Below, one piece after another: positions 1 to 64,000 of a stretch of 64,000 nt of DNA; within the stretch, counting starts at the first letter, position 1; every line of letters begins with the position of its first letter. The stretch is from assembly GCA_025462735.1 (NCBI GenBank), contig JAOAPC010000020.1, positions 124,001 to 188,000 on the forward strand, written 5' to 3'. The notes beneath the pieces were generated by a model. It was given only the letters and a program-made list of their open reading frames with translations. It was not told where the DNA came from and did not search any database. Both the position numbers and the translations under genes were made by a program. This DNA is from Acidobacteriaceae bacterium. Lineage in GTDB: Bacteria > Acidobacteriota > Terriglobia > Terriglobales > Acidobacteriaceae.

Positions 1-1665
1 ACTGGGGCCAAAGTCATTGACCGTGATGCTGCCCGTCTGTTGGAACCTGTCAGTGGGAAAACCGACTGGCGACTGCGGGTTGGACGTGATCTCATTCCAG
101 CGCCATCCGGCAGCATTCACACGGAATTCGTTAAGAAAGGTTGACGACACGGTCCGGTTCCAAATTGCGGAGAATGCGTTATTGATTTGCGAGTGATGGA
201 AAAGATCATAGGTACGGTTGCCGTTATAGTTAGTCCTGGAGAGGGGAACCCAGTAAATCGCGAAGGCGATGCGATCTTTGTCGGTCACGTTTGCGTCGAG
301 GCGGCCATTGTATTGGGCCGCATTAAAGGTAGTCGGGTTAACGGTATTGTAGTTCGCTAAGTCGGCTACGGTGCCCAAGCCGCTACCAACACCGGGGTTA
401 GAGTTACCATTCCACGTCGTATCTTGCGTACCCAAAGGCGTTGTCAAAGGCGTGCCTACATTAATTCCCTGGCCCGGAATGGTTCGGCAGTTGACATTTT
501 CTATCAGGCCGGCAGTTTGGCACGTCGAATTAGGATTGAGGGTTCCGATGACGCGATTACCGGCGAAGGAAAGATACTTGGCTGCGATGCTTCCGGTCGG
601 TGCTAAGGCGTCGAACGCCGGTGTGTCGTACCATCCGGTGCCTGGAATGTTGGAGTTGGGCTGACGCACAGTCTCATAGTTGAAGAACGCGAAGATCTTA
701 TTCTTCCAGATCGGGCCGCCAACGCTCCCACCGAATTGTTCAAAGTGGTTCTCGTCTCTCAACACCGGATTGCCTTGCCCGTTGTAGCGTTGAAAGGCGT
801 TTAGGTTCGGTTGGTGGGTTGTAAAGAACAGACTGCCGTGGATATCATTGGTGCCGCTTTTGGACGTGATCTCAATCTGAGCGCCGCTAAAGCGTCCATT
901 CTCCGCGTCATAGCTGTTTGAGACGACTTTTACGTTGTCAACAGAGTCTTCCGAGGGCGTAATGACTGTGGAACCGCCCCAGACGGAGCTCGTTGTGCTG
1001 ATTCCATCGATTGAAATGCCGTTGTTCTCGGTCTGGTTACCATTGGCGATAATCTGAACGCCGTTTTCGGTTTTAAAGATGCCATCCGCGCCACCCGATT
1101 GCCCTCCGCCGGTTTGAGTGCCGGGAAGGTTGTAGTTATCGTTGCCACTCGCCTGCGAGTTATCACCAATAGCCCCGGGAGCCAGTGCCGCAACTCTGAG
1201 CACGTCCCGCCCAAACGAGGGCAGATGCTGGATTTGGTTACTGTTAATAGTGCCGGCGATAGTGGCCGTCTCCGTGTCTAGCGCCTCGGTTGTGCCCGAC
1301 ACCGTGATGGTATCTGTCGTTGCGCCTACATCAAGTTGCACGTCCAGGGCATTTGGCTGCTCGGGGATGATCTGCACGTATTCAAGCACCTTTTGCTTGA
1401 ACCCCTTCGCCTCCGCGGTGAGACGATAGGGCGCCACCGGCAGAGCGTTGAATTGGTAAATGCCGTTGGCATCGGATGTCGACACCACGGTCCGGCTGGT
1501 GTTCGTATCGACCAGAGTTACCTTCGCGCCCGAAACCGCTGCGCCTTGAGGGTCAGTGACGGTCCCGCGCAGGGAGGCGCGATACTGAGCCGAGGCTGAC
1601 GAGGCAAAGAGCAATAAACCGAAAAATAAGCTGGTTAGGAATAAACGAGAATTGGCGTACGACAT
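1..1665 (-). CDS. TonB-dependent receptor, Oar-like, with carboxypeptidase-regulatory N-terminus (3' end beyond window)
   Basis: An outer-membrane receptor that probably imports a large substrate such as an oligosaccharide or peptide using TonB energy. The reverse-strand frame is open from ATG at 1663-1665 to base 1, so about 555 residues are visible and the C-terminal barrel is missing. Residues 1-26 form a clear signal peptide ending ASSASA-Q. A carboxypeptidase-regulatory-like beta-sandwich follows at about 28-115 (RGTVTDPQGAAVSGAKVTL). The plug-like region is at about 125-300 (INSNQIQHLPSFGRDVL, NGISIDGI), and barrel strands begin around NDIHGSLFFTTHQPN and GGPIWKNKIFAFFNYE. This order is the standard acidobacterial Oar-like layout, where such receptors run to about 1000-1200 residues. 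A GGAGGT ribosome site lies 5 nt before the ATG. The 1758-2762 gene lies 92 nt upstream on the same strand and may be co-transcribed. The substrate cannot be inferred. Confidence 0.9.
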   Translation of the reverse strand, partial: MSYANSRLFLTSLFFGLLLFASSASAQYRASLRGTVTDPQGAAVSGAKVTLVDTNTSRTVVSTSDANGIYQFNALPVAPYRLTAEAKGFKQKVLEYVQIIPEQPNALDVQLDVGATTDTITVSGTTEALDTETATIAGTINSNQIQHLPSFGRDVLRVAALAPGAIGDNSQASGNDNYNLPGTQTGGGQSGGADGIFKTENGVQIIANGNQTENNGISIDGISTTSSVWGGSTVITPSEDSVDNVKVVSNSYDAENGRFSGAQIEITSKSGTNDIHGSLFFTTHQPNLNAFQRYNGQGNPVLRDENHFEQFGGSVGGPIWKNKIFAFFNYETVRQPNSNIPGTGWYDTPAFDALAPTGSIAAKYLSFAGNRVIGTLNPNSTCQTAGLIENVNCRTIPGQGINVGTPLTTPLGTQDTTWNGNSNPGVGSGLGTVADLANYNTVNPTTFNAAQYNGRLDANVTDKDRIAFAIYWVPLSRTNYNGNRTYDLFHHSQINNAFSAIWNRTVSSTFLNEFRVNAAGWRWNEITSNPQSPVGFPTDRFQQTGSITVNDFGPS

Positions 1666-1757
1666 AGGACACCTCCGAGCGGAACCCTTGAAGTTTCTGC
1701 AACTAGGACCAACGATCTTCTTCTACGCTGGCGAGATGTACGTAGTCAACCCCCGAC

Positions 1758-2762
1758 CTAAGTTGTAGAGTGGGTCCAGCGATACTCGGGCTTGAGGGTG
1801 CAACGGTAAACCCGTGTCTGATCGGGGTTTGCGCGGACATTGCAATCCGCCCAGCTTAGTATGAGCGCTGGTCCCAGCGGGAAGACGATTGTCTCCCCAT
1901 TGAGATCGGCCTGGAGACTTACGCCTTCGGCTGCTGGAGGCAACGTGAAATTCAAAGAGTCGCCAAAAATCACCGGATAAGAATTTCGCACCAGGTCGCT
2001 CATCATCGGATGTGCAACCTCGGCTTCTACTAGGAACGTGGCAGTTTCGGACCAAACCATGGCTTTGATTGTGATCATGCGTCCATCTTGCTGTGAGTCG
2101 GGCGACTCAATCTTGGTGAACGGACACGGCCCGGCGATGCAAGAGGCACGAACGTTGCGGAACTGGTTGCCCACCCCGGCGTCGAGGGTGGTTGATCCTA
2201 CCGCCGCTTTCCATTTTCCGTCAGGCGAGCATGGGGGACGCTCGCTGCACGGTTGATTGCCCTTGTTTGGGACCTCAAAGGAACGTACCGCGCTGCCAAT
2301 GTTGACCACGGTGGCGGTCTTGATCGAGTACTTCACCACCACATTGTTCGAAATCGTCTGTGTGGCCAGACTGCGTGCAATCGGCTTCTCCGATTGAATA
2401 GGTACCATCTCGGAGATATAGATCTCGTCCGAAGCCAGGACGGTCATATTAAGCGGTTCGTAGTCCATATGACGAAAGCGCAATGTGATTAGGTGGCCAC
2501 GAAATATCCGCTTGCGCAGCACAATGCTGAATAATCCGGAGGAATCGGAAGCTGTTTTCACCACGGAGATGCCATCGGTCGCGGTGATTTCCGCTCCGGA
2601 AATCGGCAACTGCTTGCGAGGATCCGGGTTTGCCGTTATCACAGCTCCGCGCAGCGTGGTAGTGCGATTCTTGACGTGCCGCACTCCCCACACCGCTACG
2701 GCTACACCCGCAAGCAGCAAAATAAAGATCGTGGCGACTTTACTGTTCCTGCTCATCTCCAC
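1758..2762 (-). CDS. Membrane-anchored periplasmic protein with carboxypeptidase-regulatory-like domain
   Basis: No known enzyme family was recognised. The 334-residue protein has one N-terminal hydrophobic segment (about residues 9-28, KVATIFILLLAGVAVAVW) that is either an anchor or an uncleaved signal. After it comes a beta-sandwich resembling carboxypeptidase regulatory domains: TLRGAVITANPDPRKQLPISGAEITATDG, then DSSGLFSIVLRK, about residues 35-115. The remaining 200 residues are beta-rich and end in a Cys-containing stretch (SWADCNVRANPDQTRVYRCTL). It lies directly upstream of the TonB-dependent receptor gene on the same strand, so a shared envelope role is plausible but unproven. A divergent glycoamylase-like gene begins about 97 nt away. 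I am confident it is a real gene because the frame is long, has a coherent signal and beta-repeat structure, and respects its neighbours. Confidence 0.75.
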   Translation of the reverse strand: MEMSRNSKVATIFILLLAGVAVAVWGVRHVKNRTTTLRGAVITANPDPRKQLPISGAEITATDGISVVKTASDSSGLFSIVLRKRIFRGHLITLRFRHMDYEPLNMTVLASDEIYISEMVPIQSEKPIARSLATQTISNNVVVKYSIKTATVVNIGSAVRSFEVPNKGNQPCSERPPCSPDGKWKAAVGSTTLDAGVGNQFRNVRASCIAGPCPFTKIESPDSQQDGRMITIKAMVWSETATFLVEAEVAHPMMSDLVRNSYPVIFGDSLNFTLPPAAEGVSLQADLNGETIVFPLGPALILSWADCNVRANPDQTRVYRCTLKPEYRWTHSTT

Positions 2763-2859
2763 CTACCAATATCATGCCGCGATTACGGTCGCAGGCATAG
2801 TTCCATTTAAGTCAATTCTTAGCCCTTTTGCAGATGAGAAGATCGTTTAACATCGTTCG

Positions 2860-4188
2860 GTGGGAAGGAGCACCCTGTTTTCGCGGCGGCAGCTTCTTGG
2901 GAGCTTAGGGAAAGCGGCCGTGTTGGCACCGCTCAGCCGGGCGCTCTCTGTTTTTGGCCAATCTCCTTCCCAGGCGAAACCGTCAACTACGCCATTCTCT
3001 CCGGAAGACGAGCAGCTTCTCGATGATTTAGAACGCCTGACCTGCTGCTATTTTTTCGAGCAAGCCAGCCCCGAGACTGGTTTGGTGAAAGACCGCTGCA
3101 ACGCCCGTAAGGCCGCGAGTGATAACACCATCGTTGCCAGCATCGCTGCCACTGGTTTTGGTCTGACCGCGCTGTGCATAGGAGATATGCGCGGATATAT
3201 CTCTCGCAGCGAAGCCAAGGCCCGCGTCCTCACAACTCTGAGGTTCTTGCATGATAAGCTGCCGCATCATCGCGGCTTCTTCTATCACTTTGCCAACATC
3301 AACACCGGCGAGAGAGTTTGGGACTCCGAAATATCTTCGATTGATACCGCGATTTTGCTTTGCGGCATCCTCACCTGCCGCACTCATTTTCGCGACACGG
3401 ATATTACGCTCCTCGCGCACTCAATCAGCAACCGAGTGGAATGGACGTGGCTCTCGGAAGACACCTCGTTGCTTTCTCATGGCTGGTTGCCGGAAGTCGG
3501 ATTTCTTCCGTACCGCTGGGATTATTACAACGAGATGATGATGATGTATCTGCTCGGGCTCGGTTCGCCGACGTATCCCCTACGGCCCGAAGCCTGGGAC
3601 GCTTGGAAGCGGATCCCGTTTGACTACGAGGGCATGCGGTACATTGGTTCGTTCGCGCCACTGTTTGTTCATCAATACTCGCAGGCCTGGTTTGATTTTC
3701 GCGGCAAGCGCGACAAATATGCGGATTATTTCCAGAACTCGGTGGTGGCGACCAGGGTACATCGCCGCTTCTGCATGGAATTGCACCGCCAATTCCCCGA
3801 TTTCAGTGCCGATCTTTGGGGAATCACTGCTTCGGATTCGCCCCATGGTTACGTGGTGTGGGGCGGCCCACCGTCGACCGGCCCGATCGATGGCACCATA
3901 GCTCCTCATGCTGCGGGTGGATCATTGCCGTTTCTGCCACAGGAGACCATTCAGGTGTTGCGGACCATTCGCAATCGATATCCGCAGACCTGGAGTGGCT
4001 ACGGATTTGTTGACGCTCTGAATCCGCTGAAGAATTGGTATGACACCGATGTGGTTGGAATCGATGCCGGCATCACCATGGTCATGGCGGAGAATGCCCG
4101 CTCGGGCTACGTCTGGAAAGTTTTCATGGAGAATCCGGAGGCGCAACGCGGAATGGAAAGGGCCGGCTTTAAGACCTACAAGGCTTAA
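2860..4188 (+). CDS. Tat-exported glycoamylase-like glycoside hydrolase (GH144-type fold)
   Basis: Probably a periplasmic glucan hydrolase. The C-terminal half carries the signature run of the glycoamylase family (Pfam PF10091; the fold used by GH144 beta-1,2-glucanases): LWGITASDSPHGY, then DGTIAPHAAGGSLPFLPQE, then YGFVDALNP, VGIDAGITMVMAENARSGYVW, about residues 325-430. The N-terminus holds a twin-arginine signal (SRRQLLGSL, followed by a hydrophobic stretch), so export of a folded protein is likely. The start is uncertain. The longest frame starts at GTG 2860, but a strong AAGGAG at 2865-2870 lies inside that frame. This could instead serve a rare CTG start at 2875, which would put the Tat motif almost at the N-terminus. 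The divergent neighbours are a periplasmic protein and a TonB-dependent receptor, consistent with glycan use. The exact substrate is unknown. Confidence 0.85.
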   Translation: MGRSTLFSRRQLLGSLGKAAVLAPLSRALSVFGQSPSQAKPSTTPFSPEDEQLLDDLERLTCCYFFEQASPETGLVKDRCNARKAASDNTIVASIAATGFGLTALCIGDMRGYISRSEAKARVLTTLRFLHDKLPHHRGFFYHFANINTGERVWDSEISSIDTAILLCGILTCRTHFRDTDITLLAHSISNRVEWTWLSEDTSLLSHGWLPEVGFLPYRWDYYNEMMMMYLLGLGSPTYPLRPEAWDAWKRIPFDYEGMRYIGSFAPLFVHQYSQAWFDFRGKRDKYADYFQNSVVATRVHRRFCMELHRQFPDFSADLWGITASDSPHGYVVWGGPPSTGPIDGTIAPHAAGGSLPFLPQETIQVLRTIRNRYPQTWSGYGFVDALNPLKNWYDTDVVGIDAGITMVMAENARSGYVWKVFMENPEAQRGMERAGFKTYKA

Positions 4189-4198
4189 GAAGTCTTCC

Positions 4199-4266
4199 CT
4201 TTGTGTTCCTTCGTGACCTTCGTGGTTATTGATTTTGTTTTTCGAACCACGAAGGACACAAAGTCA
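4199..4266. repeat. Dispersed inverted repeat, TTCGTG family (copy 1)
   Basis: Arms at 4213-4227 (GTGACCTTCGTGGTT) and 4245-4259 pair at 14 of 15 positions around a 17-nt spacer. The element sits between two convergent genes, so it could act as a bidirectional terminator, but there is no adjacent T-run. Related copies occur at 14651-14721 and 43154-43212. Confidence 0.8.
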
Positions 4267-4289
4267 CATGAGCAAGTCGCGCAGGCGGG

Positions 4290-5168
4290 TTAATCCGCGG
4301 CATGCGATTGAGTGTATCTTGCGGCAATTTCGGCCGACGCTCTTAGCAACGTATCCAACGACCTGAGTTTTGGCAATTCGGCATCGCGCTGCTTCAGAGC
4401 TTCCACCACCCGTTCGGTGGGGATATTTCCTACGAGCTCATCCTGTGCGAACGGACACCCCCCCAAGCCGCCGATGGCGGAATCGAAGCGGCGGCAACCG
4501 GCGTCATAGGCAGCCAGAATTTTTTGCTCGGCCAGTTCGGGCCGGCTGTGCAGATGTGCCCCAATTTCCAGGTACGCATACTTCTCAATGATCGCTGAGA
4601 TTAGTTCGCTAATCTGCTCCGCCGAGGCTAGGCCCACTGTATCGGCAAGCGAAATCGTTTTGATCCCGCTGGATTCGAGGATGTCCACTGCGCTCACTAC
4701 TTCTTCAATATTCCACGGGTCGCCATAGGGATTACCGAATGCCATCGAAATGTAAACAATCATGTCGAGGCCCGCATCGTCGGCTTTCTTTTGAACTTGC
4801 TCTAGCTCCTCCAGCGACTCCTCTGGAGTTTGGCGCTGATTGTTCTGCAGAAAAGTAGGCGAAATAGAGTATGGAAAACCCAATGTGCTCACAGCTTGGG
4901 TATTGATTGCCCGCTGCGCGCCCTTTTCATTGACCACGATACCGATGATTTCGACGTCATCCGGAGGGTCAAGTTCCTTGAGCACCTCCTCAGAATCCGC
5001 CATCTGCGGGACCGCCTTCGCCGAGACGAACGAGACGGCGTCAATGTGCTTGAATCCCGCGCTGATCAAGGCATTTAGATAGATGAGTTTGAGATCAGCC
5101 GGAATTTGGCCCTGTAAGCCTTGCCACGCATCGCGAGGGCATTCGATGAGCTTGACGGAGTCGGACAT
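4290..5168 (-). CDS. mvaB: Hydroxymethylglutaryl-CoA lyase-like aldolase
   Basis: A TIM-barrel lyase of the HMGL-like family that cleaves an acyl-CoA such as 3-hydroxy-3-methylglutaryl-CoA to acetyl-CoA and a ketoacid (leucine catabolism). The 292-residue length is typical for bacterial HMG-CoA lyases. The N-terminus carries the active-site Arg in ECPRDAWQG (usually GPRDGLQ). The mid-barrel metal ligands appear as SLADTVGLASAEQ and IGAHLHSRPELA. The C-terminus has the family signature with the catalytic Cys, SAIGGLGGCPFAQDELVGNIPTE. Hydroxymethylglutarate-type relatives and other HMGL-like lyases share these motifs, so the precise substrate is inferred. No other leucine-degradation gene is nearby. 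A long inverted repeat (5221-5295) separates it from pheT upstream. Confidence 0.85.
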   Translation of the reverse strand: MSDSVKLIECPRDAWQGLQGQIPADLKLIYLNALISAGFKHIDAVSFVSAKAVPQMADSEEVLKELDPPDDVEIIGIVVNEKGAQRAINTQAVSTLGFPYSISPTFLQNNQRQTPEESLEELEQVQKKADDAGLDMIVYISMAFGNPYGDPWNIEEVVSAVDILESSGIKTISLADTVGLASAEQISELISAIIEKYAYLEIGAHLHSRPELAEQKILAAYDAGCRRFDSAIGGLGGCPFAQDELVGNIPTERVVEALKQRDAELPKLRSLDTLLRASAEIAARYTQSHAAD

Positions 5169-5220
5169 GCCTATAGCAATCTTAAATCAGCGTAGAGAGT
5201 ACTGAGCGGAAGATGGATTT

Positions 5221-5295
5221 CTCTGTGAAACTCTGTGTCCTCTGTGGTTAAAGGTTTTAAAATCTCAACCAAAGAGGACACAGAGTTTCACAGAG
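5221..5295. repeat. Long inverted repeat, CTCTGTG family (copy 1)
   Basis: Two 29-nt arms (5221-5249 and 5267-5295) are complementary at 28 of 29 positions around a 17-nt AT-rich spacer. The left arm contains CTCTGTGTCCTCTGTGGTT. It lies between the pheT stop and the HMGL-like start, 5 nt from the pheT stop codon. A single-arm copy with one mismatch in 29 lies at 48988-49016, and a diverged copy lies at 41826-41891. Confidence 0.9.
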
Positions 5296-5300
5296 GAAAC

Positions 5301-7469
5301 CTATGCTCTTTGCGTCCCGCCGAGTTCGACGAGCGCGTTAACGATCTTCGCCGACCACTCGTTAACCTCATCCTCGCGGAGAGTGCGCTCAAGCGATTGA
5401 AATTTCGCGCGCAGCAGGATCGAATGGCTGCCCGCAGGAACTGCTCCCGCGCGGAAAATCTCGACGGGAGTTAAGCTGCGCAAATCCGGAAGACGGATCG
5501 CGCGAATGGATGCTTCGATCTTATCGAACGTGATTTCGTCTCGGAACACAAACGAGAAGTCGCGCTCTACCGCTGGGAATTTTGCCAACGGCCGGTAAAG
5601 AAGCTGGCGCAGAGGTAGGTGGTAAAGCCGATCGGCGAATACCTCTGCGATAAAAACTTCCTGGCGTAGCTTGCGCCCGGCGGCGATCTGGGAATCGATC
5701 GGTCCGAATTGCGCAACCGCTTCTCCATCGAGCAGAGCTCGCGCCGAACGCCCCGGCTGATAATACTCAGCAGTTTCCGGGTCGAAGGACAACGCGCGGT
5801 GCTGAAAATTCCCCAGCAATGTGGTCACGTCTCCTTTGAAGGACCGGAAAATGTCCAAGTCTGATGTGGCTTTACTCTTGTCTAATAAGCCGCCTTGTGG
5901 CAGATCGTGCTGCAACGCCGAGCGAGTTGCGGCTATGCAGATGCGACGGTGCTCTGCCGTGGTTGCGCCGGAAGCTTCGTAGATATCCCCGATTTCAAAG
6001 AGCCGCACATTTTCCGTCCCGCGGTTCAAATTGTAGGCGAGCATATCCAGCATCCCGGGCACCAGGGAACTCCGCATCAGCGATGCTTCTGCGCTCAGCG
6101 GATTAGCAATCTCCACCAGCGGCGTCGACGAAAACGCCTCCGCGTCTTCGTGGGAAACAAAGCTGAGCGAGACTGCTTCGTTGTAACCCAGCGCCAGTAG
6201 TGAAGAGCGCAGCTTCGCTTGTTTTGCGGCATTCGGGTCCTCCACCACGGCACCTGCAAACGCGGGCAGCGTATTCGGAAAGTTGTTGTATCCGTGCAGG
6301 CGGGCAATTTCTTCAATCAAGTCAATCTCCCGCTCTATGTCGAGACGCCAGCTAGGAATGCGTACCAGGAATTCCGGCTGCGAATCAGGTTCAGGGACTA
6401 ACTCGAACCCGAGGCGTTTGAGGATAGCGACAATCTCATGAATCTCGAGTTTGGCGCCGAGGAGTCGTTGCACCTGCGAAATGCGTATCTGAATCGGCGC
6501 TTGCTCGAGTTCGTGAGCGACAGCATCGATCTGATTGCCTACGAGTTCGCCCCCGCCGGAATCGACGATTCTTTGCGCGACCAGAGCACATGCCAAAGGC
6601 GTCGCTGCATAATCCGCGCCACGCTCAAAACGATGCGATGCGTCGGTATGTAGTCCGTGCCGCTTGGCAGTTTTTCGAACCGCAACCGGATCGAACCAGG
6701 CCGACTCGATCAAAACATTCTTTGTTTTCTCGGTGATCATCGTCTCGAACCCGCCCATCACTCCAGCGAGTGCAACGGGTCGATTCGCGTCAGCGATGAT
6801 CAAGTCTTCCGGCGAGAGCTTGCGGTCAACTCCATCAAGCGTTTTGAGGGTCTCGCCTTGGCGAGCCCGGCGGACGACGATCTCACCGCCCTGGAGCAGA
6901 TCAAGGTCGAATGCGTGCGTCGGATGGCCCATTTCCCAAAGCGTATAATTCGACGCGTCTGCGGCATTGTTGATCGCGCGCTGATCAACTAGAGCTAAAC
7001 GGCTTGCAATCTTCTCAGGCGAGGACTTGATCTTTACCCCGCGCACGATCTGTGCGGTGTAGCGGGCGCACCCTTCGCGGTCATCAATCTGGATTTGAAA
7101 GGGCACGGCTTTAGCCGTGCCGCTGTTTTGATTTTGGGTGGAGCTGTGCTTCAGCGCAGCGTTATCTTCGACCGGGAAGGGCACGGCTTCAGCCGTGCCG
7201 CTACGGTTCCCATTCTTAACGGCTTTAGCCGCTGAGGTTTCGATCGGCTTCAGTGGAATTTTATACAGCGCTGCCGCTTCGCGTGCGACGCCATAATGAT
7301 TCATCGCGTCGGGACGGTTGGTCCCTATTTCCATTTCAAAAACCGTATTCGCGCCTTCGCCAGAGATGCCTTCGACTGCGATCCCAATCGAGGTTAGGTC
7401 TTCGGCGAGACGGCGGTCGTCCACCGGTAGATCAACAAAGTCGCGAATCCATTGTGGAGAGATCTTCAT
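5301..7469 (-). CDS. pheT: Phenylalanine--tRNA ligase beta subunit, short form lacking the OB tRNA-binding domain
   Basis: The beta subunit of the alpha2-beta2 enzyme that charges tRNA-Phe. I chose ATG 7467-7469 (MKISPQWIRDFV); the open frame runs further upstream, but that would overlap pheS. The protein is 722 residues against about 795 in E. coli. The N-terminal helix pair runs straight from EGISGEGANT into FEMEIGTNRPDAMNHYGVARE, so the EMAP-II-like OB domain of about 110 residues is absent. Next comes a non-conserved insert (about residues 80-125) encoded by palindromic repeats. The B3/B4 editing domain (CARYTA, SHRFERGAD), B5, the B6/B7 core (LIEEIARLHGYNNFP) and a C-terminal ferredoxin-like anticodon-binding domain (FPAVERDFSFVF) are present. 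It starts 34 nt after pheS with no clear Shine-Dalgarno, so translational coupling is likely. Confidence 0.93.
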   Translation of the reverse strand: MKISPQWIRDFVDLPVDDRRLAEDLTSIGIAVEGISGEGANTVFEMEIGTNRPDAMNHYGVAREAAALYKIPLKPIETSAAKAVKNGNRSGTAEAVPFPVEDNAALKHSSTQNQNSGTAKAVPFQIQIDDREGCARYTAQIVRGVKIKSSPEKIASRLALVDQRAINNAADASNYTLWEMGHPTHAFDLDLLQGGEIVVRRARQGETLKTLDGVDRKLSPEDLIIADANRPVALAGVMGGFETMITEKTKNVLIESAWFDPVAVRKTAKRHGLHTDASHRFERGADYAATPLACALVAQRIVDSGGGELVGNQIDAVAHELEQAPIQIRISQVQRLLGAKLEIHEIVAILKRLGFELVPEPDSQPEFLVRIPSWRLDIEREIDLIEEIARLHGYNNFPNTLPAFAGAVVEDPNAAKQAKLRSSLLALGYNEAVSLSFVSHEDAEAFSSTPLVEIANPLSAEASLMRSSLVPGMLDMLAYNLNRGTENVRLFEIGDIYEASGATTAEHRRICIAATRSALQHDLPQGGLLDKSKATSDLDIFRSFKGDVTTLLGNFQHRALSFDPETAEYYQPGRSARALLDGEAVAQFGPIDSQIAAGRKLRQEVFIAEVFADRLYHLPLRQLLYRPLAKFPAVERDFSFVFRDEITFDKIEASIRAIRLPDLRSLTPVEIFRAGAVPAGSHSILLRAKFQSLERTLREDEVNEWSAKIVNALVELGGTQRA
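7096..7235. repeat. Cluster of GGCACGGCT-AGCCGTGCC palindromes inside pheT
   Basis: Two perfect 20-nt palindromes, GGCACGGCTTTAGCCGTGCC (7102-7121) and the same with TC in the loop (7180-7199), plus two decayed ones (7144-7161 and 7220-7231), lie within the pheT frame. Each perfect copy is translated as SGTA(K/E)AVPF. An intergenic copy of the same palindrome lies at 8991-9010. PheT proteins generally do not have this stretch. Confidence 0.88.
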
Positions 7470-7478
7470 GATTGCTGC

Positions 7479-7500
7479 GAACGACCAACGACGAACGGCC
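7479..7500. repeat. Stutter repeat in the pheS-pheT gap
   Basis: A run of near-identical 7-9-mers (GAACGACCAACGACGAACGG) fills most of the 34-nt gap and occupies the place of the pheT ribosome site. Its reverse complement matches the repeat at 41725-41760 at about 19 of 20 positions. Confidence 0.65.
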
Positions 7501-7503
7501 GTC

Positions 7504-8658
7504 TCAAACAAACTGCTGCAAAAACCTGACGTCCCCCTGAAAGAACAACTGCAAATCATCGAGCCCGTACTTGAGCATTGCTATCCGGTCCACGCCCATG
7601 CCGAAGGCGAAGCCGGAAATTTTCTCGGGATCGTAGCCGTTGTGCTTGACGAATTCGAAAACGTTCGGATCGACCATGCCGCAGCCGAGTATCTCGATCC
7701 ATCCCGTCTGTTTGCACGGACGGCACGGTGCGTTACCATCACCGCGTTTTCCGCTTCCACCGCATACGAAGCAAGATACGAACATTTCCGCGCTGGGCTC
7801 CGTAAAGGGAAAGAATGACGGCCGGAAGCTGGTCTTTACATCTGATCCGAACAGCGCCTTCATCGCGTGGTCGAGCGTGCCTTTCAAATCCCCGAATGTA
7901 ATCTTGGTGTCGACCGCTAAGCCTTCAACTTGATGGAACATGGGTGAATGGCTGGCATCGGGAGGATCGTTGCGATGTACTTTGCCGGGCACCAGAATTC
8001 GTAATGGCGGCTTCATCTTCTCCATGGTGCGGATCTGCACCGGAGAAGTATGCGTTCGTAGGAGCAGTTGCTCGCGGCGCGGCTTCGATTCCTGGCCCGC
8101 GATAAATAACGTGTCCTGGGTGTCGCGTGCCGGATGGTTCGGCGGAAAATTCAGCGCTTCGAAATTGTAGTAGTCCGTCTCGATCACCGGCCCCTCGGCG
8201 ACCGAGTAACCGAGATTACGAAAGACCGCAATGATCTCGTTCTGCGTGCGGATGATCGGGTGCTCAGCCCCAATCGGCCGGCGAATACCGGGAAGGGAAA
8301 TGTCGATGGCAGATTCGCCTTTCGTAGCCGGTGCCATCGCAAGTGCAGCTTCGACCTTCGCTTCAACTTCAGCTTTGAGTTTGTTAACCCGCTGGCCGAC
8401 TTCTCGCTTAGCTTCTTTCGGAGCTGCCTTCAGCCAGAGTTCATTAACCTGCATCAGTATGCCGTCTTTGCGGGCCAGCCATCGATCGCGGAAAGCCTTG
8501 CGTTGATCTTCGCCGGTTAACGCTACGGGTTCTTTGTCCAATGCCGCAAGAAGCTTTTCGACGGCCTTGTCGAGCGCCGCCGGCGAAAAATCTTTCAGTT
8601 TGGGGACGGTGTATGCCAAGTTTATTTCTTCGCTAGGGGCGTTTGCATTTTTTTTCAA
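7504..8658 (-). CDS. pheS: Phenylalanine--tRNA ligase alpha subunit
   Basis: The catalytic subunit, a class II synthetase that makes phenylalanyl-tRNA. An N-terminal coiled coil for tRNA binding (about residues 15-125) is followed by the class II core. Motif 2 appears as [31 protein letters not shown]. The Phe-site and motif 3 regions appear as [15 protein letters not shown] and [18 protein letters not shown] Cys4 zinc-ribbon-like insert ([20 protein letters not shown]) replaces the shorter loop of E. coli PheS, and such inserts occur in some lineages. Both plausible starts are TTG. TTG 8658 is used here but is only 2 nt from its GGAGA. TTG 8619, just before [10 protein letters not shown], is the alternative. 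It lies after rplT and before pheT in the translation cluster. Confidence 0.93.
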
Positions 8659-8668
8659 ATCTCCAGCG

Positions 8669-8968
8669 TCATTCCCAGCCGCTTAGCGGCGACATTTAAT
8701 TAGCCCAGCACGTCAGTGCTGGGATGTTGATCGTTCCGAAGTGAGTCCCTTCAGGGACGACACGCCGGCATTGTGTCGTCCCGTGAAGGACTCCACTCTA
8801 TCGTGCGGGGCTAGTTAAATTCCGCAGCTACGCGGCTCGTCTCGAAAGATTTCACAAGCATTCGGCGCCCCGGCGTCAACATCGCGCCTTCGCAATCCTT
8901 CAAATGCAGATTCCTCGACTACGCAGGATCGTTCGCCTTGCGAACGATTCCTGCTCCATCGGAATGAC
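8669..8968. repeat. Nested block of palindromic elements between rplT and pheS
   Basis: This block makes up most of the 497-nt gene-free stretch 8659-9155. The outermost pair is GTCATTCC (8669-8676) against GGAATGAC (8961-8968). Inside lie a 127-nt element with 19-nt terminal inverted repeats (8694-8820) and a strong hairpin at 8923-8954 (GCAGGATCGTTCGC paired with its complement plus one bulge). A palindrome at 8991-9010 follows. I see no coding frame worth calling in the stretch. Confidence 0.7.
8694..8820. repeat. MITE-like element with 19-nt terminal inverted repeats
   Basis: The left end (8694-8712, ATTTAATTAGCCCAGCACG) and right end (8802-8820) are complementary at 17 of 19 positions. 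Within it, CCCAGCAC-GTCA-GTGCTGGG (8704-8723) forms one hairpin. 8743-8763 with 8773-8793 forms a second, 21-nt-arm hairpin with two single-base bulges. No open frame is present, so any mobility would have to be supplied in trans. Confidence 0.7.
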
Positions 8969-8990
8969 AAAGTATAAGGGAATTGCATTC

Positions 8991-9010
8991 GGCACGGCTG
9001 AAGCCGTGCC
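8991..9010. repeat. Intergenic copy of the pheT palindrome
   Basis: GGCACGGCTGAAGCCGTGCC has the same 9-nt arms as the two copies inside pheT, with GA in place of TT or TC in the loop. It lies between rplT and pheS and shows that the pheT sequence belongs to a dispersed family. Confidence 0.85.
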
Positions 9011-9155
9011 CTGATACGAACCAAATCCGTCAGGGTTCCAGACTTGAGAATGATCCCACCGGTGCAAGTATCGTGGGTGGGCGCCGACGCTCAGGGAATA
9101 CTAATCGCTGGGCGCAAAACGACAGGTCTGAAGGCTGACGGCCGAAGGCTGGTTT

Positions 9156-9521
9156 CTACGCGGCCTTGCCGAGAGCGCCCTTCGCCTGCTCGGCGAGGCT
9201 CTTAAAGGCAGCGGCGTCGTTTACCGCCAGATCAGCCAGAATTTTACGGTCGAGTTCCACGCCCGCAGTTTTCAATCCATGGATGAACTGGTTGTAGCTC
9301 ATGCCATTCAGCTTGGCGGCGGCGCCGATGCGGACAATCCACAGCGAACGGTATTGGCGCTTTTTCTGCTTTCGCCCGGAATAGGCGAACTTCAAGCCGC
9401 GATCTACGGCCTCTTTCGCCGAGCGGTACAGCTTTGACTTTGTCAGGAAATAACCGCTGGCGCGGTCTAATATCTTCTTGCGTTTGGCGCGGCGTTTGGT
9501 CCCGCGTTTTACACGAGGCAT
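9156..9521 (-). CDS. rplT: 50S ribosomal protein L20
   Basis: Binds 23S rRNA early in large-subunit assembly, and in many bacteria it represses its own operon. The 121-residue length and the N-terminus [18 protein letters not shown] are standard. So are [34 protein letters not shown] and the globular C-terminus ([23 protein letters not shown]). It follows rpmI and infC as in most bacteria and precedes pheS. The gap to rpmI carries two palindromic repeats. Confidence 0.98.
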
Positions 9522-9595
9522 TTGTTGCTCCTTTTTGCTTTCTAATTAGCGGCTGGAGGCAGGATGTGCCTCTTCACTCGCTTTATGCCTGGAGA

Positions 9596-9634
9596 GACGG
9601 GCGCCTCGCCCGTCACGCGGACAAGAATGTCCGC
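9596..9634. repeat. Two adjacent palindromes between rpmI and rplT
   Basis: GACGGGCG-CCT-CGCCCGTC (9596-9614) is followed at once by GCGGACA-AGAA-TGTCCGC (9617-9634). The first resembles the hairpin at 25568-25591. The second, read on the reverse strand with its flank GTGTGGC, matches the palindrome inside lhr at 16793-16812. Confidence 0.85.
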
Positions 9635-9644
9635 GCCACACAAT

Positions 9645-9839
9645 CTAGTACGGAATCATTCTCTTCACTTTCGGCGTATCCGCATCGCTTACCAGAACGC
9701 TGCTGCGAAGCCCGCGTTTGCGCTTTTTGTCCTTCGAAGTCAGGATGTGCCGCAAAAATGCGTGCGACCGCTTTACTTTTCCAGTCGCGGTTTTCTTGAA
9801 GCGCTTAGCGGCGCCTTTGTGTGTTTTTAGCTTAGGCAT
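9645..9839 (-). CDS. rpmI: 50S ribosomal protein L35
   Basis: A small, highly basic large-subunit protein of 64 residues, the usual size. The start is ATG 9837-9839 ([25 protein letters not shown]). The frame is open 9 codons further upstream, but the family N-terminus begins at this methionine. [20 protein letters not shown] is the expected core. It sits between infC and rplT. The gap to infC is filled by a stutter repeat that can fold into a long hairpin just ahead of the start codon, where no strong ribosome site is visible. Confidence 0.97.
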
Positions 9840-9851
9840 GATGAGATCCAG

Positions 9852-9933
9852 TTTAGCATTCAGCACTCAGCATTCAGCCGATCAAGGCCAATGCACTGAA
9901 GTGGCTGAACGCTGATTGCTGAGTGCTTGAAAC
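9852..9933. repeat. Inverted stutter repeat filling the infC-rpmI gap
   Basis: The left part repeats CATTCAGCACTCAG-type units (9852-9879) and the right part repeats GGCTGAACGCTGATTGCTGAG-type units (9903-9933). They are inverted copies and can form an imperfect hairpin of about 18-25 pairs in the mRNA. The element ends at the infC stop codon and stops about 12 nt before rpmI. Confidence 0.75.
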
Positions 9934-10506
9934 TTACGCTTGGCTTACCCTCGGCTGCTGCGGTGAAGGTGCGGCCTGCTTTTCTCCCGGCTTCTTCGCG
10001 CTCGGCGCAAAGATGGCGTGAAGGGTGTTACCTTCCTGGCGCGGGCGGAACTCCACAATTCCGCGATCGCCAATATCTTTAATCAGCCGCTCCAGAATCT
10101 GACGTCCCAAGCCAGTGCGTGTCATTTCGCGCCCACGAAAAAAGATTGTGGCTTTGACCTTGTCGCCCTCGTCCAGAAAACGCAGCACGTGGTTCTTCTT
10201 GGTGTCGTAGTCGTGATCGTCCACGTTGATGCGGAACTTCACTTCCTTGACCGTAATCGTCTTCTGATGCTTCTTGGCTTCGCGTTCCTTTTTCTCCTGC
10301 TGATAGAGAAACTTTCCGTAATCCATGATGCGGCAAACCGGGGGTTGCGCGGTGGGGGAAATCTCTACCAGATCCAGGTTCTTTTCGCGCGCCATTTTGA
10401 GCGCTTCAAAGGGAGGCATAACGCCGATCTGTTGGCCTTCATCGCCAATCACGCGAATTTCTCTCGCGCGAATGCGCTCGTTTGTGCGGATAAAACGTTT
10501 GTCGAT
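9934..10506 (-). CDS. infC: Translation initiation factor IF-3, apparent AUC start
   Basis: Binds the 30S subunit, prevents premature 50S joining and proofreads start codons. The first in-frame GTG (10450-10452) would cut off the conserved N-terminus. Reading upstream gives DKRFIRTNERIRAREIRVIGDEGQQIG, the standard IF3 opening, preceded only by ATC at 10504-10506. That ATC has a perfect GGAGGT 4 nt upstream and an in-frame TGA seven codons earlier. A rare AUU/AUC start is the known basis of infC autoregulation in other bacteria, since IF3 discriminates against such codons. The protein is then 190 residues. Both domains are present: IF3-N (EKNLDLVEISPTAQPPVCRIMDYGK) and IF3-C (KVKATIFFRGREMTRTGLG, EFRPRQEG). 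The short Gln/Pro tail is variable. Confidence 0.93.
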   Translation of the reverse strand: MDKRFIRTNERIRAREIRVIGDEGQQIGVMPPFEALKMAREKNLDLVEISPTAQPPVCRIMDYGKFLYQQEKKEREAKKHQKTITVKEVKFRINVDDHDYDTKKNHVLRFLDEGDKVKATIFFRGREMTRTGLGRQILERLIKDIGDRGIVEFRPRQEGNTLHAIFAPSAKKPGEKQAAPSPQQPRVSQA

Positions 10507-10510
10507 ACAA

Positions 10511-10516
10511 ACCTCC
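10511..10516 (-). promoter_or_regulatory. Strong Shine-Dalgarno that fixes the infC AUC start
   Basis: GGAGGT on the reverse strand is separated by TTGT from ATC 10504-10506. No ATG, GTG or TTG in the correct frame lies within range, so this site supports initiation at AUC. Confidence 0.75.
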
Positions 10517-10575
10517 GTTAGCTTTCAAACTGCGTGGGATTAAAAATTATAGCATGGGCGGCAGATAATCAGCCT

Positions 10576-11286
10576 TCAGCTTACGTTCCGTTCAGGCGAT
10601 GTATTGGCGCGCAATTTCTTATCCACCAAAGCTTCGATAGTAAGCAGGACCTCATCTTCGCTCAGTGAAGTGGAGTCAATAATGGTCGCATCGTGCGCTG
10701 GCGCCAGGGGGGAATTCGCCCGGGTCCGGTCGCGGCGATCACGTTCGCGCAGCTCGGCAGCCATTGCTTCGCTGGACGCGCCGTGTGAATGCTGCTGTTG
10801 AATCCGCCGCTGCTCCCGGATAACCGGATCGGCATCGAGAAAGACTTTGACCTCCGCGTCGGGGAAGACTTTAGTGCCGATGTCGCGGCCTTCCATTACT
10901 ACGCCGCCGTTTGTTCCCAGCTCGCGCTGCCGCGCCACCATCCACTCGCGAACCTGGGGATGGATAGAGACGCGCGACGCGGCTTGCGAAACATCGGCCT
11001 CGCGCACCCGCAGGGTGACGTCACGGCCATCAAGCAGCACGCGGTTTCCCCCCAGCGTTGGCTCAATTTTGATCCGCGACTTGTGGGCCAGATCCGAAAG
11101 CGTAGGCTCGTCGTCGAATGATATGTCGTTCTCGATCGCTTTTAGCGCCAGCGCACGGTACATAGCGCCACTTTCGAGATTCGCATATCCGAGCTTCCGG
11201 GCAAGCCGCGAAGCGATAGTGCTCTTGCCGGCACCGGCGGGGCCGTCAATGGCAATGATGAGTTTGCGGGCGGAAGGCTCGCTCAT
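10576..11286 (-). CDS. cmk: Cytidylate kinase
   Basis: Phosphorylates CMP and dCMP to the diphosphates. I chose ATG 11284-11286 (MSEPSARKLIIAIDGPAGAGKSTIASRLA); the frame is open 77 codons upstream but overlaps the next gene and lacks family similarity. The protein is 236 residues, as expected. Visible motifs are the Walker A IDGPAGAGKST, the CMP-binding YANLESGAMYRALA, GRDVTLRVREADVSQAAS, VMEGRDIGTKVFPDAEVKVFLDA and RDRRDRTRANSPL. It lies upstream of infC on the same strand, 69 nt before the infC start, and might be co-transcribed with the translation genes. Confidence 0.95.
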   Translation of the reverse strand: MSEPSARKLIIAIDGPAGAGKSTIASRLARKLGYANLESGAMYRALALKAIENDISFDDEPTLSDLAHKSRIKIEPTLGGNRVLLDGRDVTLRVREADVSQAASRVSIHPQVREWMVARQRELGTNGGVVMEGRDIGTKVFPDAEVKVFLDADPVIREQRRIQQQHSHGASSEAMAAELRERDRRDRTRANSPLAPAHDATIIDSTSLSEDEVLLTIEALVDKKLRANTSPERNVS

Positions 11287-11333
11287 TTCCGGTCTGATTG
11301 TACATGGAATACTCCGCGGCCCAACCAAAGTGT

Positions 11334-12200
11334 CTATGTCCCTAACTTGCGCACTGGCTTGCTCTCGGTCACCTGAACCATTGACTTGTTTCCCACCGGA
11401 ACGAAGCTCAACTCGCGTGCCGCCAATAGAGCGTTCATTGCTTCTCGGACCTTGGAGCGTGCGATAAAAGTTCCGAAGAACGATTCCAGCTCCGCCGGCT
11501 CCGCTGCAACCACACACTCTAAATACTTAGAGAGCAGCGCCGAAAGTGCCTCGTTAACCGAGCAATTCACGCCCTCCGAGACCGCCTCCGGCGCCCAGCG
11601 TTGGAGCACGTCCCATGACGCTCCCTCGCGCTCGTGGTAATCCATGCGTGTGATGCGCAGCTTCGACCACAGTTCGGCCAGCGACTTATCCAGCGCCGGA
11701 ACTGAAATTCCCTTGCCGATATCTTGCAATAACTTCGATTTTGAAATCGGGCCTTTGCGGTGGATGATCTGGTAAGTGTCGCAGGCGAGTTCGGAGTATG
11801 GGGACCTCGGTCCCGGCTTCGGCGCCTGCTTGGGATTACGTTCCCCTACCAGAGTGTAGAAGTAAGGAAAAGCCGAAGCGGAAACCAGGAGCGCGTTGTT
11901 CTCATCGCCGAGGTTGGCCTCATAAGCGGACTTATCGCGCAGCAGGCGGACCATGAGTTCGGTTGCTTCCCGCGCACGCGGATCGGTAAAAGCTCGCCGC
12001 TGCATAGGAAGTTTTTCGTCCGATCCCAAGAACGCGCCCACGAAAGTAGGCACCAGCAGTGTCTTAGGCGCAGGTAGCGGCAACATCAGGCAAAACCCCA
12101 CCGACTCGATGAAGGAGCGCGCGTCCTCAAGCGTGCGCACTGGATTGCCGTTGACGTGCCATTTTTCGCGGCGGAGGTTCGTAAGCTCTTCAAAAGTCAT
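11334..12200 (-). CDS. AlkZ-related winged-helix protein
   Basis: Probably related to the AlkZ/YcaQ DNA glycosylase group (winged-helix HTH_42 fold), but assigned only from the general look of the sequence. The N-terminus (TLEDARSFIESVGFCLMLPLPAPKTLLVPTFVGAFLG) and the repeated winged-helix-like units (SKLLQDIGKGISVPALDKSLAELWSKLRITRMDYHE; VREAMNALLAARELSFVPVG) fit that group. The catalytic QxQ/QxD motif of true AlkZ is not evident, so glycosylase activity is doubtful. I use ATG 12198-12200; a TTG six codons upstream is also open. Length is then 288 residues. It lies 47 nt upstream of cmk and near mutL, all on the reverse strand. Confidence 0.5.
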   Translation of the reverse strand: MTFEELTNLRREKWHVNGNPVRTLEDARSFIESVGFCLMLPLPAPKTLLVPTFVGAFLGSDEKLPMQRRAFTDPRAREATELMVRLLRDKSAYEANLGDENNALLVSASAFPYFYTLVGERNPKQAPKPGPRSPYSELACDTYQIIHRKGPISKSKLLQDIGKGISVPALDKSLAELWSKLRITRMDYHEREGASWDVLQRWAPEAVSEGVNCSVNEALSALLSKYLECVVAAEPAELESFFGTFIARSKVREAMNALLAARELSFVPVGNKSMVQVTESKPVRKLGT

Positions 12201-12248
12201 AAAACAGACGTTGCCCAATATGAGCAGGCGATTCCGTAACGGCGATGT

Positions 12249-12524
12249 CTATTTTTTCGCGCCGCGGGATTTAATCGCAGTGCCGATAAACACGCCCATT
12301 GCAATTATCGCGATCGCGTGTGTAGCGAAGGCCAGAGCGTACTCGCCTCGCGTGAGGTAGACAGTCCGTTCGTGAATCTTCACCGCGAAGGGCCGTCCAG
12401 CCTGTGCCACCGTGGGTCGTGTCTCACCGTAATAGTGGACCAAATACACGGCAGAGATGATGATTACAACTACCGTTACACCCAGCAAGAGTAAAACCCT
12501 GAAGCGGCGTCCTTTCGAAAACAT
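12249..12524 (-). CDS. Small two-TM membrane protein
   Basis: A 91-residue protein of unknown function. The start is ATG 12522-12524 (MFSKGRRFRV), with GAGGA 4 nt upstream; the longer frame upstream overlaps mutL in another phase. It has a basic N-terminus, a transmembrane helix at about residues 10-31 (LLLLGVTVVVIIISAVYLVHYY), a short periplasmic loop (VAQAGRPFAVKIHERTVYLT), and a second helix at about 60-82 (ALAFATHAIAIIAMGVFIG), then a basic cytoplasmic tail. The gene lies just downstream of mutL on the same strand, separated by 46 nt. Confidence 0.7.
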   Translation of the reverse strand: MFSKGRRFRVLLLLGVTVVVIIISAVYLVHYYGETRPTVAQAGRPFAVKIHERTVYLTRGEYALAFATHAIAIIAMGVFIGTAIKSRGAKK

Positions 12525-12570
12525 CGAATCCTCGCGCACAGATCGATTGAGCCGTCGTGAACAAAGAGAG

Positions 12571-14547
12571 CTAGGTTCTCTTAAAAGCTCTCTGTATGTC
12601 CTTGATCGAGTATCGCAGAACCACCGGCCGCCCGTGCGGGCAAGACATTGGGCATTCGGTATTTGCCAGCTCACCGAGCAGCCACTCCATTTTATTTTGC
12701 TCGAGCGGCATGTTGACTTTGATAGCTGCATGGCAAGCGATCGAGGCGGCTATGCGTCCGCGAATCTGCTCGAGATTCAAAGCCTGGTCCTCGCGCGCGA
12801 ACTGCTCGAGCAACTCGTGCAGCATGTGTTCTACATCGCCTGCTTCGACCCCGGCGGGAGCCACGCTGATTGCAATGCTTCGGGTGCCGAATGGCTCCGC
12901 TTCAAAGCCATTCTTCCGTAGCTCCTCTGAAATCTCAGCAAACACCGCCTGCTGTGCCGGAGTGATCTCGATCACGATTGGCATCAGCAAACGCTGGCTT
13001 TCAACTTGCTGCTGCGCCCGTTGTCGCAAAACTTTTTCAAACAGCACGCGCTCGTGCGCGACATGCTGGTCAATGATCCACAAGCCTTCGGGATTCACGG
13101 CAAGAATGAAAGAATCGCGCAACTGGCCGAGAGGCTTCAAAGAAGAAAGGACGGGCACTCCAGCGTCGCCGGGCTCAGCGTCTTCCATCGCCGGAGCACA
13201 ATGGTCCGCGCCGGGATGTTGCGCTCCGCCAAATGTCTGCCGCGGAAACTGCGCAACAGGAATGGCCGCGTTTGCCTCAACCGCGATGCTTTCGGAAAAA
13301 TGGAAGCGCTCCGCCACCACCGGCTGCAGCGGCGCCTGTAAAGCGAAGATGTCAGGAGCTGTCGCTCCAGAAATTGTCTGCCATGCCGAAGCTTCTGCAC
13401 TAGCCGCACGGGCACCCGGCGTAAGCGACAGGCCAGCCGTGGGATGAGCCCGGATTTCGGTCACAAACTGCGGCACCGGTCTTGCCTTCATGAGCGCTGC
13501 TCGGACTGAATCGCGGAGGAAGTCGTGTATGACCGTCTGCTGGCGGAAGCGCACCTCGGTCTTCGAAGGATGCACATTCACATCCACCTCTGCATTTGGC
13601 ATTTCGAGAAACAACAGCACCACCGGGAAAACTGTTGGCGGAAGAATATTGCGATACGCGTCAGTGAGGGCGTGCTGGATCAGACGGTCGCGAATCAATC
13701 TGCCATTTACAAACGTGTAAATAGAGTTGCGATTGAGTTTCTGGATCTCGGGCTTAGATATAAAGCCGTGTAGTCGCAAATTCCCCGGATCCGCGGGAGT
13801 GCTGTCTTCTTGCTTTTCGCGCAGCCAGGGTGGCGGCTGAGGAAGGCCAATATGCGCCAGCGGCAGCTCCGCCGCGACCGAGATCAGTTGGTCGAGCACG
13901 TCCTTTCCGAAAACTTGGTAAACCCGCTCGCGGTAACTCGCAACCGGTGGCGCGACCAACATTGCGTTAGTTGCCGAATGCAATTCAAAGTGTTTGTCGG
14001 GATGCGCCAGCGCGTAGTGTGTGACCAGCGAAGCGATATGCGACAGTTCGGTCGATTCCGCCTTCAGAAATTTCTTGCGTGCCGGAGTATTAAAGAAGAG
14101 ATCGCGAATGGTGATTGACGTTCCTGTCGGAAGTCCCGCTTCATCCACGCGAAATATCTTGCCGCCCGCAATTTCAACGATGGTTCCCGAGTCCTGATCG
14201 GAGGCGCGGGTTTCCAGGCGTAAGCGCGAGACAGAAGCAATCGATGGCAGCGCCTCGCCCCGAAAGCCAAGAGTCGCGATGTTTAGCAGGTCTTCAGCGT
14301 TTTTGATCTTCGAAGTCGCGTGGCGCTCGAATGCCAGCAGGGCATCGTCCCGTACCATGCCGCAACCATCATCGGTGATCTGGATGAGCTTCTTGCCCCC
14401 AGCCTCGACTTGGATCTTCACCCGCGTGGAGCCGGCATCGAGCGAATTCTCCAGCAGTTCCTTGACTACTGATGCCGGACGCTCAACCACTTCGCCCGCC
14501 GCGATCTTGTTGGCAACGTGCTCAGGAAGAACATGAATGCGGCCCAT
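12571..14547 (-). CDS. mutL: DNA mismatch repair protein MutL, endonuclease type
   Basis: Links MutS mismatch recognition to strand removal. I chose ATG 14545-14547 (MGRIHVLPEHVANKIAAGEV); the frame continues upstream without family sequence. The protein is 658 residues. The GHKL ATPase domain is complete: ELLENSLDAGSTRV, ITDDGCGM, FERHATSKI and TLGFRGEALPSIASVS. The C-terminal dimerisation domain carries the nicking-endonuclease signature DQHVAHERVLFE (usual form DQHA-x2-E-x4-E), together with ACHAAIK and CPHGRP, the metal-site motifs of latent endonuclease MutLs. Strand-specific nicking without MutH is therefore expected. A disordered linker (about residues 350-460) lies between the domains. 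No mutS is in the window. Confidence 0.96.
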   Translation of the reverse strand: MGRIHVLPEHVANKIAAGEVVERPASVVKELLENSLDAGSTRVKIQVEAGGKKLIQITDDGCGMVRDDALLAFERHATSKIKNAEDLLNIATLGFRGEALPSIASVSRLRLETRASDQDSGTIVEIAGGKIFRVDEAGLPTGTSITIRDLFFNTPARKKFLKAESTELSHIASLVTHYALAHPDKHFELHSATNAMLVAPPVASYRERVYQVFGKDVLDQLISVAAELPLAHIGLPQPPPWLREKQEDSTPADPGNLRLHGFISKPEIQKLNRNSIYTFVNGRLIRDRLIQHALTDAYRNILPPTVFPVVLLFLEMPNAEVDVNVHPSKTEVRFRQQTVIHDFLRDSVRAALMKARPVPQFVTEIRAHPTAGLSLTPGARAASAEASAWQTISGATAPDIFALQAPLQPVVAERFHFSESIAVEANAAIPVAQFPRQTFGGAQHPGADHCAPAMEDAEPGDAGVPVLSSLKPLGQLRDSFILAVNPEGLWIIDQHVAHERVLFEKVLRQRAQQQVESQRLLMPIVIEITPAQQAVFAEISEELRKNGFEAEPFGTRSIAISVAPAGVEAGDVEHMLHELLEQFAREDQALNLEQIRGRIAASIACHAAIKVNMPLEQNKMEWLLGELANTECPMSCPHGRPVVLRYSIKDIQRAFKRT

Positions 14548-14650
14548 GGAAGTTAAAGCCAAGTTTCGCAGAAGGAAGCAGGGAAGGTAAAGTGGTGAGG
14601 CGTAGCGATGCGCCTTTCGTTTTGGAATGAATACCGATTTCGTTTTCTGT

Positions 14651-14721
14651 ACCTTCGTGCCCTTTGTGGTTTGGGCTTTGTCCCGCTCAGAAGAACCATT
14701 AAACACGAAGGTGCACGAAGG
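14651..14721. repeat. Dispersed repeat, TTCGTG family (copy 2)
   Basis: CCTTCGTGC (14652-14660) pairs with GCACGAAGG (14713-14721). The left arm continues as CCTTTGTGGTT, as in the copy at 43154-43174. It lies between vapC and mutL and ends next to the vapC stop codon. Confidence 0.75.
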
Positions 14722-14723
14722 CT

Positions 14724-15134
14724 TTATGGCCGTGCAAGCCACAGAACCTGAATTCGGCGGCCCAGCTTTTGAAAATCCCGGTCGGACGTAACCAGAATTG
14801 CTTGACTCAGCTCCGCCAAGGCGGCTGCGATGCAGTCAACGTATGGAATTTTGTGCACTGCCTTGATTTCAGCCGCTTTGGATATTTGGTCAATCTCGAC
14901 CGGAATTGTCTGAATCGGAAATCTGGAAAGGCCTGCCATTGTTGCTCTCGCGGACTCTTCGCCTCGTTTTTGCCAAGAGATATACAACACCTCTCCCCAG
15001 TTAACGACAGAGATCAATAGCGGGTTACCCTCGCGGAGAGCATTGTTCATCAGCTGCTCTACGCGATCGCTGCCGGGGCCATCTTCGACGAAGTCCAGTA
15101 ACGCATTGGCGTCGAGGACGTGGACTGTGTTCAC
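14724..15134 (-). CDS. vapC: VapC-type PIN-domain ribonuclease toxin
   Basis: Toxin of a type II toxin-antitoxin pair; VapC nucleases cut tRNA or rRNA using Mg2+. The 136-residue protein has the four acidic PIN residues: D8 in VHVLDANALLDF, E48 in VVNWGEVLY, D100 in IPYVDCIAAALAE, and D118 in LVTSDRDFQKLG. Its ATG overlaps the last four bases of the AbrB-type antitoxin gene, so the two are translationally coupled. This locus lies between mutL and lhr and was probably acquired as a module. The RNA target is unknown. Confidence 0.9.
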   Translation of the reverse strand: MNTVHVLDANALLDFVEDGPGSDRVEQLMNNALREGNPLLISVVNWGEVLYISWQKRGEESARATMAGLSRFPIQTIPVEIDQISKAAEIKAVHKIPYVDCIAAALAELSQAILVTSDRDFQKLGRRIQVLWLARP

Positions 15135-15361
15135 TTCTCCAACCGATGCTCGCGCTCGCGGGCCTCAACTAAAGAGTCCGGGCCTTTTAGCGAACCGCGA
15201 AGGCGCCGAATATATGCTTCATTGATCGGCTCCAGGACGAGATGGTCTTTTTCAATCCGGACTGCCATCCGGGTTCCGGCTTCGATGCCCAGCTTTTCCC
15301 GCAATTCAGCGGGGATTACGATCTGTCCTTTGGAGCTAAGTGTGGTAAATGTGTTCTGCAT
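15131..15361 (-). CDS. vapB: VapB-type antitoxin, SpoVT/AbrB fold
   Basis: DNA-binding antitoxin that neutralises the adjacent PIN toxin and represses the operon. Its 76 residues carry a swapped-hairpin AbrB domain at about 4-48 (TTLSSKGQIVIPAELREKLGIEAGTRMAV, LVLEPI) and a basic, charged C-terminal tail (RRLRGSLKGPDSLVEAREREHRLEK) that would wrap the toxin. A perfect palindrome only 4 nt upstream of the start codon is the likely operator. There is no obvious Shine-Dalgarno. Confidence 0.92.
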   Translation of the reverse strand: MQNTFTTLSSKGQIVIPAELREKLGIEAGTRMAVRIEKDHLVLEPINEAYIRRLRGSLKGPDSLVEAREREHRLEK

Positions 15362-15365
15362 AGTA

Positions 15366-15410
15366 CTTACATATTAACATATGTAAGACTACATAATAAA
15401 GTAAGACTAC
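15366..15410. promoter_or_regulatory. Likely vapBC operator: 22-nt palindrome plus direct repeat
   Basis: Perfect 9-nt arms CTTACATAT and ATATGTAAG flank TAAC (15366-15387), beginning 4 nt from the vapB start codon. The outer half GTAAGACTAC (15383-15392) recurs at 15401-15410, an 18-nt step that would suit a second AbrB-fold dimer. Binding here would block both promoter and translation start. Confidence 0.75.
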
Positions 15411-15477
15411 AGTCGGCGGAGGCCCAAGTATAGGCGAATAATTTGCGAAACTCACCTTTACAAATTAAAATATCTGA

Positions 15478-18400
15478 ATGTCTGCTCTCTCCTGGGCCCA
15501 TCCTTTAGTTGCCGAATGGTTTGTCAAGAAATTCGGCACGCCCACCGAGCCGCAGGAGCTTGGCTGGCCCCATATCCTGGCTGGGCGAACCACCTTGATT
15601 TCGGCGCCGACGGGCTCGGGAAAAACTCTGGCTGCCTTCCTCGCCTGCATTGACCGTCTGGTGCGCAAGGCTCTGGCCGGCGACCTGCAAGACCGTACCG
15701 AAGTTCTTTACGTCTCTCCTTTGAAGGCGCTCGGCAACGACATTCAGAAGAACCTCGAAATTCCGCTGGGTGAGATTCTGCAAATGGCTGGCGAACGCGG
15801 TCTGCTGATGCCGCAGATTCGCACTGCCGTCCGTACCGGCGATACGCTCGCACACGAGCGCCGGGCTATGCTGAAGTGCCCGCCACATATTCTGGTCACC
15901 ACGCCCGAGTCCCTCTACATCCTGCTTACTGCCGAGAAGAGTCGGGCGATTCTGCGCGACGTCGAAACCGTCATCGTCGATGAAATCCATGCCGTCGCCG
16001 ACGACAAGCGCGGCGCGCACCTGACGTTGTCTTTGGAACGATTGGAAGCGCTTACTCATAGAACTCCGGTGCGCATCGGGCTTTCAGCCACGCAAAAACC
16101 AATCGAAGATGTTGCCCATTTTCTTTCCGGCAACGGCCGCCCGGTCCCGGAGATCGTCAACATCGGTCACAAGCGGAAGCTCGATCTGGCTGTAGAAATT
16201 CCGGCGACCTTGCTCGGTCCGGTCGCAAGCAATGAGATGTGGGATGAAATTTATGACCGCATCGTCCAACTGACGGACCAGCACCGTTCGACTCTTGTCT
16301 TCGTCAACACGCGGCGTTTGGTGGAGCGGGTGGCGCACAACCTGGCAGAGCGGCTTGGTGAAGAAAACGTAGGGGCGCATCATGGCAGCCTGTCGCGTAG
16401 ATTGCGGCTCGAAGCAGAAAGAAAGCTGAAAGAAGGAAAAATCAAGGTCCTGGTCGCAACCGCCTCTCTGGAACTTGGAATTGACATTGGCACCGTCGAT
16501 TTAGTGATTCAGATCAGCTCGCCCCGGGCGATTGCTGTAGCGCTCCAAAGAGTTGGACGCTCCGGTCACTGGCGCGGCGCGGTCCCCAAAGGACGGCTTT
16601 TTGTCACCACTAGAGATGACCTGTTGGAGTGTGCGGCGCTGGTTCGCGCTATCCGCCAGGGAGACTTGGACCGGCTGATCATTCCGGATTCACCCCTGGA
16701 CATTTTGGCACAGCAAATTGTGGCCACCTGCACGACCAGCGGTGGCCATGTGGGTCGAACATTTGCGACAAGCAGCGGCAATGGCCGTGTGGCTCGGACA
16801 TTCTTGTCCGAGCTCGGTGGGGGAACAGATGAGTCTGCCCCGACCGCGGTGTTGTTGGCCCCCGACCAGCCCTCAGAAGATCCTGGCTGGGACGAGGGCG
16901 AACTGTTCGCCCTAGTCAAGCGTGCTTACCCTTACCGCAATCTTTCGCGTGAGCTTTTCGATTCCATCGTCGAAATGCTCTCTGAAGGGATTGCCGCGCG
17001 CCGGGGAAGATACGGCGCATATCTGCATCACGATCGTGTGAACCGTAAACTGCGAGCGCGTCGTGGAGCACGTCTGGCCGCGATCACCAGCGGCGGAGCC
17101 ATTCCGGAAACTGCTTTGTTCACCGTGGTCGCTGAGCCCGAGGGCGGGATCGTGGGGACGCTCGACGAAGATTTTGCGGTTGAGAGCAACGCAGGCGACA
17201 TCGTGCTGCTGGGTAACACCTCATGGCGAATTCGCCGCGTAGAGGGCAAGTCTGGACGCGTGCTCGTAGAAGATGCGCATGGAGCGCCACCGAGCGTTCC
17301 TTTCTGGCTCGGGGAAGCGCCCGCACGCACCCAGGAGCTCTCGTTACACGTGGCGGAATTGCGCCGGGAAATTAGTGAGCGCCTCCCGGGGGTTTCTCCG
17401 GTCGCGCTCTCGCCCAAATCACCGCCAGTTGCCGAGACTATTTCCTGGCTCGCCAAAGAATGCGGCGTGGACGAATCCGGCGCGACTCAAGCCATGCAAT
17501 ACATCCTTGAAGGTCGCGCGGTTCTTGGGCACGTTCCTACGCAAAGCACAATTATTGCCGAGCGCTTCTTCGATGAAGGCGGCGGCATGCAGTTGGTCAT
17601 TCACGCTCCATTTGGCGCTCGCATCAACAAAGCCTGGGGACTAGCGTTGCGCAAGCGTTTTTGCCGCAGCTTCAATTTTGAGTTGCAGGCGGCAGCTACA
17701 GACAACGGCCTGAACATTGCCCTCGCGGAGCAGCACAGTTTTCCTCTGGCTGACGTTTTTCATTTTCTGAATCCGGAAACCGTTCAGTCCGTCCTCGAAC
17801 AAGCCGCCCTCGATTCACCCATTTTCGGAACGCGCTGGCGCTGGGATGCGAACCGCTCGCTGGCGCTTCTCCGCTTTCAGGGCGGCAAGAAAGTTCCGCC
17901 GCAAATTCAACGCATTCGCTCAGACGATTTGCTGGCTTCAGTCTTTCCAGACGTGGCGGCCTGTCAAGAAAATATAGAAGGAGACATTCAGATACCCGAC
18001 CATCCGCTGGTGAAGGAAGTCATGAAAGACGTTCTCACCGAGGCCATGGATATCGAAGGCGTGCGCGAATTACTGCGCGGTATGGAAGATGGACGGATCC
18101 GCTGCATTGCCGTGGACACGCCAGTGCCGTCGCAGTTCTCGCACGAAATTCTCAACGCGAATCCGTACGCATATCTAGATGATGCGCCGCTTGAAGAGCG
18201 TCGTGCGCGCGCCGTCGAAATGCGACGAATTCTGCCTGAGTCGGTTTTGGAAGAAGTCGGAAAGCTCGATCCAGCCGCAATCGAACAAGTCCGGGAAGAG
18301 GCTTGGCCGGATGTGCGCGATGCCGATGAACTGCATGATGTGCTGCACACGTTGTTTGCTCTGCCGACGCCAATGTGGGGACAGCCGCCCTCGGCTGTCC

Positions 18401-20010
18401 AGTTCAGCGGAACTGAACAATGCCTTTCTTCAGGGACAGACGAAGACCGTCGAGCGCTGCTCGACCGTACAGCCGATGGCGGCTGTCCCCACGTGTTCTC
18501 GGCGACCTCGGGTTGGGTTCATTACTTCGACCGCCTTCGTCAAGTGAATCGGGCTGTTCTGGGCAGAAGTGGCGACCGGAGCTATTGGGTTGCAGCCGAA
18601 AGGACGGGCGCATTCTCGGCCGTTTTCCCAGATGCCGCGTTCGAAACCGTTCCGCCGGAGATTTCTCAGAACGCGCTTACTCGAGATGACGCCCTCCTCG
18701 CGATGGTCACGGGCTGGATGGGACATTTGGGTCCGGCGACCACTCCAGCTCTCGGAGAACTATTAGGAGTTCCCGCATCGGAGACTGAGAAGTCGCTTCT
18801 GCGCATGGAGGCCAGCGGCGCGATCCTCCGCGGAAAATTCACTGATCCTCGCATGCAGGAAACAGAGTGGTGCGACCGTCGTCTCTTAGCGCGGATTCAC
18901 CGTCTCACCGTCGCGACTCTTCGTAAGCAGATTGAGCCAGTCACCCCTGCGCAGTTTATGCGCTGGCTGCTGCGCTGGCAGCATGTCGCGCCGGAAGCCC
19001 AAGTGCAAGGTGAGCGTGCGACCTTGGAAGTATTGCGTCAGCTCGAAGGTTTCGAAATTCCCGCGAATGCCTGGGAACGGCAGGTTCTTGCCAAACGCAT
19101 CGCCGACTACGATCCCAAATGGCTCGACCAGCTTTGCCTGACTGGCGCCGTCGGCTGGGGAAGATTGTCGCCGCATCCGGCGACCTTAGTAACCAATAAC
19201 GGAACGAACAACGGAACGCAGTCTACTCGCCGGCGGGTGATTCCGACCAGCGTTGCTCCGATCACGTTCTTCATCCGCGCAGAAGCCGATTGGATGATGC
19301 AACACGCTTCGTTGAAAGATGCGCAGGGACTCAGTCCCGTGGCAACTCAAGTTTTTGACCTGTTACGCCAGCGCGGCGCTTCGTTTTTCGCTGACATCGT
19401 CCGCGCGACCGGCAAATTGAAGGCAGAAATTGAAACTGGATTATGGGAACTGGTCGCAGCCGGCCTTGTGACCGCAGATGGTTTCGACAATCTTCGAGCT
19501 CTGATTGATCCTAAACGCCGCGCCGGGCAAGGGCACGGTAAAGCCGCGCGTCCGCGGCACAGCGCAGGACGTTGGGCGATCTTGCACGCCGACTCTGCCG
19601 TGGAGCACGAGCGCAGAGCGGAAGCCGTATGCTGGATGCTCCTGAAGCGCTACGGCGTGGTCTTCCGTGATCTCCTTGTCCGAGAAAGTAATTTGCCCAA
19701 GTGGCGCGAACTGCAGCTTGCTTTTCGGCGATTGGAAGCCCGCGGCGAAATTCGCGGCGGTCGCTTCGTCGACGGGTTCTTGGGCGAGCAATTCGCTCTG
19801 CCGGTAGCGGTCGAGTCCCTGCGCGCAACTCGTAAAATGCCGACCACTGGCGACATGGTCACGATTTCGGCGGCCGATCCTTTGAATCTTGTGGGAGTGG
19901 TCGTCCCGGGTGAAAGAGTTCCAGCTATCTCTGGAAGGTCAGTGACTTACCGCGATGGCGTTGCGATGGAACCCGAGTCGCCCCTGCAAGCCAGGGTCGC
20001 GGCTCTGTAA
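15478..20010 (+). CDS. lhr: Large Lhr-type superfamily 2 helicase with two repeat-derived inserts
   Basis: A long ATP-dependent 3'-5' helicase implicated in DNA repair. At 1510 residues it is close to full-length E. coli Lhr (about 1538) and much longer than Lhr-core proteins. Motifs in order: I SAPTGSGKTLAAFL (about 37-50), Ia YVSPLKALGNDI, II VDEIHAV, III SATQKPIEDVAHFL, IV LVFVNTRRLVERVA, V VATASLELGIDIG and VI ALQRVGRSGHWRG. These are followed by winged-helix and Lhr-specific beta-barrel regions. The C-terminal half has the DUF4175/AlkZ-like winged-helix repeats typical of long Lhr. Two stretches, at about 421-450 and 966-1005, are encoded by palindromic repeats found elsewhere in the window and look inserted. 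It is divergent from vapBC, with no strong ribosome site. The phosphoesterase often paired with lhr is absent. Confidence 0.95.
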   Translation: MSALSWAHPLVAEWFVKKFGTPTEPQELGWPHILAGRTTLISAPTGSGKTLAAFLACIDRLVRKALAGDLQDRTEVLYVSPLKALGNDIQKNLEIPLGEILQMAGERGLLMPQIRTAVRTGDTLAHERRAMLKCPPHILVTTPESLYILLTAEKSRAILRDVETVIVDEIHAVADDKRGAHLTLSLERLEALTHRTPVRIGLSATQKPIEDVAHFLSGNGRPVPEIVNIGHKRKLDLAVEIPATLLGPVASNEMWDEIYDRIVQLTDQHRSTLVFVNTRRLVERVAHNLAERLGEENVGAHHGSLSRRLRLEAERKLKEGKIKVLVATASLELGIDIGTVDLVIQISSPRAIAVALQRVGRSGHWRGAVPKGRLFVTTRDDLLECAALVRAIRQGDLDRLIIPDSPLDILAQQIVATCTTSGGHVGRTFATSSGNGRVARTFLSELGGGTDESAPTAVLLAPDQPSEDPGWDEGELFALVKRAYPYRNLSRELFDSIVEMLSEGIAARRGRYGAYLHHDRVNRKLRARRGARLAAITSGGAIPETALFTVVAEPEGGIVGTLDEDFAVESNAGDIVLLGNTSWRIRRVEGKSGRVLVEDAHGAPPSVPFWLGEAPARTQELSLHVAELRREISERLPGVSPVALSPKSPPVAETISWLAKECGVDESGATQAMQYILEGRAVLGHVPTQSTIIAERFFDEGGGMQLVIHAPFGARINKAWGLALRKRFCRSFNFELQAAATDNGLNIALAEQHSFPLADVFHFLNPETVQSVLEQAALDSPIFGTRWRWDANRSLALLRFQGGKKVPPQIQRIRSDDLLASVFPDVAACQENIEGDIQIPDHPLVKEVMKDVLTEAMDIEGVRELLRGMEDGRIRCIAVDTPVPSQFSHEILNANPYAYLDDAPLEERRARAVEMRRILPESVLEEVGKLDPAAIEQVREEAWPDVRDADELHDVLHTLFALPTPMWGQPPSAVQFSGTEQCLSSGTDEDRRALLDRTADGGCPHVFSATSGWVHYFDRLRQVNRAVLGRSGDRSYWVAAERTGAFSAVFPDAAFETVPPEISQNALTRDDALLAMVTGWMGHLGPATTPALGELLGVPASETEKSLLRMEASGAILRGKFTDPRMQETEWCDRRLLARIHRLTVATLRKQIEPVTPAQFMRWLLRWQHVAPEAQVQGERATLEVLRQLEGFEIPANAWERQVLAKRIADYDPKWLDQLCLTGAVGWGRLSPHPATLVTNNGTNNGTQSTRRRVIPTSVAPITFFIRAEADWMMQHASLKDAQGLSPVATQVFDLLRQRGASFFADIVRATGKLKAEIETGLWELVAAGLVTADGFDNLRALIDPKRRAGQGHGKAARPRHSAGRWAILHADSAVEHERRAEAVCWMLLKRYGVVFRDLLVRESNLPKWRELQLAFRRLEARGEIRGGRFVDGFLGEQFALPVAVESLRATRKMPTTGDMVTISAADPLNLVGVVVPGERVPAISGRSVTYRDGVAMEPESPLQARVAAL
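16741..16830. repeat. Palindromic repeat insert 1 inside lhr
   Basis: CTCGGACA-TTCT-TGTCCGAG (16793-16812), preceded by GTGTGG, matches the reverse strand of the intergenic palindrome at 9617-9634 and its flank. Just upstream, TGTGGGTCGAACATTTGCGA (from 16750) looks like a decayed second copy. Together they encode about 30 residues (around GRVARTFLSELGGG) in a region where Lhr proteins are variable. Confidence 0.78.
18375..18492. repeat. MITE-like insert 2 inside lhr, 15-nt perfect terminal inverted repeats
   Basis: GTGGGGACAGCCGCC (18375-18389) is exactly inverted at 18478-18492. Three smaller hairpins are nested inside: GGACAGCCG with CGGCTGTCC (18379-18400), GTTCAG with CTGAAC (18402-18418), and GTCGAGC-GCT-GCTCGAC (18449-18465). 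The 118-nt unit is read through without a stop as about 40 residues (PMWGQPPSAVQFSG and onward, ending GGCPHVFS). Confidence 0.88.
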
Positions 20011-20017
20011 CAAAAAA

Positions 20018-20058
20018 TATCGGGAACTTGTTGAGGGGGGTCCTCCAAGCTCCCGATA
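20018..20058. terminator. Hairpin after lhr, possible terminator
   Basis: TATCGGGAACTTG (20018-20030) pairs with CAAGCTCCCGATA (20046-20058) at 12 of 13 positions around a 15-nt loop, beginning 8 nt after the lhr stop. No T-run follows, so termination efficiency is doubtful. It lies between convergent genes. Confidence 0.5.
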
Positions 20059-20207
20059 GCTATCCGTCTGGCTAAAAAAGAAAATAGCGCTTCCCCACGC
20101 TATACCTGACGACCAGCGCAAGCAGCTTCACATGGAATTTGCGATTTCCTGTTGCAGCCCACATCTTTGTTACGAATTCGGAACAGAAACTCGGGCTATC
20201 GATCCCG

Positions 20208-21122
20208 TTAACTGGCAGGGATTTGTATTTTCAACAATATGGCGGGATTAATGTAAACGCCTTGCCACCGGATGGCCAAGTGAAGGTGGGGTCCGCTGGC
20301 GCGTCCTGTTCCACCGCTCAAAGCGATCAGATCGCCGGAGCGCACTTCCTCGCCTTCTTTTACCTTGAATTCCGACAAGTGCAGGTACAGACTCAGCAAT
20401 CCTTGCCCGTGGTCGATCACAACGCAGTTGCCTTCGAAGAACATTGGCCGGGCGAGGAGTACGACTCCATCGTTGATCGCGTGTACCGGCGTTCCGGGCC
20501 CCACCGCAAAATCTAGCCCCTGATGTCTGCTCTGAACTTTCTCATTGAAGACTCTTGCTGTTCCGAATACGTCCGAAACCGGAGCTGACACCGGCGCGAC
20601 AAATCGTCCGGCCCAGAGCCGCTGAGCGCTCACCGCTTCAAAAACCTTCGCTTTTACGCCCTTATCGGCCGAAATTGCGGTGAGCTGTTCATGGCTCGGC
20701 TCGGTATATTGTTTGGACACTTTGACCGTGATCTTGGGATACGTGGCGCCGACAATTTTGATTTTGCGCACAACTTCAGCGGTTCGGCCGTTCGCGAACG
20801 TCTCCGTAACTCGCAGATCATACGCCCCGGGGACTGTTGTTAACGAGATGCCTCCCAGCCCATACCAAACTTTGTCTGTAGCCGAATAAGAAAAATTGAT
20901 GCTGTGCTCCATCCATGCAGCTGAAACCGCGTGCAGTTTTGCGGGTGCCTTGACTTCAAATAAAACCGGCGACCCATTAGTCAGGCTGATCGGCTGCCAG
21001 TTCAAATCAGGAACTTGGTGAGTACGCCCCTGGCCTCCTACACCCATGGCCGCTAAACCTATTAATAAGACCGCAAGCTGGCGCCTCCACTTGCCGGGAA
21101 CTTGCATTAGAGAAAAAGTCAT
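20208..21122 (-). CDS. Secreted M23 (LytM-type) peptidoglycan endopeptidase
   Basis: Probably cuts peptide cross-links in the cell wall or regulates amidases. The 304-residue protein has a signal peptide or anchor (about residues 14-32). An Ig-like beta domain spans about 45-130 (PISLTNGSPVLFEVKAPAKLHAVSAAWME; GAYDLRVTETFANG). The C-terminal LytM domain at about 170-300 has its zinc ligands intact: RHQGLDFAV (H..D) and GPHLHLAI (HxH), with VVIDHGQGLLSLYLHLSEFKVKEGEEV between. All four ligands are present, so an active enzyme is expected, unlike the degenerate EnvC/NlpD group. It converges with lhr and diverges from the histidine kinase gene. Confidence 0.9.
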   Translation of the reverse strand: MTFSLMQVPGKWRRQLAVLLIGLAAMGVGGQGRTHQVPDLNWQPISLTNGSPVLFEVKAPAKLHAVSAAWMEHSINFSYSATDKVWYGLGGISLTTVPGAYDLRVTETFANGRTAEVVRKIKIVGATYPKITVKVSKQYTEPSHEQLTAISADKGVKAKVFEAVSAQRLWAGRFVAPVSAPVSDVFGTARVFNEKVQSRHQGLDFAVGPGTPVHAINDGVVLLARPMFFEGNCVVIDHGQGLLSLYLHLSEFKVKEGEEVRSGDLIALSGGTGRASGPHLHLAIRWQGVYINPAILLKIQIPAS

Positions 21123-21183
21123 TTACTTAGTGGTAATCAGGAAAACCCTGTATGGCTAAAAGTGAGCTTCTGCCCGACTATGG

Positions 21184-22191
21184 ATGGCGATGTCTGTGTC
21201 CAGAGGGCCCACGCCAAACTTGTCTCATCTGTCAGCTTACCCTGATAAGACGGAGAAAAAAAGTCTTAGTCAATTGGCATCTGAACTAGTTGCCAAGAGT
21301 GATCAACTTTCTGCCGCTCTGGAGCAAAACGCAGCCAGCGAACTTGAGCGCATCAAGGTCGAGCAACAACTTCGCGCCGCCAATGAGCAACTGGATCTCA
21401 AAATTCAGGAGCGGACATCGGAACTTACGCTGGCCAATGAGCTGTTGCATGCCGAAATCCAAAGGCGTGTGCAGACGGAAGAGATGTTGCGAAAGCTCTC
21501 AGCTCGCATCCTCACCCTGCAGGATGAGGAACGTCGCCGTTTGGGCCGCGAACTGCACGACAGCGCCGGTCAATTGCTAGCGGCGCTCCACATTAATCTG
21601 GGAGTCATCGCGCAGCAGACTCAAGGCGATCCCTGCCTCTCTGCCAAGGTTGCCGACAGCGCCGCATTGGCCGATCAGGTGATTTCTGAAATCAGAACAC
21701 TCTCCTATCTCCTCCATCCGCCAATGCTTGATGAGACAGGGCTCGCCGGCGCGCTCGAGTGGTACGCGCGCGGATTCAGTGACCGCAGCAAGATCTCGGT
21801 GAAATTGGATATAGATCCCGCGCTCCCGCGTTTCCCAACCGAAGTTGAGACCACTATTTTCCGAATCGTTCAGGAGTCGCTGGTCAACATTCACCGCCAT
21901 TCCGGGAGCCGCACCGCGTTCCTTTCGTTGCGATCTGATTCCGATGGTGCCGTCCTGACGATTCGGGATGAAGGCTGCGGCATTCCATCCGAGGTTCTCA
22001 AAAGCGTCGAAGATGGTGGGGCTAATATCGGAGTCGGGATCGGGGGCATGCGGGAGCGGGCCCGGCAGCTCCGCGGCTCCATCAGTATTCGAAGCGCAAA
22101 TCCCGGCACTCTTGTCGAAGTCAATTTGCCAGTGCTGAGATCCGCCGCTTCTGCGACTGCCGTCGCGGCGCGGCGCAAAGCAGCAAGATAA
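21184..22191 (+). CDS. Cytoplasmic sensor histidine kinase, NarL/HisKA_3 family (orphan)
   Basis: Autophosphorylates on His and would pass phosphate to a response regulator. The 335-residue protein has no transmembrane segment. Residues about 20-110 form a long coiled coil (SQLASELVAKSDQLSAALEQNAASELERIKVEQQLRAANEQLDLKI). The HisKA_3 box follows, with the phosphoacceptor H125 in RRRLGRELHDSAGQLLAALHINL. The ATPase domain has the N box ESLVNIHRHSGSRTA, the G1 box DEGCGIP and the G2 box GVGIGGMRERARQLRGS. No response regulator is adjacent. The start at ATG 21184 has no clear ribosome site, and ATG 21190 is equally possible. The input signal is unknown; the coiled coil may join to a partner sensor. 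Confidence 0.88.
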   Translation: MAMSVSRGPTPNLSHLSAYPDKTEKKSLSQLASELVAKSDQLSAALEQNAASELERIKVEQQLRAANEQLDLKIQERTSELTLANELLHAEIQRRVQTEEMLRKLSARILTLQDEERRRLGRELHDSAGQLLAALHINLGVIAQQTQGDPCLSAKVADSAALADQVISEIRTLSYLLHPPMLDETGLAGALEWYARGFSDRSKISVKLDIDPALPRFPTEVETTIFRIVQESLVNIHRHSGSRTAFLSLRSDSDGAVLTIRDEGCGIPSEVLKSVEDGGANIGVGIGGMRERARQLRGSISIRSANPGTLVEVNLPVLRSAASATAVAARRKAAR

Positions 22192-22310
22192 ATACGCGCC
22201 GGCCGCTTTGGTCTTTTCTCATCCCTCTGTGCTAGTATTACCGCGCAAAACAGCTTTACCAAAAGTTTTTGTATTCGCCGGGCGCAGCTGGCTCATCTTA
22301 GCGGAGCGAG

Positions 22311-23561
22311 ATGAAAGACACTTTGGGAGTCCTGCTGGCGGGAGGAGCAGGGGAGCGGCTCTATCCCCTGACCCGCGACCGCGCCAAACCGGCAGTAACT
22401 TTCGGCGGAATCTATCGCATTATCGATATCACCCTTTCCAACTGCATTAACTCCGACCTGCGCCGGGTTTATATTCTCACCCAGTACAAAGCTCTTTCAC
22501 TGAACCGGCACATCCGCGAAGGCTGGAATATGGTTGCCCGCGAATTGGGGGACTTCATTGAGGTACTGCCGCCGATGAAGCGCGTCAGTGACCAGTGGTA
22601 TCAGGGTACGGCGGATGCGGTTTACCAGAATATTTATTCCATCGGCTCCGAGCAGCCCCGCTATGTTCTGATTCTCTCGGGCGACCACATCTACAAAATG
22701 AATTACGACCTCATGCTGCGTCAGCATATTGACTCAGCTGCGGACGTGACCATTGCCACCATTCAGATCGAACCGGAAGAAACTTACCGCTTCGGGGTGA
22801 TGTCGGTCGATTCGGACAATCGCGTCACCGGATTCGAAGAGAAACCCACGGCCACAAAAATTCGAGTCCCAGGTAATCCGGACCGGGTGCCGGCGTCAAT
22901 GGGTGTTTATCTTTTCAACACCGACGTTCTCATTCCGGTTCTGCTGAAAGACGCCGAGGACGAGCACTCCAGTCATGATTTTGGCAAAGACATTCTGCCG
23001 AAAATGGCGGACGACTACCGGGTGTATGGCTTCGATTTTGTAGATGAGAACAAGAAGGAAGCGCTTTATTGGCGCGATGTCGGGACCCTCGAAGCGTATT
23101 ACGAAGCCAATATGGACGTGGTTTCGGTCTCGCCGGTTTTCAACCTTTATGATTCGGCGTGGCCCATTCGCACTCACCAGAGACAATATCCTCCAGCCAA
23201 GTTTGTATTTGAGGAACAGGGCCGCACCGGGCAGGCCCTGGACTCGATCGTCTCAATGGGCTGCATCGTCTCCGGCGGCACCGTGCGATATAGCGTGCTT
23301 TCACCCGACGTGCGCGTGAACTCCTATACAGAAGTCGACTCCAGCATTCTTTTCTCCCATGTAAACGTGGGACGCCATTGCCGCATTCGCCGTTCCATTA
23401 TTGATCGTGACGTGCACATTCCCGAGGGCACCACAATTGGCTTCGATCCGGAAGCTGACCGGCAGAAATATTTTGTGACCGAGAGCGGCATAACCGTTGT
23501 CACCCGCGACTATTCGCTATTCGAAAATCCGGTAACAGTGGACTATTTCACCAGCGAATAG
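22311..23561 (+). CDS. glgC: Glucose-1-phosphate adenylyltransferase
   Basis: Makes ADP-glucose from ATP and glucose-1-phosphate, the committed step of bacterial glycogen synthesis, usually under allosteric control. At 416 residues it is typical. The nucleotide-binding N-terminus is clear (LLAGGAGERLYPLTRDRAKPAVTFGGIYRIIDITLSN), as are WYQGTADAVYQN, ILSGDHIYKMNY, VTGFEEKP and the active-site YWRDVGTLEAYYEANMD. The C-terminal left-handed beta-helix (GTVRYSVLSPDVRVNSYTEVDSSILFSHVNVGRHCRIRRSIID) is present. A GGAGCGAG ribosome site precedes the ATG. No glgA, glgB or glgP lies in the window, so it is isolated from other glycogen genes. Confidence 0.96.
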   Translation: MKDTLGVLLAGGAGERLYPLTRDRAKPAVTFGGIYRIIDITLSNCINSDLRRVYILTQYKALSLNRHIREGWNMVARELGDFIEVLPPMKRVSDQWYQGTADAVYQNIYSIGSEQPRYVLILSGDHIYKMNYDLMLRQHIDSAADVTIATIQIEPEETYRFGVMSVDSDNRVTGFEEKPTATKIRVPGNPDRVPASMGVYLFNTDVLIPVLLKDAEDEHSSHDFGKDILPKMADDYRVYGFDFVDENKKEALYWRDVGTLEAYYEANMDVVSVSPVFNLYDSAWPIRTHQRQYPPAKFVFEEQGRTGQALDSIVSMGCIVSGGTVRYSVLSPDVRVNSYTEVDSSILFSHVNVGRHCRIRRSIIDRDVHIPEGTTIGFDPEADRQKYFVTESGITVVTRDYSLFENPVTVDYFTSE

Positions 23562-23696
23562 AAATCCGTCTGCGCTCCTAACCTGGCACTGAATTCATTC
23601 CATCCTCTTACCAAGGTAACTATCCGGTAATCTCGCGCTCTGGCAGTATTTAATCTGGAATTAATTACGGAAACCAGGTTTCACTGAGGGAAACTC

Positions 23697-25202
23697 TTGG
23701 CTGAAGATCCCAAATGGGAGCTTGCCATCCTGGCTACTGTTCAGGGTTTTTGCGAGAAACTCTTGCAGGAAGCCGTGGAGGGCGAAGTCCCGGTTCCCGC
23801 CGGTCTCGAAACAGTTTCGCTGCAAGGCGAGGGAGACGTAGGAGCCACGCTGGCGCTGATGCGCCGCTGGCTTCACTTGCTTGATCTGGCGATCTCTCCG
23901 GCCATGTTGCGCCACGCTTTTACTGACGAAACCGACCCGGAAATCGCCGAGGCCATGCTGCGATATTTCGTCCGCAGAAGCACCCACACGGATTCCGACC
24001 GCGATAAAACCGACATTATCGTTACTTTTCTCTACCGACATCCGCGGGTCCCTGGCCAGTGGGACCAGAGAGGATACGGGCTCGATGGCTCTCTGCCTCT
24101 CTCTCCGTTTGAAATTGCGTTGATTGAGATCCTGGCCGACGCCGACCAGCTGCCGCTCCCCGAAGAACACGTTCAGGTGCTTCGCCGCTTCGATTCTTTC
24201 GAAGAACAGGTGCTTGAGTTTCGCGACCTCAATGCGCTGCTGGAATCGGGCATCATTCAGACGGTTCGCCAGATAAAGGAAAATCTCGACGACTCGTTTT
24301 TTCATCCCGGAGTACTCGCGACGATTGCGCCTTATAACGCCACCTTCGGCACCAAGTTCGACGAACTTTTTCGCGACGCCACGCAACAGATCAAAACTTT
24401 TGCCGGGGATCTTGAAGAACAGGGTGGCACTATCCTGGGCAGCGTTGACGGCATCGACGTGACCGTCGAGCACGTCAAATCCATGGACGAGAGCAATCTG
24501 CTGAAGATGGATTATGGGCAGGCGCTTGATAAGTTCCGCCGCGTTTCCAAACTTAAGCAAACGCTGGAGTTGGCACCGCCGGTTAAACACACATCGCAGA
24601 AGGAAGCTTCAACTCCTCGTCCCAAGCCGGTAGCCAAAGCGCCCGCACCGGTCGCCCCAAAGCCTCCGTTTAATCTGAACAACGTCCGCAAGGCGGTCAC
24701 GCCGCAACAGGTGGCGGCGGAAGAGACCAAGCTACTCAAAGTGGAAGAGTCAGTGCGACTTTTTGTGCGAGTCGCCGATCCCAAATTCCGCCAAGTTGTA
24801 CCCATGCGTTTTTTTAATCTCACGCTGACGCCGGCCGAGGCGGATGCCTACTCCGCGGACTATCTCGACGAGAAAAGCCTGCGTGCCGGAGTTGCACGTG
24901 TTTTGCTCCGCTTGGTCGCGGTTACCGCCAGGGTCATCACGGAGTGGGAGGAACTGAAGCGCGCTAACAATTCACCATCGATCTGGAAGTTGCATGCTGA
25001 TTCACTGGCGACGCTGTTCGAAATCGGCAGCAATGCCGCGGAAAACGCCGAGCGCGTTTCTATTATGGCCGCGCAGCGCGGGCATCGGCAGCATGTTGAT
25101 GACATCCAGAGCTCGTTGAAAAAGCTGCGCGAATACAGCGGAATTGCTGAGCGCAGCTTGACTGCGTCTGCCGAACCCAAAGGCGCCGCAGCTGGCGCCT
25201 AA
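23697..25202 (+). CDS. Uncharacterised 501-residue protein, two helical regions joined by a Pro/Ala linker
   Basis: I do not recognise the family. The start is TTG 23697 with GAGGGA 5 nt upstream; no ATG or GTG fits better. Residues 1-290 look mostly alpha-helical (MRRWLHLLDLAISPAMLRHAF, PFEIALIEILADADQLPLPEEHVQVLRRFDSFEEQVLEFRDLNALLESG, NATFGTKFDELFRDATQQIKTFAGDLEEQG). A low-complexity linker of Pro, Lys and Ala spans about 300-325 (PRPKPVAKAPAPVAPKPP). A second helical region follows at about 340-500, with a coiled-coil-like end. No signal peptide or transmembrane segment is seen, so it is probably a cytoplasmic scaffold or regulator. It stands alone after glgC on the same strand, 135 nt away. 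The coherent long frame makes it a secure gene of unknown role. Confidence 0.8.
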   Translation: MAEDPKWELAILATVQGFCEKLLQEAVEGEVPVPAGLETVSLQGEGDVGATLALMRRWLHLLDLAISPAMLRHAFTDETDPEIAEAMLRYFVRRSTHTDSDRDKTDIIVTFLYRHPRVPGQWDQRGYGLDGSLPLSPFEIALIEILADADQLPLPEEHVQVLRRFDSFEEQVLEFRDLNALLESGIIQTVRQIKENLDDSFFHPGVLATIAPYNATFGTKFDELFRDATQQIKTFAGDLEEQGGTILGSVDGIDVTVEHVKSMDESNLLKMDYGQALDKFRRVSKLKQTLELAPPVKHTSQKEASTPRPKPVAKAPAPVAPKPPFNLNNVRKAVTPQQVAAEETKLLKVEESVRLFVRVADPKFRQVVPMRFFNLTLTPAEADAYSADYLDEKSLRAGVARVLLRLVAVTARVITEWEELKRANNSPSIWKLHADSLATLFEIGSNAAENAERVSIMAAQRGHRQHVDDIQSSLKKLREYSGIAERSLTASAEPKGAAAGA

Positions 25203-25245
25203 TAGCGACTCGCATCGAGCAGAAGCTCCATGACTCAGCGTTGCT

Positions 25246-25506
25246 TCACGCTCTCTTCGTTCGTTGACGCTTCCTGTCGGAACGTAGTTTGCGCACCCAG
25301 CTTGCAGAACCTTGTTTCAGTTCTGGATGATTCTCGTCCTTCCACACCGGTTCTTTGCTGTTCAGGAAACGCAGCAGCTTCTGGCGGCGAATTTCATTCC
25401 GCGCAATCTCAACCAGAAATGCACTGCGTCCCCGTGGTCCCACTAGGCTGTCGATTCCTTCGACCAAGTCCTCAGGCAACACGATGTGTGCGCGTTTGGT
25501 AGTCAC
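25246..25506 (-). CDS. Small ribbon-helix-helix protein, orphan antitoxin-like
   Basis: An 86-residue protein resembling CopG/Arc-type ribbon-helix-helix regulators: KRAHIVLPEDLVEGIDSLVGPRGRSAFLVEIARNEIRRQKLLRFL (about residues 4-48) reads as a beta strand and two helices, then a charged basic tail (SWVRKLRSDRKRQRTKRA). The start is GTG 25504-25506; upstream codons in frame are not family-like and cross AT-rich promoter-like DNA (TTATATAAG, 25530s). Such proteins are usually antitoxins, but no toxin gene is adjacent on either side. It may be a solo antitoxin or a general repressor. Confidence 0.65.
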   Translation of the reverse strand: MTTKRAHIVLPEDLVEGIDSLVGPRGRSAFLVEIARNEIRRQKLLRFLNSKEPVWKDENHPELKQGSASWVRKLRSDRKRQRTKRA

Positions 25507-25567
25507 GTTAAGAGTGTTACATAGTAATGTGCTTATATAAGGCCCACTTATTGCGGGGGGCAAAAGA

Positions 25568-25591
25568 GAGACGGGCGCGAACGCCCGTCTC
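25568..25591 (-). terminator. Terminator-like hairpin downstream of the RNase E/G gene
   Basis: On the reverse strand, GAGACGGGCG and CGCCCGTCTC (perfect 10-nt arms) close a TTCG loop and are followed by TCTTTTG, 40 nt past the RNase gene stop. The arms resemble the palindrome at 9596-9614, so it may be a repeat family member serving as a terminator. Confidence 0.6.
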
Positions 25592-25602
25592 GGCAAAGAA
25601 GT

Positions 25603-25630
25603 AAGAGCTAAAAGCTAACGGCTAAGAGCT
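25603..25630. repeat. Stutter repeat next to the RNase E/G stop codon
   Basis: Units of AGCTAAAAGCTAACGGCTAA type repeat here, directly after the stop codon of the RNase E/G gene and before the terminator-like hairpin. Confidence 0.55.
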
Positions 25631-28348
25631 TTAATTGATATCGAACTGCTCCTGATGCAGCGCGGCGTCGCTCTTCACGATCACGGTTTTCTTGGTCAGC
25701 TCTTCGAGTTCGTTCAGCCAACGGCCATTGTTGGTCTTGAGCGCCTTTGCCACTTCCGGATTCACTCGTAGCATTACGTCTGTATGGTCAAGCTGCTTCG
25801 CAAGCTTGCGCATCTCGATGTAAATCTCGTTGCACACGGTGTTCACGTTTTTCACGAACCCCGTCGCTTCGCAGTACGGACAGGGCGAGCCAATAGTACG
25901 TTCCAGCGACTGTTTCACCCGCTTACGGGTGATGGCGACCAATCCAAAATCATTAAACTGAAGCACCTTCGATGGCGAACGATCGCTACGCAGCGCCTCT
26001 TCCAGAGCCTGCATCACCTTCTGCCGGTTGCGGCGCTCGTCCATATCGATGAAGTCAATCACGATGATCCCGCCCAGATCGCGCAGCCGAATCTGGCGAA
26101 CGATTTCTTTGATGGCGTCAACGTTCGTCTTGACGATGGTATCTTCCAGTCGCGCGGTTTTGCCGACGTACTTGCCGGTATTCACGTCGATGGCAACTAG
26201 AGCTTCAGTCTGATTGATGACGATATAGCCGCCGCTCTTGAGCCACACTTTTGACTTGAGCGCTTTATCGATCTCCTCTTTTAGTCCGAATTGTTCGAAC
26301 AGCGGCGTCTCTTTGCTGTAAAGCTTCACGCGCCGTACCAGTGCTGGCTGGAAGCGATTCGCAAAACGTAAGATGCGCTCGTATTCCTGTTCCGTGTCTA
26401 CCCAGATGGCCGAGAAGTCTGACGTGACCTGGTCGCGCAGAATGCGCTCGACCACATTCAGATCGTGATAAATCAGCGCCGGAGACTTGCCGTTATCGGC
26501 ACGCCCACGGATCTCATTCCACAATCCTTTGAGGAAACGGATATCGGCGCGCAACTCCTGTTCATCCGCGCCTTGCGCCGCGGTGCGGACGATGAATCCA
26601 CCATGCCCGTTTTCGCGTTCACTCTGAATGATCCGCTTCAGCCGCTGGCGTTCTTCTTCAGAAGCAATCTTGCGCGAGACGCCAGTGTGGTTCACGGTCG
26701 GCATGTACACCAAGAACCGTCCGGGAAGCGCGATGTGGCTGGTGATGCGCGCGCCTTTTTTGCCAATCGGTTCTTTCGCGATCTGCACCAGAATTTCCTG
26801 GCCTTCCTTTAACAGATCGGTAATCTGAGGCAGGTTTTGCGGCTCTTGGCGGCGGAAACGCCGGCCACCTCCTCCTGTTTTTCGAAATCCCCGGCGGGAC
26901 CGGTCACGCTCGCGGTCAAACGCAGGTCGAGCAGCGCGTTGCGTATAGGCGGCGGTTGCAGCGGGAGCTCGCACTTCGGCTCTGGCATCGACCGTCCCAT
27001 TGCTGCGGCCCTCGGAGTCAAGCAGCGCTTCGGCTTCTGCCTGGGCCTGTTCGAGTTCCGCTTCCTTTGCGGCAACTTCGTCAACCTCTTCTTCGGCTGT
27101 CTCTACTTCGGCAGATTCGAGCGAGACCGGCTCAGCGGAGAAGGGAACTATGTTCGCTCCATTCTCTGCTGATGCAGCCAGCGAAGGCTCACTGGCAATC
27201 TCGGTTTGCTCGCCAGCGGCATGAGTCTCTTCTTCGAACTCCTCAAAAGCCACTTCTTCTTCGAGATCATCCACATAGGCGGAGAAATCGGCTTCTTCTT
27301 CGTCGATCTCCTCTTCTTCCATGGTGCCGGAAGCTGCTGCTGCAAGCGCTTGATCCGCGTGCTCAGGGACAGCCGTCATCCGATCTTCTGCGACCCTCTC
27401 ACCAGTCTCTTCGCCGCTCTCCTCACCAAATACCGCTGCGACGTTCCTTTCGTGCTGCCCTTTTTGCTCTCGATTCCATTCCTCGGAGTCGATTTCTGGC
27501 TCCGCGAAGGAAGCTTCAGAGCTTGCGTGTGCCTCACGCGCTCCCGAATCCGCGAAGATCCTCGTTTCTTCCTCATGCGCCGTAGAGTCAAGGCGGTCCT
27601 GGCTCACTCGATCCGAACGTTCCGCATCGAGCTCCGGTCCCCGATCAGCAGCCTCTAAAAACAAAGGCTCGTCCTGAGGGAAGCTCTGAGAAACGCCGGA
27701 GCGTGTTTCTTCGTTGAACGAATGAGTCTCCTCGCCGGCACCCAAGTCGGCCGTCACTGCCTGGCCGCGTCCCCGGTATTTCGAGATGGACTCGCCCGGC
27801 AAAATCATCGGTTGGTATCCCGGCGGAGGCCCGTACTCTTCGCGCTCCGGACGAGATTCGGTCGGAGCCGGGCGTGCGGGTTGGTCGCGACGTCCGCGGC
27901 GCCTGCGTCCTCGGTAGCTGCCACGATCACGGTCTTCGCGCGTAGTCGAGCTCTCTCTGCCCGCAGCAGCCTGCTGAGGGGCTGGAGCAGGACGGGCGTG
28001 GCTCTCACTCTGAGAGCGGTTGTCCTCGGATTCTTCTGACGCGCGCTCGTGGGGTTGGGCACTTACATCCGGAACCGCGCGAGCGATTGGGACTTCATCG
28101 AGGTCGTCGTCCTGGTTCTCTAACTCCATGAAATCGGAGACGTACAGGAATGCGTCGCGCTCCAGACCAATATCAACGAACGCCGACTGCATTCCGGGGA
28201 GAACCCGCGTTACGCGGCCCTTGTAGATGGATCCGGCGAGCGTGTATTCGTTCTCACGCTCCAGATACACTTCTGCTAACAGGTCGTCCTCCACCAAGCC
28301 GACTTTGGTTTCGTGCGGCGTGGAGGACACGTACAATTCTTTTGTCAT
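25631..28348 (-). CDS. rng: Ribonuclease E/G with large disordered insert in the S1 domain
   Basis: Endoribonuclease for rRNA maturation and mRNA decay. The 905-residue protein has an S1 RNA-binding domain that starts normally (YTLAGSIYKGRVTRVLPGMQSAFVDIGLERDAFLYVSDF, about 36-73). It is then broken by about 425 residues rich in Glu, Ala, Ser and Arg. The domain resumes at about residue 505 with ITDLLKEGQEILVQIAKEPIGKKGARIT. The catalytic core is complete: the two metal-binding Asp residues lie in EALVAIDVNTGKYVG and IIVIDFIDM, and the Zn-link is CPYC. The insert has acidic runs (MEEEEIDEEEADF) and Arg-rich blocks (YRGRRRRGRRD, RFRRQE) like those in the C-terminal half of RNase E. It lies downstream of rodA with a 410-nt leader, and a terminator-like hairpin follows. 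Confidence 0.94.
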   Translation of the reverse strand: MTKELYVSSTPHETKVGLVEDDLLAEVYLERENEYTLAGSIYKGRVTRVLPGMQSAFVDIGLERDAFLYVSDFMELENQDDDLDEVPIARAVPDVSAQPHERASEESEDNRSQSESHARPAPAPQQAAAGRESSTTREDRDRGSYRGRRRRGRRDQPARPAPTESRPEREEYGPPPGYQPMILPGESISKYRGRGQAVTADLGAGEETHSFNEETRSGVSQSFPQDEPLFLEAADRGPELDAERSDRVSQDRLDSTAHEEETRIFADSGAREAHASSEASFAEPEIDSEEWNREQKGQHERNVAAVFGEESGEETGERVAEDRMTAVPEHADQALAAAASGTMEEEEIDEEEADFSAYVDDLEEEVAFEEFEEETHAAGEQTEIASEPSLAASAENGANIVPFSAEPVSLESAEVETAEEEVDEVAAKEAELEQAQAEAEALLDSEGRSNGTVDARAEVRAPAATAAYTQRAARPAFDRERDRSRRGFRKTGGGGRRFRRQEPQNLPQITDLLKEGQEILVQIAKEPIGKKGARITSHIALPGRFLVYMPTVNHTGVSRKIASEEERQRLKRIIQSERENGHGGFIVRTAAQGADEQELRADIRFLKGLWNEIRGRADNGKSPALIYHDLNVVERILRDQVTSDFSAIWVDTEQEYERILRFANRFQPALVRRVKLYSKETPLFEQFGLKEEIDKALKSKVWLKSGGYIVINQTEALVAIDVNTGKYVGKTARLEDTIVKTNVDAIKEIVRQIRLRDLGGIIVIDFIDMDERRNRQKVMQALEEALRSDRSPSKVLQFNDFGLVAITRKRVKQSLERTIGSPCPYCEATGFVKNVNTVCNEIYIEMRKLAKQLDHTDVMLRVNPEVAKALKTNNGRWLNELEELTKKTVIVKSDAALHQEQFDIN

Positions 28349-28758
28349 TGAAACTCCGGTCCGTAAGCCGTTCCTCGGCTACGGATTCACCGGATCAGAG
28401 ACACACAACTGCGGGAGGAATTGAAGCTGCGATGAGCGTTGTAAAGCAGAACGGTCCCTGGCCCATGATCATCTCGCTGGGCCCGGCTGGGTTCTGGAAA
28501 TACTAAGTTTTTGTTCACAGATCGCAATCTGCCCGGGGTTGTGACCGCTCTCTCAGTTAAATGTCTGCTTTCCCGACCGCCAGTCCTAGACTTGCGATGG
28601 GGTAACTGAGGGGGACGTTACCCTGCCCGAGGCGTCCCACTTCAAAATCCTGCCCGGCTTGTCTCCATTGCCGGTGTTGCCCTCTTCACGCGAGGGCGGT
28701 CGTAATTTTTTCAACCCGATTGCCCTTGGCGCTCGGGGCATAACTGAATACTATTGCT
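28349..28758 (-). other. 410-nt gene-free leader upstream of the RNase E/G gene, with several hairpins
   Basis: No coding frame is convincing here. Local hairpins include CAGAT-CGCA-ATCTG near 28518-28531, GGGTAAC with GTTACCC (28600-28606 with 28617-28623) and GCCCTC with GAGGGC (28679-28684 with 28692-28697). Because rng is transcribed through it if the promoter is near the rodA end, the stretch may be a structured 5' UTR. No known riboswitch or RNA gene was recognised. Confidence 0.4.
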
Positions 28759-29844
28759 TCAGTTCACGAAGCGGCGCATGCGGACGTTCATTACCATCCC
28801 CAGCGCTAGAAACATAAACAGTACCGATGACCCTCCGTAACTCATTAAGGGTAAAGGTATTCCGGTGACCGGCATAAAACCGACCACCATGCCAATGTTG
28901 ACCAGAATATGAAAGGTCAAAACCGCTACTACACCCATCACAATAAACGTGCCAGCACGGTCGGGCGCTGTTTGCGCGTTCTGGGTCAAACGCATCAGCA
29001 CGATGAAGTATAACAGCAGCACCGCCAGAGCGCCTACAAAACCATGTTCCTCAGAGAAGGCGGCAAAGATAAAGTCGGTATGTGGCTCGGGCAGGAAAGC
29101 CAAATGCGTTTGCGATCCCGAACTGCTGCCCCACAATCCTCCGGAACCTACAGCGATTTCAGATTGCTTAACGTGGTAACCCGCGCCTCGCGGATCGCTA
29201 TCCGGTGCCATAAAGCTGATCAGACGTTGCTTCTGGTAGTCCTTCATGTGGTGCCAGGCCAGCGGCATGGCCAGGCCCGCAAGCATCACGATCACCAGCG
29301 CCTGCTTCCAGCGTATCCCGCCGAGGAATAGGCCAACAATCGCTATTGGCAGATACGTCAGCGCGGTGCCCAAGTCCGGCTGTGCCAGCACCATCAGCAT
29401 GGGGACGCCGACGATGGCCCCCGCTTTCACGAAGTCCGACCAGGAGAGTTCCCGGCTTTGCAGATCAGCAAAGTATTTGGCTACTGCCAAAATTAGGATG
29501 AGCTTTACCCATTCTGAAGGTTGAAAGTGGTTGCCCCCCGGCAGCTTCACCCAACGTCGCGCGCCCAGGTATTTTTGCCCAAACAGCAGCACCGTCATGA
29601 GCGACGCGACTGCCCCGATGTACATCCAGTGCACGCGCTCCAGCAGCACCTGGTAATTGACGACGCTGACCAGGAGCATACCTGCCAGCCCGCCCACGAT
29701 CCAATAGATCTGCTTGACGTGCACGCCCGCGAACTTGGTGTGCAGGGTAGCGCTGCGAATTTCAATGACACCGAGAGCGCAGATGATCAGAACAAAGGTC
29801 ACCAGCACCCAGTCGAAATCTCGAAATGAAACGTTACGAGACAT
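28759..29844 (-). CDS. rodA: Peptidoglycan glycosyltransferase RodA (SEDS family)
   Basis: Polymerises lipid II glycan during side-wall growth together with PBP2. The 361-residue length and about ten transmembrane helices are typical. SEDS landmarks are the loop LAQPDLGTALTYLPI with the essential Asp, GAGYHVKQSEIAVGSGGLWG, FLPEPHTDFIFAAFSEEHGF and the C-terminal VTGIPLPLMSYGGSSVLFMF. Its ATG lies 23 nt after the mrdA stop. The region in between is a stutter repeat with no Shine-Dalgarno, so translation probably depends on coupling to mrdA. Confidence 0.95.
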   Translation of the reverse strand: MSRNVSFRDFDWVLVTFVLIICALGVIEIRSATLHTKFAGVHVKQIYWIVGGLAGMLLVSVVNYQVLLERVHWMYIGAVASLMTVLLFGQKYLGARRWVKLPGGNHFQPSEWVKLILILAVAKYFADLQSRELSWSDFVKAGAIVGVPMLMVLAQPDLGTALTYLPIAIVGLFLGGIRWKQALVIVMLAGLAMPLAWHHMKDYQKQRLISFMAPDSDPRGAGYHVKQSEIAVGSGGLWGSSSGSQTHLAFLPEPHTDFIFAAFSEEHGFVGALAVLLLYFIVLMRLTQNAQTAPDRAGTFIVMGVVAVLTFHILVNIGMVVGFMPVTGIPLPLMSYGGSSVLFMFLALGMVMNVRMRRFVN

Positions 29845-29848
29845 AAAA

Positions 29849-29875
29849 AGCCGTCAGCCGTCAGCTGTCAGTTAA
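29849..29875. repeat. Stutter repeat in the mrdA-rodA gap
   Basis: AGCCGTCAGCCGTCAGCTGT is built from repeated CCGTCAG units. It fills the gap, supplies the mrdA stop codon (29868-29870), and takes the place of a rodA ribosome site. Confidence 0.65.
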
Positions 29876-31844
29876 CTCCTCCTACTCCTGGCGCAGCCGT
29901 CGCTAACGGCAAACGCCTCTTTGATACATCAATCTGGTATCGTCCGCCGTTCAGTTTGTCTTCGTCCCCGGCTTCGCCACGCGAGGTCCATAGCGCGCCA
30001 AGTTCGACTTGCCCGTCGCCGGAGGATGCCTTGGCAACGTTCGTTGGCTGCCGCCTTTGCTTGTCCACAAAAGCCTTGATCACCTGGGTTGCTAGCCTCG
30101 CCGCCAACCTACCGTGCTCGCCGCCTTCGAACAGCGTACATACGACGATGTCCGGATTGCGGCGCGGCGTGAACCCCACAAACCACCCATTCTGCGCCAA
30201 GGCTTCATCGTGCGTATGCTTGGCGCGTGTAGCCAGCGAGACCACCTGCGCCGAGCCGGTTTTGCCCGCGATATCAATGCCCGGAACGTGTGCCGACTGT
30301 GCCGTGCCCTCCGGCAGCAGGACCCTCCCCATCGCATCCGTAATGATGTTCCAGCCATTCGGGTCAACCGGAATATTCTTCACCTGGGTGTAGCGACTCA
30401 CCTCGACATAGCCAGCGGGCAGGTTCGTGGGATCCACAACATGCGGCACCACCATTCGCCCATCCATTGAAATCGCGGCAATCGCGCGCATTAACTGCAC
30501 CGGCGTCACTGTGACGGCCCCTTGGCCGATGCCAACCGAAATGGTCTCACCGGAAAACCACTTTTGGCGAAAATTGCGCAGCTTCCATTCCTCCGATGGC
30601 ATCACGCCGCTGACCTCATCCGGCAAATCAATTCCGGTCTTTTGTCCGATTCCGAATGCCGTTGCATATCTCGCGATGCGGTCGATCCCCAGCTTTTCTG
30701 CCAACGTGTAAAAAAACACGTCGCAGGACTGGTAAATCCCCTTAGTCAAATCCACTTCGCCGTGGCCGGTCTTGACCCAGCAACCAAATCGTCGGCCATA
30801 GAACTCGGCGCCTCCGGTGCAAAATACGTGCAGGTTTTGCGCAATACCTTCCTGCCATCCCGCCGTCGCCATAAGGATCTTGAACGTCGATCCGGGCGCA
30901 AGCTGCGCCTGTATGGCTTTATTCAGCAGAGGCTTGTTTGGATCATTGACCAGCTTGTCCCAATTCGCCCGCCCAATTCGGATAGCAAACTGATTCGGAT
31001 CAAACACCGGCCGGCTTGCCATGGCCAGAATTTCGCCGGTGCGCGGATCCATTGCCACGATCGCGCCATTTTTGCCTTCCATGGCCTCTTCGGCGGCAAT
31101 TTGCAGATCAACGTCGATGGTCAGCTTCAGCGGCTTGCCCGGCACAGCAGGTTTTTCGTCCAGCGGCTGCCCAACTTCTTTGCCATGACTGTTCACGACC
31201 ACCTGACGCGAGCCATTGGTGCCCATCAAGAGCTGGTTATATTCCAGCTCAACCCCCGACTTTCCGACCACATCCCCGGGGTTGTAGAGCTCGAACTTTG
31301 GCTGGTTCAGCATGTCCTCGCTGACCTCGCCTACATAACCGACTAAGTGAGCGAGAAATCCCTTTCGCGGGTACAAGCGCCGATAGGCCATGATGGTGTC
31401 CAATTCCGGCAACTCGTTCTTGTGCGCCTCAACGAACGCCTCCTCATCCATAGTGATGTCTTCTTTGAGGTAGATCGGCTGGTATTGCGGCAGTCCCGCG
31501 AAATGGCGAATCTTCTCACGTACTTCTTTCGGATCCATGTGCAGGCCTTGCGCGATCAAGCCGGCATCAGCTTCCAGATTGCGCGAAGAGTCGCGCATCA
31601 GCAGCGCCGTGAAGGACGTATAGTTATCGACGACCGTGCGCCCGTAGCGATCCAGAATTTTGCCGCGTGGTGCAAGAATCGGAACCTCCCGCACGCGATT
31701 TCGCTCCGCCGCGGCGGAATAATACTCGCTCTGCGAAACCTGCAGCCTCCAGAGCCCATATGCAAGAAACAGGAATATCCCGAGAACTATGTATTGCACC
31801 GCGGTCAAGCGGATATGAGAAGGTTTTTCGTCGCGGCCAAACAT
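29868..31844 (-). CDS. mrdA: Penicillin-binding protein 2, elongation-specific transpeptidase
   Basis: Cross-links new peptidoglycan in the elongasome and activates RodA. The 658-residue protein has one N-terminal transmembrane helix (about 16-33, AVQYIVLGIFLFLAYGLW) and a pedestal domain (EVPILAPRGKILDRYGRTVVDNY, VVGKSGVELEYNQLLMGTNGS). The transpeptidase domain has all three active-site motifs: SxxK as GSTFKI, SxN as SCDVF-type at the second position, and KTG as IAGKTGSAQ. It lies between mreD and rodA in the rod operon. The C-terminal 60 residues are low complexity. Confidence 0.95.
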   Translation of the reverse strand: MFGRDEKPSHIRLTAVQYIVLGIFLFLAYGLWRLQVSQSEYYSAAAERNRVREVPILAPRGKILDRYGRTVVDNYTSFTALLMRDSSRNLEADAGLIAQGLHMDPKEVREKIRHFAGLPQYQPIYLKEDITMDEEAFVEAHKNELPELDTIMAYRRLYPRKGFLAHLVGYVGEVSEDMLNQPKFELYNPGDVVGKSGVELEYNQLLMGTNGSRQVVVNSHGKEVGQPLDEKPAVPGKPLKLTIDVDLQIAAEEAMEGKNGAIVAMDPRTGEILAMASRPVFDPNQFAIRIGRANWDKLVNDPNKPLLNKAIQAQLAPGSTFKILMATAGWQEGIAQNLHVFCTGGAEFYGRRFGCWVKTGHGEVDLTKGIYQSCDVFFYTLAEKLGIDRIARYATAFGIGQKTGIDLPDEVSGVMPSEEWKLRNFRQKWFSGETISVGIGQGAVTVTPVQLMRAIAAISMDGRMVVPHVVDPTNLPAGYVEVSRYTQVKNIPVDPNGWNIITDAMGRVLLPEGTAQSAHVPGIDIAGKTGSAQVVSLATRAKHTHDEALAQNGWFVGFTPRRNPDIVVCTLFEGGEHGRLAARLATQVIKAFVDKQRRQPTNVAKASSGDGQVELGALWTSRGEAGDEDKLNGGRYQIDVSKRRLPLATAAPGVGGVN

Positions 31845-32003
31845 AAAGTCAGATGTCGGTCCTTGGCCTCAGGTCGTTGGCAAAAACTGTGGCGAGATGG
31901 GTTAACTTAATTGTAAACCTACTCTGGAGTGAAGATGAGAGGTGATCAGTAACCAAGGTCACGGGAATCAACGACAAACGGCTAGCCACCATACGACCAG
32001 TTT

Positions 32004-32522
32004 TCACGCCCGATCTTTCAATCGGTCCATCAGAGCAAACAGGAACACTCCCAAGATTGCATTGGCGAGCGCTGACTCCAGCTCATGAGCCCAGTTCCAG
32101 TGCAGATTAAGGCGAACCATACCGTGGGCGATCGAGAAATAGATCACTTCGTGGATTACATCGAAGGCGGTAATCACCAGAAACCGCGTGCCGACGCTCT
32201 CCACGTCCAGCTTGACTCCTAATGACGAAGCCCCGTACCCGACGACCGTCTTCGCGATCCCATATAACCCGATTGGTTGATGGGTAAGGGAATCCTGCAG
32301 CAGGCCAATGGCTGCTCCGGTCACTAGTCCAGCCACCTGGCTGCGGCGGGCCATGGCGAAGAAGATGACTACCAGCAGCGGCAAATCGAAAATCGAGAAA
32401 AACGGGAACCGCAGCGGCAGAAAGGCTTGCAAGAAAACTGCAAGCACGGGAACGATTATCGTCACCGGCAAGCTGAACCGGTAAACCTCAATCTGTTCGC
32501 GGGGTGTGTATGTTAGGGCCAC
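32004..32522 (-). CDS. mreD: Rod shape-determining protein MreD
   Basis: Integral membrane partner of MreC in the elongasome. The 172-residue protein has about five hydrophobic segments (ITIIVPVLAVFLQAFLPLRF, IFDLPLLVVIFFAMA, VAGLVTGAAIGLLQDSLTHQPIGLYGIAKTVVGYGAS), including the LLQDSL..PIG motif seen in many MreD proteins. It starts 2 nt after the mreC stop, which indicates translational coupling. The gap to mrdA (31845-32003) is unusually large for the operon and contains a weak repeat-like AACGACAAACGGCTAGCC at 31970-31987. Confidence 0.9.
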   Translation of the reverse strand: MALTYTPREQIEVYRFSLPVTIIVPVLAVFLQAFLPLRFPFFSIFDLPLLVVIFFAMARRSQVAGLVTGAAIGLLQDSLTHQPIGLYGIAKTVVGYGASSLGVKLDVESVGTRFLVITAFDVIHEVIYFSIAHGMVRLNLHWNWAHELESALANAILGVFLFALMDRLKDRA

Positions 32523-32524
32523 GG

Positions 32525-33760
32525 CTATTGAGGTGTATCCCCGGGAGGATTGGGCTGAGGTTGCGATGGAGTAGTGTTCGCCACTGGCTTCGAATTCGTG
32601 GGCGATGATTTCGCGTTCGGAGCTGCTGCTGAATTGGATGACGGCGTTGCCGGCTTGGATCCCGGCGCTCCCGTGCTTCCGGAAGCGGATCCTGGCACCG
32701 GCGTTATTGGTTTTGCTGCAGTGGAGCCTGCCCCAGCGGGCGCTTTCGCCTGCCCCGCCGTCTGAGAGGCTCCGCCTGGCGCTACGGGATGAGTGCGCAC
32801 TCCATTAGTAGGAATCGCGCCTCGAGCCGCCGAACCGGGTACATTGGCCGGTACAGCCGGCTTGTCCGGAACCGATGGTAGTCGCTCGGCCAAAATATCG
32901 GAGGCGCGCATGCCCGTTGCTGTCGATGGCGGTTCCCGCTCTTCCTTCCTCACAATCACAAGAACTTCTTCCAGCCGGTTCAGCGCCGCGGTCGGTTTAA
33001 CAGAAACTTGTAGGAACTCAGGCCCCTTCTCGATCTTGTCGACGGTGCCGACAATCAGGCCCTTAGGAAAAATTTGGTCGCCGCCGCTGGTCAACACTCG
33101 GTCTCCGGGCTTGACCTCCTCGTCGGCCATGATCTTGTCGATCACCAACTCGCCGGAACTTTTACCCTTCAACACGCCTTGCAAGCGCGACTGTTCCAGG
33201 ATCGCCCCCACGCCGCTCTGCTGGTCATTGATTAACAGCACCTGCGACGTGCTCTTGAATACATTGATAACTCTGCCAACGACTCCGGCCGCTGATATCA
33301 CAGCCATCTCCAGCTGAATCCCGTCGCGGGAGCCTTTGTCGATGTAAACCGTACGCGATTGTTCGCTACCGCTGGAGCCAATCACTTGCGCGGCGAGGGT
33401 CTTGGAGATGAACTGCTCTTTGAATCCCAGCAGCATCTGCAAACGGTGTGCCTGGTCGGCGTCCTGTTTCAAGCGCACTTGATCGAGTTGCAACTGCTCG
33501 ATTTGTTCACGCAGTTCGCGATTTTCTTGCCGTACGCCGCGCAAGTAAAAATAGTTGTGCCAGATATCGGATGCCCCGTTCTGAACGCGGACCAGGGCTT
33601 TCTCCGGTGGTGTAATGGCAGAAACCGCCCACACCCGGATCAGGCGCGACGGTTGGTTTTCGCTCGATCGCTTAACTTGGACGGCGAGTCCCAGAATTTG
33701 CAGGAAGATGGCCGCCGCAAGAAAACTCACATTACGATAGCGGCCCATAAGAGTATCCAT
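32525..33760 (-). CDS. mreC: Rod shape-determining protein MreC with long Pro/Ala/Thr tail
   Basis: Periplasmic scaffold that dimerises and activates PBP2. Residues 1-28 hold the membrane anchor. A coiled coil follows at about 65-105 (LRGVRQENRELREQIEQLQLDQVRLKQDADQAHRLQMLL), then the double beta-barrel (VIGSSGSEQSRTVYIDKGSRDGIQLEMAVISAAGVVGRVINVF, GVLKGKSSGELVIDKIMADEEVKPGDRVLTSGGDQIFPKGLIVGTV). The core ends near residue 270. The last 140 residues are a disordered Ala/Pro/Ser/Thr/Gly tail that most MreC proteins lack. A stutter repeat lies just upstream of the start, and no clear ribosome site is seen. Confidence 0.93.
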   Translation of the reverse strand: MDTLMGRYRNVSFLAAAIFLQILGLAVQVKRSSENQPSRLIRVWAVSAITPPEKALVRVQNGASDIWHNYFYLRGVRQENRELREQIEQLQLDQVRLKQDADQAHRLQMLLGFKEQFISKTLAAQVIGSSGSEQSRTVYIDKGSRDGIQLEMAVISAAGVVGRVINVFKSTSQVLLINDQQSGVGAILEQSRLQGVLKGKSSGELVIDKIMADEEVKPGDRVLTSGGDQIFPKGLIVGTVDKIEKGPEFLQVSVKPTAALNRLEEVLVIVRKEEREPPSTATGMRASDILAERLPSVPDKPAVPANVPGSAARGAIPTNGVRTHPVAPGGASQTAGQAKAPAGAGSTAAKPITPVPGSASGSTGAPGSKPATPSSNSAAAPNAKSSPTNSKPVANTTPSQPQPNPPGDTPQ

Positions 33761-33766
33761 GACAAA

Positions 33767-33869
33767 AGTTTCAGGTCTCTAGTTTCAAGTTTCGGGACGT
33801 CCGTGTAGACAGTGGAGTGTTGGAGCAGACCTAACAACACTGGAAACTCGAAACTTGACACTCGAAACC
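33767..33869. repeat. Inverted stutter repeat in the mreB-mreC gap
   Basis: GTTTCAGGTCTCTAGTTTCA (from 33768) continuing to 33796 is inverted by GGAAACTCGAAACTTGACAC continuing from 33842 to 33869. A second pair AGTGTTG with CAACACT sits inside. The element fills nearly the whole 115-nt gap between the mreB stop and the mreC start. Confidence 0.7.
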
Positions 33870-33875
33870 GCTTCT

Positions 33876-34940
33876 CTACTCGATCGAGATCTTTCTCAGC
33901 AGCTTGAAATCGCTGAGCATCTTGCCCGTGCCGAGCACCACACTGCATAGTGGATCATCGGCAATCGAAACCGGCAATCCGGTTTCTTCGCGGATGCGTT
34001 TATCCAAATTCTTCAGCAGCGCGCCGCCTCCGGTCAAAACAATGCCGCGATCGCTGATGTCGGCCGAAAGCTCTGGAGGCGTGCGTTCCAAGGCTACTCG
34101 CACCGCGTTCATGATCGTCGAAACACATTCACTGAGCGCTTCGCGAATCTCGCTATCATCCACAGTGATTGTCTTCGGCACGCCTTCTATCAGGTTACGG
34201 CCCTTGATCTCCATAGTCAGCGGCTTATCCATCGGATAGGCCGACCCAATTTCCATCTTGATCTGCTCGGCGGTGCGCTCGCCGACCAGCAGGTTATATT
34301 TTCGCTTCAAGTAATTCATGATGGCTTCGTCCATCTGATTGCCTGCCATCCGTACCGATCGCGAATAGACGATGCCGCTGAGCGAGATGACAGCAATGTC
34401 AGTCGTCCCGCCGCCAATATCGACCACCATATTGCCGGAAGGCTCAGTAATCGGAAGCCCCGCGCCGATCGCAGCCACCATTGCCTGTTCCACCAGGTAA
34501 ACTTCGCTGGCCTTGGCGCGATAAGCCGAGTCCATGACCGCGCGCTTTTCTACTTGCGTGATCTCCGAAGGCACGCCGATCACAATCCGCGGATGCACCA
34601 GCATCTTGCGGTTGTGCGCCTTCTGGATGAAGTAGTTGAGCATCTTTTCGGTGACTTTGAAATCGGCGATCACGCCGTCTTTCATCGGCTTGATGGCCAC
34701 GATGTTTCCCGGCGTGCGGCCCAGCATCTCTTTTGCTTCCTTGCCGACCGCCTCTACTTCGCCGGTGTTCTTGTTCAAAGCCACGATCGAAGGTTCGTTG
34801 ACCACAATGCCTTTTCCCTTCGCGAAAACTAGGGTATTGGCGGTCCCCAGATCAATGGCCAGATCGCTCGAAAAAATGCTGAACAGCGACCTTACATTGT
34901 GCCCGCCAGACGACCCGTTGCGAAATCCATTGGATGACAT
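33876..34940 (-). CDS. mreB: Rod shape-determining actin homologue MreB
   Basis: Forms membrane-associated filaments that steer cell-wall synthesis. At 354 residues it is typical. ATP-binding signatures are all present: phosphate 1 [18 protein letters not shown], phosphate 2 [17 protein letters not shown], and the adenosine motif [18 protein letters not shown]. The short N-terminal extension ([20 protein letters not shown]) precedes the usual start of the fold. It is the first gene of the mreB-mreC-mreD-mrdA-rodA series, with AAAGGGA 6-10 nt ahead of its ATG, so the operon promoter probably lies within 34941-35116. Confidence 0.98.
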
Positions 34941-35033
34941 ACTTTGTCCCTTTTTCTTGATCTAAACCACTCCGGCGCACTTCCGCCGAAGACCGGGCTC
35001 GGCCCGAAAAGATTGAATTGTTCTGGGTCTTTG

Positions 35034-35050
35034 ATCCTTATTGTAAGGAT
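35034..35050. terminator. Small hairpin with T-run upstream of mreB
   Basis: ATCCTTA-TTG-TAAGGAT is followed on the forward strand by TTTT. It lies between the FecR-like gene and mreB, both reverse, so its orientation does not fit a terminator for either one. It may be weakly bidirectional. Confidence 0.3.
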
Positions 35051-35116
35051 TTTTCAGGCCCAATGCTAAAAATAAACCCGCTGACCGCACCAACAATTCC
35101 AATGAAAGTACCCCCT

Positions 35117-36391
35117 TCACTGGATTACCACCTTTTGCTGTTCCGTATTCACGCCGCCCCTCGAATCCTGCGCGGTAACCGTAATCAGCGTCTCCCCATT
35201 AGGAAGTGGAGGGGTAAAGTAATGGAAAGTGCCGTCGGTGCCGATTACCGGTACCTCATGCCCATTTACCATGACGCGAGCGCCAGCTTCAGTTTTCCCG
35301 GTCAATTCGATCACATGGCCGTGCTGGACGAATGGATCGAGCGACAGCGAAATTTTCCCCGAATCGGCACCTTTTGCGATGACGGTGAAACGGTTCTTCT
35401 CGCTTTCCGCAGATTCCTTTTCCTGCGCATCCAGCGAGCGCACCATCCAGTAGTACGGCCCTTCGTTCAGTCCCCCGACCATTACGTCAGCCGAATTTAT
35501 TTTCCTGTCCAGGATGAGTGAGGAAAAGTACGGGTTCCGCGAAATCTGCAAGCGGTATGCCTTCGCATTCGCCATCGGCGTCCATGAGAACTCAATCGGC
35601 TTGGGATCGTGGGAGATGAAAATTGGCATCATATTGGCCGGCGAAATCGGGGTCGGCGGCCCAATCTCCTTCACTTTCTCCAGGCGTCCTGATGCCGGTT
35701 TGAAGCTGGCCTTTTCCCAACCCGCCAATTGCACGGTTTCGCCATTGCGCTGCACCGTGCCGCTGCCTTTGGTGATCAACAATTCGTCATGTTGTGCTTT
35801 GGAATCTTTACTTACTCGCGCGGCGCTTTCTGGGGCCAGAGATGCAGTTGCGCCGTCCAGAATGACCTCCGACTTCGAGCCTTGCGCATAAGTGCCGGTC
35901 GCAAGATCCACCGTTCCGGTGTTAACGCTAACTGCGACGTTCGTCTGCTGGCGGTCATTCGCGGAATTCTCTTCAATGACGATTAGCGAATCCTGCTTGA
36001 CCGTGTAGTTGGTGCCATCGTTGAAGACAATCTTCGCCATACCTTCGGAGCCGGTCTGGATCACGTCGCCCTTCTCTAGCGGAATGCTGTAATCGGCCCG
36101 TACCCAATCATTGCTGCTTGCCTTCTTGATGCGAACTGTCCCGTCGAGGGCGGTGATGTGGGCCTGTTGCGATGTGACCCCGTGGTTTGCCTTTGGCTGC
36201 GCAGCCACACGCTCCAACAAATTCGTGAACAGGCTGCTTACTGCTTTTTCCGCGTTTGCGCTGAACTGCGGAAACGTAAACCGCGTGGCCACCAACAGCG
36301 CCACCAATATAGCTATGACGAAGAGAACGACACTTCTGTAAGTAACGGTCTTCCAGGCGATTTGAATTCCTGGTTTTTCGTTCGAGCGCAC
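35117..36391 (-). CDS. FecR-fold periplasmic protein with fibronectin- and Ig-like repeats
   Basis: A single N-terminal transmembrane helix (about residues 18-38, SVVLFVIAILVALLVATRF) anchors a periplasmic beta-rich protein of 424 residues. The FecR-like domain at about 75-210 has the usual opening AHITALDGTVRIKKASSNDWVRADYSIPLEKGDVIQTGSEGMAKIVFNDGT. A fibronectin-III-like unit follows (PKPIEFSWTPMANAKAYRLQISRNPYF; GLNEGPYYWMVRSLD), and an Ig-like unit at the end (VIELTGKTEAGARVMVNGHEV). True FecR proteins signal to ECF sigma factors, but no sigma or TonB gene is adjacent, so a structural or sensing role is only inferred. It lies upstream of mreB on the same strand, 176 nt away. Confidence 0.82.
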   Translation of the reverse strand: MRSNEKPGIQIAWKTVTYRSVVLFVIAILVALLVATRFTFPQFSANAEKAVSSLFTNLLERVAAQPKANHGVTSQQAHITALDGTVRIKKASSNDWVRADYSIPLEKGDVIQTGSEGMAKIVFNDGTNYTVKQDSLIVIEENSANDRQQTNVAVSVNTGTVDLATGTYAQGSKSEVILDGATASLAPESAARVSKDSKAQHDELLITKGSGTVQRNGETVQLAGWEKASFKPASGRLEKVKEIGPPTPISPANMMPIFISHDPKPIEFSWTPMANAKAYRLQISRNPYFSSLILDRKINSADVMVGGLNEGPYYWMVRSLDAQEKESAESEKNRFTVIAKGADSGKISLSLDPFVQHGHVIELTGKTEAGARVMVNGHEVPVIGTDGTFHYFTPPLPNGETLITVTAQDSRGGVNTEQQKVVIQ

Positions 36392-36562
36392 GAATATCCT
36401 CTGCAGGACAGGAGCGTCCCTTGGATTTATGCCAATGATTATTACAGGCTGGAGACAGGCAGTACTGGCAAACCACTTACTTTAGGTTACTGAGGTCACA
36501 ACCAGCCAATTGGCTGCTGTAGTTTCAACCTGCTCGCACGGAATTGCCCAGCTGTCCGTGCC

Positions 36563-37360
36563 TCAGTAGTAAAGATCAGGCGGGCCTTTGTATTCCTGAA
36601 TGGAGTTCCCGCCATCGATGACGATCGGCTGGCCAGTAATATACGACGCCGCTTCCGAGGCCAGAAACGCGATAGCAGCGGCAATTTCATCAGCCCGTCC
36701 TGGGCGGCCCACCGGAGTGTTTTTGCCGGCGATCAATTCCGGCCCGGTGGAAGAAGCGGTTGCGATCCAGCCCGGGGCAACTGCGTTCACTGTAATTCCC
36801 TGGCGTCCGACTTCGAGGGCCAAGCTGCGAGTAAACCCCACCATGGCGGCTTTGGCAGCACTGTAGGCGGTCTCGCGCGGATTGCTCACGACCGGGCCGG
36901 TGGTGGATGAGACATTGACAATGCGTCCGTAGCCAGCGCTAAGCATCGCAGGCAGAACCGCTTTCGTGACATTGAACGCGGTCTTCAGATTTATTGCGAT
37001 GTTGTAGTCCCAATCTTTTTCGGGAAGCTCGGCGAGCGGCAGCGTGGAGGTCGCGCCGGGATTACCGACCTGGGTCATGCCAGCGTTGTTGACCAGAATG
37101 TCGATGTGTCCGAAGCGAGCAAGAACTTGCTGGACCAACTCGCGAGTTCGGTCGTGGTCGCATAGATCGGCAACGAATGCGAAAACATCCTCACTTTGAG
37201 CGTGTCCCGCCAGTTCGCGCGCGCGATCATCGATTCGTTGAGTGGTGGAAGTAATTGCGATTTTTGCGCCTTGCTGCGTCAGCAGTCGGGCCGTGGCGAA
37301 CCCGATGCCCTGCGGGCTGCCCGCGCCAGTCACAAGTGCGACTCTGCCAGAAAAATCCAT
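36563..37360 (-). CDS. Short-chain dehydrogenase/reductase
   Basis: An NAD(P)H-dependent oxidoreductase of the classical SDR group, 265 residues. The cofactor-binding motif is a slightly stretched TGAGSPQGIGFATA (usual TGxxxGIG), with NNAG as LVNNAGMTQ. The active-site triad is Ser in IVNVSST, and Tyr and Lys in YSAAKAAMVGF. The C-terminal GQPIVIDGGNSIQEY is typical of FabG-like enzymes. The substrate is not predictable. It starts 26 nt after the stop of a class III aminotransferase gene on the same strand, so they probably form a two-gene operon acting on one amine/alcohol or keto substrate. Confidence 0.9.
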   Translation of the reverse strand: MDFSGRVALVTGAGSPQGIGFATARLLTQQGAKIAITSTTQRIDDRARELAGHAQSEDVFAFVADLCDHDRTRELVQQVLARFGHIDILVNNAGMTQVGNPGATSTLPLAELPEKDWDYNIAINLKTAFNVTKAVLPAMLSAGYGRIVNVSSTTGPVVSNPRETAYSAAKAAMVGFTRSLALEVGRQGITVNAVAPGWIATASSTGPELIAGKNTPVGRPGRADEIAAAIAFLASEAASYITGQPIVIDGGNSIQEYKGPPDLYY

Positions 37361-37386
37361 TCTTGACCCACTCTCAGAGCTGCAGA

Positions 37387-38739
37387 TTAATTGACCAGTG
37401 CCTTCAATGCCTCACGAAACACCTTGGTATGGTGATCGATATGTTCCGGCGTGGTTGCAGGGGACATCAGCGCCATGTTGTGGAATGGCGTGAGCAGGAT
37501 TCCGCGGTTCATGGCGAAGAGGTGCATGAAGCGCTCTAACTCGAAGTCCATAGCATCGTGGGCTTCGGTGCCATTGCGCGGCGTTTGCCGTGCAAATAAG
37601 TACTCCGCGCGGCATCCGAGTCGGGTAACGTGCCAGGGAACATCAAACTCCGCAATTGCTTTGGCCACGCCCTCAGTCCAGCGCTCGGCCAGTGGAATCA
37701 TATGCTCAAAAGCTTTCTCGGTGAGAACCTTCTCCAGCGTGGCCCGCATGGCAGCGAGCGAAAGCGCGTTTCCGGCAAGAGTGCCTCCAATGCCACCCAC
37801 GTCGCAGTCTTCAAGATTGTGGCGGGCGACGATCGGATCGGCGACGGCCTGCGTAAATCCGTATGTGGAACCGGGGACACCTCCGCCGATCGGTTTGCCG
37901 AAAACCAAAAAGTCAGGGTCCAGATTTTCGGCACGCGTATAGCCGCCGGGACCGGCGCAGATGGTGTGAGTTTCGTCGATGATGAGCAAGGTGCCGTACT
38001 TGCGAGTCAGTTTGCGCAGCTGCTCGTGAAAGGCCGGGTCAGCATGCACGATGCCGACATTGGTCATAGCTGGTTCGGCTAGGACGCAGGCGACATCGCG
38101 GGGGCTAAGCGCCTTCTCCAGTGCCGCGACGTCATTGAATTCGACCACTTTAGTCGTGACTGTGGGATCGACCGGCGGGCCGACATTTCCTCGGCGAGCC
38201 TTGGCCACCCCATTCTCCAGAGTGATGAAGGTTTCGTCCACGCTGCCGTGATAGCACCAGTTGAAAACCAGAATTTTTGGGCGGCCGGTGATCTGGCGGG
38301 CTAAGCGAATAGCAAAGCGGTTCGCATCAGTCGCTGTGAGAGCGAATTGCCAGAAAGGCAAACCGAAGCGCTTTTGCAGTTCCTCGCCGACCCAGACCGA
38401 GTCTTCACTCGGGAGCATAAGCGTAATGCCGCGCTCGACTTGTTGCTGTACCGCCGACACGGTCGCGGCGGGCGAGTGTCCGGTCATGGCGCCAGTGTCG
38501 CCGAGGCAAAGATCGACGTAGCAGTGACCGTCAACATCCACGAATTCCGCACCATGAGCTTCGCGCACAAAAGGCGGGAAGGCGCCGGCCCATTTGACCA
38601 TCCAGTTCATGGGGACGCCGCCCAGCAAAGACTTCCGGGCACGTTCGAACAGGACCTTGGATTTTGGCCGCTGTGTAATAAATTTCTGTTGTTCAGACTG
38701 CATTAACGAACGAAGACGGTCACGATCGATCGAGCGCAT
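37387..38739 (-). CDS. Class III PLP aminotransferase, GSA-aminomutase-like
   Basis: A 450-residue fold-type I PLP enzyme. Motifs: substrate and cofactor phosphate region TATDANRFAIRLARQITGRPKILVFNWCYHGSVDET; the PLP-ring Asp motif LLIIDETHTICAGPGGYTR; and the Schiff-base Lys in VFGKPIGGGVPGS. It resembles glutamate-1-semialdehyde aminomutase and the related transaminases of secondary metabolism. A true HemL is unlikely because the usual GGxPxGAxGG and NPxTxxAG patterns are altered. It is coupled to an SDR gene 26 nt downstream. The natural substrate is unknown. Confidence 0.87.
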   Translation of the reverse strand: MRSIDRDRLRSLMQSEQQKFITQRPKSKVLFERARKSLLGGVPMNWMVKWAGAFPPFVREAHGAEFVDVDGHCYVDLCLGDTGAMTGHSPAATVSAVQQQVERGITLMLPSEDSVWVGEELQKRFGLPFWQFALTATDANRFAIRLARQITGRPKILVFNWCYHGSVDETFITLENGVAKARRGNVGPPVDPTVTTKVVEFNDVAALEKALSPRDVACVLAEPAMTNVGIVHADPAFHEQLRKLTRKYGTLLIIDETHTICAGPGGYTRAENLDPDFLVFGKPIGGGVPGSTYGFTQAVADPIVARHNLEDCDVGGIGGTLAGNALSLAAMRATLEKVLTEKAFEHMIPLAERWTEGVAKAIAEFDVPWHVTRLGCRAEYLFARQTPRNGTEAHDAMDFELERFMHLFAMNRGILLTPFHNMALMSPATTPEHIDHHTKVFREALKALVN

Positions 38740-38867
38740 TCATATGTACCGCGGCTGTCGCGAAGATTTGATCACGAAGAGGTCAGAATTGTAGCTGAAA
38801 GCGAAAAAGAGAGGCAAATGGGGGCAATGGAAAAAGTGGACGTCACTGACATGTGCCGCCGCGAGAG

Positions 38868-40009
38868 TCAATGTGCATTTGCGGATAGAGCCGCGTCAAG
38901 AACGTAATCGACGACCAGTTTGTCGGTGAGCGCACCCGCACCTTGGACATGGAAGTTGGTAGTCGTAATGACAATTACGAGAGATTCGTCCGGGAAGATC
39001 AGAACTTTGTTGCCCCCGTTGCCGTACATTCCCCAGGAATGCAACGAGTGGGCATGAAAGTGGAACGTCTGCAGCCACCAGAGGTACCCATAGTCTGTAT
39101 CCTCGCGAGCATTGGCGTGTGCGCGAAGCGACGTCTCCACCCATCCGGCAGAAAGGACCGGTTTCCCATTCCACATCCCGCGGTCCAAATAAAGTTGCCC
39201 CAACTTGACCAAGTCGCGGCTCCGCAATTCGACACCACCACCCGTCATCGCCGTACCGAGGGGCTGAAAGTGCCACTTCACGGAGGTTATGCCGAGAGGC
39301 GCGAACAGAACCTCGCGAGCAAAATCTGGTACAGGCCGCTTGACCGCTCGTTCGAGCACCACTCCCAACGTGGTAGCGCCGGCAGTGCAATAGCTCCAAC
39401 TCCGGCCGTAGGGAGAATCTTTAGGCTTTGTTTCCCAGTCCGGAAAGCCGCGAATTGGCAAATTGAGCGCAAACTTGGCCCAATCCTCCACCAGATACAT
39501 TCGCTCCTCGTTTCCGCGGGAGAATGCATTCTCGTCGTCGCACTCGAGCAGTGAGCTCATTGTCAGGAAATCTTCGATGGTAATTTTGCTCTTCCGTGGG
39601 TCGGGGTTTTCGAGCGGCAACTTGTCCTGCAGGTAGTCCAGAACGTGTGCGTCGACATTTGGAATGAGTTGCCGATCAATTGCGGCTCCGATCAATATCC
39701 CGGTGATTGTCTTCGTCGCGGACCGGGTATTCCGCAATCCGCTCACGCCATCGCTATCGAAGTAGCGTTCAAAGGCTAGTTTTCCGTGCCGTGCAATGAG
39801 AACACTGGTAATCGCCTTGAACTCTCCGGCTTGATTGCCTGCTCCATTTGGCCCAGTCGTATGGCTGAAATGCCGGCCGAGGAGGGATCAGTGGATGACA
39901 AGTCGTCGCCATATGCGGCATCGACCGCCATCAGTAGAAGGAGCAAACTGAACGCCAGCGAAAGCACCAGTATGGTTCGGGACAAACGGGACCGTAGTGG
40001 GAACGTCAT
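38868..40009 (-). pseudogene. Frameshifted beta-lactamase-family serine hydrolase
   Basis: Two adjacent reverse-strand frames together make one secreted serine hydrolase (class C beta-lactamase/esterase family). The N-terminal part starts at ATG 40007-40009 (MTFPLRSRLSRTILVLSLAF, a signal peptide) and reads MEQAIK before a shift near 39826. The other frame then continues EFKAITSVLIARHGKLAFERYFDSDGVSGLRNTRSATKTITG, with the SxxK nucleophile as SATK. It runs to the end, including YCTAGATTLG and MYGNGGNKV at the second and third motif positions. One missing base near 39826-39832 (expected IKAGEFK) explains the break. It may be a real pseudogene or a sequencing error. The C-terminal frame is intact for about 300 residues, which suggests a recent event or an error. 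Confidence 0.8.
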
Positions 40010-40181
40010 GTTCAGTACTCTACTGTGGCGGCAGCTACGTTTTGTCAAAAATTCAACATTCAGTGCGGCGGATAAAAAGCGCAACGGCGATTGAATCATT
40101 TCGCTCCCAGAACAAGTCTCGCCATCAACTTGCCCCTCCTCCGGCCCGGCGTTAGCATGAAAGGTTCCCAGGAGGCTGCGA

Positions 40182-41720
40182 ATGGCAACCGATACCCTGA
40201 CGAAACCCATCATCGAGGGCGACGCTTCTCGCCCCAACATTTATCGAAACTTCATCGACGGCGAGTGGGTCGAATCCGCGTCCGGTGAGACCTTTGAGGA
40301 CCGCAATCCTGCCGACACTCGCGACGTAGTCGGAATCTTTCAGAAATCCAACAAGGACGACGTCAACGCCGCCGTCGATGCCGCAAGAAACGCATTTGTG
40401 AAGTGGCGGCTGGTTCCAGCGCCGCGCCGCGCCGAGATCATCTACCTTGCCGCCGAAATGTTGGCCGAACGCAAAGAGGAATACGCGCGTGACATGACCC
40501 GCGAGATGGGCAAGGTGTTGAAGGAAACTCGCGGCGATGTTCAGGAAGCTGTGGACACAGCGTATTACATGGCGGGTGAAGGTCGGCGCCTGTTCGGTCC
40601 CACAACTCCTTCGGAGCTCCCGAACAAGTTTGCTATGGCAATACGCCAGCCCGTAGGTGTTTGCGGCATGATCACGCCCTGGAATTTCCCCATGGCGATT
40701 CCTTCCTGGAAGCTACTGCCCGCGCTCGTCTGCGGGAACACTTGCGTGATCAAGCCTGCACAAGACACTCCGCTTTCCACATTCAATCTGGTTCGCGTGC
40801 TTAGTGACGCTGGGGTACCAAAAGGCGTGGTGAACATTGTGACCGGATTCGGCCCGGACGCTGGCGCGCCCATGCTCGAACATCCCGAAGTTCGCGCAGT
40901 TTCATTCACTGGATCGAGCGCTGTTGGTCGAACGATTGGCACCGCGGCAGCTAAGACTTTCAAGCATTGTTCGCTGGAACTGGGCGGCAAGAATCCCATG
41001 ATCGTGCTCGACGACGCGAATCTGGATCTCGCAGTTGAAGGCGCTCTTTGGGGAGGCTTCGGCACCACCGGCCAACGCTGCACCGCGACCAGCCGCATCA
41101 TCGTTCAGAAGGGCGTCTATCGCGATTTTGTGAGCCAGCTGGTCGAGCGTGCGACCAAGCTTCGAGTGGGTAACGGACTGGACGAAACGAGCGACATGGG
41201 CCCTGCCATCAATGAGAGGCAACTGCAAACTGATCTGCAGTACGTTGACATTGGCAAGACCGAAGGGGCCAAGCTGCAGTGCGGCGGCAACCGTCTCACC
41301 AAGGGCGATTATCAGTATGGATTTTTCATGGAGCCCACGATCTTCACGGACGTCGATCCCAAGATGCGCATCGCGCAGGAAGAAATCTTTGGGCCGGTGG
41401 TTTCGATCATTCCGTGCGAGGACTTCGATGACGCGATCGAGATTGCGAACAACATCGAATACGGCCTCTCGTCGGCAATCTACACGCGCGATGTCAATAA
41501 AGCATTCACTGCTATGCGCGATCTCTACGCCGGCATCACTTACATCAATGCCCCTACCATTGGCGCCGAGGTCCACCTTCCTTTCGGCGGAACCAAGGCC
41601 ACCGGCAATGGCCATCGCGAAGGCGGAATCGGCGCTATCGATTTCTACACTGAGTGGAAGTCGGTGTACGTGGACTACTCGGACCGGTTGCAGAGAGCGC
41701 AGATAGATCGGCCGGAGTAG
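40182..41720 (+). CDS. NAD(P)-dependent aldehyde dehydrogenase
   Basis: Oxidises an aldehyde or semialdehyde to the acid. The 512-residue protein has the full family core: cofactor region [16 protein letters not shown] and FTGSSAVGR, general-base Glu in LELGGKNP, nucleophile C300 in GQRCTATSR, and [11 protein letters not shown]. The C-terminal [24 protein letters not shown] is shared with alpha-ketoglutarate-semialdehyde and aminoadipate-semialdehyde (ALDH7-like) dehydrogenases, so a dicarboxylic semialdehyde is a reasonable guess. CAGGAGG lies 5-6 nt before the ATG. It diverges from the frameshifted hydrolase, and an AlaA-like aminotransferase follows on the same strand after 196 nt. Confidence 0.92.
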
Positions 41721-41724
41721 GGAA

Positions 41725-41760
41725 CTCGTCGTTAGCCGTTCGTCGTTAGTCGTTGGTTAA
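41725..41760. repeat. Stutter repeat after the aldehyde dehydrogenase gene
   Basis: Repeated CGTCGTTAG/CGTTCGTCGTTAG units. Its reverse complement closely matches the repeat in the pheS-pheT gap (7479-7500). Confidence 0.65.
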
Positions 41761-41825
41761 ATCAAAGGGTTTTACGGCGGATAACTCTAAGATTGCCAAG
41801 ATTGCTTCAGTATTTTCTCGGCGAA

Positions 41826-41891
41826 CTCTGCGTTCTCTGCGGTTAAAAGCTTTTGCTCCTGGTTTTGTCTCTGCGGTTAAAAGCTTTTTGT
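41826..41891. repeat. Diverged CTCTGTG-family repeat, two direct copies
   Basis: CTCTGCGTTCTCTGCGGTTA with AAAGCTTTT (41826-41854) recurs in shorter form as TCTCTGCGGTTAAAAGCTTT (from 41869). It corresponds to the CTCTGTGTCCTCTGTGGTT element at 5221-5249, with T to C changes. Confidence 0.65.
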
Positions 41892-41916
41892 TTTGAATCG
41901 TGTTTACAATATTCAT

Positions 41917-43122
41917 ATGCCCGTAACCCAAACTCGCGAAATCGCCCCGGCCCAACGTCTCGAGAACCTGCGTTATGCCATCCGCGACCTGGTCGGTCTG
42001 GCCGATGAAGTCAAACGGCAGGGCCACAAGGTTTTGTATTTGAACGTCGGCGATCCGAACATTTTTGATTTCGCCACGCCGCCGCACGTTATTGAGGCCG
42101 CGTACCGCGCCATGCGCGACAACAAGAACGGCTACGCACCTTCAGCAGGAGTTCCGGAAGCGATCGACGCAATTCGCGCCGAGGCTGAGCGAAGCGGCAT
42201 CAGCAGCGTCCAGAATATTTTCGTAAGCAATGGCGCCGGCGAAGCGGTTGATCTCTGCCTTACCGCACTCCTCAACCCTGGCGACAACGTTCTCACCCCA
42301 CGTCCTGACTATCCTCTCTATCCCGCCGTGCTTTGCAAAACCGGGGCTGACCCGAATCCCTACTATTTGAATGAAGATGATGGCTGGCAGCCCGAACTGG
42401 ATGACATCAAGAAGCGAATCAATTCGCGGACCAAAGCCATTGTTCTAATCAATCCGAACAATCCCACCGGCGCGCTGTGTACCCGAAAGATGCTAGAAGA
42501 TCTCGCCGAGTTCGCACGGCGGCACAATCTGCTCATAATCGCTGACGAGATCTACGACAAGCTGATTCTCGACGGCGGCGAGCACATCTCAATTGCTGCG
42601 GTTGCTCCCGATGTTCCGATTGTCACGATCGGTGGGTTGTCGAAAAATTATCTCGCTCCAGGATGGCGAATGGGGTGGGGCATTGTGAGCGGCGAAGCGG
42701 CGGCGGTGAAGCCCTACGTCGAAGGCATTCACAAGATGCTGCGGGCGCGGCTTTCGGCCAATCATCCGCAACAGTACGCCATCAAAGTTGCACTCGAAGG
42801 TCCGCAAGATCACCTGGTCGAAGTGCGCCGGAAACTTACTGCCCGAAGGGATCTCACGGTCCAAGCCTGCAACTCGATTCCGGGCATGAGTTGCGTTCCT
42901 CCACGTGGCGCGTTCTATGCCTTCCCCCGAATCGATGTTCCCGAAGACGATGCCGTGTGGGTGAAACAATTGCTGCTGGAAAAGCACATCCTGACGGTGC
43001 AGGGTTCAGGCTTCGGGCAAAAGCCTGGCACCAAGCACTTCCGCATCGTGTTTCTGCCGCAGGAAGAAACGCTTAAGCAGGCCTACTCAGAGATTCGCAA
43101 TTTCATGAAGACGCGTTCTTGA
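41917..43122 (+). CDS. Class I/II PLP aminotransferase, AlaA-like
   Basis: Transfers amino groups between amino acids and keto acids; AlaA-type enzymes make alanine from pyruvate and glutamate. I use ATG 41917 (MPVTQTREIAPAQRL); a TTG eight codons earlier is also open. The 401-residue protein has the fold-type I landmarks NVGDPNIFDF, NGYAPSAGVPEAIDAI, INPNNPTGALC, IIADEIYDKLI, the Schiff-base Lys in GGLSKNYLAPGWRMGW, and the carboxylate-binding Arg in HFRIVFLP. The upstream gap is repeat-rich and has no clear ribosome site. Confidence 0.9.
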   Translation: MPVTQTREIAPAQRLENLRYAIRDLVGLADEVKRQGHKVLYLNVGDPNIFDFATPPHVIEAAYRAMRDNKNGYAPSAGVPEAIDAIRAEAERSGISSVQNIFVSNGAGEAVDLCLTALLNPGDNVLTPRPDYPLYPAVLCKTGADPNPYYLNEDDGWQPELDDIKKRINSRTKAIVLINPNNPTGALCTRKMLEDLAEFARRHNLLIIADEIYDKLILDGGEHISIAAVAPDVPIVTIGGLSKNYLAPGWRMGWGIVSGEAAAVKPYVEGIHKMLRARLSANHPQQYAIKVALEGPQDHLVEVRRKLTARRDLTVQACNSIPGMSCVPPRGAFYAFPRIDVPEDDAVWVKQLLLEKHILTVQGSGFGQKPGTKHFRIVFLPQEETLKQAYSEIRNFMKTRS

Positions 43123-43153
43123 CGCAAGCCACTTCTGTGGTTTTCCTTCGCGT

Positions 43154-43212
43154 ACCTTCGTGTCCTTTGTGGTTAATGCCTTTGAATTCGAACTACCAAG
43201 GACACGAAGGAA
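43154..43212. repeat. Dispersed inverted repeat, TTCGTG family (copy 3)
   Basis: CCTTCGTGTCCTTTGTGGTT (43155-43174) pairs with 43191-43210 at 18 of 20 positions across a 16-nt spacer. It lies between the AlaA-like aminotransferase and the CpsB-like gene. Confidence 0.85.
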
Positions 43213-43261
43213 TGCTTTAGATCTTTGAGTCTTTTTTCTGAATCTGCTCTAATCGGGCTGC

Positions 43262-43987
43262 GTGATCGACATTCACTGCCACATCTTGCCCGAAGTAGAT
43301 GACGGCCCGAAATCCTGGGACATCGCGGAAGCCATGTGCCAAATGGCGGCGCAAGATGGTATCGAGCACATTGTCGCTACGCCGCATTCGAACGATCGTT
43401 ATTTCTACGACCGGAAATATCTTTCAACCCTGCTCCAAACGTTGCAACAGCGCATCGGACCGCAACCGGTGTTAAGCCTTGGCTGCGACTTTCATCTCTC
43501 CTACGACAATATGCAGAGCGCGATACGCAAGCCGGAACAATTCTGTATCGGCAGCAGCCATTACTTGCTGGTCGAGTTCAGCAACTTCGGCATCTCTCCG
43601 CAAGTCGATGATTGGTTCACGCAAATACGCCAGCGCGGCATCACGCCGATCATTACTCATCCCGAACGCAATCCCATCTTGCAGCAGGATCCGCACCGCA
43701 TATTAAATTGGATAGAACTTGGATGTGCGGTGCAGGTTACCGCTTCGGTGTTCACCGGATTCTGGGGTCCGCGTCCGCGCCAAATAGCGGACCGGCTGCT
43801 AAAAGAAAAAGCTGTGCATTTCCTTTCGACCGATGCGCATGACACCAAGCGTCGTGTGCCCATACTCTCCGAGGCAAGAAAGGTAATTGCAAAGGAGTTC
43901 GGAGAGGAACTTGCGCGGTCGCTGGTTGAAGACAATCCGGCAGCAGTCGTCAAGAATCAGCCGCTTCCGTACTTCCCCCAGAATTGA
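43262..43987 (+). CDS. CpsB/YwqE-type PHP-fold protein-tyrosine phosphatase
   Basis: A metal-dependent phosphatase, usually acting on tyrosine kinases that control polysaccharide export. The start is GTG 43262. The 241-residue PHP barrel has its metal-binding motifs in order: MIDIHCHILPEVDDGP, VATPHSN, GCDFHLSYDN, PIITHPERN and FLSTDAHDTKRR. All expected His/Asp ligands are present. No tyrosine kinase or capsule gene is adjacent, so its target lies elsewhere. It converges with the peptidoglycan-binding protein gene, with only 5 nt between the stops. Confidence 0.9.
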   Translation: MIDIHCHILPEVDDGPKSWDIAEAMCQMAAQDGIEHIVATPHSNDRYFYDRKYLSTLLQTLQQRIGPQPVLSLGCDFHLSYDNMQSAIRKPEQFCIGSSHYLLVEFSNFGISPQVDDWFTQIRQRGITPIITHPERNPILQQDPHRILNWIELGCAVQVTASVFTGFWGPRPRQIADRLLKEKAVHFLSTDAHDTKRRVPILSEARKVIAKEFGEELARSLVEDNPAAVVKNQPLPYFPQN

Positions 43988-43992
43988 CTGTC

Positions 43993-44568
43993 TTATCGCG
44001 CAGGAACCGCAGATATGCCAGACGACGGAGCTGAAACTTGCGCCGAATTCGCCGGGATTGAGCCACCTGCAGGCAGGGACACATGCGATGACGAAGCTTT
44101 CGCCGACACCGACGACCTCGAAGCAACATGCGCCGTAGGCTCTGCGGCCATCGTCATGGCGCTATCTGGGTTGAGCAAATGTTCGTGATCAGGGCCGAGC
44201 CCCAGTCGAATCAGAGCGCGGGAATCGGGGATCGATTTGCTCTGCCATCCCTGGTCCGCCTGATAACGATGCAGTGCCTGTTGCGTGGACGCGTCCCATT
44301 TGCCTGAAGGCTCTCCCTTCAGGTAGTGCTCACGGACCAGCGCTTCTTGAATTTGCCGAATCCGCTCTCCATCAATCGCCTTCTGGCCGCGAGCCCTTCG
44401 CGTCTTCTTGCTCGAGTGATGCGTGGCATGGTGCGTGGACTTTTGCGCCTTCGCATTTGCAGTCGCGGGCTGCGGCTTAGCGGCGGAAGTGCTGCCAAAG
44501 GCCAATGACAACGACGCGGCCAGCAGCACAGTCGCGGCTACCATCGGCAATTTATACTTCACATCCAT
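43993..44568 (-). CDS. Secreted peptidoglycan-binding-domain protein
   Basis: The 191-residue protein has a signal peptide (MDVKYKLPMVAATVLLAASLSLAFGSTSAA), then a His/Lys-rich linker (KSTHHATHHSSKKTRRARG). A PG_binding_1-like three-helix domain follows at about 66-120 (IDGERIRQIQEALVREHYLKGEPSGKWDASTQQALHRYQADQGW). The C-terminal 70 residues are Ser/Ala-rich and disordered. It has no catalytic domain, so it probably tethers to or coats the cell wall. It is the next gene downstream of htrA on the reverse strand. Confidence 0.82.
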   Translation of the reverse strand: MDVKYKLPMVAATVLLAASLSLAFGSTSAAKPQPATANAKAQKSTHHATHHSSKKTRRARGQKAIDGERIRQIQEALVREHYLKGEPSGKWDASTQQALHRYQADQGWQSKSIPDSRALIRLGLGPDHEHLLNPDSAMTMAAEPTAHVASRSSVSAKASSSHVSLPAGGSIPANSAQVSAPSSGISAVPAR

Positions 44569-44661
44569 GCTCAGTCCTTCGCCTGGAACTCAGGAGTTCC
44601 GGCTCAGGTCATGATCTCCCAGAGCCGGGCCCCGCGCCAGTTCCGATAGTGCAGGTAACAG

Positions 44662-46230
44662 TTACGGAAGTGTTCCGGCCAGGAAAATTGTGCCGTCGTT
44701 CCGTCCCGCGCCACGTTGGCGCACCAGCAACACGACATCCTGACCGCTCTTCAACCCAGCCTGGACGCGGTCGAATTCCTCCTGGTTGTTCACCTTTTGC
44801 TTGTTGATCTCCAGGATCACATCTCCCCGCGTCAGGCCAATGTCATCGGCAAACGAGCCCGGCTTGACCTCTTGAACAACCACGCCCTGGCCCGAGGGAA
44901 CATTCAGGCGATCGGCCATTTCCGGCGTGAGATCGCGCACCATTGCACCCAGTTTGCTCTGCTTCGGTGTTGCCTGTTCGCCGCCCTCTTCTTCATCTCC
45001 CAACCGGCTGGCGAATAGCTTGGCACGATCAGCAACTGTCACCGCAGCTTCGTCTTTCTTGCCGTTGCGGTAGTATCCGAGCGACACTTTCGAACCTGGT
45101 CTACGGCTGGCGATATCTGAGACCAGCTCGTCGCCATTCTTCACCGGTTTTCCGTCAACGGAAAATATGGTGTCCCCCACCTTCAGCCCTGCGCGTTCCG
45201 CCGGACTGCCAGGCACCACGCTCGAGATCGTAATTCCGCCCTGCCCGCCGTAAACGCGCGAAATGGCCGGGTTCTCCTGCGCGTTGAACTCGATCCCAAT
45301 CGATCCACGTTCCACCCTGTGCTCGGGTCCGGTGAGCTGGTTATAAACTTGCGCGATGGTATTTGAGGGCAGCGCGAATCCCACTCCCGCGTACGCATTG
45401 GTGTCAGTCAGAATCGCCGTATTAATGCCGATCACTTCACCTTCCATATTGACAAGCGGCCCGCCTGAATTTCCCGGATTGATCGCAGCATCAGTTTGAA
45501 TGAACGACTGAAACTGGCGATTGGGTACGATGTTGCGTCCCTTAGCCGAAACAATGCCGGCGGTTACCGTTGCCTGCAGCCCAAACGGGCTTCCCACCGC
45601 GAGCACCCAGTCGCCAACTTGCATGCCCTCCGAATTGCCCAACTTGGCTGTCGGCAAAGCGTGGTCTATATCAATCTTGATCACGGCCAGATCGGTTTCC
45701 GTGTCGCTGCCAATGACCTTGGCGTCGTGTTGAACCCCCGGCGCATCGTCCTGCAGGTGTACGCGAATGCGGTCCGCTTTCTCGACCACGTGACGATTGG
45801 TGATGATGAAGCCTTTCGAATCTACGAGCACCCCTGAACCTAAAGACCGCTCACGGATTGGCCCCTGTTGGCCGCCTTGGCCGCCAAAAAACTTGTCAAA
45901 GAAATCACCGAAAGGGCTCTCCTCTGGGCCGCCCTCCTGATCGCCGCCACCGCGCCGACGCGACGGCTTGATGGTCGATTCGGTATTAATGTTGACTACC
46001 GCGGGCTCGATCGCCTTTGCGATCTGCGAAAACTGGTTGGAAAGCTGGCGGGGTGAAGGTATGGTCAACGGGGTCGCGTCAGCGGATCGTTTCTCTTTCT
46101 CTTGGCCCTTTACACCGTACGAAACCACGGTGCCGATCAGAATTCCGACCGTCAGAGTGAGCAAAATGACCGCAGTGAAGCCCAGGCGGTTAGCTTTAAA
46201 ACGCTCCCACAAATTGGCGCGCGCTTCCAT
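44662..46230 (-). CDS. degQ: HtrA/DegP-family periplasmic serine protease
   Basis: Degrades or refolds damaged envelope proteins. I use ATG 46228-46230 (MEARANLWERFKANR), with GGAGG 9 nt upstream; the frame extends 33 codons further without support. The 522-residue protein has an N-terminal transmembrane anchor (about 17-40). The trypsin-like domain has its triad in NRHVVEKAD (His), ETDLAVIKID (Asp) and GNSGGPLVN (Ser). Two PDZ domains follow, with ITISSVVPGSPAERAGLKVGDTIFSVDGKPV and VVVQEVKPGSFADDIGLTRGDVILEINKQKV. A Gly-rich, disordered loop (GGGDQEGGPEESPFGDFFDKFFGGQGG) corresponds to the regulatory Q-linker. DegP, DegQ and DegS cannot be told apart safely. Confidence 0.93.
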   Translation of the reverse strand: MEARANLWERFKANRLGFTAVILLTLTVGILIGTVVSYGVKGQEKEKRSADATPLTIPSPRQLSNQFSQIAKAIEPAVVNINTESTIKPSRRRGGGDQEGGPEESPFGDFFDKFFGGQGGQQGPIRERSLGSGVLVDSKGFIITNRHVVEKADRIRVHLQDDAPGVQHDAKVIGSDTETDLAVIKIDIDHALPTAKLGNSEGMQVGDWVLAVGSPFGLQATVTAGIVSAKGRNIVPNRQFQSFIQTDAAINPGNSGGPLVNMEGEVIGINTAILTDTNAYAGVGFALPSNTIAQVYNQLTGPEHRVERGSIGIEFNAQENPAISRVYGGQGGITISSVVPGSPAERAGLKVGDTIFSVDGKPVKNGDELVSDIASRRPGSKVSLGYYRNGKKDEAAVTVADRAKLFASRLGDEEEGGEQATPKQSKLGAMVRDLTPEMADRLNVPSGQGVVVQEVKPGSFADDIGLTRGDVILEINKQKVNNQEEFDRVQAGLKSGQDVVLLVRQRGAGRNDGTIFLAGTLP

Positions 46231-46391
46231 GTTGAATAGCCTCCAGATTCCAAACCCCCGATTATACAGCCGCAAAGTGGTTGAAAAGGCAGGCCCGATT
46301 CGGCCTCTGTTCCTTAGACGCGGGAGCACAGGAAAGTGTTGTTGAGTCTTGCTCTGAACCTGTAAAGAAGTGTGATCTCAACGCGCAAGCC

Positions 46392-47075
46392 TCACTGATC
46401 GGTAAGCGAAATGAAGTTAAACCCGCCGCCGATTGCCTCGAGTGCCACCACAGTTTGGAATTGGCTTTGGGTCAACTCAAGCGGGCCAGTATTCAAGTAA
46501 ACGTTGGTCGTCCCCGGCGCGGTCATAAACACTTCGTAGTTGCCAATCGCTTCCGAGTGATACGACGTGGCCTGGTTAAAGTCGAGTTTAGCGGCAGCCG
46601 GCGTTGTCCCAGCAATACTGCTTCCGGCATTGACGATATAAACGTCGGCGGGACCCATTGTGGGCGATGCGTTGGCTACTCGGACTTGAGCGGTCCCAGT
46701 CGCGATTGTCGTGGTCGTGGTTGAGCCATCGGTAAGCAAAAGCGATTGCATCTTTGAGGCAGGGCCCGTCAGTAGGAGGGTCTGGTTCGCGCTGGCGGTC
46801 ACCGAAATAGTCTGCTTAAAAATTGAAGTGGAATTGCTCACGGTCAGTACTTGAATTTGCCGTCCCCCGGATTTCACCGCTAGATATCCTGTGGAATTGG
46901 TGTAAGCAAGTGCGGTTGCGACCTGCTTCCCGTCAATCAGGATGTCGACCGGGGGAGCATCGGACGAGGCCATTACAATTCGCAGCTGCTGTGTCGTGCT
47001 GGAACTGCTGCTGCCGCACCCGATCATCGAAACTATCCCAAGACACAGCGCAAACACCCCGGCACATCTGCCCAC
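46392..47075 (-). CDS. DUF4397 lipoprotein
   Basis: A 227-residue lipoprotein of unknown role. The signal ends in a lipobox-like SMIGCGSSSSS, followed by a beta-rich domain with DUF4397 features: RIVMASSDAPPVDILIDGKQVATALAYTNSTGYLAVKSGGRQIQVL and QVRVANASPTMGPADVYIVNAGSSIAGTTP, then a related repeat. Such proteins are common in Acidobacteriota and are thought to be surface or periplasmic. A short Ser/Thr run (STTTTTIATGT) sits between the halves. It stands alone, 161 nt downstream of htrA's start region on the same strand. Confidence 0.85.
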   Translation of the reverse strand: MGRCAGVFALCLGIVSMIGCGSSSSSTTQQLRIVMASSDAPPVDILIDGKQVATALAYTNSTGYLAVKSGGRQIQVLTVSNSTSIFKQTISVTASANQTLLLTGPASKMQSLLLTDGSTTTTTIATGTAQVRVANASPTMGPADVYIVNAGSSIAGTTPAAAKLDFNQATSYHSEAIGNYEVFMTAPGTTNVYLNTGPLELTQSQFQTVVALEAIGGGFNFISLTDQ

Positions 47076-47203
47076 GTTTGCCTCCAGTGCAAGTTGTTGT
47101 TTATCAGAAATTCAGAAATTCTGGAAATAGGATGCGGCGCATGCCCTGCAACGATGTGCCGCGGAGTAGATTTTCCGCTTTGGAGATTTCGTCACGTGCC
47201 CAC

Positions 47204-48523
47204 TTAGTTTGGCGAGAGCGTGAAATTAACTGTGATTAGAGTATCAACTTCCACGGGACTCCCATTCAGCAGATATGGCCTGTACTTCCAGCGCTTGACC
47301 GCGTCGACTGCGGCCGTAGCCAGCGAGGGATCTCCAGAAACCACGCGCACATCCTGAACGTTCCCCTCTTTGCTGATAACAACGGCCATGACCACCGAGC
47401 CCTGGATTCGGGCAGCTCTCGCGTCGGAAGGATACGTTGGCTGCACTTTGGAGATTACAAGGCTTTGAGTCACTCCTTGCGAGACTCGCACTCGCAGCGG
47501 CCGGGCGCCTTGAGGCGCGACCGCCGTACGCTGCGGTTGGCTGTTAGGTTGGGGTCCCGGATCCAGAGTACCGCCCGCTACCGCGAGCCCAGTAGCGCGA
47601 TCTCCGGCAGTTCTCTCTCCTGCAACCACTTCTCCGCTGCTCAAGCATGTGGTGGCCTTCCCATCGGCAGCAGCCCGCATCGCGCCACTCTCATCCGAGC
47701 AGAGTGCGCGCTGGCCTGAACCCGCCACTTCAGGTTCAGCAACAACTTTATATTGGGTTCCGTCACAGCCGGAGATCACATACACGTATCCAGCATGTTT
47801 GCCGGTAGCGAGGTCGGCAAAAGGTCCGTTCGACGCAGACGCTCCAGCGTTATTAGATCCTTGGCCCTTGCCCATCAGCCCCGAAAGGCTGCACGCGTAC
47901 GTCCCGCGAGCAGAATGATAGGAGTTCTCGGCGGCAATTATTACTCGCAGTCCCATCTGCGCGCCTTGCTCATTTTGTTTGCTGTTCTGCTGTTCGATAT
48001 TTTTCAGAAAATCAGGGTCCGCCAGCGGTACCCGGATCGCGACGCTGATCTCATTGAGGCGCCAACTATCGGCTTCCGTCTTCATCACAAACGTAAAGTG
48101 CGGAATAAAAGGCAACGTCTGCTCCGCCCCCTCCTTAGTCATGCGCAAGGTGACGTCAATCTGGTCTTCATCTCCTGAGAGGCTGTCGCCCTCGACAGTA
48201 ATTTCCACTTTCTCGTTCTGTTCCGCTTCTTCCGCCTGCAGCAGTATTGGCCCGGTGTCGAACGTCTCGAACTTTGTGCCGCTCGCTTTTGTCATATTCG
48301 CGAACATTGAGAATTCGTCCAGCATACTCATCCCATTTGTACCGGTCATCCGCTTAAAAGCATTGCGGGTCGTATCCGGTAAATGCTTTTCCAGGTGATT
48401 GGGTGCGGTGCCAAAAAACATTTCAATCAGCGCCTGTCGCGCGGTTTGCGGAGGAGGCGGAGTTTGAGCCTTGAGGGAAGGGAACAGCAGCAGGGGAAGG
48501 AGCCATGCAAAAAGGCGGCGCAT
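47204..48523 (-). CDS. Secreted protein joining a pilin-like domain to a TonB C-terminal domain
   Basis: I use ATG 48521-48523 (MRRLFAWLLPLLLFPSLKAQ, a cleavable signal peptide) with GGAGG 4 nt upstream; length 439 residues. Residues about 25-185 are an uncharacterised domain. Residues about 190-310 (QMGLRVIIAAENSYHSARGTYACSLSGL, GYVYVISGCDGTQYKVVAEP, ALCSDESGAMRA) resemble the globular part of acidobacterial type IV pilins but lack the N-terminal prepilin helix. The C-terminal 85 residues are a TonB/energy-transducer domain (SKVQPTYPSDARAARIQGSVVMAVVISKEGNVQDVRVVSGDP, KRWKYRPYLLNG). Without a transmembrane anchor it should be free in the periplasm, unlike normal TonB. Its partner is unknown. 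Confidence 0.8.
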   Translation of the reverse strand: MRRLFAWLLPLLLFPSLKAQTPPPPQTARQALIEMFFGTAPNHLEKHLPDTTRNAFKRMTGTNGMSMLDEFSMFANMTKASGTKFETFDTGPILLQAEEAEQNEKVEITVEGDSLSGDEDQIDVTLRMTKEGAEQTLPFIPHFTFVMKTEADSWRLNEISVAIRVPLADPDFLKNIEQQNSKQNEQGAQMGLRVIIAAENSYHSARGTYACSLSGLMGKGQGSNNAGASASNGPFADLATGKHAGYVYVISGCDGTQYKVVAEPEVAGSGQRALCSDESGAMRAAADGKATTCLSSGEVVAGERTAGDRATGLAVAGGTLDPGPQPNSQPQRTAVAPQGARPLRVRVSQGVTQSLVISKVQPTYPSDARAARIQGSVVMAVVISKEGNVQDVRVVSGDPSLATAAVDAVKRWKYRPYLLNGSPVEVDTLITVNFTLSPN

Positions 48524-49140
48524 TGGACCTCCAGGAAACACGAGCAGCATACCAGAGTTGCTGCTACGGGATTCTTTCCTTACAGACACCGCCCGGGGAA
48601 GATCGTCGGCCATGCCTGTGCAGCGAATGTGCAAAATTATGCAGTTCAGTCACGTCGGCGGCGGTTGCCCGAATTGCTCGTACGCGAGACCTAATCCCTT
48701 GTCCAACACGGGTTTCCCCGCTTGTCGGCGCTGTTCCGCCAGCAGCAAGCCTTTGGCCGCGAAGGTGCAATTTTCACTTGTCAAGAAAAGAGGCTGCCAG
48801 AGTCCATGCTTTCGATCCTCTTCTTTCCGTGTTCTCGACCCGACCTATGCCGTACGCTCACGGTCTCCGGCGCGCTTACTCTTGGCGCGCTGGGTAGAGC
48901 GCAGACGGCGCCTTAGCTGTAGTTTGTCCCGCCATTCGCCTCTTTTGAACGGTGGCTCCAGAAATGGGGCCACTTTTTTCGCTCCTCCTCTGTGAACCTC
49001 TGTGTCCTCTGTGGTTCAAGCTTTAAAAACCTTTACCAAGAACAATTCTCTGGTCCCTTGCCGACAGCCCGTGAATTGCCGGTGCAGTACGACCTCGTGC
49101 CCTGGTGTTACCTTAGAAAAGCTATAAACCTGGTACTGAG
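48524..49140. other. 617-nt gene-free stretch between the TonB-domain gene and the M28 peptidase gene
   Basis: The overlapping forward frames here are low-complexity and partly antisense to the TonB-domain gene, so I do not call them. The only structured element is a dispersed repeat at 48988-49016. The end nearest the peptidase is AT-richer (around 49115-49135) and could hold its promoter. No tRNA, riboswitch or small RNA was recognised. Confidence 0.4.
48988..49016. repeat. CTCTGTG-family repeat, single arm (copy 2)
   Basis: Identical to the left arm of the inverted repeat at 5221-5249 at 28 of 29 positions (one A to C change). It lies about 130 nt upstream of the M28 peptidase gene, with no inverted partner visible. 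Confidence 0.85.
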
Positions 49141-49146
49141 GTGACA

Positions 49147-50601
49147 ATGCATCGCGGATCGTTTGCAGTCCTGGTTGTGGTTCTCATTTCTTCTTTCTCT
49201 TATTCGCAAACCGTAAAGCCCTCATGGGCTTCTTTGCCGCAGGAAGCTGAGTCCGCTACGCGCGCGTTTCCGCCGGAGTTGAGAAACCAGCTCACACAGA
49301 TTCGCGATGCCGCCCTCTCCGATAATTACGCGTACCAGCAACTGGAACATTTAACTGACAGCATCGGGCCCAGGCCGGAGGGATCTCCGCAAGCCGATGC
49401 CGCCGCGCATTACGTTGCCGACGAATTACGCAAGCTAGGGCTCGATGTTCACCTGGAACCTGTGCCGGTGCACCGCTTCGAACGCGGCACCGACGCAGCG
49501 GAGCTACTCGAATATCCAGGTCAGGTCGATGGAACCAGGCAGAAAATTTTTGTTACCGCTTTGCTGGGAAATTCGCCGACTCCGGAAGGCGGCATCACCG
49601 CCGATGTTGTTGTTGTCAAAAACTTCGACGAGTTGAAACAGCTTGGAAGGGACAAAGTCGCCGGCAAAATCGTACTGTTTAACGTGGTTTACGATCAACG
49701 TAAAGCCGCCGCTGGACAGGCAGGCCCAGCGTATGGCGAGGCCGTCCGCTATCGCGGGGTCGGAGCTGTGGCCGCCGCTGCGCTCGGCGCAGCAGGTTCG
49801 CTGGTGCGCTCGGCCGGTGACGGAGTATACCGCCTTCCGCACACCGGCTGGAGCGCCGATGCTCCCATCCCGGCAGGCGCGGTCACCGCAGAGGACGCAG
49901 GCCTGATAGCGCGCCTTGCGTCGCGGGGCCGAGTTCGAATTCATCTGACGCTCACTACGAAACAAGGTCCTGAGGCTCAGGGCTACAACGTTGTTGCAGA
50001 TTTGAAAGGCAGCGAACATCCTGAACAAATTGTGATCGTCTCCGGTCACCTGGATTCGTGGGACCTTGGCACCGGCGCGATCGATGATGGCGCTGGCGTT
50101 GTCGTGGCCATGGAAACCGCCGAAATCATTCACAAGTTGAATTTGCATCCTCGGCGTACTCTTCGCGTCATAGCGTGGATGAATGAAGAGATGGGCGCAA
50201 CTGGGGCCGCGGCTTATGCGAAAGATCACTCAGCAGACGTTGCCAATCATTTTGCCGCCATCGAGAGCGACTTGGGCGCGGAGCATCCATTAGGTTTTCA
50301 CGCGAAGATCAGCGAGGCTGCGCACAAACAGCTTTCACCCGTGCAGGACGTGCTCAGCCCTTTCGGCGCGAGCTTACTTCAACTCGTACCGCAATCGCCC
50401 GAAACCGATATTGAGCCGCTGGCCGACAAGGGGGTGCCTGCTTTCGGAGTGTGGCAGAACGGGCTGACGTATTTCATGTATCACCACACCCCCGCCGACA
50501 CGTTGGATAAAGTTGTTCCGGAGGAACTCAGAGAGAACGCCGCCTGCATGGCTGTGATGGGCTATGCGCTGGCAGACATGGCGGATCCGCTGCAACGGTA
50601 A
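49147..50601 (+). CDS. Secreted M28-family zinc aminopeptidase with PA domain
   Basis: Removes N-terminal residues from peptides outside the cytoplasm. I start at ATG 49147 because the GAGGTG before it spaces well; GTG 49141 is in frame and also possible. A signal peptide (MHRGSFAVLVVVLISSFSYSQ) is followed by a helical region. A protease-associated domain is inserted at about 130-250 (VKNFDELKQLGRDKVAGKIVLFNVV). The metal-binding catalytic core has all ligands of the family: SGHLDSWDLGTGAIDDGAG, WMNEEMGATGA, IESDLGAEHP and MYHHTPADTLDKV. The 484-residue length fits. A GH9 cellulase follows on the same strand. Confidence 0.9.
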   Translation: MHRGSFAVLVVVLISSFSYSQTVKPSWASLPQEAESATRAFPPELRNQLTQIRDAALSDNYAYQQLEHLTDSIGPRPEGSPQADAAAHYVADELRKLGLDVHLEPVPVHRFERGTDAAELLEYPGQVDGTRQKIFVTALLGNSPTPEGGITADVVVVKNFDELKQLGRDKVAGKIVLFNVVYDQRKAAAGQAGPAYGEAVRYRGVGAVAAAALGAAGSLVRSAGDGVYRLPHTGWSADAPIPAGAVTAEDAGLIARLASRGRVRIHLTLTTKQGPEAQGYNVVADLKGSEHPEQIVIVSGHLDSWDLGTGAIDDGAGVVVAMETAEIIHKLNLHPRRTLRVIAWMNEEMGATGAAAYAKDHSADVANHFAAIESDLGAEHPLGFHAKISEAAHKQLSPVQDVLSPFGASLLQLVPQSPETDIEPLADKGVPAFGVWQNGLTYFMYHHTPADTLDKVVPEELRENAACMAVMGYALADMADPLQR

Positions 50602-50737
50602 TACCGTCAGCTTCTGCGGAATCTATCCGAGCCAGCGATAACTGGTCCCTGATCCGCAAGCGAAAACACATACAGAACAACTCTCGCAGATCAATCAACC
50701 GGAGATACCGTTAACCCCTGGAGGCATAAGCCGAATA

Positions 50738-53692
50738 ATGCATATCAAGTCAAGTTTGAGCAGATGGGCGCGCAAGGCACGCCGTTTAAGCACCCTCACT
50801 CTTAGTATTTTTTGCTTTAGCGTATTTGTCACGGCTCAACAAATCGCTCCCGCCATGCCTATGCAGGCGAAGTATGAAGACGGCGCTGAATTCCGGTGGC
50901 TGAACAAGAAGGTCCTCGATTTGCGTGTGCTGGACAGCATGGAAGACCTTTCCAACTGGTCGTTCGCGGGCGCGGGAGAGATGACTCTAACGGACGTTCA
51001 CGTCAAAGAAGGCCGGCATTCGTTGAGAATCCGCTCTACTACCAATGTCGCCCAAGTTGAGGGCAGCGGCGAGTGGGAAGATCTTGTTGCGACCCGCAAA
51101 TTTCCCGGGGAAGACTGGAGCCGGTATAACCGCATCTCTCTCTGGGTCTACCCCGATATCATCGGCGCGCCCGCCATTTCCTGTTCTCTGATCCTTCACA
51201 ATGATGGCTCCCACAAACTGCCGGATTCATACAACGAGGGACGTCACGAGTCGATCATCCTCAAGAATCACGTGTGGAACCATGTCGTGTGGGAAATTGC
51301 TCCACTCGACCGCGACCGTATCACTGCGCTCGAGTTTGCCTACAGCCTTCCCAAAAAATTTCCTGACCCCGGCGATCATACGATTTTAGATATCGATCAA
51401 CTGGAATTGCAGAGTGTAGTCGCCGATCACGTGGAGGGTTGGGACGTGGCGCCCGGCAAGATTGCTTTCAGCGACAGCGGATATACGACTGGTTCCTCGA
51501 AGTCCGCAATCGCCAGCGATCTTACAGCGCACGAGTTCTCAGTGATTGACCAGCAGACCGGACAAATCGTCCTCACCAAATCGGTCGAGCAAGCGACCAC
51601 TGCGTTGGGTAAGTATCAAGTGCTGGATTTTTCTGAGGTCCGCCAGCCAGGCACGTACGTGATCAAAGCCGGAGATACGCTGACGCGCTCTTTCCGCATC
51701 GGAGATGACGCCTGGCTTGACAGCATTTGGAAGGCGGTCAACTTCATGTACAGCGAGCGATGCGGAACCGAAATCCCGGGCATTCACGGCAGGTGTCATC
51801 AGGATATCTACACAATTCATGACGATAAGCGACTTGTCGTCAACGGGGGATACCACGACGCCGGCGACCTCTCCGCAACGGGAAATACGCCCGGAATGGT
51901 GTACGCCGTGTTGTCGCTCGCGGACAGTCTGAAGCGGCAAGGCGAAGACCCGGTGCTCCACGATCGTCTACTGGAAGAAGCGCGCTGGGGTCTGAATTGG
52001 GTGCTCAAAACGCGATTTGGCGACGGCTATCGCAGCACCGGGCAATTAGTCAGCTACTGGACCGACGGCATTATGGGCACAGCAGACGACCGCTTCGGCC
52101 AAGCTGTCAATAATCCGGAATGGAATTTTCGCGTAAGCGGAGTGGAAGCCCTGGCAGCCCGCATATTGAAGGACAGCGACCCGGAGCTGGCGAACCGTAG
52201 CCTGGTGATTGCAGAAGAAGACTGGAAGTATGCCGTCGAAGGTCTGAAAACTGCGCCTCCACTGGCCGAAGTTTACGGTGCCCAGGACGAATTGGAGCGA
52301 ATTTCATTCGGCGTGGTCGCATCGGTCGAGCTTTACCTTTCGACCGGAGACGACCGTTACGCGCGGGAGGCTATTGTCTTGGGTGATCAGGTGCTCGCTT
52401 CTCAGGAGCGCACCTTGCAGCCCTGGACGATTCCCTTGACGGGTTATTTCTATACCAGCCCCAAGCGAGAAAATCTTTTTCACCGTTTTCACATCGGCCA
52501 GGAGCAAGAGCCGATTATGGCTCTCATCCACCTGTGCGAAGCGTTCCCTGATCATGAGAAGTGGATGAAGTGGTACTCGGCGGTGGTCTTGCACTCACAG
52601 TACTATTTGAAGTCAGCTGCCGTCGTCGATGAGCCTTATTCGGTTTTGCCGGCGGCAGTGTATCGCGAGAGCGAAGCGCGACTCATTCCTGAAGCCAAAA
52701 ATTGGACCCCACTTCGTGCGGCTGATCGCGACGCCTACGTCCAAGAAGTGCGGCGGGGAATTCCCCTTGGTGGCGAGAATTATCTGCGCCGTTTCCCGGT
52801 CTGGTTTGATTTTCGTGGCAACTCCAGTGTTCTGCTCTCCGAAGCGAAAGCGCTCTCGGCAGCCGGACACTTGCGAGGCGACCTCGAAGCCGAAGACTTG
52901 GCTCAGAAGCAGGCTCAATGGTTGGTCGGCCGCAATCCTTTCGCTGCCAGCGTGATGTACGGCGAGGGATACGACTGGACGCCGCTGTACAGTGTCCGTT
53001 CCGGCCAAATGGTCGGCGCGCTTCCTGTCGGCATTGAAACTAAAGGCTTCGACGACGCTCCTTACTGGCCCAACCAGATTTGCTGGACTTATAAAGAGGT
53101 ATGGACCCAGCCGGTCGGGCAGTGGATCTGGCTGATGCAAGACATTAGTGTGCCTGCGACCGTGCGAGGAATGTCCAATCCTGCGAGCCACGTGCCGATC
53201 GAGTTCTACGAACAAAAAAACGGTCAGGTCACAACCGCGACTTCGAGTCCGCTTGGAGAATTCAATATTCACTTGCCGGAAGGTCACTACGATGTGCGGC
53301 AGGGTTTAGCACACACGAGTGTTACCGTTCTCCCGGGCGGATCCTATGATGTCGATCTGCGTACTGACTACGTCCTCGACTTCAAAGTGACATATCAGGA
53401 TCTCGGTCACAACGAAGTGTCATTGCGAGTCTCGGCAGAGGGCGCGGGCCGTCACACGTTCACGATTCGCAGCGACAATCTCACCGTAAAGGAACCAGGC
53501 AAACAGGAGCTCGATCTGACTTCGGGAGGTGTCCGAGAGGCGGTCTGGCGCGCGCACGTAGTCTCGCCGAAGACGCCTTGGGTGGCGGTGATAATTCCTG
53601 ATAGCACTCTGAGTGAACGCCGCGAAATCACTGGGAGCGAAATCCGCAATTCTTTATCGGACACGTCCCCGGGCCGTTCCAAAACTCCTTAA
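50738..53692 (+). CDS. Glycoside hydrolase family 9 (cellulase-type) protein, secreted
   Basis: Probably cleaves beta-1,4-glucan or related plant polysaccharides. The 984-residue protein has a signal peptide or anchor (about 17-34). A carbohydrate-binding-like beta domain spans about 60-225 (SNWSFAGAGEMTLTDVHVKEGRHSLRIRST). A cellulase N-terminal Ig domain spans about 240-325 (IAFSDSGYTTGSSKSAIASDL, FSEVRQPGTYVIKAG). The (alpha/alpha)6 GH9 domain is at about 330-815, with the catalytic base motif GGYHDAGDLSATG and the distal QWLVGRNPFAASVMYGEGYDWTP. C-terminal beta domains (about 825-970) resemble a regulatory-like sandwich. The proton-donor Glu is not obvious from the sequence alone. Confidence 0.86.
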   Translation: MHIKSSLSRWARKARRLSTLTLSIFCFSVFVTAQQIAPAMPMQAKYEDGAEFRWLNKKVLDLRVLDSMEDLSNWSFAGAGEMTLTDVHVKEGRHSLRIRSTTNVAQVEGSGEWEDLVATRKFPGEDWSRYNRISLWVYPDIIGAPAISCSLILHNDGSHKLPDSYNEGRHESIILKNHVWNHVVWEIAPLDRDRITALEFAYSLPKKFPDPGDHTILDIDQLELQSVVADHVEGWDVAPGKIAFSDSGYTTGSSKSAIASDLTAHEFSVIDQQTGQIVLTKSVEQATTALGKYQVLDFSEVRQPGTYVIKAGDTLTRSFRIGDDAWLDSIWKAVNFMYSERCGTEIPGIHGRCHQDIYTIHDDKRLVVNGGYHDAGDLSATGNTPGMVYAVLSLADSLKRQGEDPVLHDRLLEEARWGLNWVLKTRFGDGYRSTGQLVSYWTDGIMGTADDRFGQAVNNPEWNFRVSGVEALAARILKDSDPELANRSLVIAEEDWKYAVEGLKTAPPLAEVYGAQDELERISFGVVASVELYLSTGDDRYAREAIVLGDQVLASQERTLQPWTIPLTGYFYTSPKRENLFHRFHIGQEQEPIMALIHLCEAFPDHEKWMKWYSAVVLHSQYYLKSAAVVDEPYSVLPAAVYRESEARLIPEAKNWTPLRAADRDAYVQEVRRGIPLGGENYLRRFPVWFDFRGNSSVLLSEAKALSAAGHLRGDLEAEDLAQKQAQWLVGRNPFAASVMYGEGYDWTPLYSVRSGQMVGALPVGIETKGFDDAPYWPNQICWTYKEVWTQPVGQWIWLMQDISVPATVRGMSNPASHVPIEFYEQKNGQVTTATSSPLGEFNIHLPEGHYDVRQGLAHTSVTVLPGGSYDVDLRTDYVLDFKVTYQDLGHNEVSLRVSAEGAGRHTFTIRSDNLTVKEPGKQELDLTSGGVREAVWRAHVVSPKTPWVAVIIPDSTLSERREITGSEIRNSLSDTSPGRSKTP

Positions 53693-53803
53693 CGCATCCG
53701 GAAACTGATTGTTTGAAGGCGATAGGCGAGGCTCGGTTTGAATTGTCTCGTATACCGAGACGGACTGTTCGTTCTGCGCGCGGTGTGATTAAATGCCGGA
53801 AAC

Positions 53804-54673
53804 ATGCACGCTGCCGCCATTCTTGGGCCGGGGAATGTTGCTAAGCCGCTCGCGGCATTTCAGCGCGCGGCCTACACGCAATGGACATCGCTGATCGAGC
53901 AGGCCGATGCGATCATAATCTTCGGCGGCGACGGTACCATTCATCACCATCTTCGAACCTTGGTCGAACTCGGCGTTCCGTTGATGGTCGTTCCGTGCGG
54001 CAGCGGAAATGATTTCGCGCGCGCCCTCGGACTGCAGACTCCGCGCGATTCGCTTTCCGCCTGGCAGAAATTTGCTAGCGGCACTGGCAATATTCGGACG
54101 ATCGATCTCGGAGTAATTCAGAATGTAGTTGCTGACGGCGCAAATACAGATCAATCCGTTCCTACCGTTCAGCGTTATTTTTGTTGTGCTGCCGGCGTCG
54201 GTCTTGATGCTGAGATCACCCGTCGCGCTAACGCCCTTCCGCGGTGGATTCGCGGGCACGGCGGATATGGTCTTTCTGCGCCGCGCGAATTCCTTCGCTT
54301 CCAGCCTTTTCCCATGAAGGTCTGTTCCAACGGCGCACCCAGCCAATTCCGGCCCACCATGCTAGCAGCCGTAGCCAATGCGCCTTTTTATGGCGGAGGC
54401 ATGAAGATCGCGCCCAAGGCGAAGCTCGATGATGGCAAGCTGGATCTATGCGTCTTGCGCGCCATGGATAAGCTCAACTTGTTTTGCCTCTTTCCCACAG
54501 TTTATTTCGGCGGACATTTGATTTCGAAAAAAGTCGAATACGATCAAACCGATCGCGTTCGCATCGAGACCGAGGCGCCATTCGAGGTTTACGCCGACGG
54601 CGAATATGTGTGCCGAACTCCGGCTGAATTTCGAGTCGCGCACGAGGCCTTGCAGGTCATTGTCCCGGAATAG
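53804..54673 (+). CDS. Diacylglycerol/lipid kinase-like protein (DagK catalytic fold)
   Basis: A soluble 289-residue protein with the NAD-kinase/DagK-like fold. The nucleotide-binding signatures are IIIFGGDGTIHHHLRTLVELGVPLMVVPCGSGNDFARALGL. The C-terminal half is beta-rich (VANAPFYGGGMKIAPKAKLDDGKLDLCVLR; FEVYADGEYVCRTPAEFRV), as in YegS and bacterial DagK proteins. The N-terminus starts slightly later than usual (MHAAAILGPGNVAKPLAAFQRA), so the nucleotide-binding first strand may be degenerate or the true start missed. The substrate is uncertain. sppA follows on the same strand after 40 nt. Confidence 0.87.
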   Translation: MHAAAILGPGNVAKPLAAFQRAAYTQWTSLIEQADAIIIFGGDGTIHHHLRTLVELGVPLMVVPCGSGNDFARALGLQTPRDSLSAWQKFASGTGNIRTIDLGVIQNVVADGANTDQSVPTVQRYFCCAAGVGLDAEITRRANALPRWIRGHGGYGLSAPREFLRFQPFPMKVCSNGAPSQFRPTMLAAVANAPFYGGGMKIAPKAKLDDGKLDLCVLRAMDKLNLFCLFPTVYFGGHLISKKVEYDQTDRVRIETEAPFEVYADGEYVCRTPAEFRVAHEALQVIVPE

Positions 54674-54713
54674 ACACGTCTTTCCCCATGACGGTGCTAA
54701 ACTACAATCTTGA

Positions 54714-55628
54714 ATGGCTGAGAACGGACGCTCACGGGTCTGGTTATGGGTACTGATAGGAGGAGGAGCTTTCTTCCTCTTCGTGCTGGCCGTGTTCACC
54801 CTGGTTTTCATTGCACTGCACGCGAGCGGGCGCCAGGCTGGAATACACGCTTTCGGCGACAAGATCGGCGTCGTCGATCTGGATGGGGTCATTGTTGATC
54901 CCAACGAGGTTGTCGAAGATCTCCGCAGGTTCGCTGACGATGATTCCATCAAGGCAATCATCATCCACGTGAATTCGCCCGGCGGCGGAGTCGCAGCCTC
55001 GGAGGAAATTTATCGCGAAGTCAAGCGCGTCCGCGACGAGAAGCATAAGCGCATAACGGCGTCCATACAGACGGTCGGCGCCAGCGGCGCGTATTACGTA
55101 TCCTCCGCCACCAATAAAATTTATGCTGATAGCGGCAGCGTTGTGGGATCGATTGGGGTGATCGCCGAATGGGTGAACTATGGCGATCTCATGCGCTGGG
55201 CCAAGCTCAAACCGGAAGTGCTAAAAGTCGGGCAATTCAAAGACACCGGTGACCCTACGCGCGAGCTGACGCCTGCCGAGCGTCAATACATGCAAGGCCT
55301 CATCGACAACATGTATGGACAGTTTGTGCAGGCCGTGGCCGATGGCCGTCACGCGAAAACTTCTGATATTAAATCGATTGCCGATGGCCGTGTCTGGACT
55401 GGCGAACAAGCGATGAACTTGCATCTGATTGACCAGATTGGCGATTTTCGCTCTGCCGTGCTCGACACTGCCAAGTCCGTGAACATCAGCGGCGAGCCGG
55501 TGCTGGTGCATCCGGAGAAAGACCGCAAGTCGCTGCTTGACCTACTGTTCGGGGACGCCTCCCAGTGGCTGCCCACCAAGGAAAAGTTGCTCGATCAGCA
55601 GGTTGGGTTTTACTATCTGTGGAAATAG
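54714..55628 (+). CDS. sppA: Signal peptide peptidase SppA (short form)
   Basis: Membrane-bound serine protease that clears leftover signal peptides. The 304-residue protein is of the short, single-domain form. One N-terminal transmembrane helix (about 7-30, VWLWVLIGGGAFFLFVLAVFTLVFIA) anchors it. The crotonase-like catalytic domain has the nucleophile S124 in TVGASGAYYVSS and the general base K176 in VGQFKDTGDPTRELT, with IIHVNSPGGGVAASEEI and GSVVGSIGVI around them. It lies 40 nt after the lipid-kinase-like gene, with an HU/IHF gene 157 nt downstream. Confidence 0.93.
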   Translation: MAENGRSRVWLWVLIGGGAFFLFVLAVFTLVFIALHASGRQAGIHAFGDKIGVVDLDGVIVDPNEVVEDLRRFADDDSIKAIIIHVNSPGGGVAASEEIYREVKRVRDEKHKRITASIQTVGASGAYYVSSATNKIYADSGSVVGSIGVIAEWVNYGDLMRWAKLKPEVLKVGQFKDTGDPTRELTPAERQYMQGLIDNMYGQFVQAVADGRHAKTSDIKSIADGRVWTGEQAMNLHLIDQIGDFRSAVLDTAKSVNISGEPVLVHPEKDRKSLLDLLFGDASQWLPTKEKLLDQQVGFYYLWK

Positions 55629-55785
55629 CAGGCGGCGATCGCATCTGCCTCTTGCCAACAAGCCCTGAAATTTGAGAAGGTTATGCGGAAGGGTTTCCAT
55701 CCGCAGGCGGATTGCGGGTCGAGGCCAGTCGCAAGGCTGGGCCCCGGCTGCAGTATTCTCGAAAAATTGGGGAGCATAAAGAGCC

Positions 55786-56103
55786 ATGACGAAAGCGGAT
55801 CTGATCGATGAAGTCTCCGGGTTGGTGGAGTTGACCCGCAAAGATAGCGAGGTGGTCGTCGAGACCATTTTTGACAGCATCGTCCGCTCGTTGCGGGCTG
55901 GCGACAAAATTGAAATCCGCGGTTTTGGCAGCTTTCGCACACGCCAACGCAAGCCCCGTGTCGGACGCAATCCCAAAACCGGCGACCGCGTGGATGTTCC
56001 CGCCAAGAAGATTCCGTTCTTCAAGCCGAGCAAGGAACTGAAAGACTTGGTGAACGGCGAAACCAGCTCCCATGCGCCTGCCACTTCGTCCCCTGCTATG
56101 TAG
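55786..56103 (+). CDS. HU/IHF-family nucleoid protein
   Basis: Bends and compacts DNA. The 105-residue protein has the helical dimerisation part (MTKADLIDEVSGLVELTRKDSEVVVETIFDSIVRSLRAGDKIEIRGFGSF) and the DNA-contacting arm KPRVGRNPKTGDRVDVPAKKIPFFKPSKELKD. The GRNPKTG tip and FFKPSK are closer to IHF than to HU, but it may act as a homodimer. A 12-residue Ser/Ala/Pro tail is unusual. AAGAG precedes the ATG. Confidence 0.95.
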   Translation: MTKADLIDEVSGLVELTRKDSEVVVETIFDSIVRSLRAGDKIEIRGFGSFRTRQRKPRVGRNPKTGDRVDVPAKKIPFFKPSKELKDLVNGETSSHAPATSSPAM

Positions 56104-56133
56104 GGCTTGTTTGTTGTTTAGAATCTCCCGAGG

Positions 56134-56391
56134 ATGTTCTCCCGCAAAATCCGTGTGGAATACGAGTTGGATGGCAAGCTCGTGCCCTGTCCGCTGAAAT
56201 GGCTCGATAGCTTTTCCATGCGCAATTTCACCAATGCCAGCATTTTCGACGATACGATACCTGCCGGCGACGGGCTCATGGAAATCGGTGAGCGAGTTCC
56301 GCTGGATAAATTGAGAGAAGCAATGGCAGATTGGTTCAGGCGGAAAGGATATTTGCCTCAAGGTGCCGGATTGGTCGTCAAGCTCGCTTAA
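56134..56391 (+). CDS. Small hypothetical protein of unknown function
   Basis: The 85-residue frame follows the HU/IHF gene after 30 nt. It has a balanced, soluble composition (KIRVEYELDGKLVPCPLKWLDSFSMRNFTNAS, then DKLREAMADWFRRKGYLPQGAGLVVKLA), with no signal peptide or transmembrane segment. I do not recognise a domain. It may be co-transcribed with the HU/IHF gene. The ribosome site is poor. Confidence 0.55.
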   Translation: MFSRKIRVEYELDGKLVPCPLKWLDSFSMRNFTNASIFDDTIPAGDGLMEIGERVPLDKLREAMADWFRRKGYLPQGAGLVVKLA

Positions 56392-56440
56392 CAGTTCGTA
56401 GGGTCCCCTGCAAAAAAATACTTCTTGCTTCGTCTACCTT

Positions 56441-57268
56441 CTACGTTGCTCCCATTGCGTGCCTTTTCACCAGGGCGGGCGAGCTGACCATCAGTGTCCG
56501 CAATCGCACCACCGCCGCCGAGTGAATTTGCGACACCCGCGATTCGCCCACGCCCAGAGCCATTCCGATCTCTTTCATTGTCTGCTCTTCAAAGTAGTAC
56601 AGGGTCAATACCTGGCCCTCTTTTTCCGGCAGTTCGGAGATGGCACGACTCAGCAAATCCTTCATTTCCGAATGCAGGCATTGCGTCAACGGATCATTTC
56701 CACTGCCGCTGGATAACGATTCGCAGAGATCCTGTTCTCTGCCGTCATCAGGGGAGACGATTCGCAGACTGCCAATTTCGAGCGCATCGATGTCGCCAGA
56801 CAGCTTCTGCAACTGCGGCAGACTTAGTTCTAGCTCGCGGGCAAGTTCAGGTTCTGTGGGATTGCGGCCCAATGCCGCTCGCAGCTTCTGGCCTGCTTCT
56901 TCCACTTGGCGTGCCTGCCTGCGCAAATCACGCGGGCTCCAATCCAATTCGCGTAGGCTGTCGAGTATCGCACCGCGAATCCGAAATTTTGCGTAAGACC
57001 CGAACCCCACGTGTCTGCCAAGATCGAATTTCTGCAATGCGTCGATAAGCCCCACTACCCCCGCGTGTACCAGGTCTTCAAGCAGAACATGCCGTGGCAG
57101 CCGTTCGTGTATTTGTCGGGCTGTGTAACGGACCTGCGGCAACTGCTCAATCAACAGTCGCTCGCGCTCTCCTTCGTTCTGCCAGGCGCTAGAAGCTGGT
57201 TTGCTCTTGTTCATCATCCGGAGTCTCATTGGTTGAGCTTTGCTCGTCGGAGCAGCCAAAACCTGCAC
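56441..57268 (-). CDS. FliA/WhiG-type alternative sigma factor
   Basis: A sigma-28-like factor that directs RNA polymerase to flagellar, stress or developmental promoters; here no flagellar gene is nearby. The 275-residue frame starts at GTG 57266-57268, but ATG 57214 (MNKSKPASSAW) is a plausible alternative, as no ribosome site is clear. Region 2 is LLEDLVHAGVVGLIDALQKFD and HVGFGSYAKFRIRGAILDSLRELDWSPRDLRRQ. Region 3 is LRAALGRNPTEPELARELELSLPQLQKL. Region 4 has the helix-turn-helix EEQTMKEIGMALGVGESRVSQIHSAAVVRLR. It resembles the FliA group more than general stress sigma factors. Confidence 0.88.
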   Translation of the reverse strand: MQVLAAPTSKAQPMRLRMMNKSKPASSAWQNEGERERLLIEQLPQVRYTARQIHERLPRHVLLEDLVHAGVVGLIDALQKFDLGRHVGFGSYAKFRIRGAILDSLRELDWSPRDLRRQARQVEEAGQKLRAALGRNPTEPELARELELSLPQLQKLSGDIDALEIGSLRIVSPDDGREQDLCESLSSGSGNDPLTQCLHSEMKDLLSRAISELPEKEGQVLTLYYFEEQTMKEIGMALGVGESRVSQIHSAAVVRLRTLMVSSPALVKRHAMGAT

Positions 57269-57471
57269 CAGTACGGGCGGAGCTCATCGGGAACCCTTCC
57301 GATTTAATGAGCAGAAGATAAGAACGCGATTAGTAGAGGATTAGAAGATTCTTGGCATGACAAGTTATTTGCCAGATCGGAACAGGGACACAAACTGGGA
57401 ATTGCGGACAGATCAAGAGGAAGCCTTTTGGCTGCAGCTCTCGCTTTAGAGACGTCGGAAACTTGGAGCGC

Positions 57472-58164
57472 TCAAGGCCGGGGCCTCGAACTGTCGGTTG
57501 CGCTCAGCTCGTAGCCCACCCCGCGCACCGTGTGGATCAGGCGACGGCCGAATCCATTGTCGACCTTGCGGCGCAGATAGTTCACGTAAACGTCAATCAC
57601 GTTTGTTCCCGAGTCGAAGGACAGATTCCAGACGTGCTCGATGATCATCGCGCGCGAGACTCGTCGTCCAGCATTCAGCATCAAGTACTCGAGCAAGCCG
57701 AATTCCTTCGATGTAAGTTCTATGCGCTTGCTCGCCCGTTCCACCCTTCGTTCCACTCTGTCGAGCTTCAAATCTGCGACCGTGAGCACCGAGGCCGCAG
57801 GCAAGTGGCTCCTTCGCAACAGGGCGCGAATCCTTGCTGAAAGCTCTGAAAATGAGAATGGTTTGCCCATGTAATCATCAGCCCCGAGGTCCAGGCATTG
57901 CACTCGGTCTTCGACCCTGTTTCTGCTGGTAAGGACCAAAATCGGCATACTCGGTTTTCGCGGCCGCAGATGCCGCAGAATGGCCACTCCATCCACCCCC
58001 GGCAGGTCCAATTCCAGCATGAAGAGGTCATAGTCCATTTCGGTGGCCATGGTCTTCGCCTGTTCGCCATCGTGGGTCACGTCCACCGCATAATGTTCCG
58101 CTTCAAGACCTTTTTTTACAAAGGTCGCCAAAGCCGGGTCGTCTTGTGCAATTAATACCCGCAT
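57472..58164 (-). CDS. OmpR-family response regulator with Glu in place of the phosphoacceptor Asp
   Basis: I use ATG 58162-58164 (MRVLIAQDDPALATF); the frame extends 85 codons upstream without family sequence. The 230-residue protein has a receiver domain (about 1-115) and an OmpR/PhoB winged helix (about 125-222, LTSKEFGLLEYLMLNAGRRVSRAMIIEHVW, NVIDVYVNYLRRKVDNGF, RLIHTVRGVGYEL). The receiver keeps the acidic pair in QDDP, the Thr in LVLTSRN and the Lys in MGKPFS. The phosphorylation-site line reads DYDLFMLELDLPGVDG, with E51 (codon 58012-58014, GAA) where DLxLPG proteins have Asp. This could mimic phosphorylation. No histidine kinase is adjacent; it is divergent from the GGDEF gene. Confidence 0.9.
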   Translation of the reverse strand: MRVLIAQDDPALATFVKKGLEAEHYAVDVTHDGEQAKTMATEMDYDLFMLELDLPGVDGVAILRHLRPRKPSMPILVLTSRNRVEDRVQCLDLGADDYMGKPFSFSELSARIRALLRRSHLPAASVLTVADLKLDRVERRVERASKRIELTSKEFGLLEYLMLNAGRRVSRAMIIEHVWNLSFDSGTNVIDVYVNYLRRKVDNGFGRRLIHTVRGVGYELSATDSSRPRP

Positions 58165-58363
58165 AGCATGGATTAGAGACGCTTCATTCTTAAAGACCAT
58201 CAGCTTTGAAGCAAGGCACGAAGGGCGCTGCAACCCAGCAATCGCAATGGATCTCTCCGAAAGCTGCGTCTCCGTGGCAATAGTCTGCGCGCTGGTCGCA
58301 AGCGGAACCTCGCATGCCACTCGCCATTTACCTGTCTTACGCCGGAGGATAAGGAAATAGATC

Positions 58364-59665
58364 ATGGAGCCTTGGAACAAGAGATTTCTACAATCCTTCC
58401 TTCTTCCCGGCGGCGCCATTCTGCTCGGCGCTTTCCTGCTGCTCGGCCCCGGATCGATTAATCCCTCGGTTTACGGAGTGAAGTTTTTTTATTTCGCGGT
58501 CTTCATCGCCGCCTTACTGCTCTCTTGGAGATTCCATACCACGCGCATTCTTCTCGCCGCCATCGTGCTCTTGCTGGCAAACCGCGCACTCGAGTTTTTT
58601 GCGCAGGGACGCATTGTTCCTTCAGGCCCCGGCCGAGTCGCATTTGAGGCCATCGCTCTCCTGCTTCCTCTGAACTTCATTCTGCTCACTTTCTTTCCGG
58701 AGCGGGGTTATCAAGGCCGCAGCTTGTTCTGGTTTTTGGCGCTACTGTTCTTTGAGTCTGTCTTCGTTGCTGCCATCGCACGTCCGGATCAGCCTGTGCT
58801 CGCGCTCCTGCATGTTTCACCGGTTGCGTCGATTCATTCACGGGTTCCTCAACCCGCGCTGCTGTTCTTTGCTCTCGCCCTCATTTATCTGCTTATTCGT
58901 TTGATTCGTTTTCAGAAGCCGACCATCATTGGGATGTTTTGGTCTTTGATCGCAACCTGGCTTGCGCTCAATGCCGGAGGGATAGGGAAAGTCGGAAGCG
59001 CATATTTCGGAGTCGCCGCATTAATTCTCGCCAGCTCCATAGTGGAAAATTCTTATGCTCTTGCTTACCGCGACGAACTGACCGGTCTCCACTCCCGCCG
59101 TGCTTACAACGACGCGCTACTTCGCCTGAAACCGCCCTATGCCGTCGCCGCAGTTGATATCGACCACTTCAAAAGCATCAATGACACCTACGGACACGAT
59201 ATCGGCGATCAGGTGCTGCGCATGGTCGCATCCAAATTGACACGCGTGGGCGGCGGCGGCGATCCCTACCGCGTTGGCGGCGAGGAATTCACCATCCTGT
59301 TTCCAGGAAGAACCGGGAAAGAAATCGTGGATACGCTCGAACTGCTGCGGCTGAATATCGAAAGCTCCACCTTCCGTGTCCGCAGCGGAGACGAGCGCCG
59401 CAAAGTGCAGCGTCCAACTGACCGAAGGTCAAAAGGTAAGAAAGCTGAAACACCTCGCCTGACTCCCAGCTCCGCCGTCTCACTCTCCGTAACGGTGAGC
59501 ATTGGAATCGGGGAATCGCAACCCAAGCTCAGCTCCGATGAAATTATCAATCAGGCGGACAAAGCCCTCTATCGGGCCAAGCGCAGCGGAAGAAATCGAA
59601 TCGAGACTGGTGTGCCCGAGAAAAAGATATTGGGATTCGGCAGGAAAAAACCAAAAGATACCTAA
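58364..59665 (+). CDS. Membrane-anchored GGDEF diguanylate cyclase
   Basis: Makes cyclic di-GMP. The 433-residue protein has about seven N-terminal transmembrane helices (residues about 10-225), then a GGDEF domain from about 235. The domain has VAAVDIDHFKSINDTYGHDIGDQVLRMVAS and the catalytic signature YRVGGEEFTILF (GGEEF, active form). No RxxD inhibitory site is evident just upstream. After the signature there is a low-complexity insert of about 35 residues (ERRKVQRPTDRRSKGKKAETPRLTPSS) before the final VTVSIGIGESQP and YRAKRSGRNRIE strands. Its end overlaps the convergent ATP-grasp gene by four bases. Confidence 0.92.
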   Translation: MEPWNKRFLQSFLLPGGAILLGAFLLLGPGSINPSVYGVKFFYFAVFIAALLLSWRFHTTRILLAAIVLLLANRALEFFAQGRIVPSGPGRVAFEAIALLLPLNFILLTFFPERGYQGRSLFWFLALLFFESVFVAAIARPDQPVLALLHVSPVASIHSRVPQPALLFFALALIYLLIRLIRFQKPTIIGMFWSLIATWLALNAGGIGKVGSAYFGVAALILASSIVENSYALAYRDELTGLHSRRAYNDALLRLKPPYAVAAVDIDHFKSINDTYGHDIGDQVLRMVASKLTRVGGGGDPYRVGGEEFTILFPGRTGKEIVDTLELLRLNIESSTFRVRSGDERRKVQRPTDRRSKGKKAETPRLTPSSAVSLSVTVSIGIGESQPKLSSDEIINQADKALYRAKRSGRNRIETGVPEKKILGFGRKKPKDT

Positions 59666-60702
59666 GTTCCCGACGCTTTGCTCCGCCGGTTGCGTTCCAC
59701 CGCCAGCTCTACAATCTCACCGATCAGCTGGGTGTAAGAGCGACCAGATTTTTTTGCTGCCATGGCAAATTCGTGTTTGCTCGAGAGCCACGGATTCGGG
59801 TTGGCTTCGATCACATAAACTTCACCCTCGGGAGTGAGCCGCATGTCGATTCGTCCGTAGTCCCGCAGTTTCACCGCGCGATATGCGGCTATAGCGGTTT
59901 CTTGCAATTTCTGTGCAGTGGCTTCGTCCAGGTCTTCGACGATTTTTGATTTAGTCAGCTTGTAAGCTTTGGAATCCGTTTCAAACTTCACATCGCGGCT
60001 GGCTATTCTCGGGGTTCCTTCCGGCAGCTTCGAGAGATCAAGTTCGACCAGCGGCAAAACTTCCGTCTTCTCATAACTGCCAAGAATCGCCGCATAGATC
60101 TCGCGGCCCTCGATGTATTCCTCGATCAGGGCCGGAGAATCAAACTCGTTCTGCACATACTCCACTCGCTCCATCAACTCCTTCACGCCCGTCACCACGG
60201 CCTCGGCATCGATCCCAATCGATCCGTCTTCCGATTGCGGCTTCACAATCAAAGGAAATTTGACGTCGTGCGCGTGATCGATGTTTCCGCGATACGCGGT
60301 TGCGAAAAACGGAGTGCGGATCTCGTGAAAAGCGAACATCTTTTTCGCCGTTGCCTTGTCCTGCGCAAGAAAATGCGCGTGCGGGCCCGCGCCAGTGTAG
60401 GGAAGTCCGAGCAGGTCCATATACGCGGCCACGTTCATTTCTTTGGTGTCATCGCCCGCGTAAGACTCGGTAAGGTTGAAGACCAGGTCTGCGCCGCATT
60501 TCCCCAATGCGTAGAGCGACTGCGGACGTCCATCCAGAACGTAATAAGAAGGTTCGTGCCCAAGTTTTCCCAGCGCGTCGAAAATTTCTTCCCGGTCCTC
60601 TTTTACTTTGCGCTTGCGACCGGCTTGTGTGGCCTCTGGTTCGGAGGTATCTTCCTCGCCCCACACGTCATACAGCACCGCGACTTTTAATGTATCGCCC
60701 AT
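59662..60702 (-). CDS. D-Ala-D-Ala-ligase-like ATP-grasp ligase
   Basis: Probably joins a carboxylate to an amine at the cost of ATP. The 346-residue protein has the N-terminal Rossmann-like part (KVAVLYDVWGEEDTSE, GADLVFNLTESYAGDDTKE, LLGLPYTGAGPHAH) and the ATP-grasp core (LAQDKATAKKMFAFHEIRTP, FPLIVKPQSEDGSIGI, VEYVQNEFDSPALIEEYIEGREIYAAILG). Its metal-binding end is RDYGRIDMRLTPEGEVYVIEANPNPWLSSKHEFAMAA. A charged loop (EEDTSEPEATQAGRKRKVKEDREE) replaces part of the usual Ddl glycine loop, so the substrate is probably not two D-alanines. It lies 9 nt after a metallopeptidase-like gene on the same strand, forming a two-gene unit. Confidence 0.88.
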   Translation of the reverse strand: MGDTLKVAVLYDVWGEEDTSEPEATQAGRKRKVKEDREEIFDALGKLGHEPSYYVLDGRPQSLYALGKCGADLVFNLTESYAGDDTKEMNVAAYMDLLGLPYTGAGPHAHFLAQDKATAKKMFAFHEIRTPFFATAYRGNIDHAHDVKFPLIVKPQSEDGSIGIDAEAVVTGVKELMERVEYVQNEFDSPALIEEYIEGREIYAAILGSYEKTEVLPLVELDLSKLPEGTPRIASRDVKFETDSKAYKLTKSKIVEDLDEATAQKLQETAIAAYRAVKLRDYGRIDMRLTPEGEVYVIEANPNPWLSSKHEFAMAAKKSGRSYTQLIGEIVELAVERNRRSKASGT

Positions 60703-60711
60703 CCCCCGCTC

Positions 60712-61833
60712 CTAAGCTTGAAAAGCTTTGCACCGCGCCAGATGGGTCATCACCAGCGTGGTCGCGAACACGGTAATTTCCGACAGATATTCGGCTTCTT
60801 TTTTCTTGTCGATCATCAACCGCAACTCTCCGCTCCTCTTCTCAATCGAATCCATCAATTTCTTTACTGCGGGTCTTTGCATGGCGGTCCACCGCGCGAT
60901 GTGATCCACAATAGTTTTTCTGTGCTCCCGTAGGAAAGCCTCCGCCGGCTGCGCTCTCTTGCTCTTCTTAGACGCGTTAAACATGGCCGTAAGATCGGCG
61001 TCCTGCGTCACATCCAGCAGCGGAATCTGGTCGGTGGTGTTGCGGTAGAACTCACCAACAGTCATTTCCATTTCCGCAGCGGTAATGTCCGGCGAGCCGC
61101 GTTTGCGCAGCGGATCAGCATTTCCCAACTCGCGCGCGATCCGGTCCATGTAGCGCAGCTTCGCTATCGCGCCCCAGCCGCGGTACTTCTTGCGCCAACC
61201 CGAGCGCGGCGTCAGCCACACCGCAAACGTTTCCGCAAAATCTTCGTCCGGATGTTTCTGCGCGTACCAGCCTGGGAGGTAGCGCACGTAATCTTTCGAA
61301 AACAACACCGGACGGTAGTTTTCGCGATACGGACGCCGGTAAGGTCCGAACAACTGCTTCCACTCCGGCGTGCGATGCAGGTTGTACGCGTAATTGAATG
61401 CGTGCCCAGCCTCGTGCCGCAGATACATCATGATCTCGCGATCGCTCTCGAGATCATTGTTCTCCCTTTCAATCTGCGCGACGTCAGGTCGTGCCAGATA
61501 GAACGGAATCCCTATCACCGGCTCACCCGAGGGGCATCCCCACTCATCCGTCAAATAACATGCTGGCCGGAACTTTAAAATCTTTTTCTGCTCCAGCTCG
61601 CGATAGAGCTGTTTCACGAATTTCTCGACCGAGGATCCTTCGATCGACAATCCAAGATCGCAAACCCGCGTGTCCACCAACGATTGCGGCTGCGGGATAT
61701 CCCGAGGTTCGCTCGAGTCCGTCAGCGATTGCGTTCGGTCGGTCTCTGCCTGTTGGCTTAATTCGGTCACGCGTAACCAGTGTATTAAAAGGTCCGCGAC
61801 AGCAATAGTGAGGAGAGAAGTGCGGCCTGCCAC
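60712..61833 (-). CDS. Putative zinc metallopeptidase (HEAGH motif)
   Basis: The 373-residue protein carries a zincin site in EIMMYLRHEAGHAFNYAYNLHRTPEWKQLFGPYRRPYRENYRP (about residues 138-180), and a downstream acidic residue in YAQKHPDEDFAETFAVWL may be the third ligand, as in DEDFAETFA. This arrangement matches a family annotated as putative zinc-binding metallopeptidases. No signal peptide is visible. The start is uncertain: GTG 61831-61833 gives the long form, whereas GTG 61770 (MTELSQQAET) would begin nearer the conserved part. It lies upstream of the ATP-grasp ligase gene by 9 nt, so the pair may work together. Confidence 0.75.
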   Translation of the reverse strand: MAGRTSLLTIAVADLLIHWLRVTELSQQAETDRTQSLTDSSEPRDIPQPQSLVDTRVCDLGLSIEGSSVEKFVKQLYRELEQKKILKFRPACYLTDEWGCPSGEPVIGIPFYLARPDVAQIERENNDLESDREIMMYLRHEAGHAFNYAYNLHRTPEWKQLFGPYRRPYRENYRPVLFSKDYVRYLPGWYAQKHPDEDFAETFAVWLTPRSGWRKKYRGWGAIAKLRYMDRIARELGNADPLRKRGSPDITAAEMEMTVGEFYRNTTDQIPLLDVTQDADLTAMFNASKKSKRAQPAEAFLREHRKTIVDHIARWTAMQRPAVKKLMDSIEKRSGELRLMIDKKKEAEYLSEITVFATTLVMTHLARCKAFQA

Positions 61834-61999
61834 CCTGATCAGGGTATTGGAAACGCCCAGTTACCAGAAGATGACCATGGGCCGAGAACGCGCGTCATCT
61901 CTCTTACCAGCGCGCTTGCGCCGAATTGCGTGGCGTGGCGGCAACCCAGCGATTGCAATGCCCGCTCACCTCGAGTAAATCTCCCGCGAGAACGCCGTC

Positions 62000-63637
62000 T
62001 TACTGGCGATCGAGAAGCACCCGGAGCTCGCTCGAGCGCGATGGGTGCCGCAGCTTGCGCAACGCTTTTGCCTCGATCTGGCGAATGCGTTCCCGGGTGA
62101 CTGCGAAACAGCGGCCGACCTCTTCCAGCGTGTGCTCCGAACCGTCGTCCATGCCGAACCTCATGCGCAATACCTTTTCTTCGCGCGGACTAAGAGTACG
62201 CAGGACCAGTTCGGCCCGTTCTCTCAGGTTGACGCCGATTACCGCTTCTGCGGGTGAGACGGCGGTGCGATCTTCGATCAGGTCGCCGAGATGAGAGTCT
62301 CCCTCTTCGCCAATCGGCGTTTCCAGTGAGACCGGCACTCGCATAATCTTCAGCGCCTTGCGGACCTTCCATTCCGGAATGTCCATCTGCTTGGCAATCT
62401 CGTCTGAACTGGGTTCGCGCCCCAACGATTGCACCAGTCGCCGCGAGGTGCGGATCATCTTGTTGACCACCTCAGTCATATGCACGGGCAGGCGGATCGT
62501 GCGTCCTTGGTCAGCAATTGCCCGGCTTATTGCCTGACGAATCCACCAGGTCGCATAAGTGGAAAACTTATAGCCCCGGCGATACTCGAATTTATCCACC
62601 GCCTTCATCAGGCCAACGTTGCCTTCCTGGATCAGGTCGAGAAAATGAAGACCGCGATTGGCATATTTCTTGGCGATCGAGACCACCAGCCGAAGGTTCG
62701 CTTCAATCATCTCGTGCTTTGCCTTGTCAGCATTCATCTGACCCTGGATGATCGCGCGCTGCACATTGCGTAGTTCGGTGAAAGTCATTCCCGCATCGCT
62801 TTCGAGCTTTTTTATGTCAGCGCGGTGCTGGCGCTGGGTAGCGTGGTAGCCTCTCCTGAGCTCCTCGCTAGCCGTTTTCGAGATTTTCTTCTCTAGAAGG
62901 CTGAGCTGGCGATCCAGCGAGCGCATAGCTTCCGCAGTTTTACTTACCCTATCAATCAGCCGCTTATGTTCTGAGTGAGTAAGTCCCAGAGTCCGGATGA
63001 TGAGTGAAATTCGGACCATTTCGCGGCCCAGTTGCGACCTGCAGCGGCGGTATTGTTTTGCCTTCTTTTTCGGTGGGATGGTACCCAGACGTTCTGCCAG
63101 CCGGCAGGCTACGGTGTAATGCTTGCGCAGCTGTTCGATTCGGCGGATGAGTTCGTCGCGCCGTTTTCGTAACCTGTCCTCAGTGAGCTCCTCCTCGGGA
63201 AAGGTGACCATCTCCTGAATCGAGCGCTGGCCCGATTTCAGGTCTTCAGCTATCGTAAAAATTTGGCGTATAGCAATAGGCGAACGCGAAAGCGCTTTCA
63301 ACGCTGTGCGCTGTCCGTGCTCAATCCGCCTGGCGATCTCCACTTCGCCTTCGCGGGTGAGCAACGGCGATACACTCATTTCGTGCAGGTAAAGCCGCAC
63401 CGGATCGCTGGACGTATCGGGAGCGCCAGAACTCAGGTCGAGTTCGACCTGTTCGTCTTCGCTGTCAAGTTTTTGGTCCAGCGTTAACCATGGCAATGCA
63501 GGATCGCTGGCAAGCACATCCAGCCCCTGTGTGCGCACGGCACTGAGCAAGTCATCCCCGTCCTGTTCGGATTCCATGTCGTTCGGGGTCAGTTCATCCA
63601 CTTCTTGGTCGACAACGTAGTCTTTTCTTCCTGGCAT
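62000..63637 (-). CDS. rpoD: Primary sigma factor RpoD (sigma-70)
   Basis: Directs RNA polymerase to housekeeping promoters. The 545-residue protein has a short region 1 (acidic, [25 protein letters not shown]), region 1.2 [29 protein letters not shown], and a non-conserved helical spacer. Region 2 is [66 protein letters not shown]. Region 3 is [36 protein letters not shown]. Region 4 is [63 protein letters not shown] precedes the ATG. An unknown partial gene lies 125 nt upstream; dnaG, the usual neighbour, is not seen. Confidence 0.97.
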
Positions 63638-63762
63638 ATTTGTCTCTTTATGTGTGACGTCGGCAAAAGCTCATGTAGTCAAGAACCGAAAGCCGGAACA
63701 GCCTTGGTTCTTCAGATCAGAAATCAGAATTCTGAAAAGCGCGCCCTATTGCTTAGATGCGC

Positions 63763-64000
63763 TCATGGCTGCTCGTCACCGGACACGGAAACGACGGCAA
63801 AACCCAAAGCGTCCGTTACGTCAAGTGCCGCGGATTCTCCATAAATTTGATTAATGGTATGGCGCAGGGCAATGAGGTTGCTGCGCGCGGATTCCGTAGC
63901 ACGGCTGGCCGGATCCTTCCCCAATTCCAGCTCGTAGGTCCTTAACAGGAACCCACTCTGCTCCTCAAGGCGTTCAATCGTCTCGGGTTTTAGCTGCGCT
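63763..64000 (-). CDS. C-terminal end of an unrecognised protein (5' end beyond window)
   Basis: A reverse-strand frame enters from the right edge and ends at TGA 63763-63765, giving 79 residues: ETIERLEEQSGFLLRTYELELG, then ATESARSNLIALRHTINQIYGE, and ending FAVVSVSGDEQP. It looks helical and coiled-coil-like, with no similarity to DnaG. It lies 125 nt upstream of rpoD on the same strand. It could be the tail of a small regulatory or scaffold protein. Confidence 0.55.
   Translation of the reverse strand, partial: AQLKPETIERLEEQSGFLLRTYELELGKDPASRATESARSNLIALRHTINQIYGESAALDVTDALGFAVVSVSGDEQP

Follow-up and report, generated by a model that had tools for sequence, protein, structure and literature searches.

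In-frame palindromic elements in the pheT linker of an Acidobacteriaceae bacterium and their probable origin from RAYT-associated REP-like repeats

The pheT gene of this Acidobacteriaceae bacterium contains 105 nt in excess of a 72-nt linker, comprising four palindromic elements that are read in frame. This extra DNA very probably consists of RAYT-associated REP-like elements whose in-frame insertion a floppy linker tolerated and which were then inherited and left to decay, the cell's own RAYT transposases being the most likely agents of the spread of such palindromes, those of pheT included. The gene lies in a window of 64,000 nt (the whole stretch of DNA analysed), to which coordinates refer unless a contig or locus is named.

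The expanded linker and its hairpins

pheT is an essential gene and has only one match in the own genome (G000). Its product of 722 aa scores 545.5 bits against TIGR00472 (cutoff 402.65) and the gene is complete, an alternative longer start being listed at 7559. For 55 loci the linker was delimited by two conserved anchors; after removal of two loci lacking an anchor and nine duplicates, 44 distinct linkers remained with the own one included (the 0-nt linker of L103, among the 44, is taken as an anchor artefact). The linker is 72 nt long in 19/44 and 177 nt in the own pheT. Dispersed elements are inserted in frame at the very linker named in the initial annotation. The features concerned are the following.

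5301-7469, minus strand: pheT, phenylalanine--tRNA ligase beta subunit, 722 aa (open reading frame, TIGR00472, PDB relatives 4p71 and 3pco)
7083-7259, minus strand: expanded pheT linker, residues 71-129, 177 nt (anchored linker comparison, sequence, pLDDT)
7172-7237, minus strand: two-hairpin unit made of D, 21 nt, B and then the tail CTTCCCGG (arrangement seen at 37/83 sites)
7221-7237, minus strand: D hairpin CCTCAGCGGCTAAAGCC, translated TSAAKA (member of the D family)
7180-7199, minus strand: B hairpin GGCACGGCTGAAGCCGTGCC, translated GTAEAVP (copy searches, reading phase)
7143-7160, minus strand: C hairpin GCTGCGCTGAAGCACAGC with the tail TCCACCC at 7136-7142 (C family, perfect form in congener G003)
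7102-7121, minus strand: B hairpin GGCACGGCTAAAGCCGTGCC with the variant tail CTTTCAAAT at 7093-7101, translated GTAKAVPFQI (copy searches, tail, phase)
8991-9010, plus strand: intergenic hairpin between rplT and pheS, with the A-family tail CTGATAC at 9011-9017 (window search)
7504-8658 and 9156-9521: pheS and rplT, which flank the hairpin at 8991-9010

Direct reading and repeat finding both yield the two perfect 20-nt palindromes (7102-7121 and 7180-7199), which stand in codon phase 0 and are translated SGTA(E/K)AVPF, as initially annotated, and two weaker ones (7143-7160 and 7221-7237). The weaker pair had been called decayed, a label that does not hold, as they belong to the C and D families, which have copies of their own. 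The D hairpin and the B hairpin at 7180-7199 form one complete unit, while the C hairpin lies 21 nt from the second B hairpin, in the position of D. The intergenic copy at 8991-9010 is likewise present, and the rplT-pheS spacer (8640-9017) holds several different hairpin repeats.

At up to three mismatches, GGCACGGCTNNAGCCGTGCC has three matches in the window, while the mean over 100 dinucleotide shuffles was 0.03 and no shuffle reached three. It is extremely unlikely that the stretch is ancestral PheT sequence with coincidental or compositional palindromes. Linker length does vary even in palindrome-free relatives, as that reading would allow, but the shuffles, the reversed-pattern controls (0 matches), the recurrence of the 72-nt linker and the palindrome-free congeners all speak against it. 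The initial annotation had proposed that the same residues in close relatives devoid of such palindromes would mark the stretch as ancestral; this check was made and spoke against ancestry, as the palindrome-free G005 and G006 have linkers of 87 and 84 nt, the shortest of the genus, without the extra residues.

The AlphaFold model of the own PheT, computed within an alignment of 21 sequences, has a mean pLDDT of 83.5 and a pTM of 0.54, with pLDDT below 50 at residues 83-120, which lie in the linker. The match to 4p71, the one structure whose alignment was shown, stops at residue 86 and restarts at 131. We infer a floppy loop, which would be tolerated there at low cost and might be close to neutral.

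Repeat families and their position in genes

Genome-wide, GGCACGGCTNNAGCCGTGCC has 22 exact copies and the relaxed GGCACG-type palindrome of 20-21 nt has 87, of which 83 were located and four were not; the reversed-pattern control gave 0 in each case. The family is thus a short dispersed palindrome in many copies, as REPs are. A 12-nt degenerate pattern was discarded as useless, since it matched 166 and 168 times on the two strands and its reversed control 204 and 196 times. Families of the GGCACG hairpin are set by their tails, namely CTTCCCG (B), the CTTTCAA variant (8/83 sites) and CTGATAC (A). The D family (CCTCAGNGGCTNNAGCC) occupies 32 sites in the sampled DNA, seven of them inside predicted genes and three of these seven being the 3' ends of transposase genes, and the C family (GCNGCGCT..AGCGCNGC-TCCACCC) has 10 sites with both the C stem end and the tail in the sampled DNA.

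A D hairpin (at most two mismatches) lies within 70 nt of 37/83 sites. In all 37 it stands opposite the tail (0/83 have it on the tail side), and its distance to the stem is 20-24 nt in 32 of the 37 partnered sites; as a control, 9/20000 random 70-mers contain D. The most frequent form of the unit has two hairpins in a set order, consisting of a short D, about 21 nt, a GGCACG hairpin of 20-21 nt and the tail CTTCCCG or CTGATAC. Such D-B units outnumber the tight tails-out doublets, of which there are six, all with 21-nt stems, the gap being 24 nt in five and 23 nt in one.

The initial annotation had expected a genome-wide search to tell how often the palindrome lies within genes and in which phase. 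Of the 83 located sites, 65 are intergenic despite a coding fraction of about 82% (taken from three sampled contig stretches), a mainly intergenic position that is characteristic of REPs, and 18 fall in predicted genes, called by a simple codon-usage script whose error these counts carry. Three of the 18 were dropped, one lying upstream of a ThiS domain before a likely internal start and two being transposase 3' ends, so that 15/83 hairpins are retained inside 11 protein genes. By domain search these are pheT, dnaG, uvrC, ispE, mnmE, mnmG, rtcB, modC, an HpnB-like glycosyltransferase gene (below the HpnB cutoff), a C26 peptidase gene and the gene of a protein weakly matching PMT_2. The depletion within genes is strong (binomial p 1.5e-36, sites taken as independent). 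Units landing in genes would mostly be purged, and the survivors would be those with a length divisible by three, no stop codon and a flexible linker to occupy, such as the one that separates the N-terminal part of PheT from its CARY-containing core.

The stem read in phase 0 is stop-free on both strands at 78/83 sites, and the in-gene hairpins divide into 11 in phase 0, three in phase 1 and one in phase 2. The preference for phase 0 is insecure, being significant by hairpins (11/15, p 0.010) and not by insertion events (8/12, p 0.059), and its expectation derives from 44 variants built with the commoner loops, while 5/83 real stems have a phase-0 stop on a strand. No claim is made from the comparison of in-gene with intergenic copies for 21-nt stems (9/15 vs 22/65, p 0.08; by events 6/12 vs 19/62, p 0.32), tight doublets (3/5 vs 9/70, p 0.027 on tiny numbers) or D partners (4/15 vs 31/65, p 0.16). 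A bolder reading, in which a self-spreading family has adapted to life inside genes and RAYT elements keep rewriting linkers throughout a genus of bacteria, is suggested by the stop-free phase 0, by the 21-24-21 nt doublet, which keeps one phase, and by core-enzyme linkers as recurrent landing sites, and is regarded as unlikely.

In congener G003, loci were obtained for 15/55 sites, 12 of them intergenic and three in one gene at 108-nt spacing. This gene is a 772-aa frame (L272, L273, L274; contig C8 81364-81600) with three exact GGCACG hairpins, which appears as a tandem in-frame expansion in the 3-kb loci. Two other repeats were encountered in the own genome. The non-palindromic AACGACCAACGAC, often translated NDQRPTTND, is found in intergenic DNA and within mnmG, dnaG and others (17 matches, some overlapping, five in predicted genes; window 7480-7492, C7:148780, C12:597999, C8:60367). 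The hairpin family GGACGCC.CTCGTCC (C12:28438, C9:154367, C8:47575 and others) lies in predicted genes at 5/10 sampled sites, is translated VG(A/T)DALVRP at two sites and in other frames at the rest, and has one copy adjoining the L027 transposase.

Transposase genes and the linker series among relatives

RAYT transposases are single-strand HUH enzymes. The genome contains 12 Y1_Tnp genes, and the six tested, which were picked with RAYT loci in mind (L020 and L023 being tested as the two L029 genes), all score above the cutoff of the NCBIfam model REP_Tyr_transpos; the transposases of L016 and L017 fail that model and pass the IS200 one. One RAYT matches the TnpArep structure 4er8 (E 2e-9). 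Transposase genes are flanked by B hairpins in L019 and L024, by A hairpins in L020 and L023 and by C hairpins in L022, a flanking of the RAYT gene by repeats of the family that is a mark of REPs. The A tail of the hairpin at 8991-9010 is the one that adjoins the two C18 transposase genes, and the D-B unit borders the transposase genes of L019 and L024, where the B stem (GGCACGAC) is one base pair off that of pheT (GGCACGGC) and only the tail agrees. For the D hairpin by itself there was no matching transposase; D does occur in the three transposase 3' ends mentioned above.

The pheT palindromes might instead have been copied from intergenic repeats by recombination, template switching or gene conversion, with no transposase acting at pheT. 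The units are short, no target footprint was resolved, and the stems differ between species and are still paired (GGCTCGGCTAAAGCCGAGCC in G007), which repeat conversion could also produce. Copying is nevertheless unlikely, as whole two-hairpin units occur with fixed order, spacing and tail, just as at the L019 and L024 transposase genes, and as hairpins are spread over 11 genes of unrelated function. Against the transposase reading, the analysis yielded neither an observed transposition nor an empty site clean enough to show the element ends, and catalysis by RAYTs is put forward as likely.

Another repeat of the window is also found near Y1 transposase genes.

8677-8723, minus strand: Acido-Lenti-1, two-hairpin repeat of Rfam RF01687 (45.6 bits, gathering score 37)

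Further copies form an inverted pair flanking the IS200-like Y1 transposase gene of L017 (1338-1383, minus; 1967-2012, plus), lie both upstream of the Y1 transposase gene in L016 (1309-1355, minus; 1119-1165, plus) and downstream of one in L018 (2021-2067), and are present in L025 (122-168) and four times in 140 kb of contig C12. Acido-Lenti-1 appears as probably an RNA in a listing of 2010 (PMC2864571). Judging from the position of these copies, it is probably a repeat from the ends of IS200-like transposases rather than an sRNA gene in its own right.

The relatives in named records are acidobacteria, Terriglobales and allied names. Most outgroups have linkers of 72 nt, palindrome-free congeners 84-87 nt and palindrome-bearing ones 99-201 nt (G001, G004 and G007 99 nt each, G002 144 nt, G003 201 nt). 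Relaxed palindrome copies number 31 in G001, 7 in G002, 55 in G003, 22 in G004, 13 in G007 and 0 in G005 and G006, several of these genomes being incomplete (G007 65% and G005 78%, with G006 96% complete). Copy number does not predict insertion in pheT, since G010 (60 copies) and G012 (28 copies), which belong to other genera, keep the 72-nt linker. Long linkers without D or GGCACG also occur (L061 123 nt, L074 and L080 108 nt), and that of L061, the pheT of G008 from another genus, has an unrelated 8-bp hairpin (GAGACGCC-GGCGTCTC), so a different element may use the linker there.

D, at up to two mismatches, occurs at the same pheT site in G002, G003, G004 and G007, and these four congeners share related elements there, as judged by sequence; the motif was not found in the pheT linkers of G001, G005 and G006. 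Perfect hairpins of at least 6 bp are kept in the linkers of G003, G004 and G007 and are absent from those of G002 and the sister species G001, whose genome has palindromes elsewhere. A second pheT fragment of G004 (L105, at a contig end) also has a GGCACG hairpin in its linker. GGCTCGG stems, as seen in G007, have 0 matches in the sampled own DNA, so the variant stem of G007 is without a source family there. In the tree built from the rest of PheT, which the genus members entered through their named records and which is without G005 and G007, six of them (own, G001-G004 and G006) group together at 92/99, the own gene with G001 (AA144) at 100/99, and G006 falls outside the other five at 93/88, many other forks being left open.

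Hairpins might alternatively be retained in pheT for a role in the mRNA, such as translation pausing or operon attenuation. G003 and G007 do keep perfect stems, of differing sequence, but hairpin number, family and order vary by species, G002 is without a perfect hairpin of at least 6 bp, the same hairpins recur in genes of unrelated function and most copies are intergenic, which makes this role very unlikely. With RAYT-associated insertion as the preferred reading, an order of events may be inferred in which inserted units are inherited and then decay or gain new neighbours, and the linker would come to vary between species of the genus. Linkers of DnaG, MnmG and UvrC also vary widely in length among relatives; the MnmG hairpin is common to the own genome and G004, G012 has a B hairpin of its own in MnmG, and the UvrC linker of G007 contains a doublet with different stems, one of them imperfect.

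Mobile, normally intergenic palindromes of soil acidobacteria, placed repeatedly in frame in enzyme linkers, may thus show a way for proteins to grow longer and stay intact. The route by which palindromic DNA comes into proteins becomes testable, since assays can be set up for the transposases and their substrates as well as for the longer and shorter sites. Linkers that vary among aligned core proteins of acidobacteria should be treated with caution, as they can be mobile DNA.

Comparison with known palindromic elements

REPs wholly within genes were reported in 2013 from several phyla, including Verrucomicrobia and beyond Rickettsia (PMC3733652). As described there, GTAG/CGTC intragenic REPs belong to mostly intergenic families with some translated copies, are single, dimeric or grouped, occur in genes of Uvr nuclease, repair and tRNA synthetase functions, and are linked to RAYTs in the case of GTAG repeats, flexible linkers or loops being suggested as their sites. 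The main text of PMC3733652 does not name pheT or dnaG, and names Acidobacteria and Koribacter only for transposase genes; no earlier report of REPs in acidobacterial protein genes was found in the open-licence literature. The elements described here resemble GTAG/CGTC REPs as short, mostly intergenic and partly translated palindromes with a RAYT association, and differ in the two-hairpin unit. Their tail consensus is CTTCCC or CTGATAC, and within 10 nt of the stem on the side away from the tail GTAG occurs at 3/83 sites and CGTC at 0/83; they are therefore not filed in the GTAG/CGTC super-families.

REPINs are inverted REP doublets, for which PMC3116915 gives 14/1067 16-mers overlapping genes, as compared with the 15/83 hairpins inside genes here. 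The six tight tails-out doublets resemble REPINs in arrangement and may be mobile units like them, but D-B units are the commoner form in this genome. TIRYT/TIRtron elements of the same phylum, as outlined in PMC3733652, are tyrosine transposase genes with repeats on either side, some of these doubly palindromic, and one Koribacter TIR is a member of a repeated family; by comparison of descriptions, the flanking repeats here are hairpins complementary to themselves and dispersed in many copies. The mechanism of the RAYTs is likely, by analogy, that of TnpAREP, the biochemistry of which is treated in PMC8266576. Other small mobile sequences are translated in enterobacterial genes (PMC2759123).

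The initial annotation held that such palindromes in a different phylum would extend the Rickettsia precedent; the intragenic REPs of 2013 had already done so, and the present extension is not the first. Both Rickettsia palindromic elements, as presented in PMC3733652, and the present hairpins are translated in frame in protein genes. The likeness noted is one of behaviour, and the elements here belong to a different phylum and are linked to transposase genes of the same genome. In-frame palindromic insertions are hereby tied to candidate transposases of the same genome, the unit is named as a two-hairpin module, and one essential gene provides a series of species.
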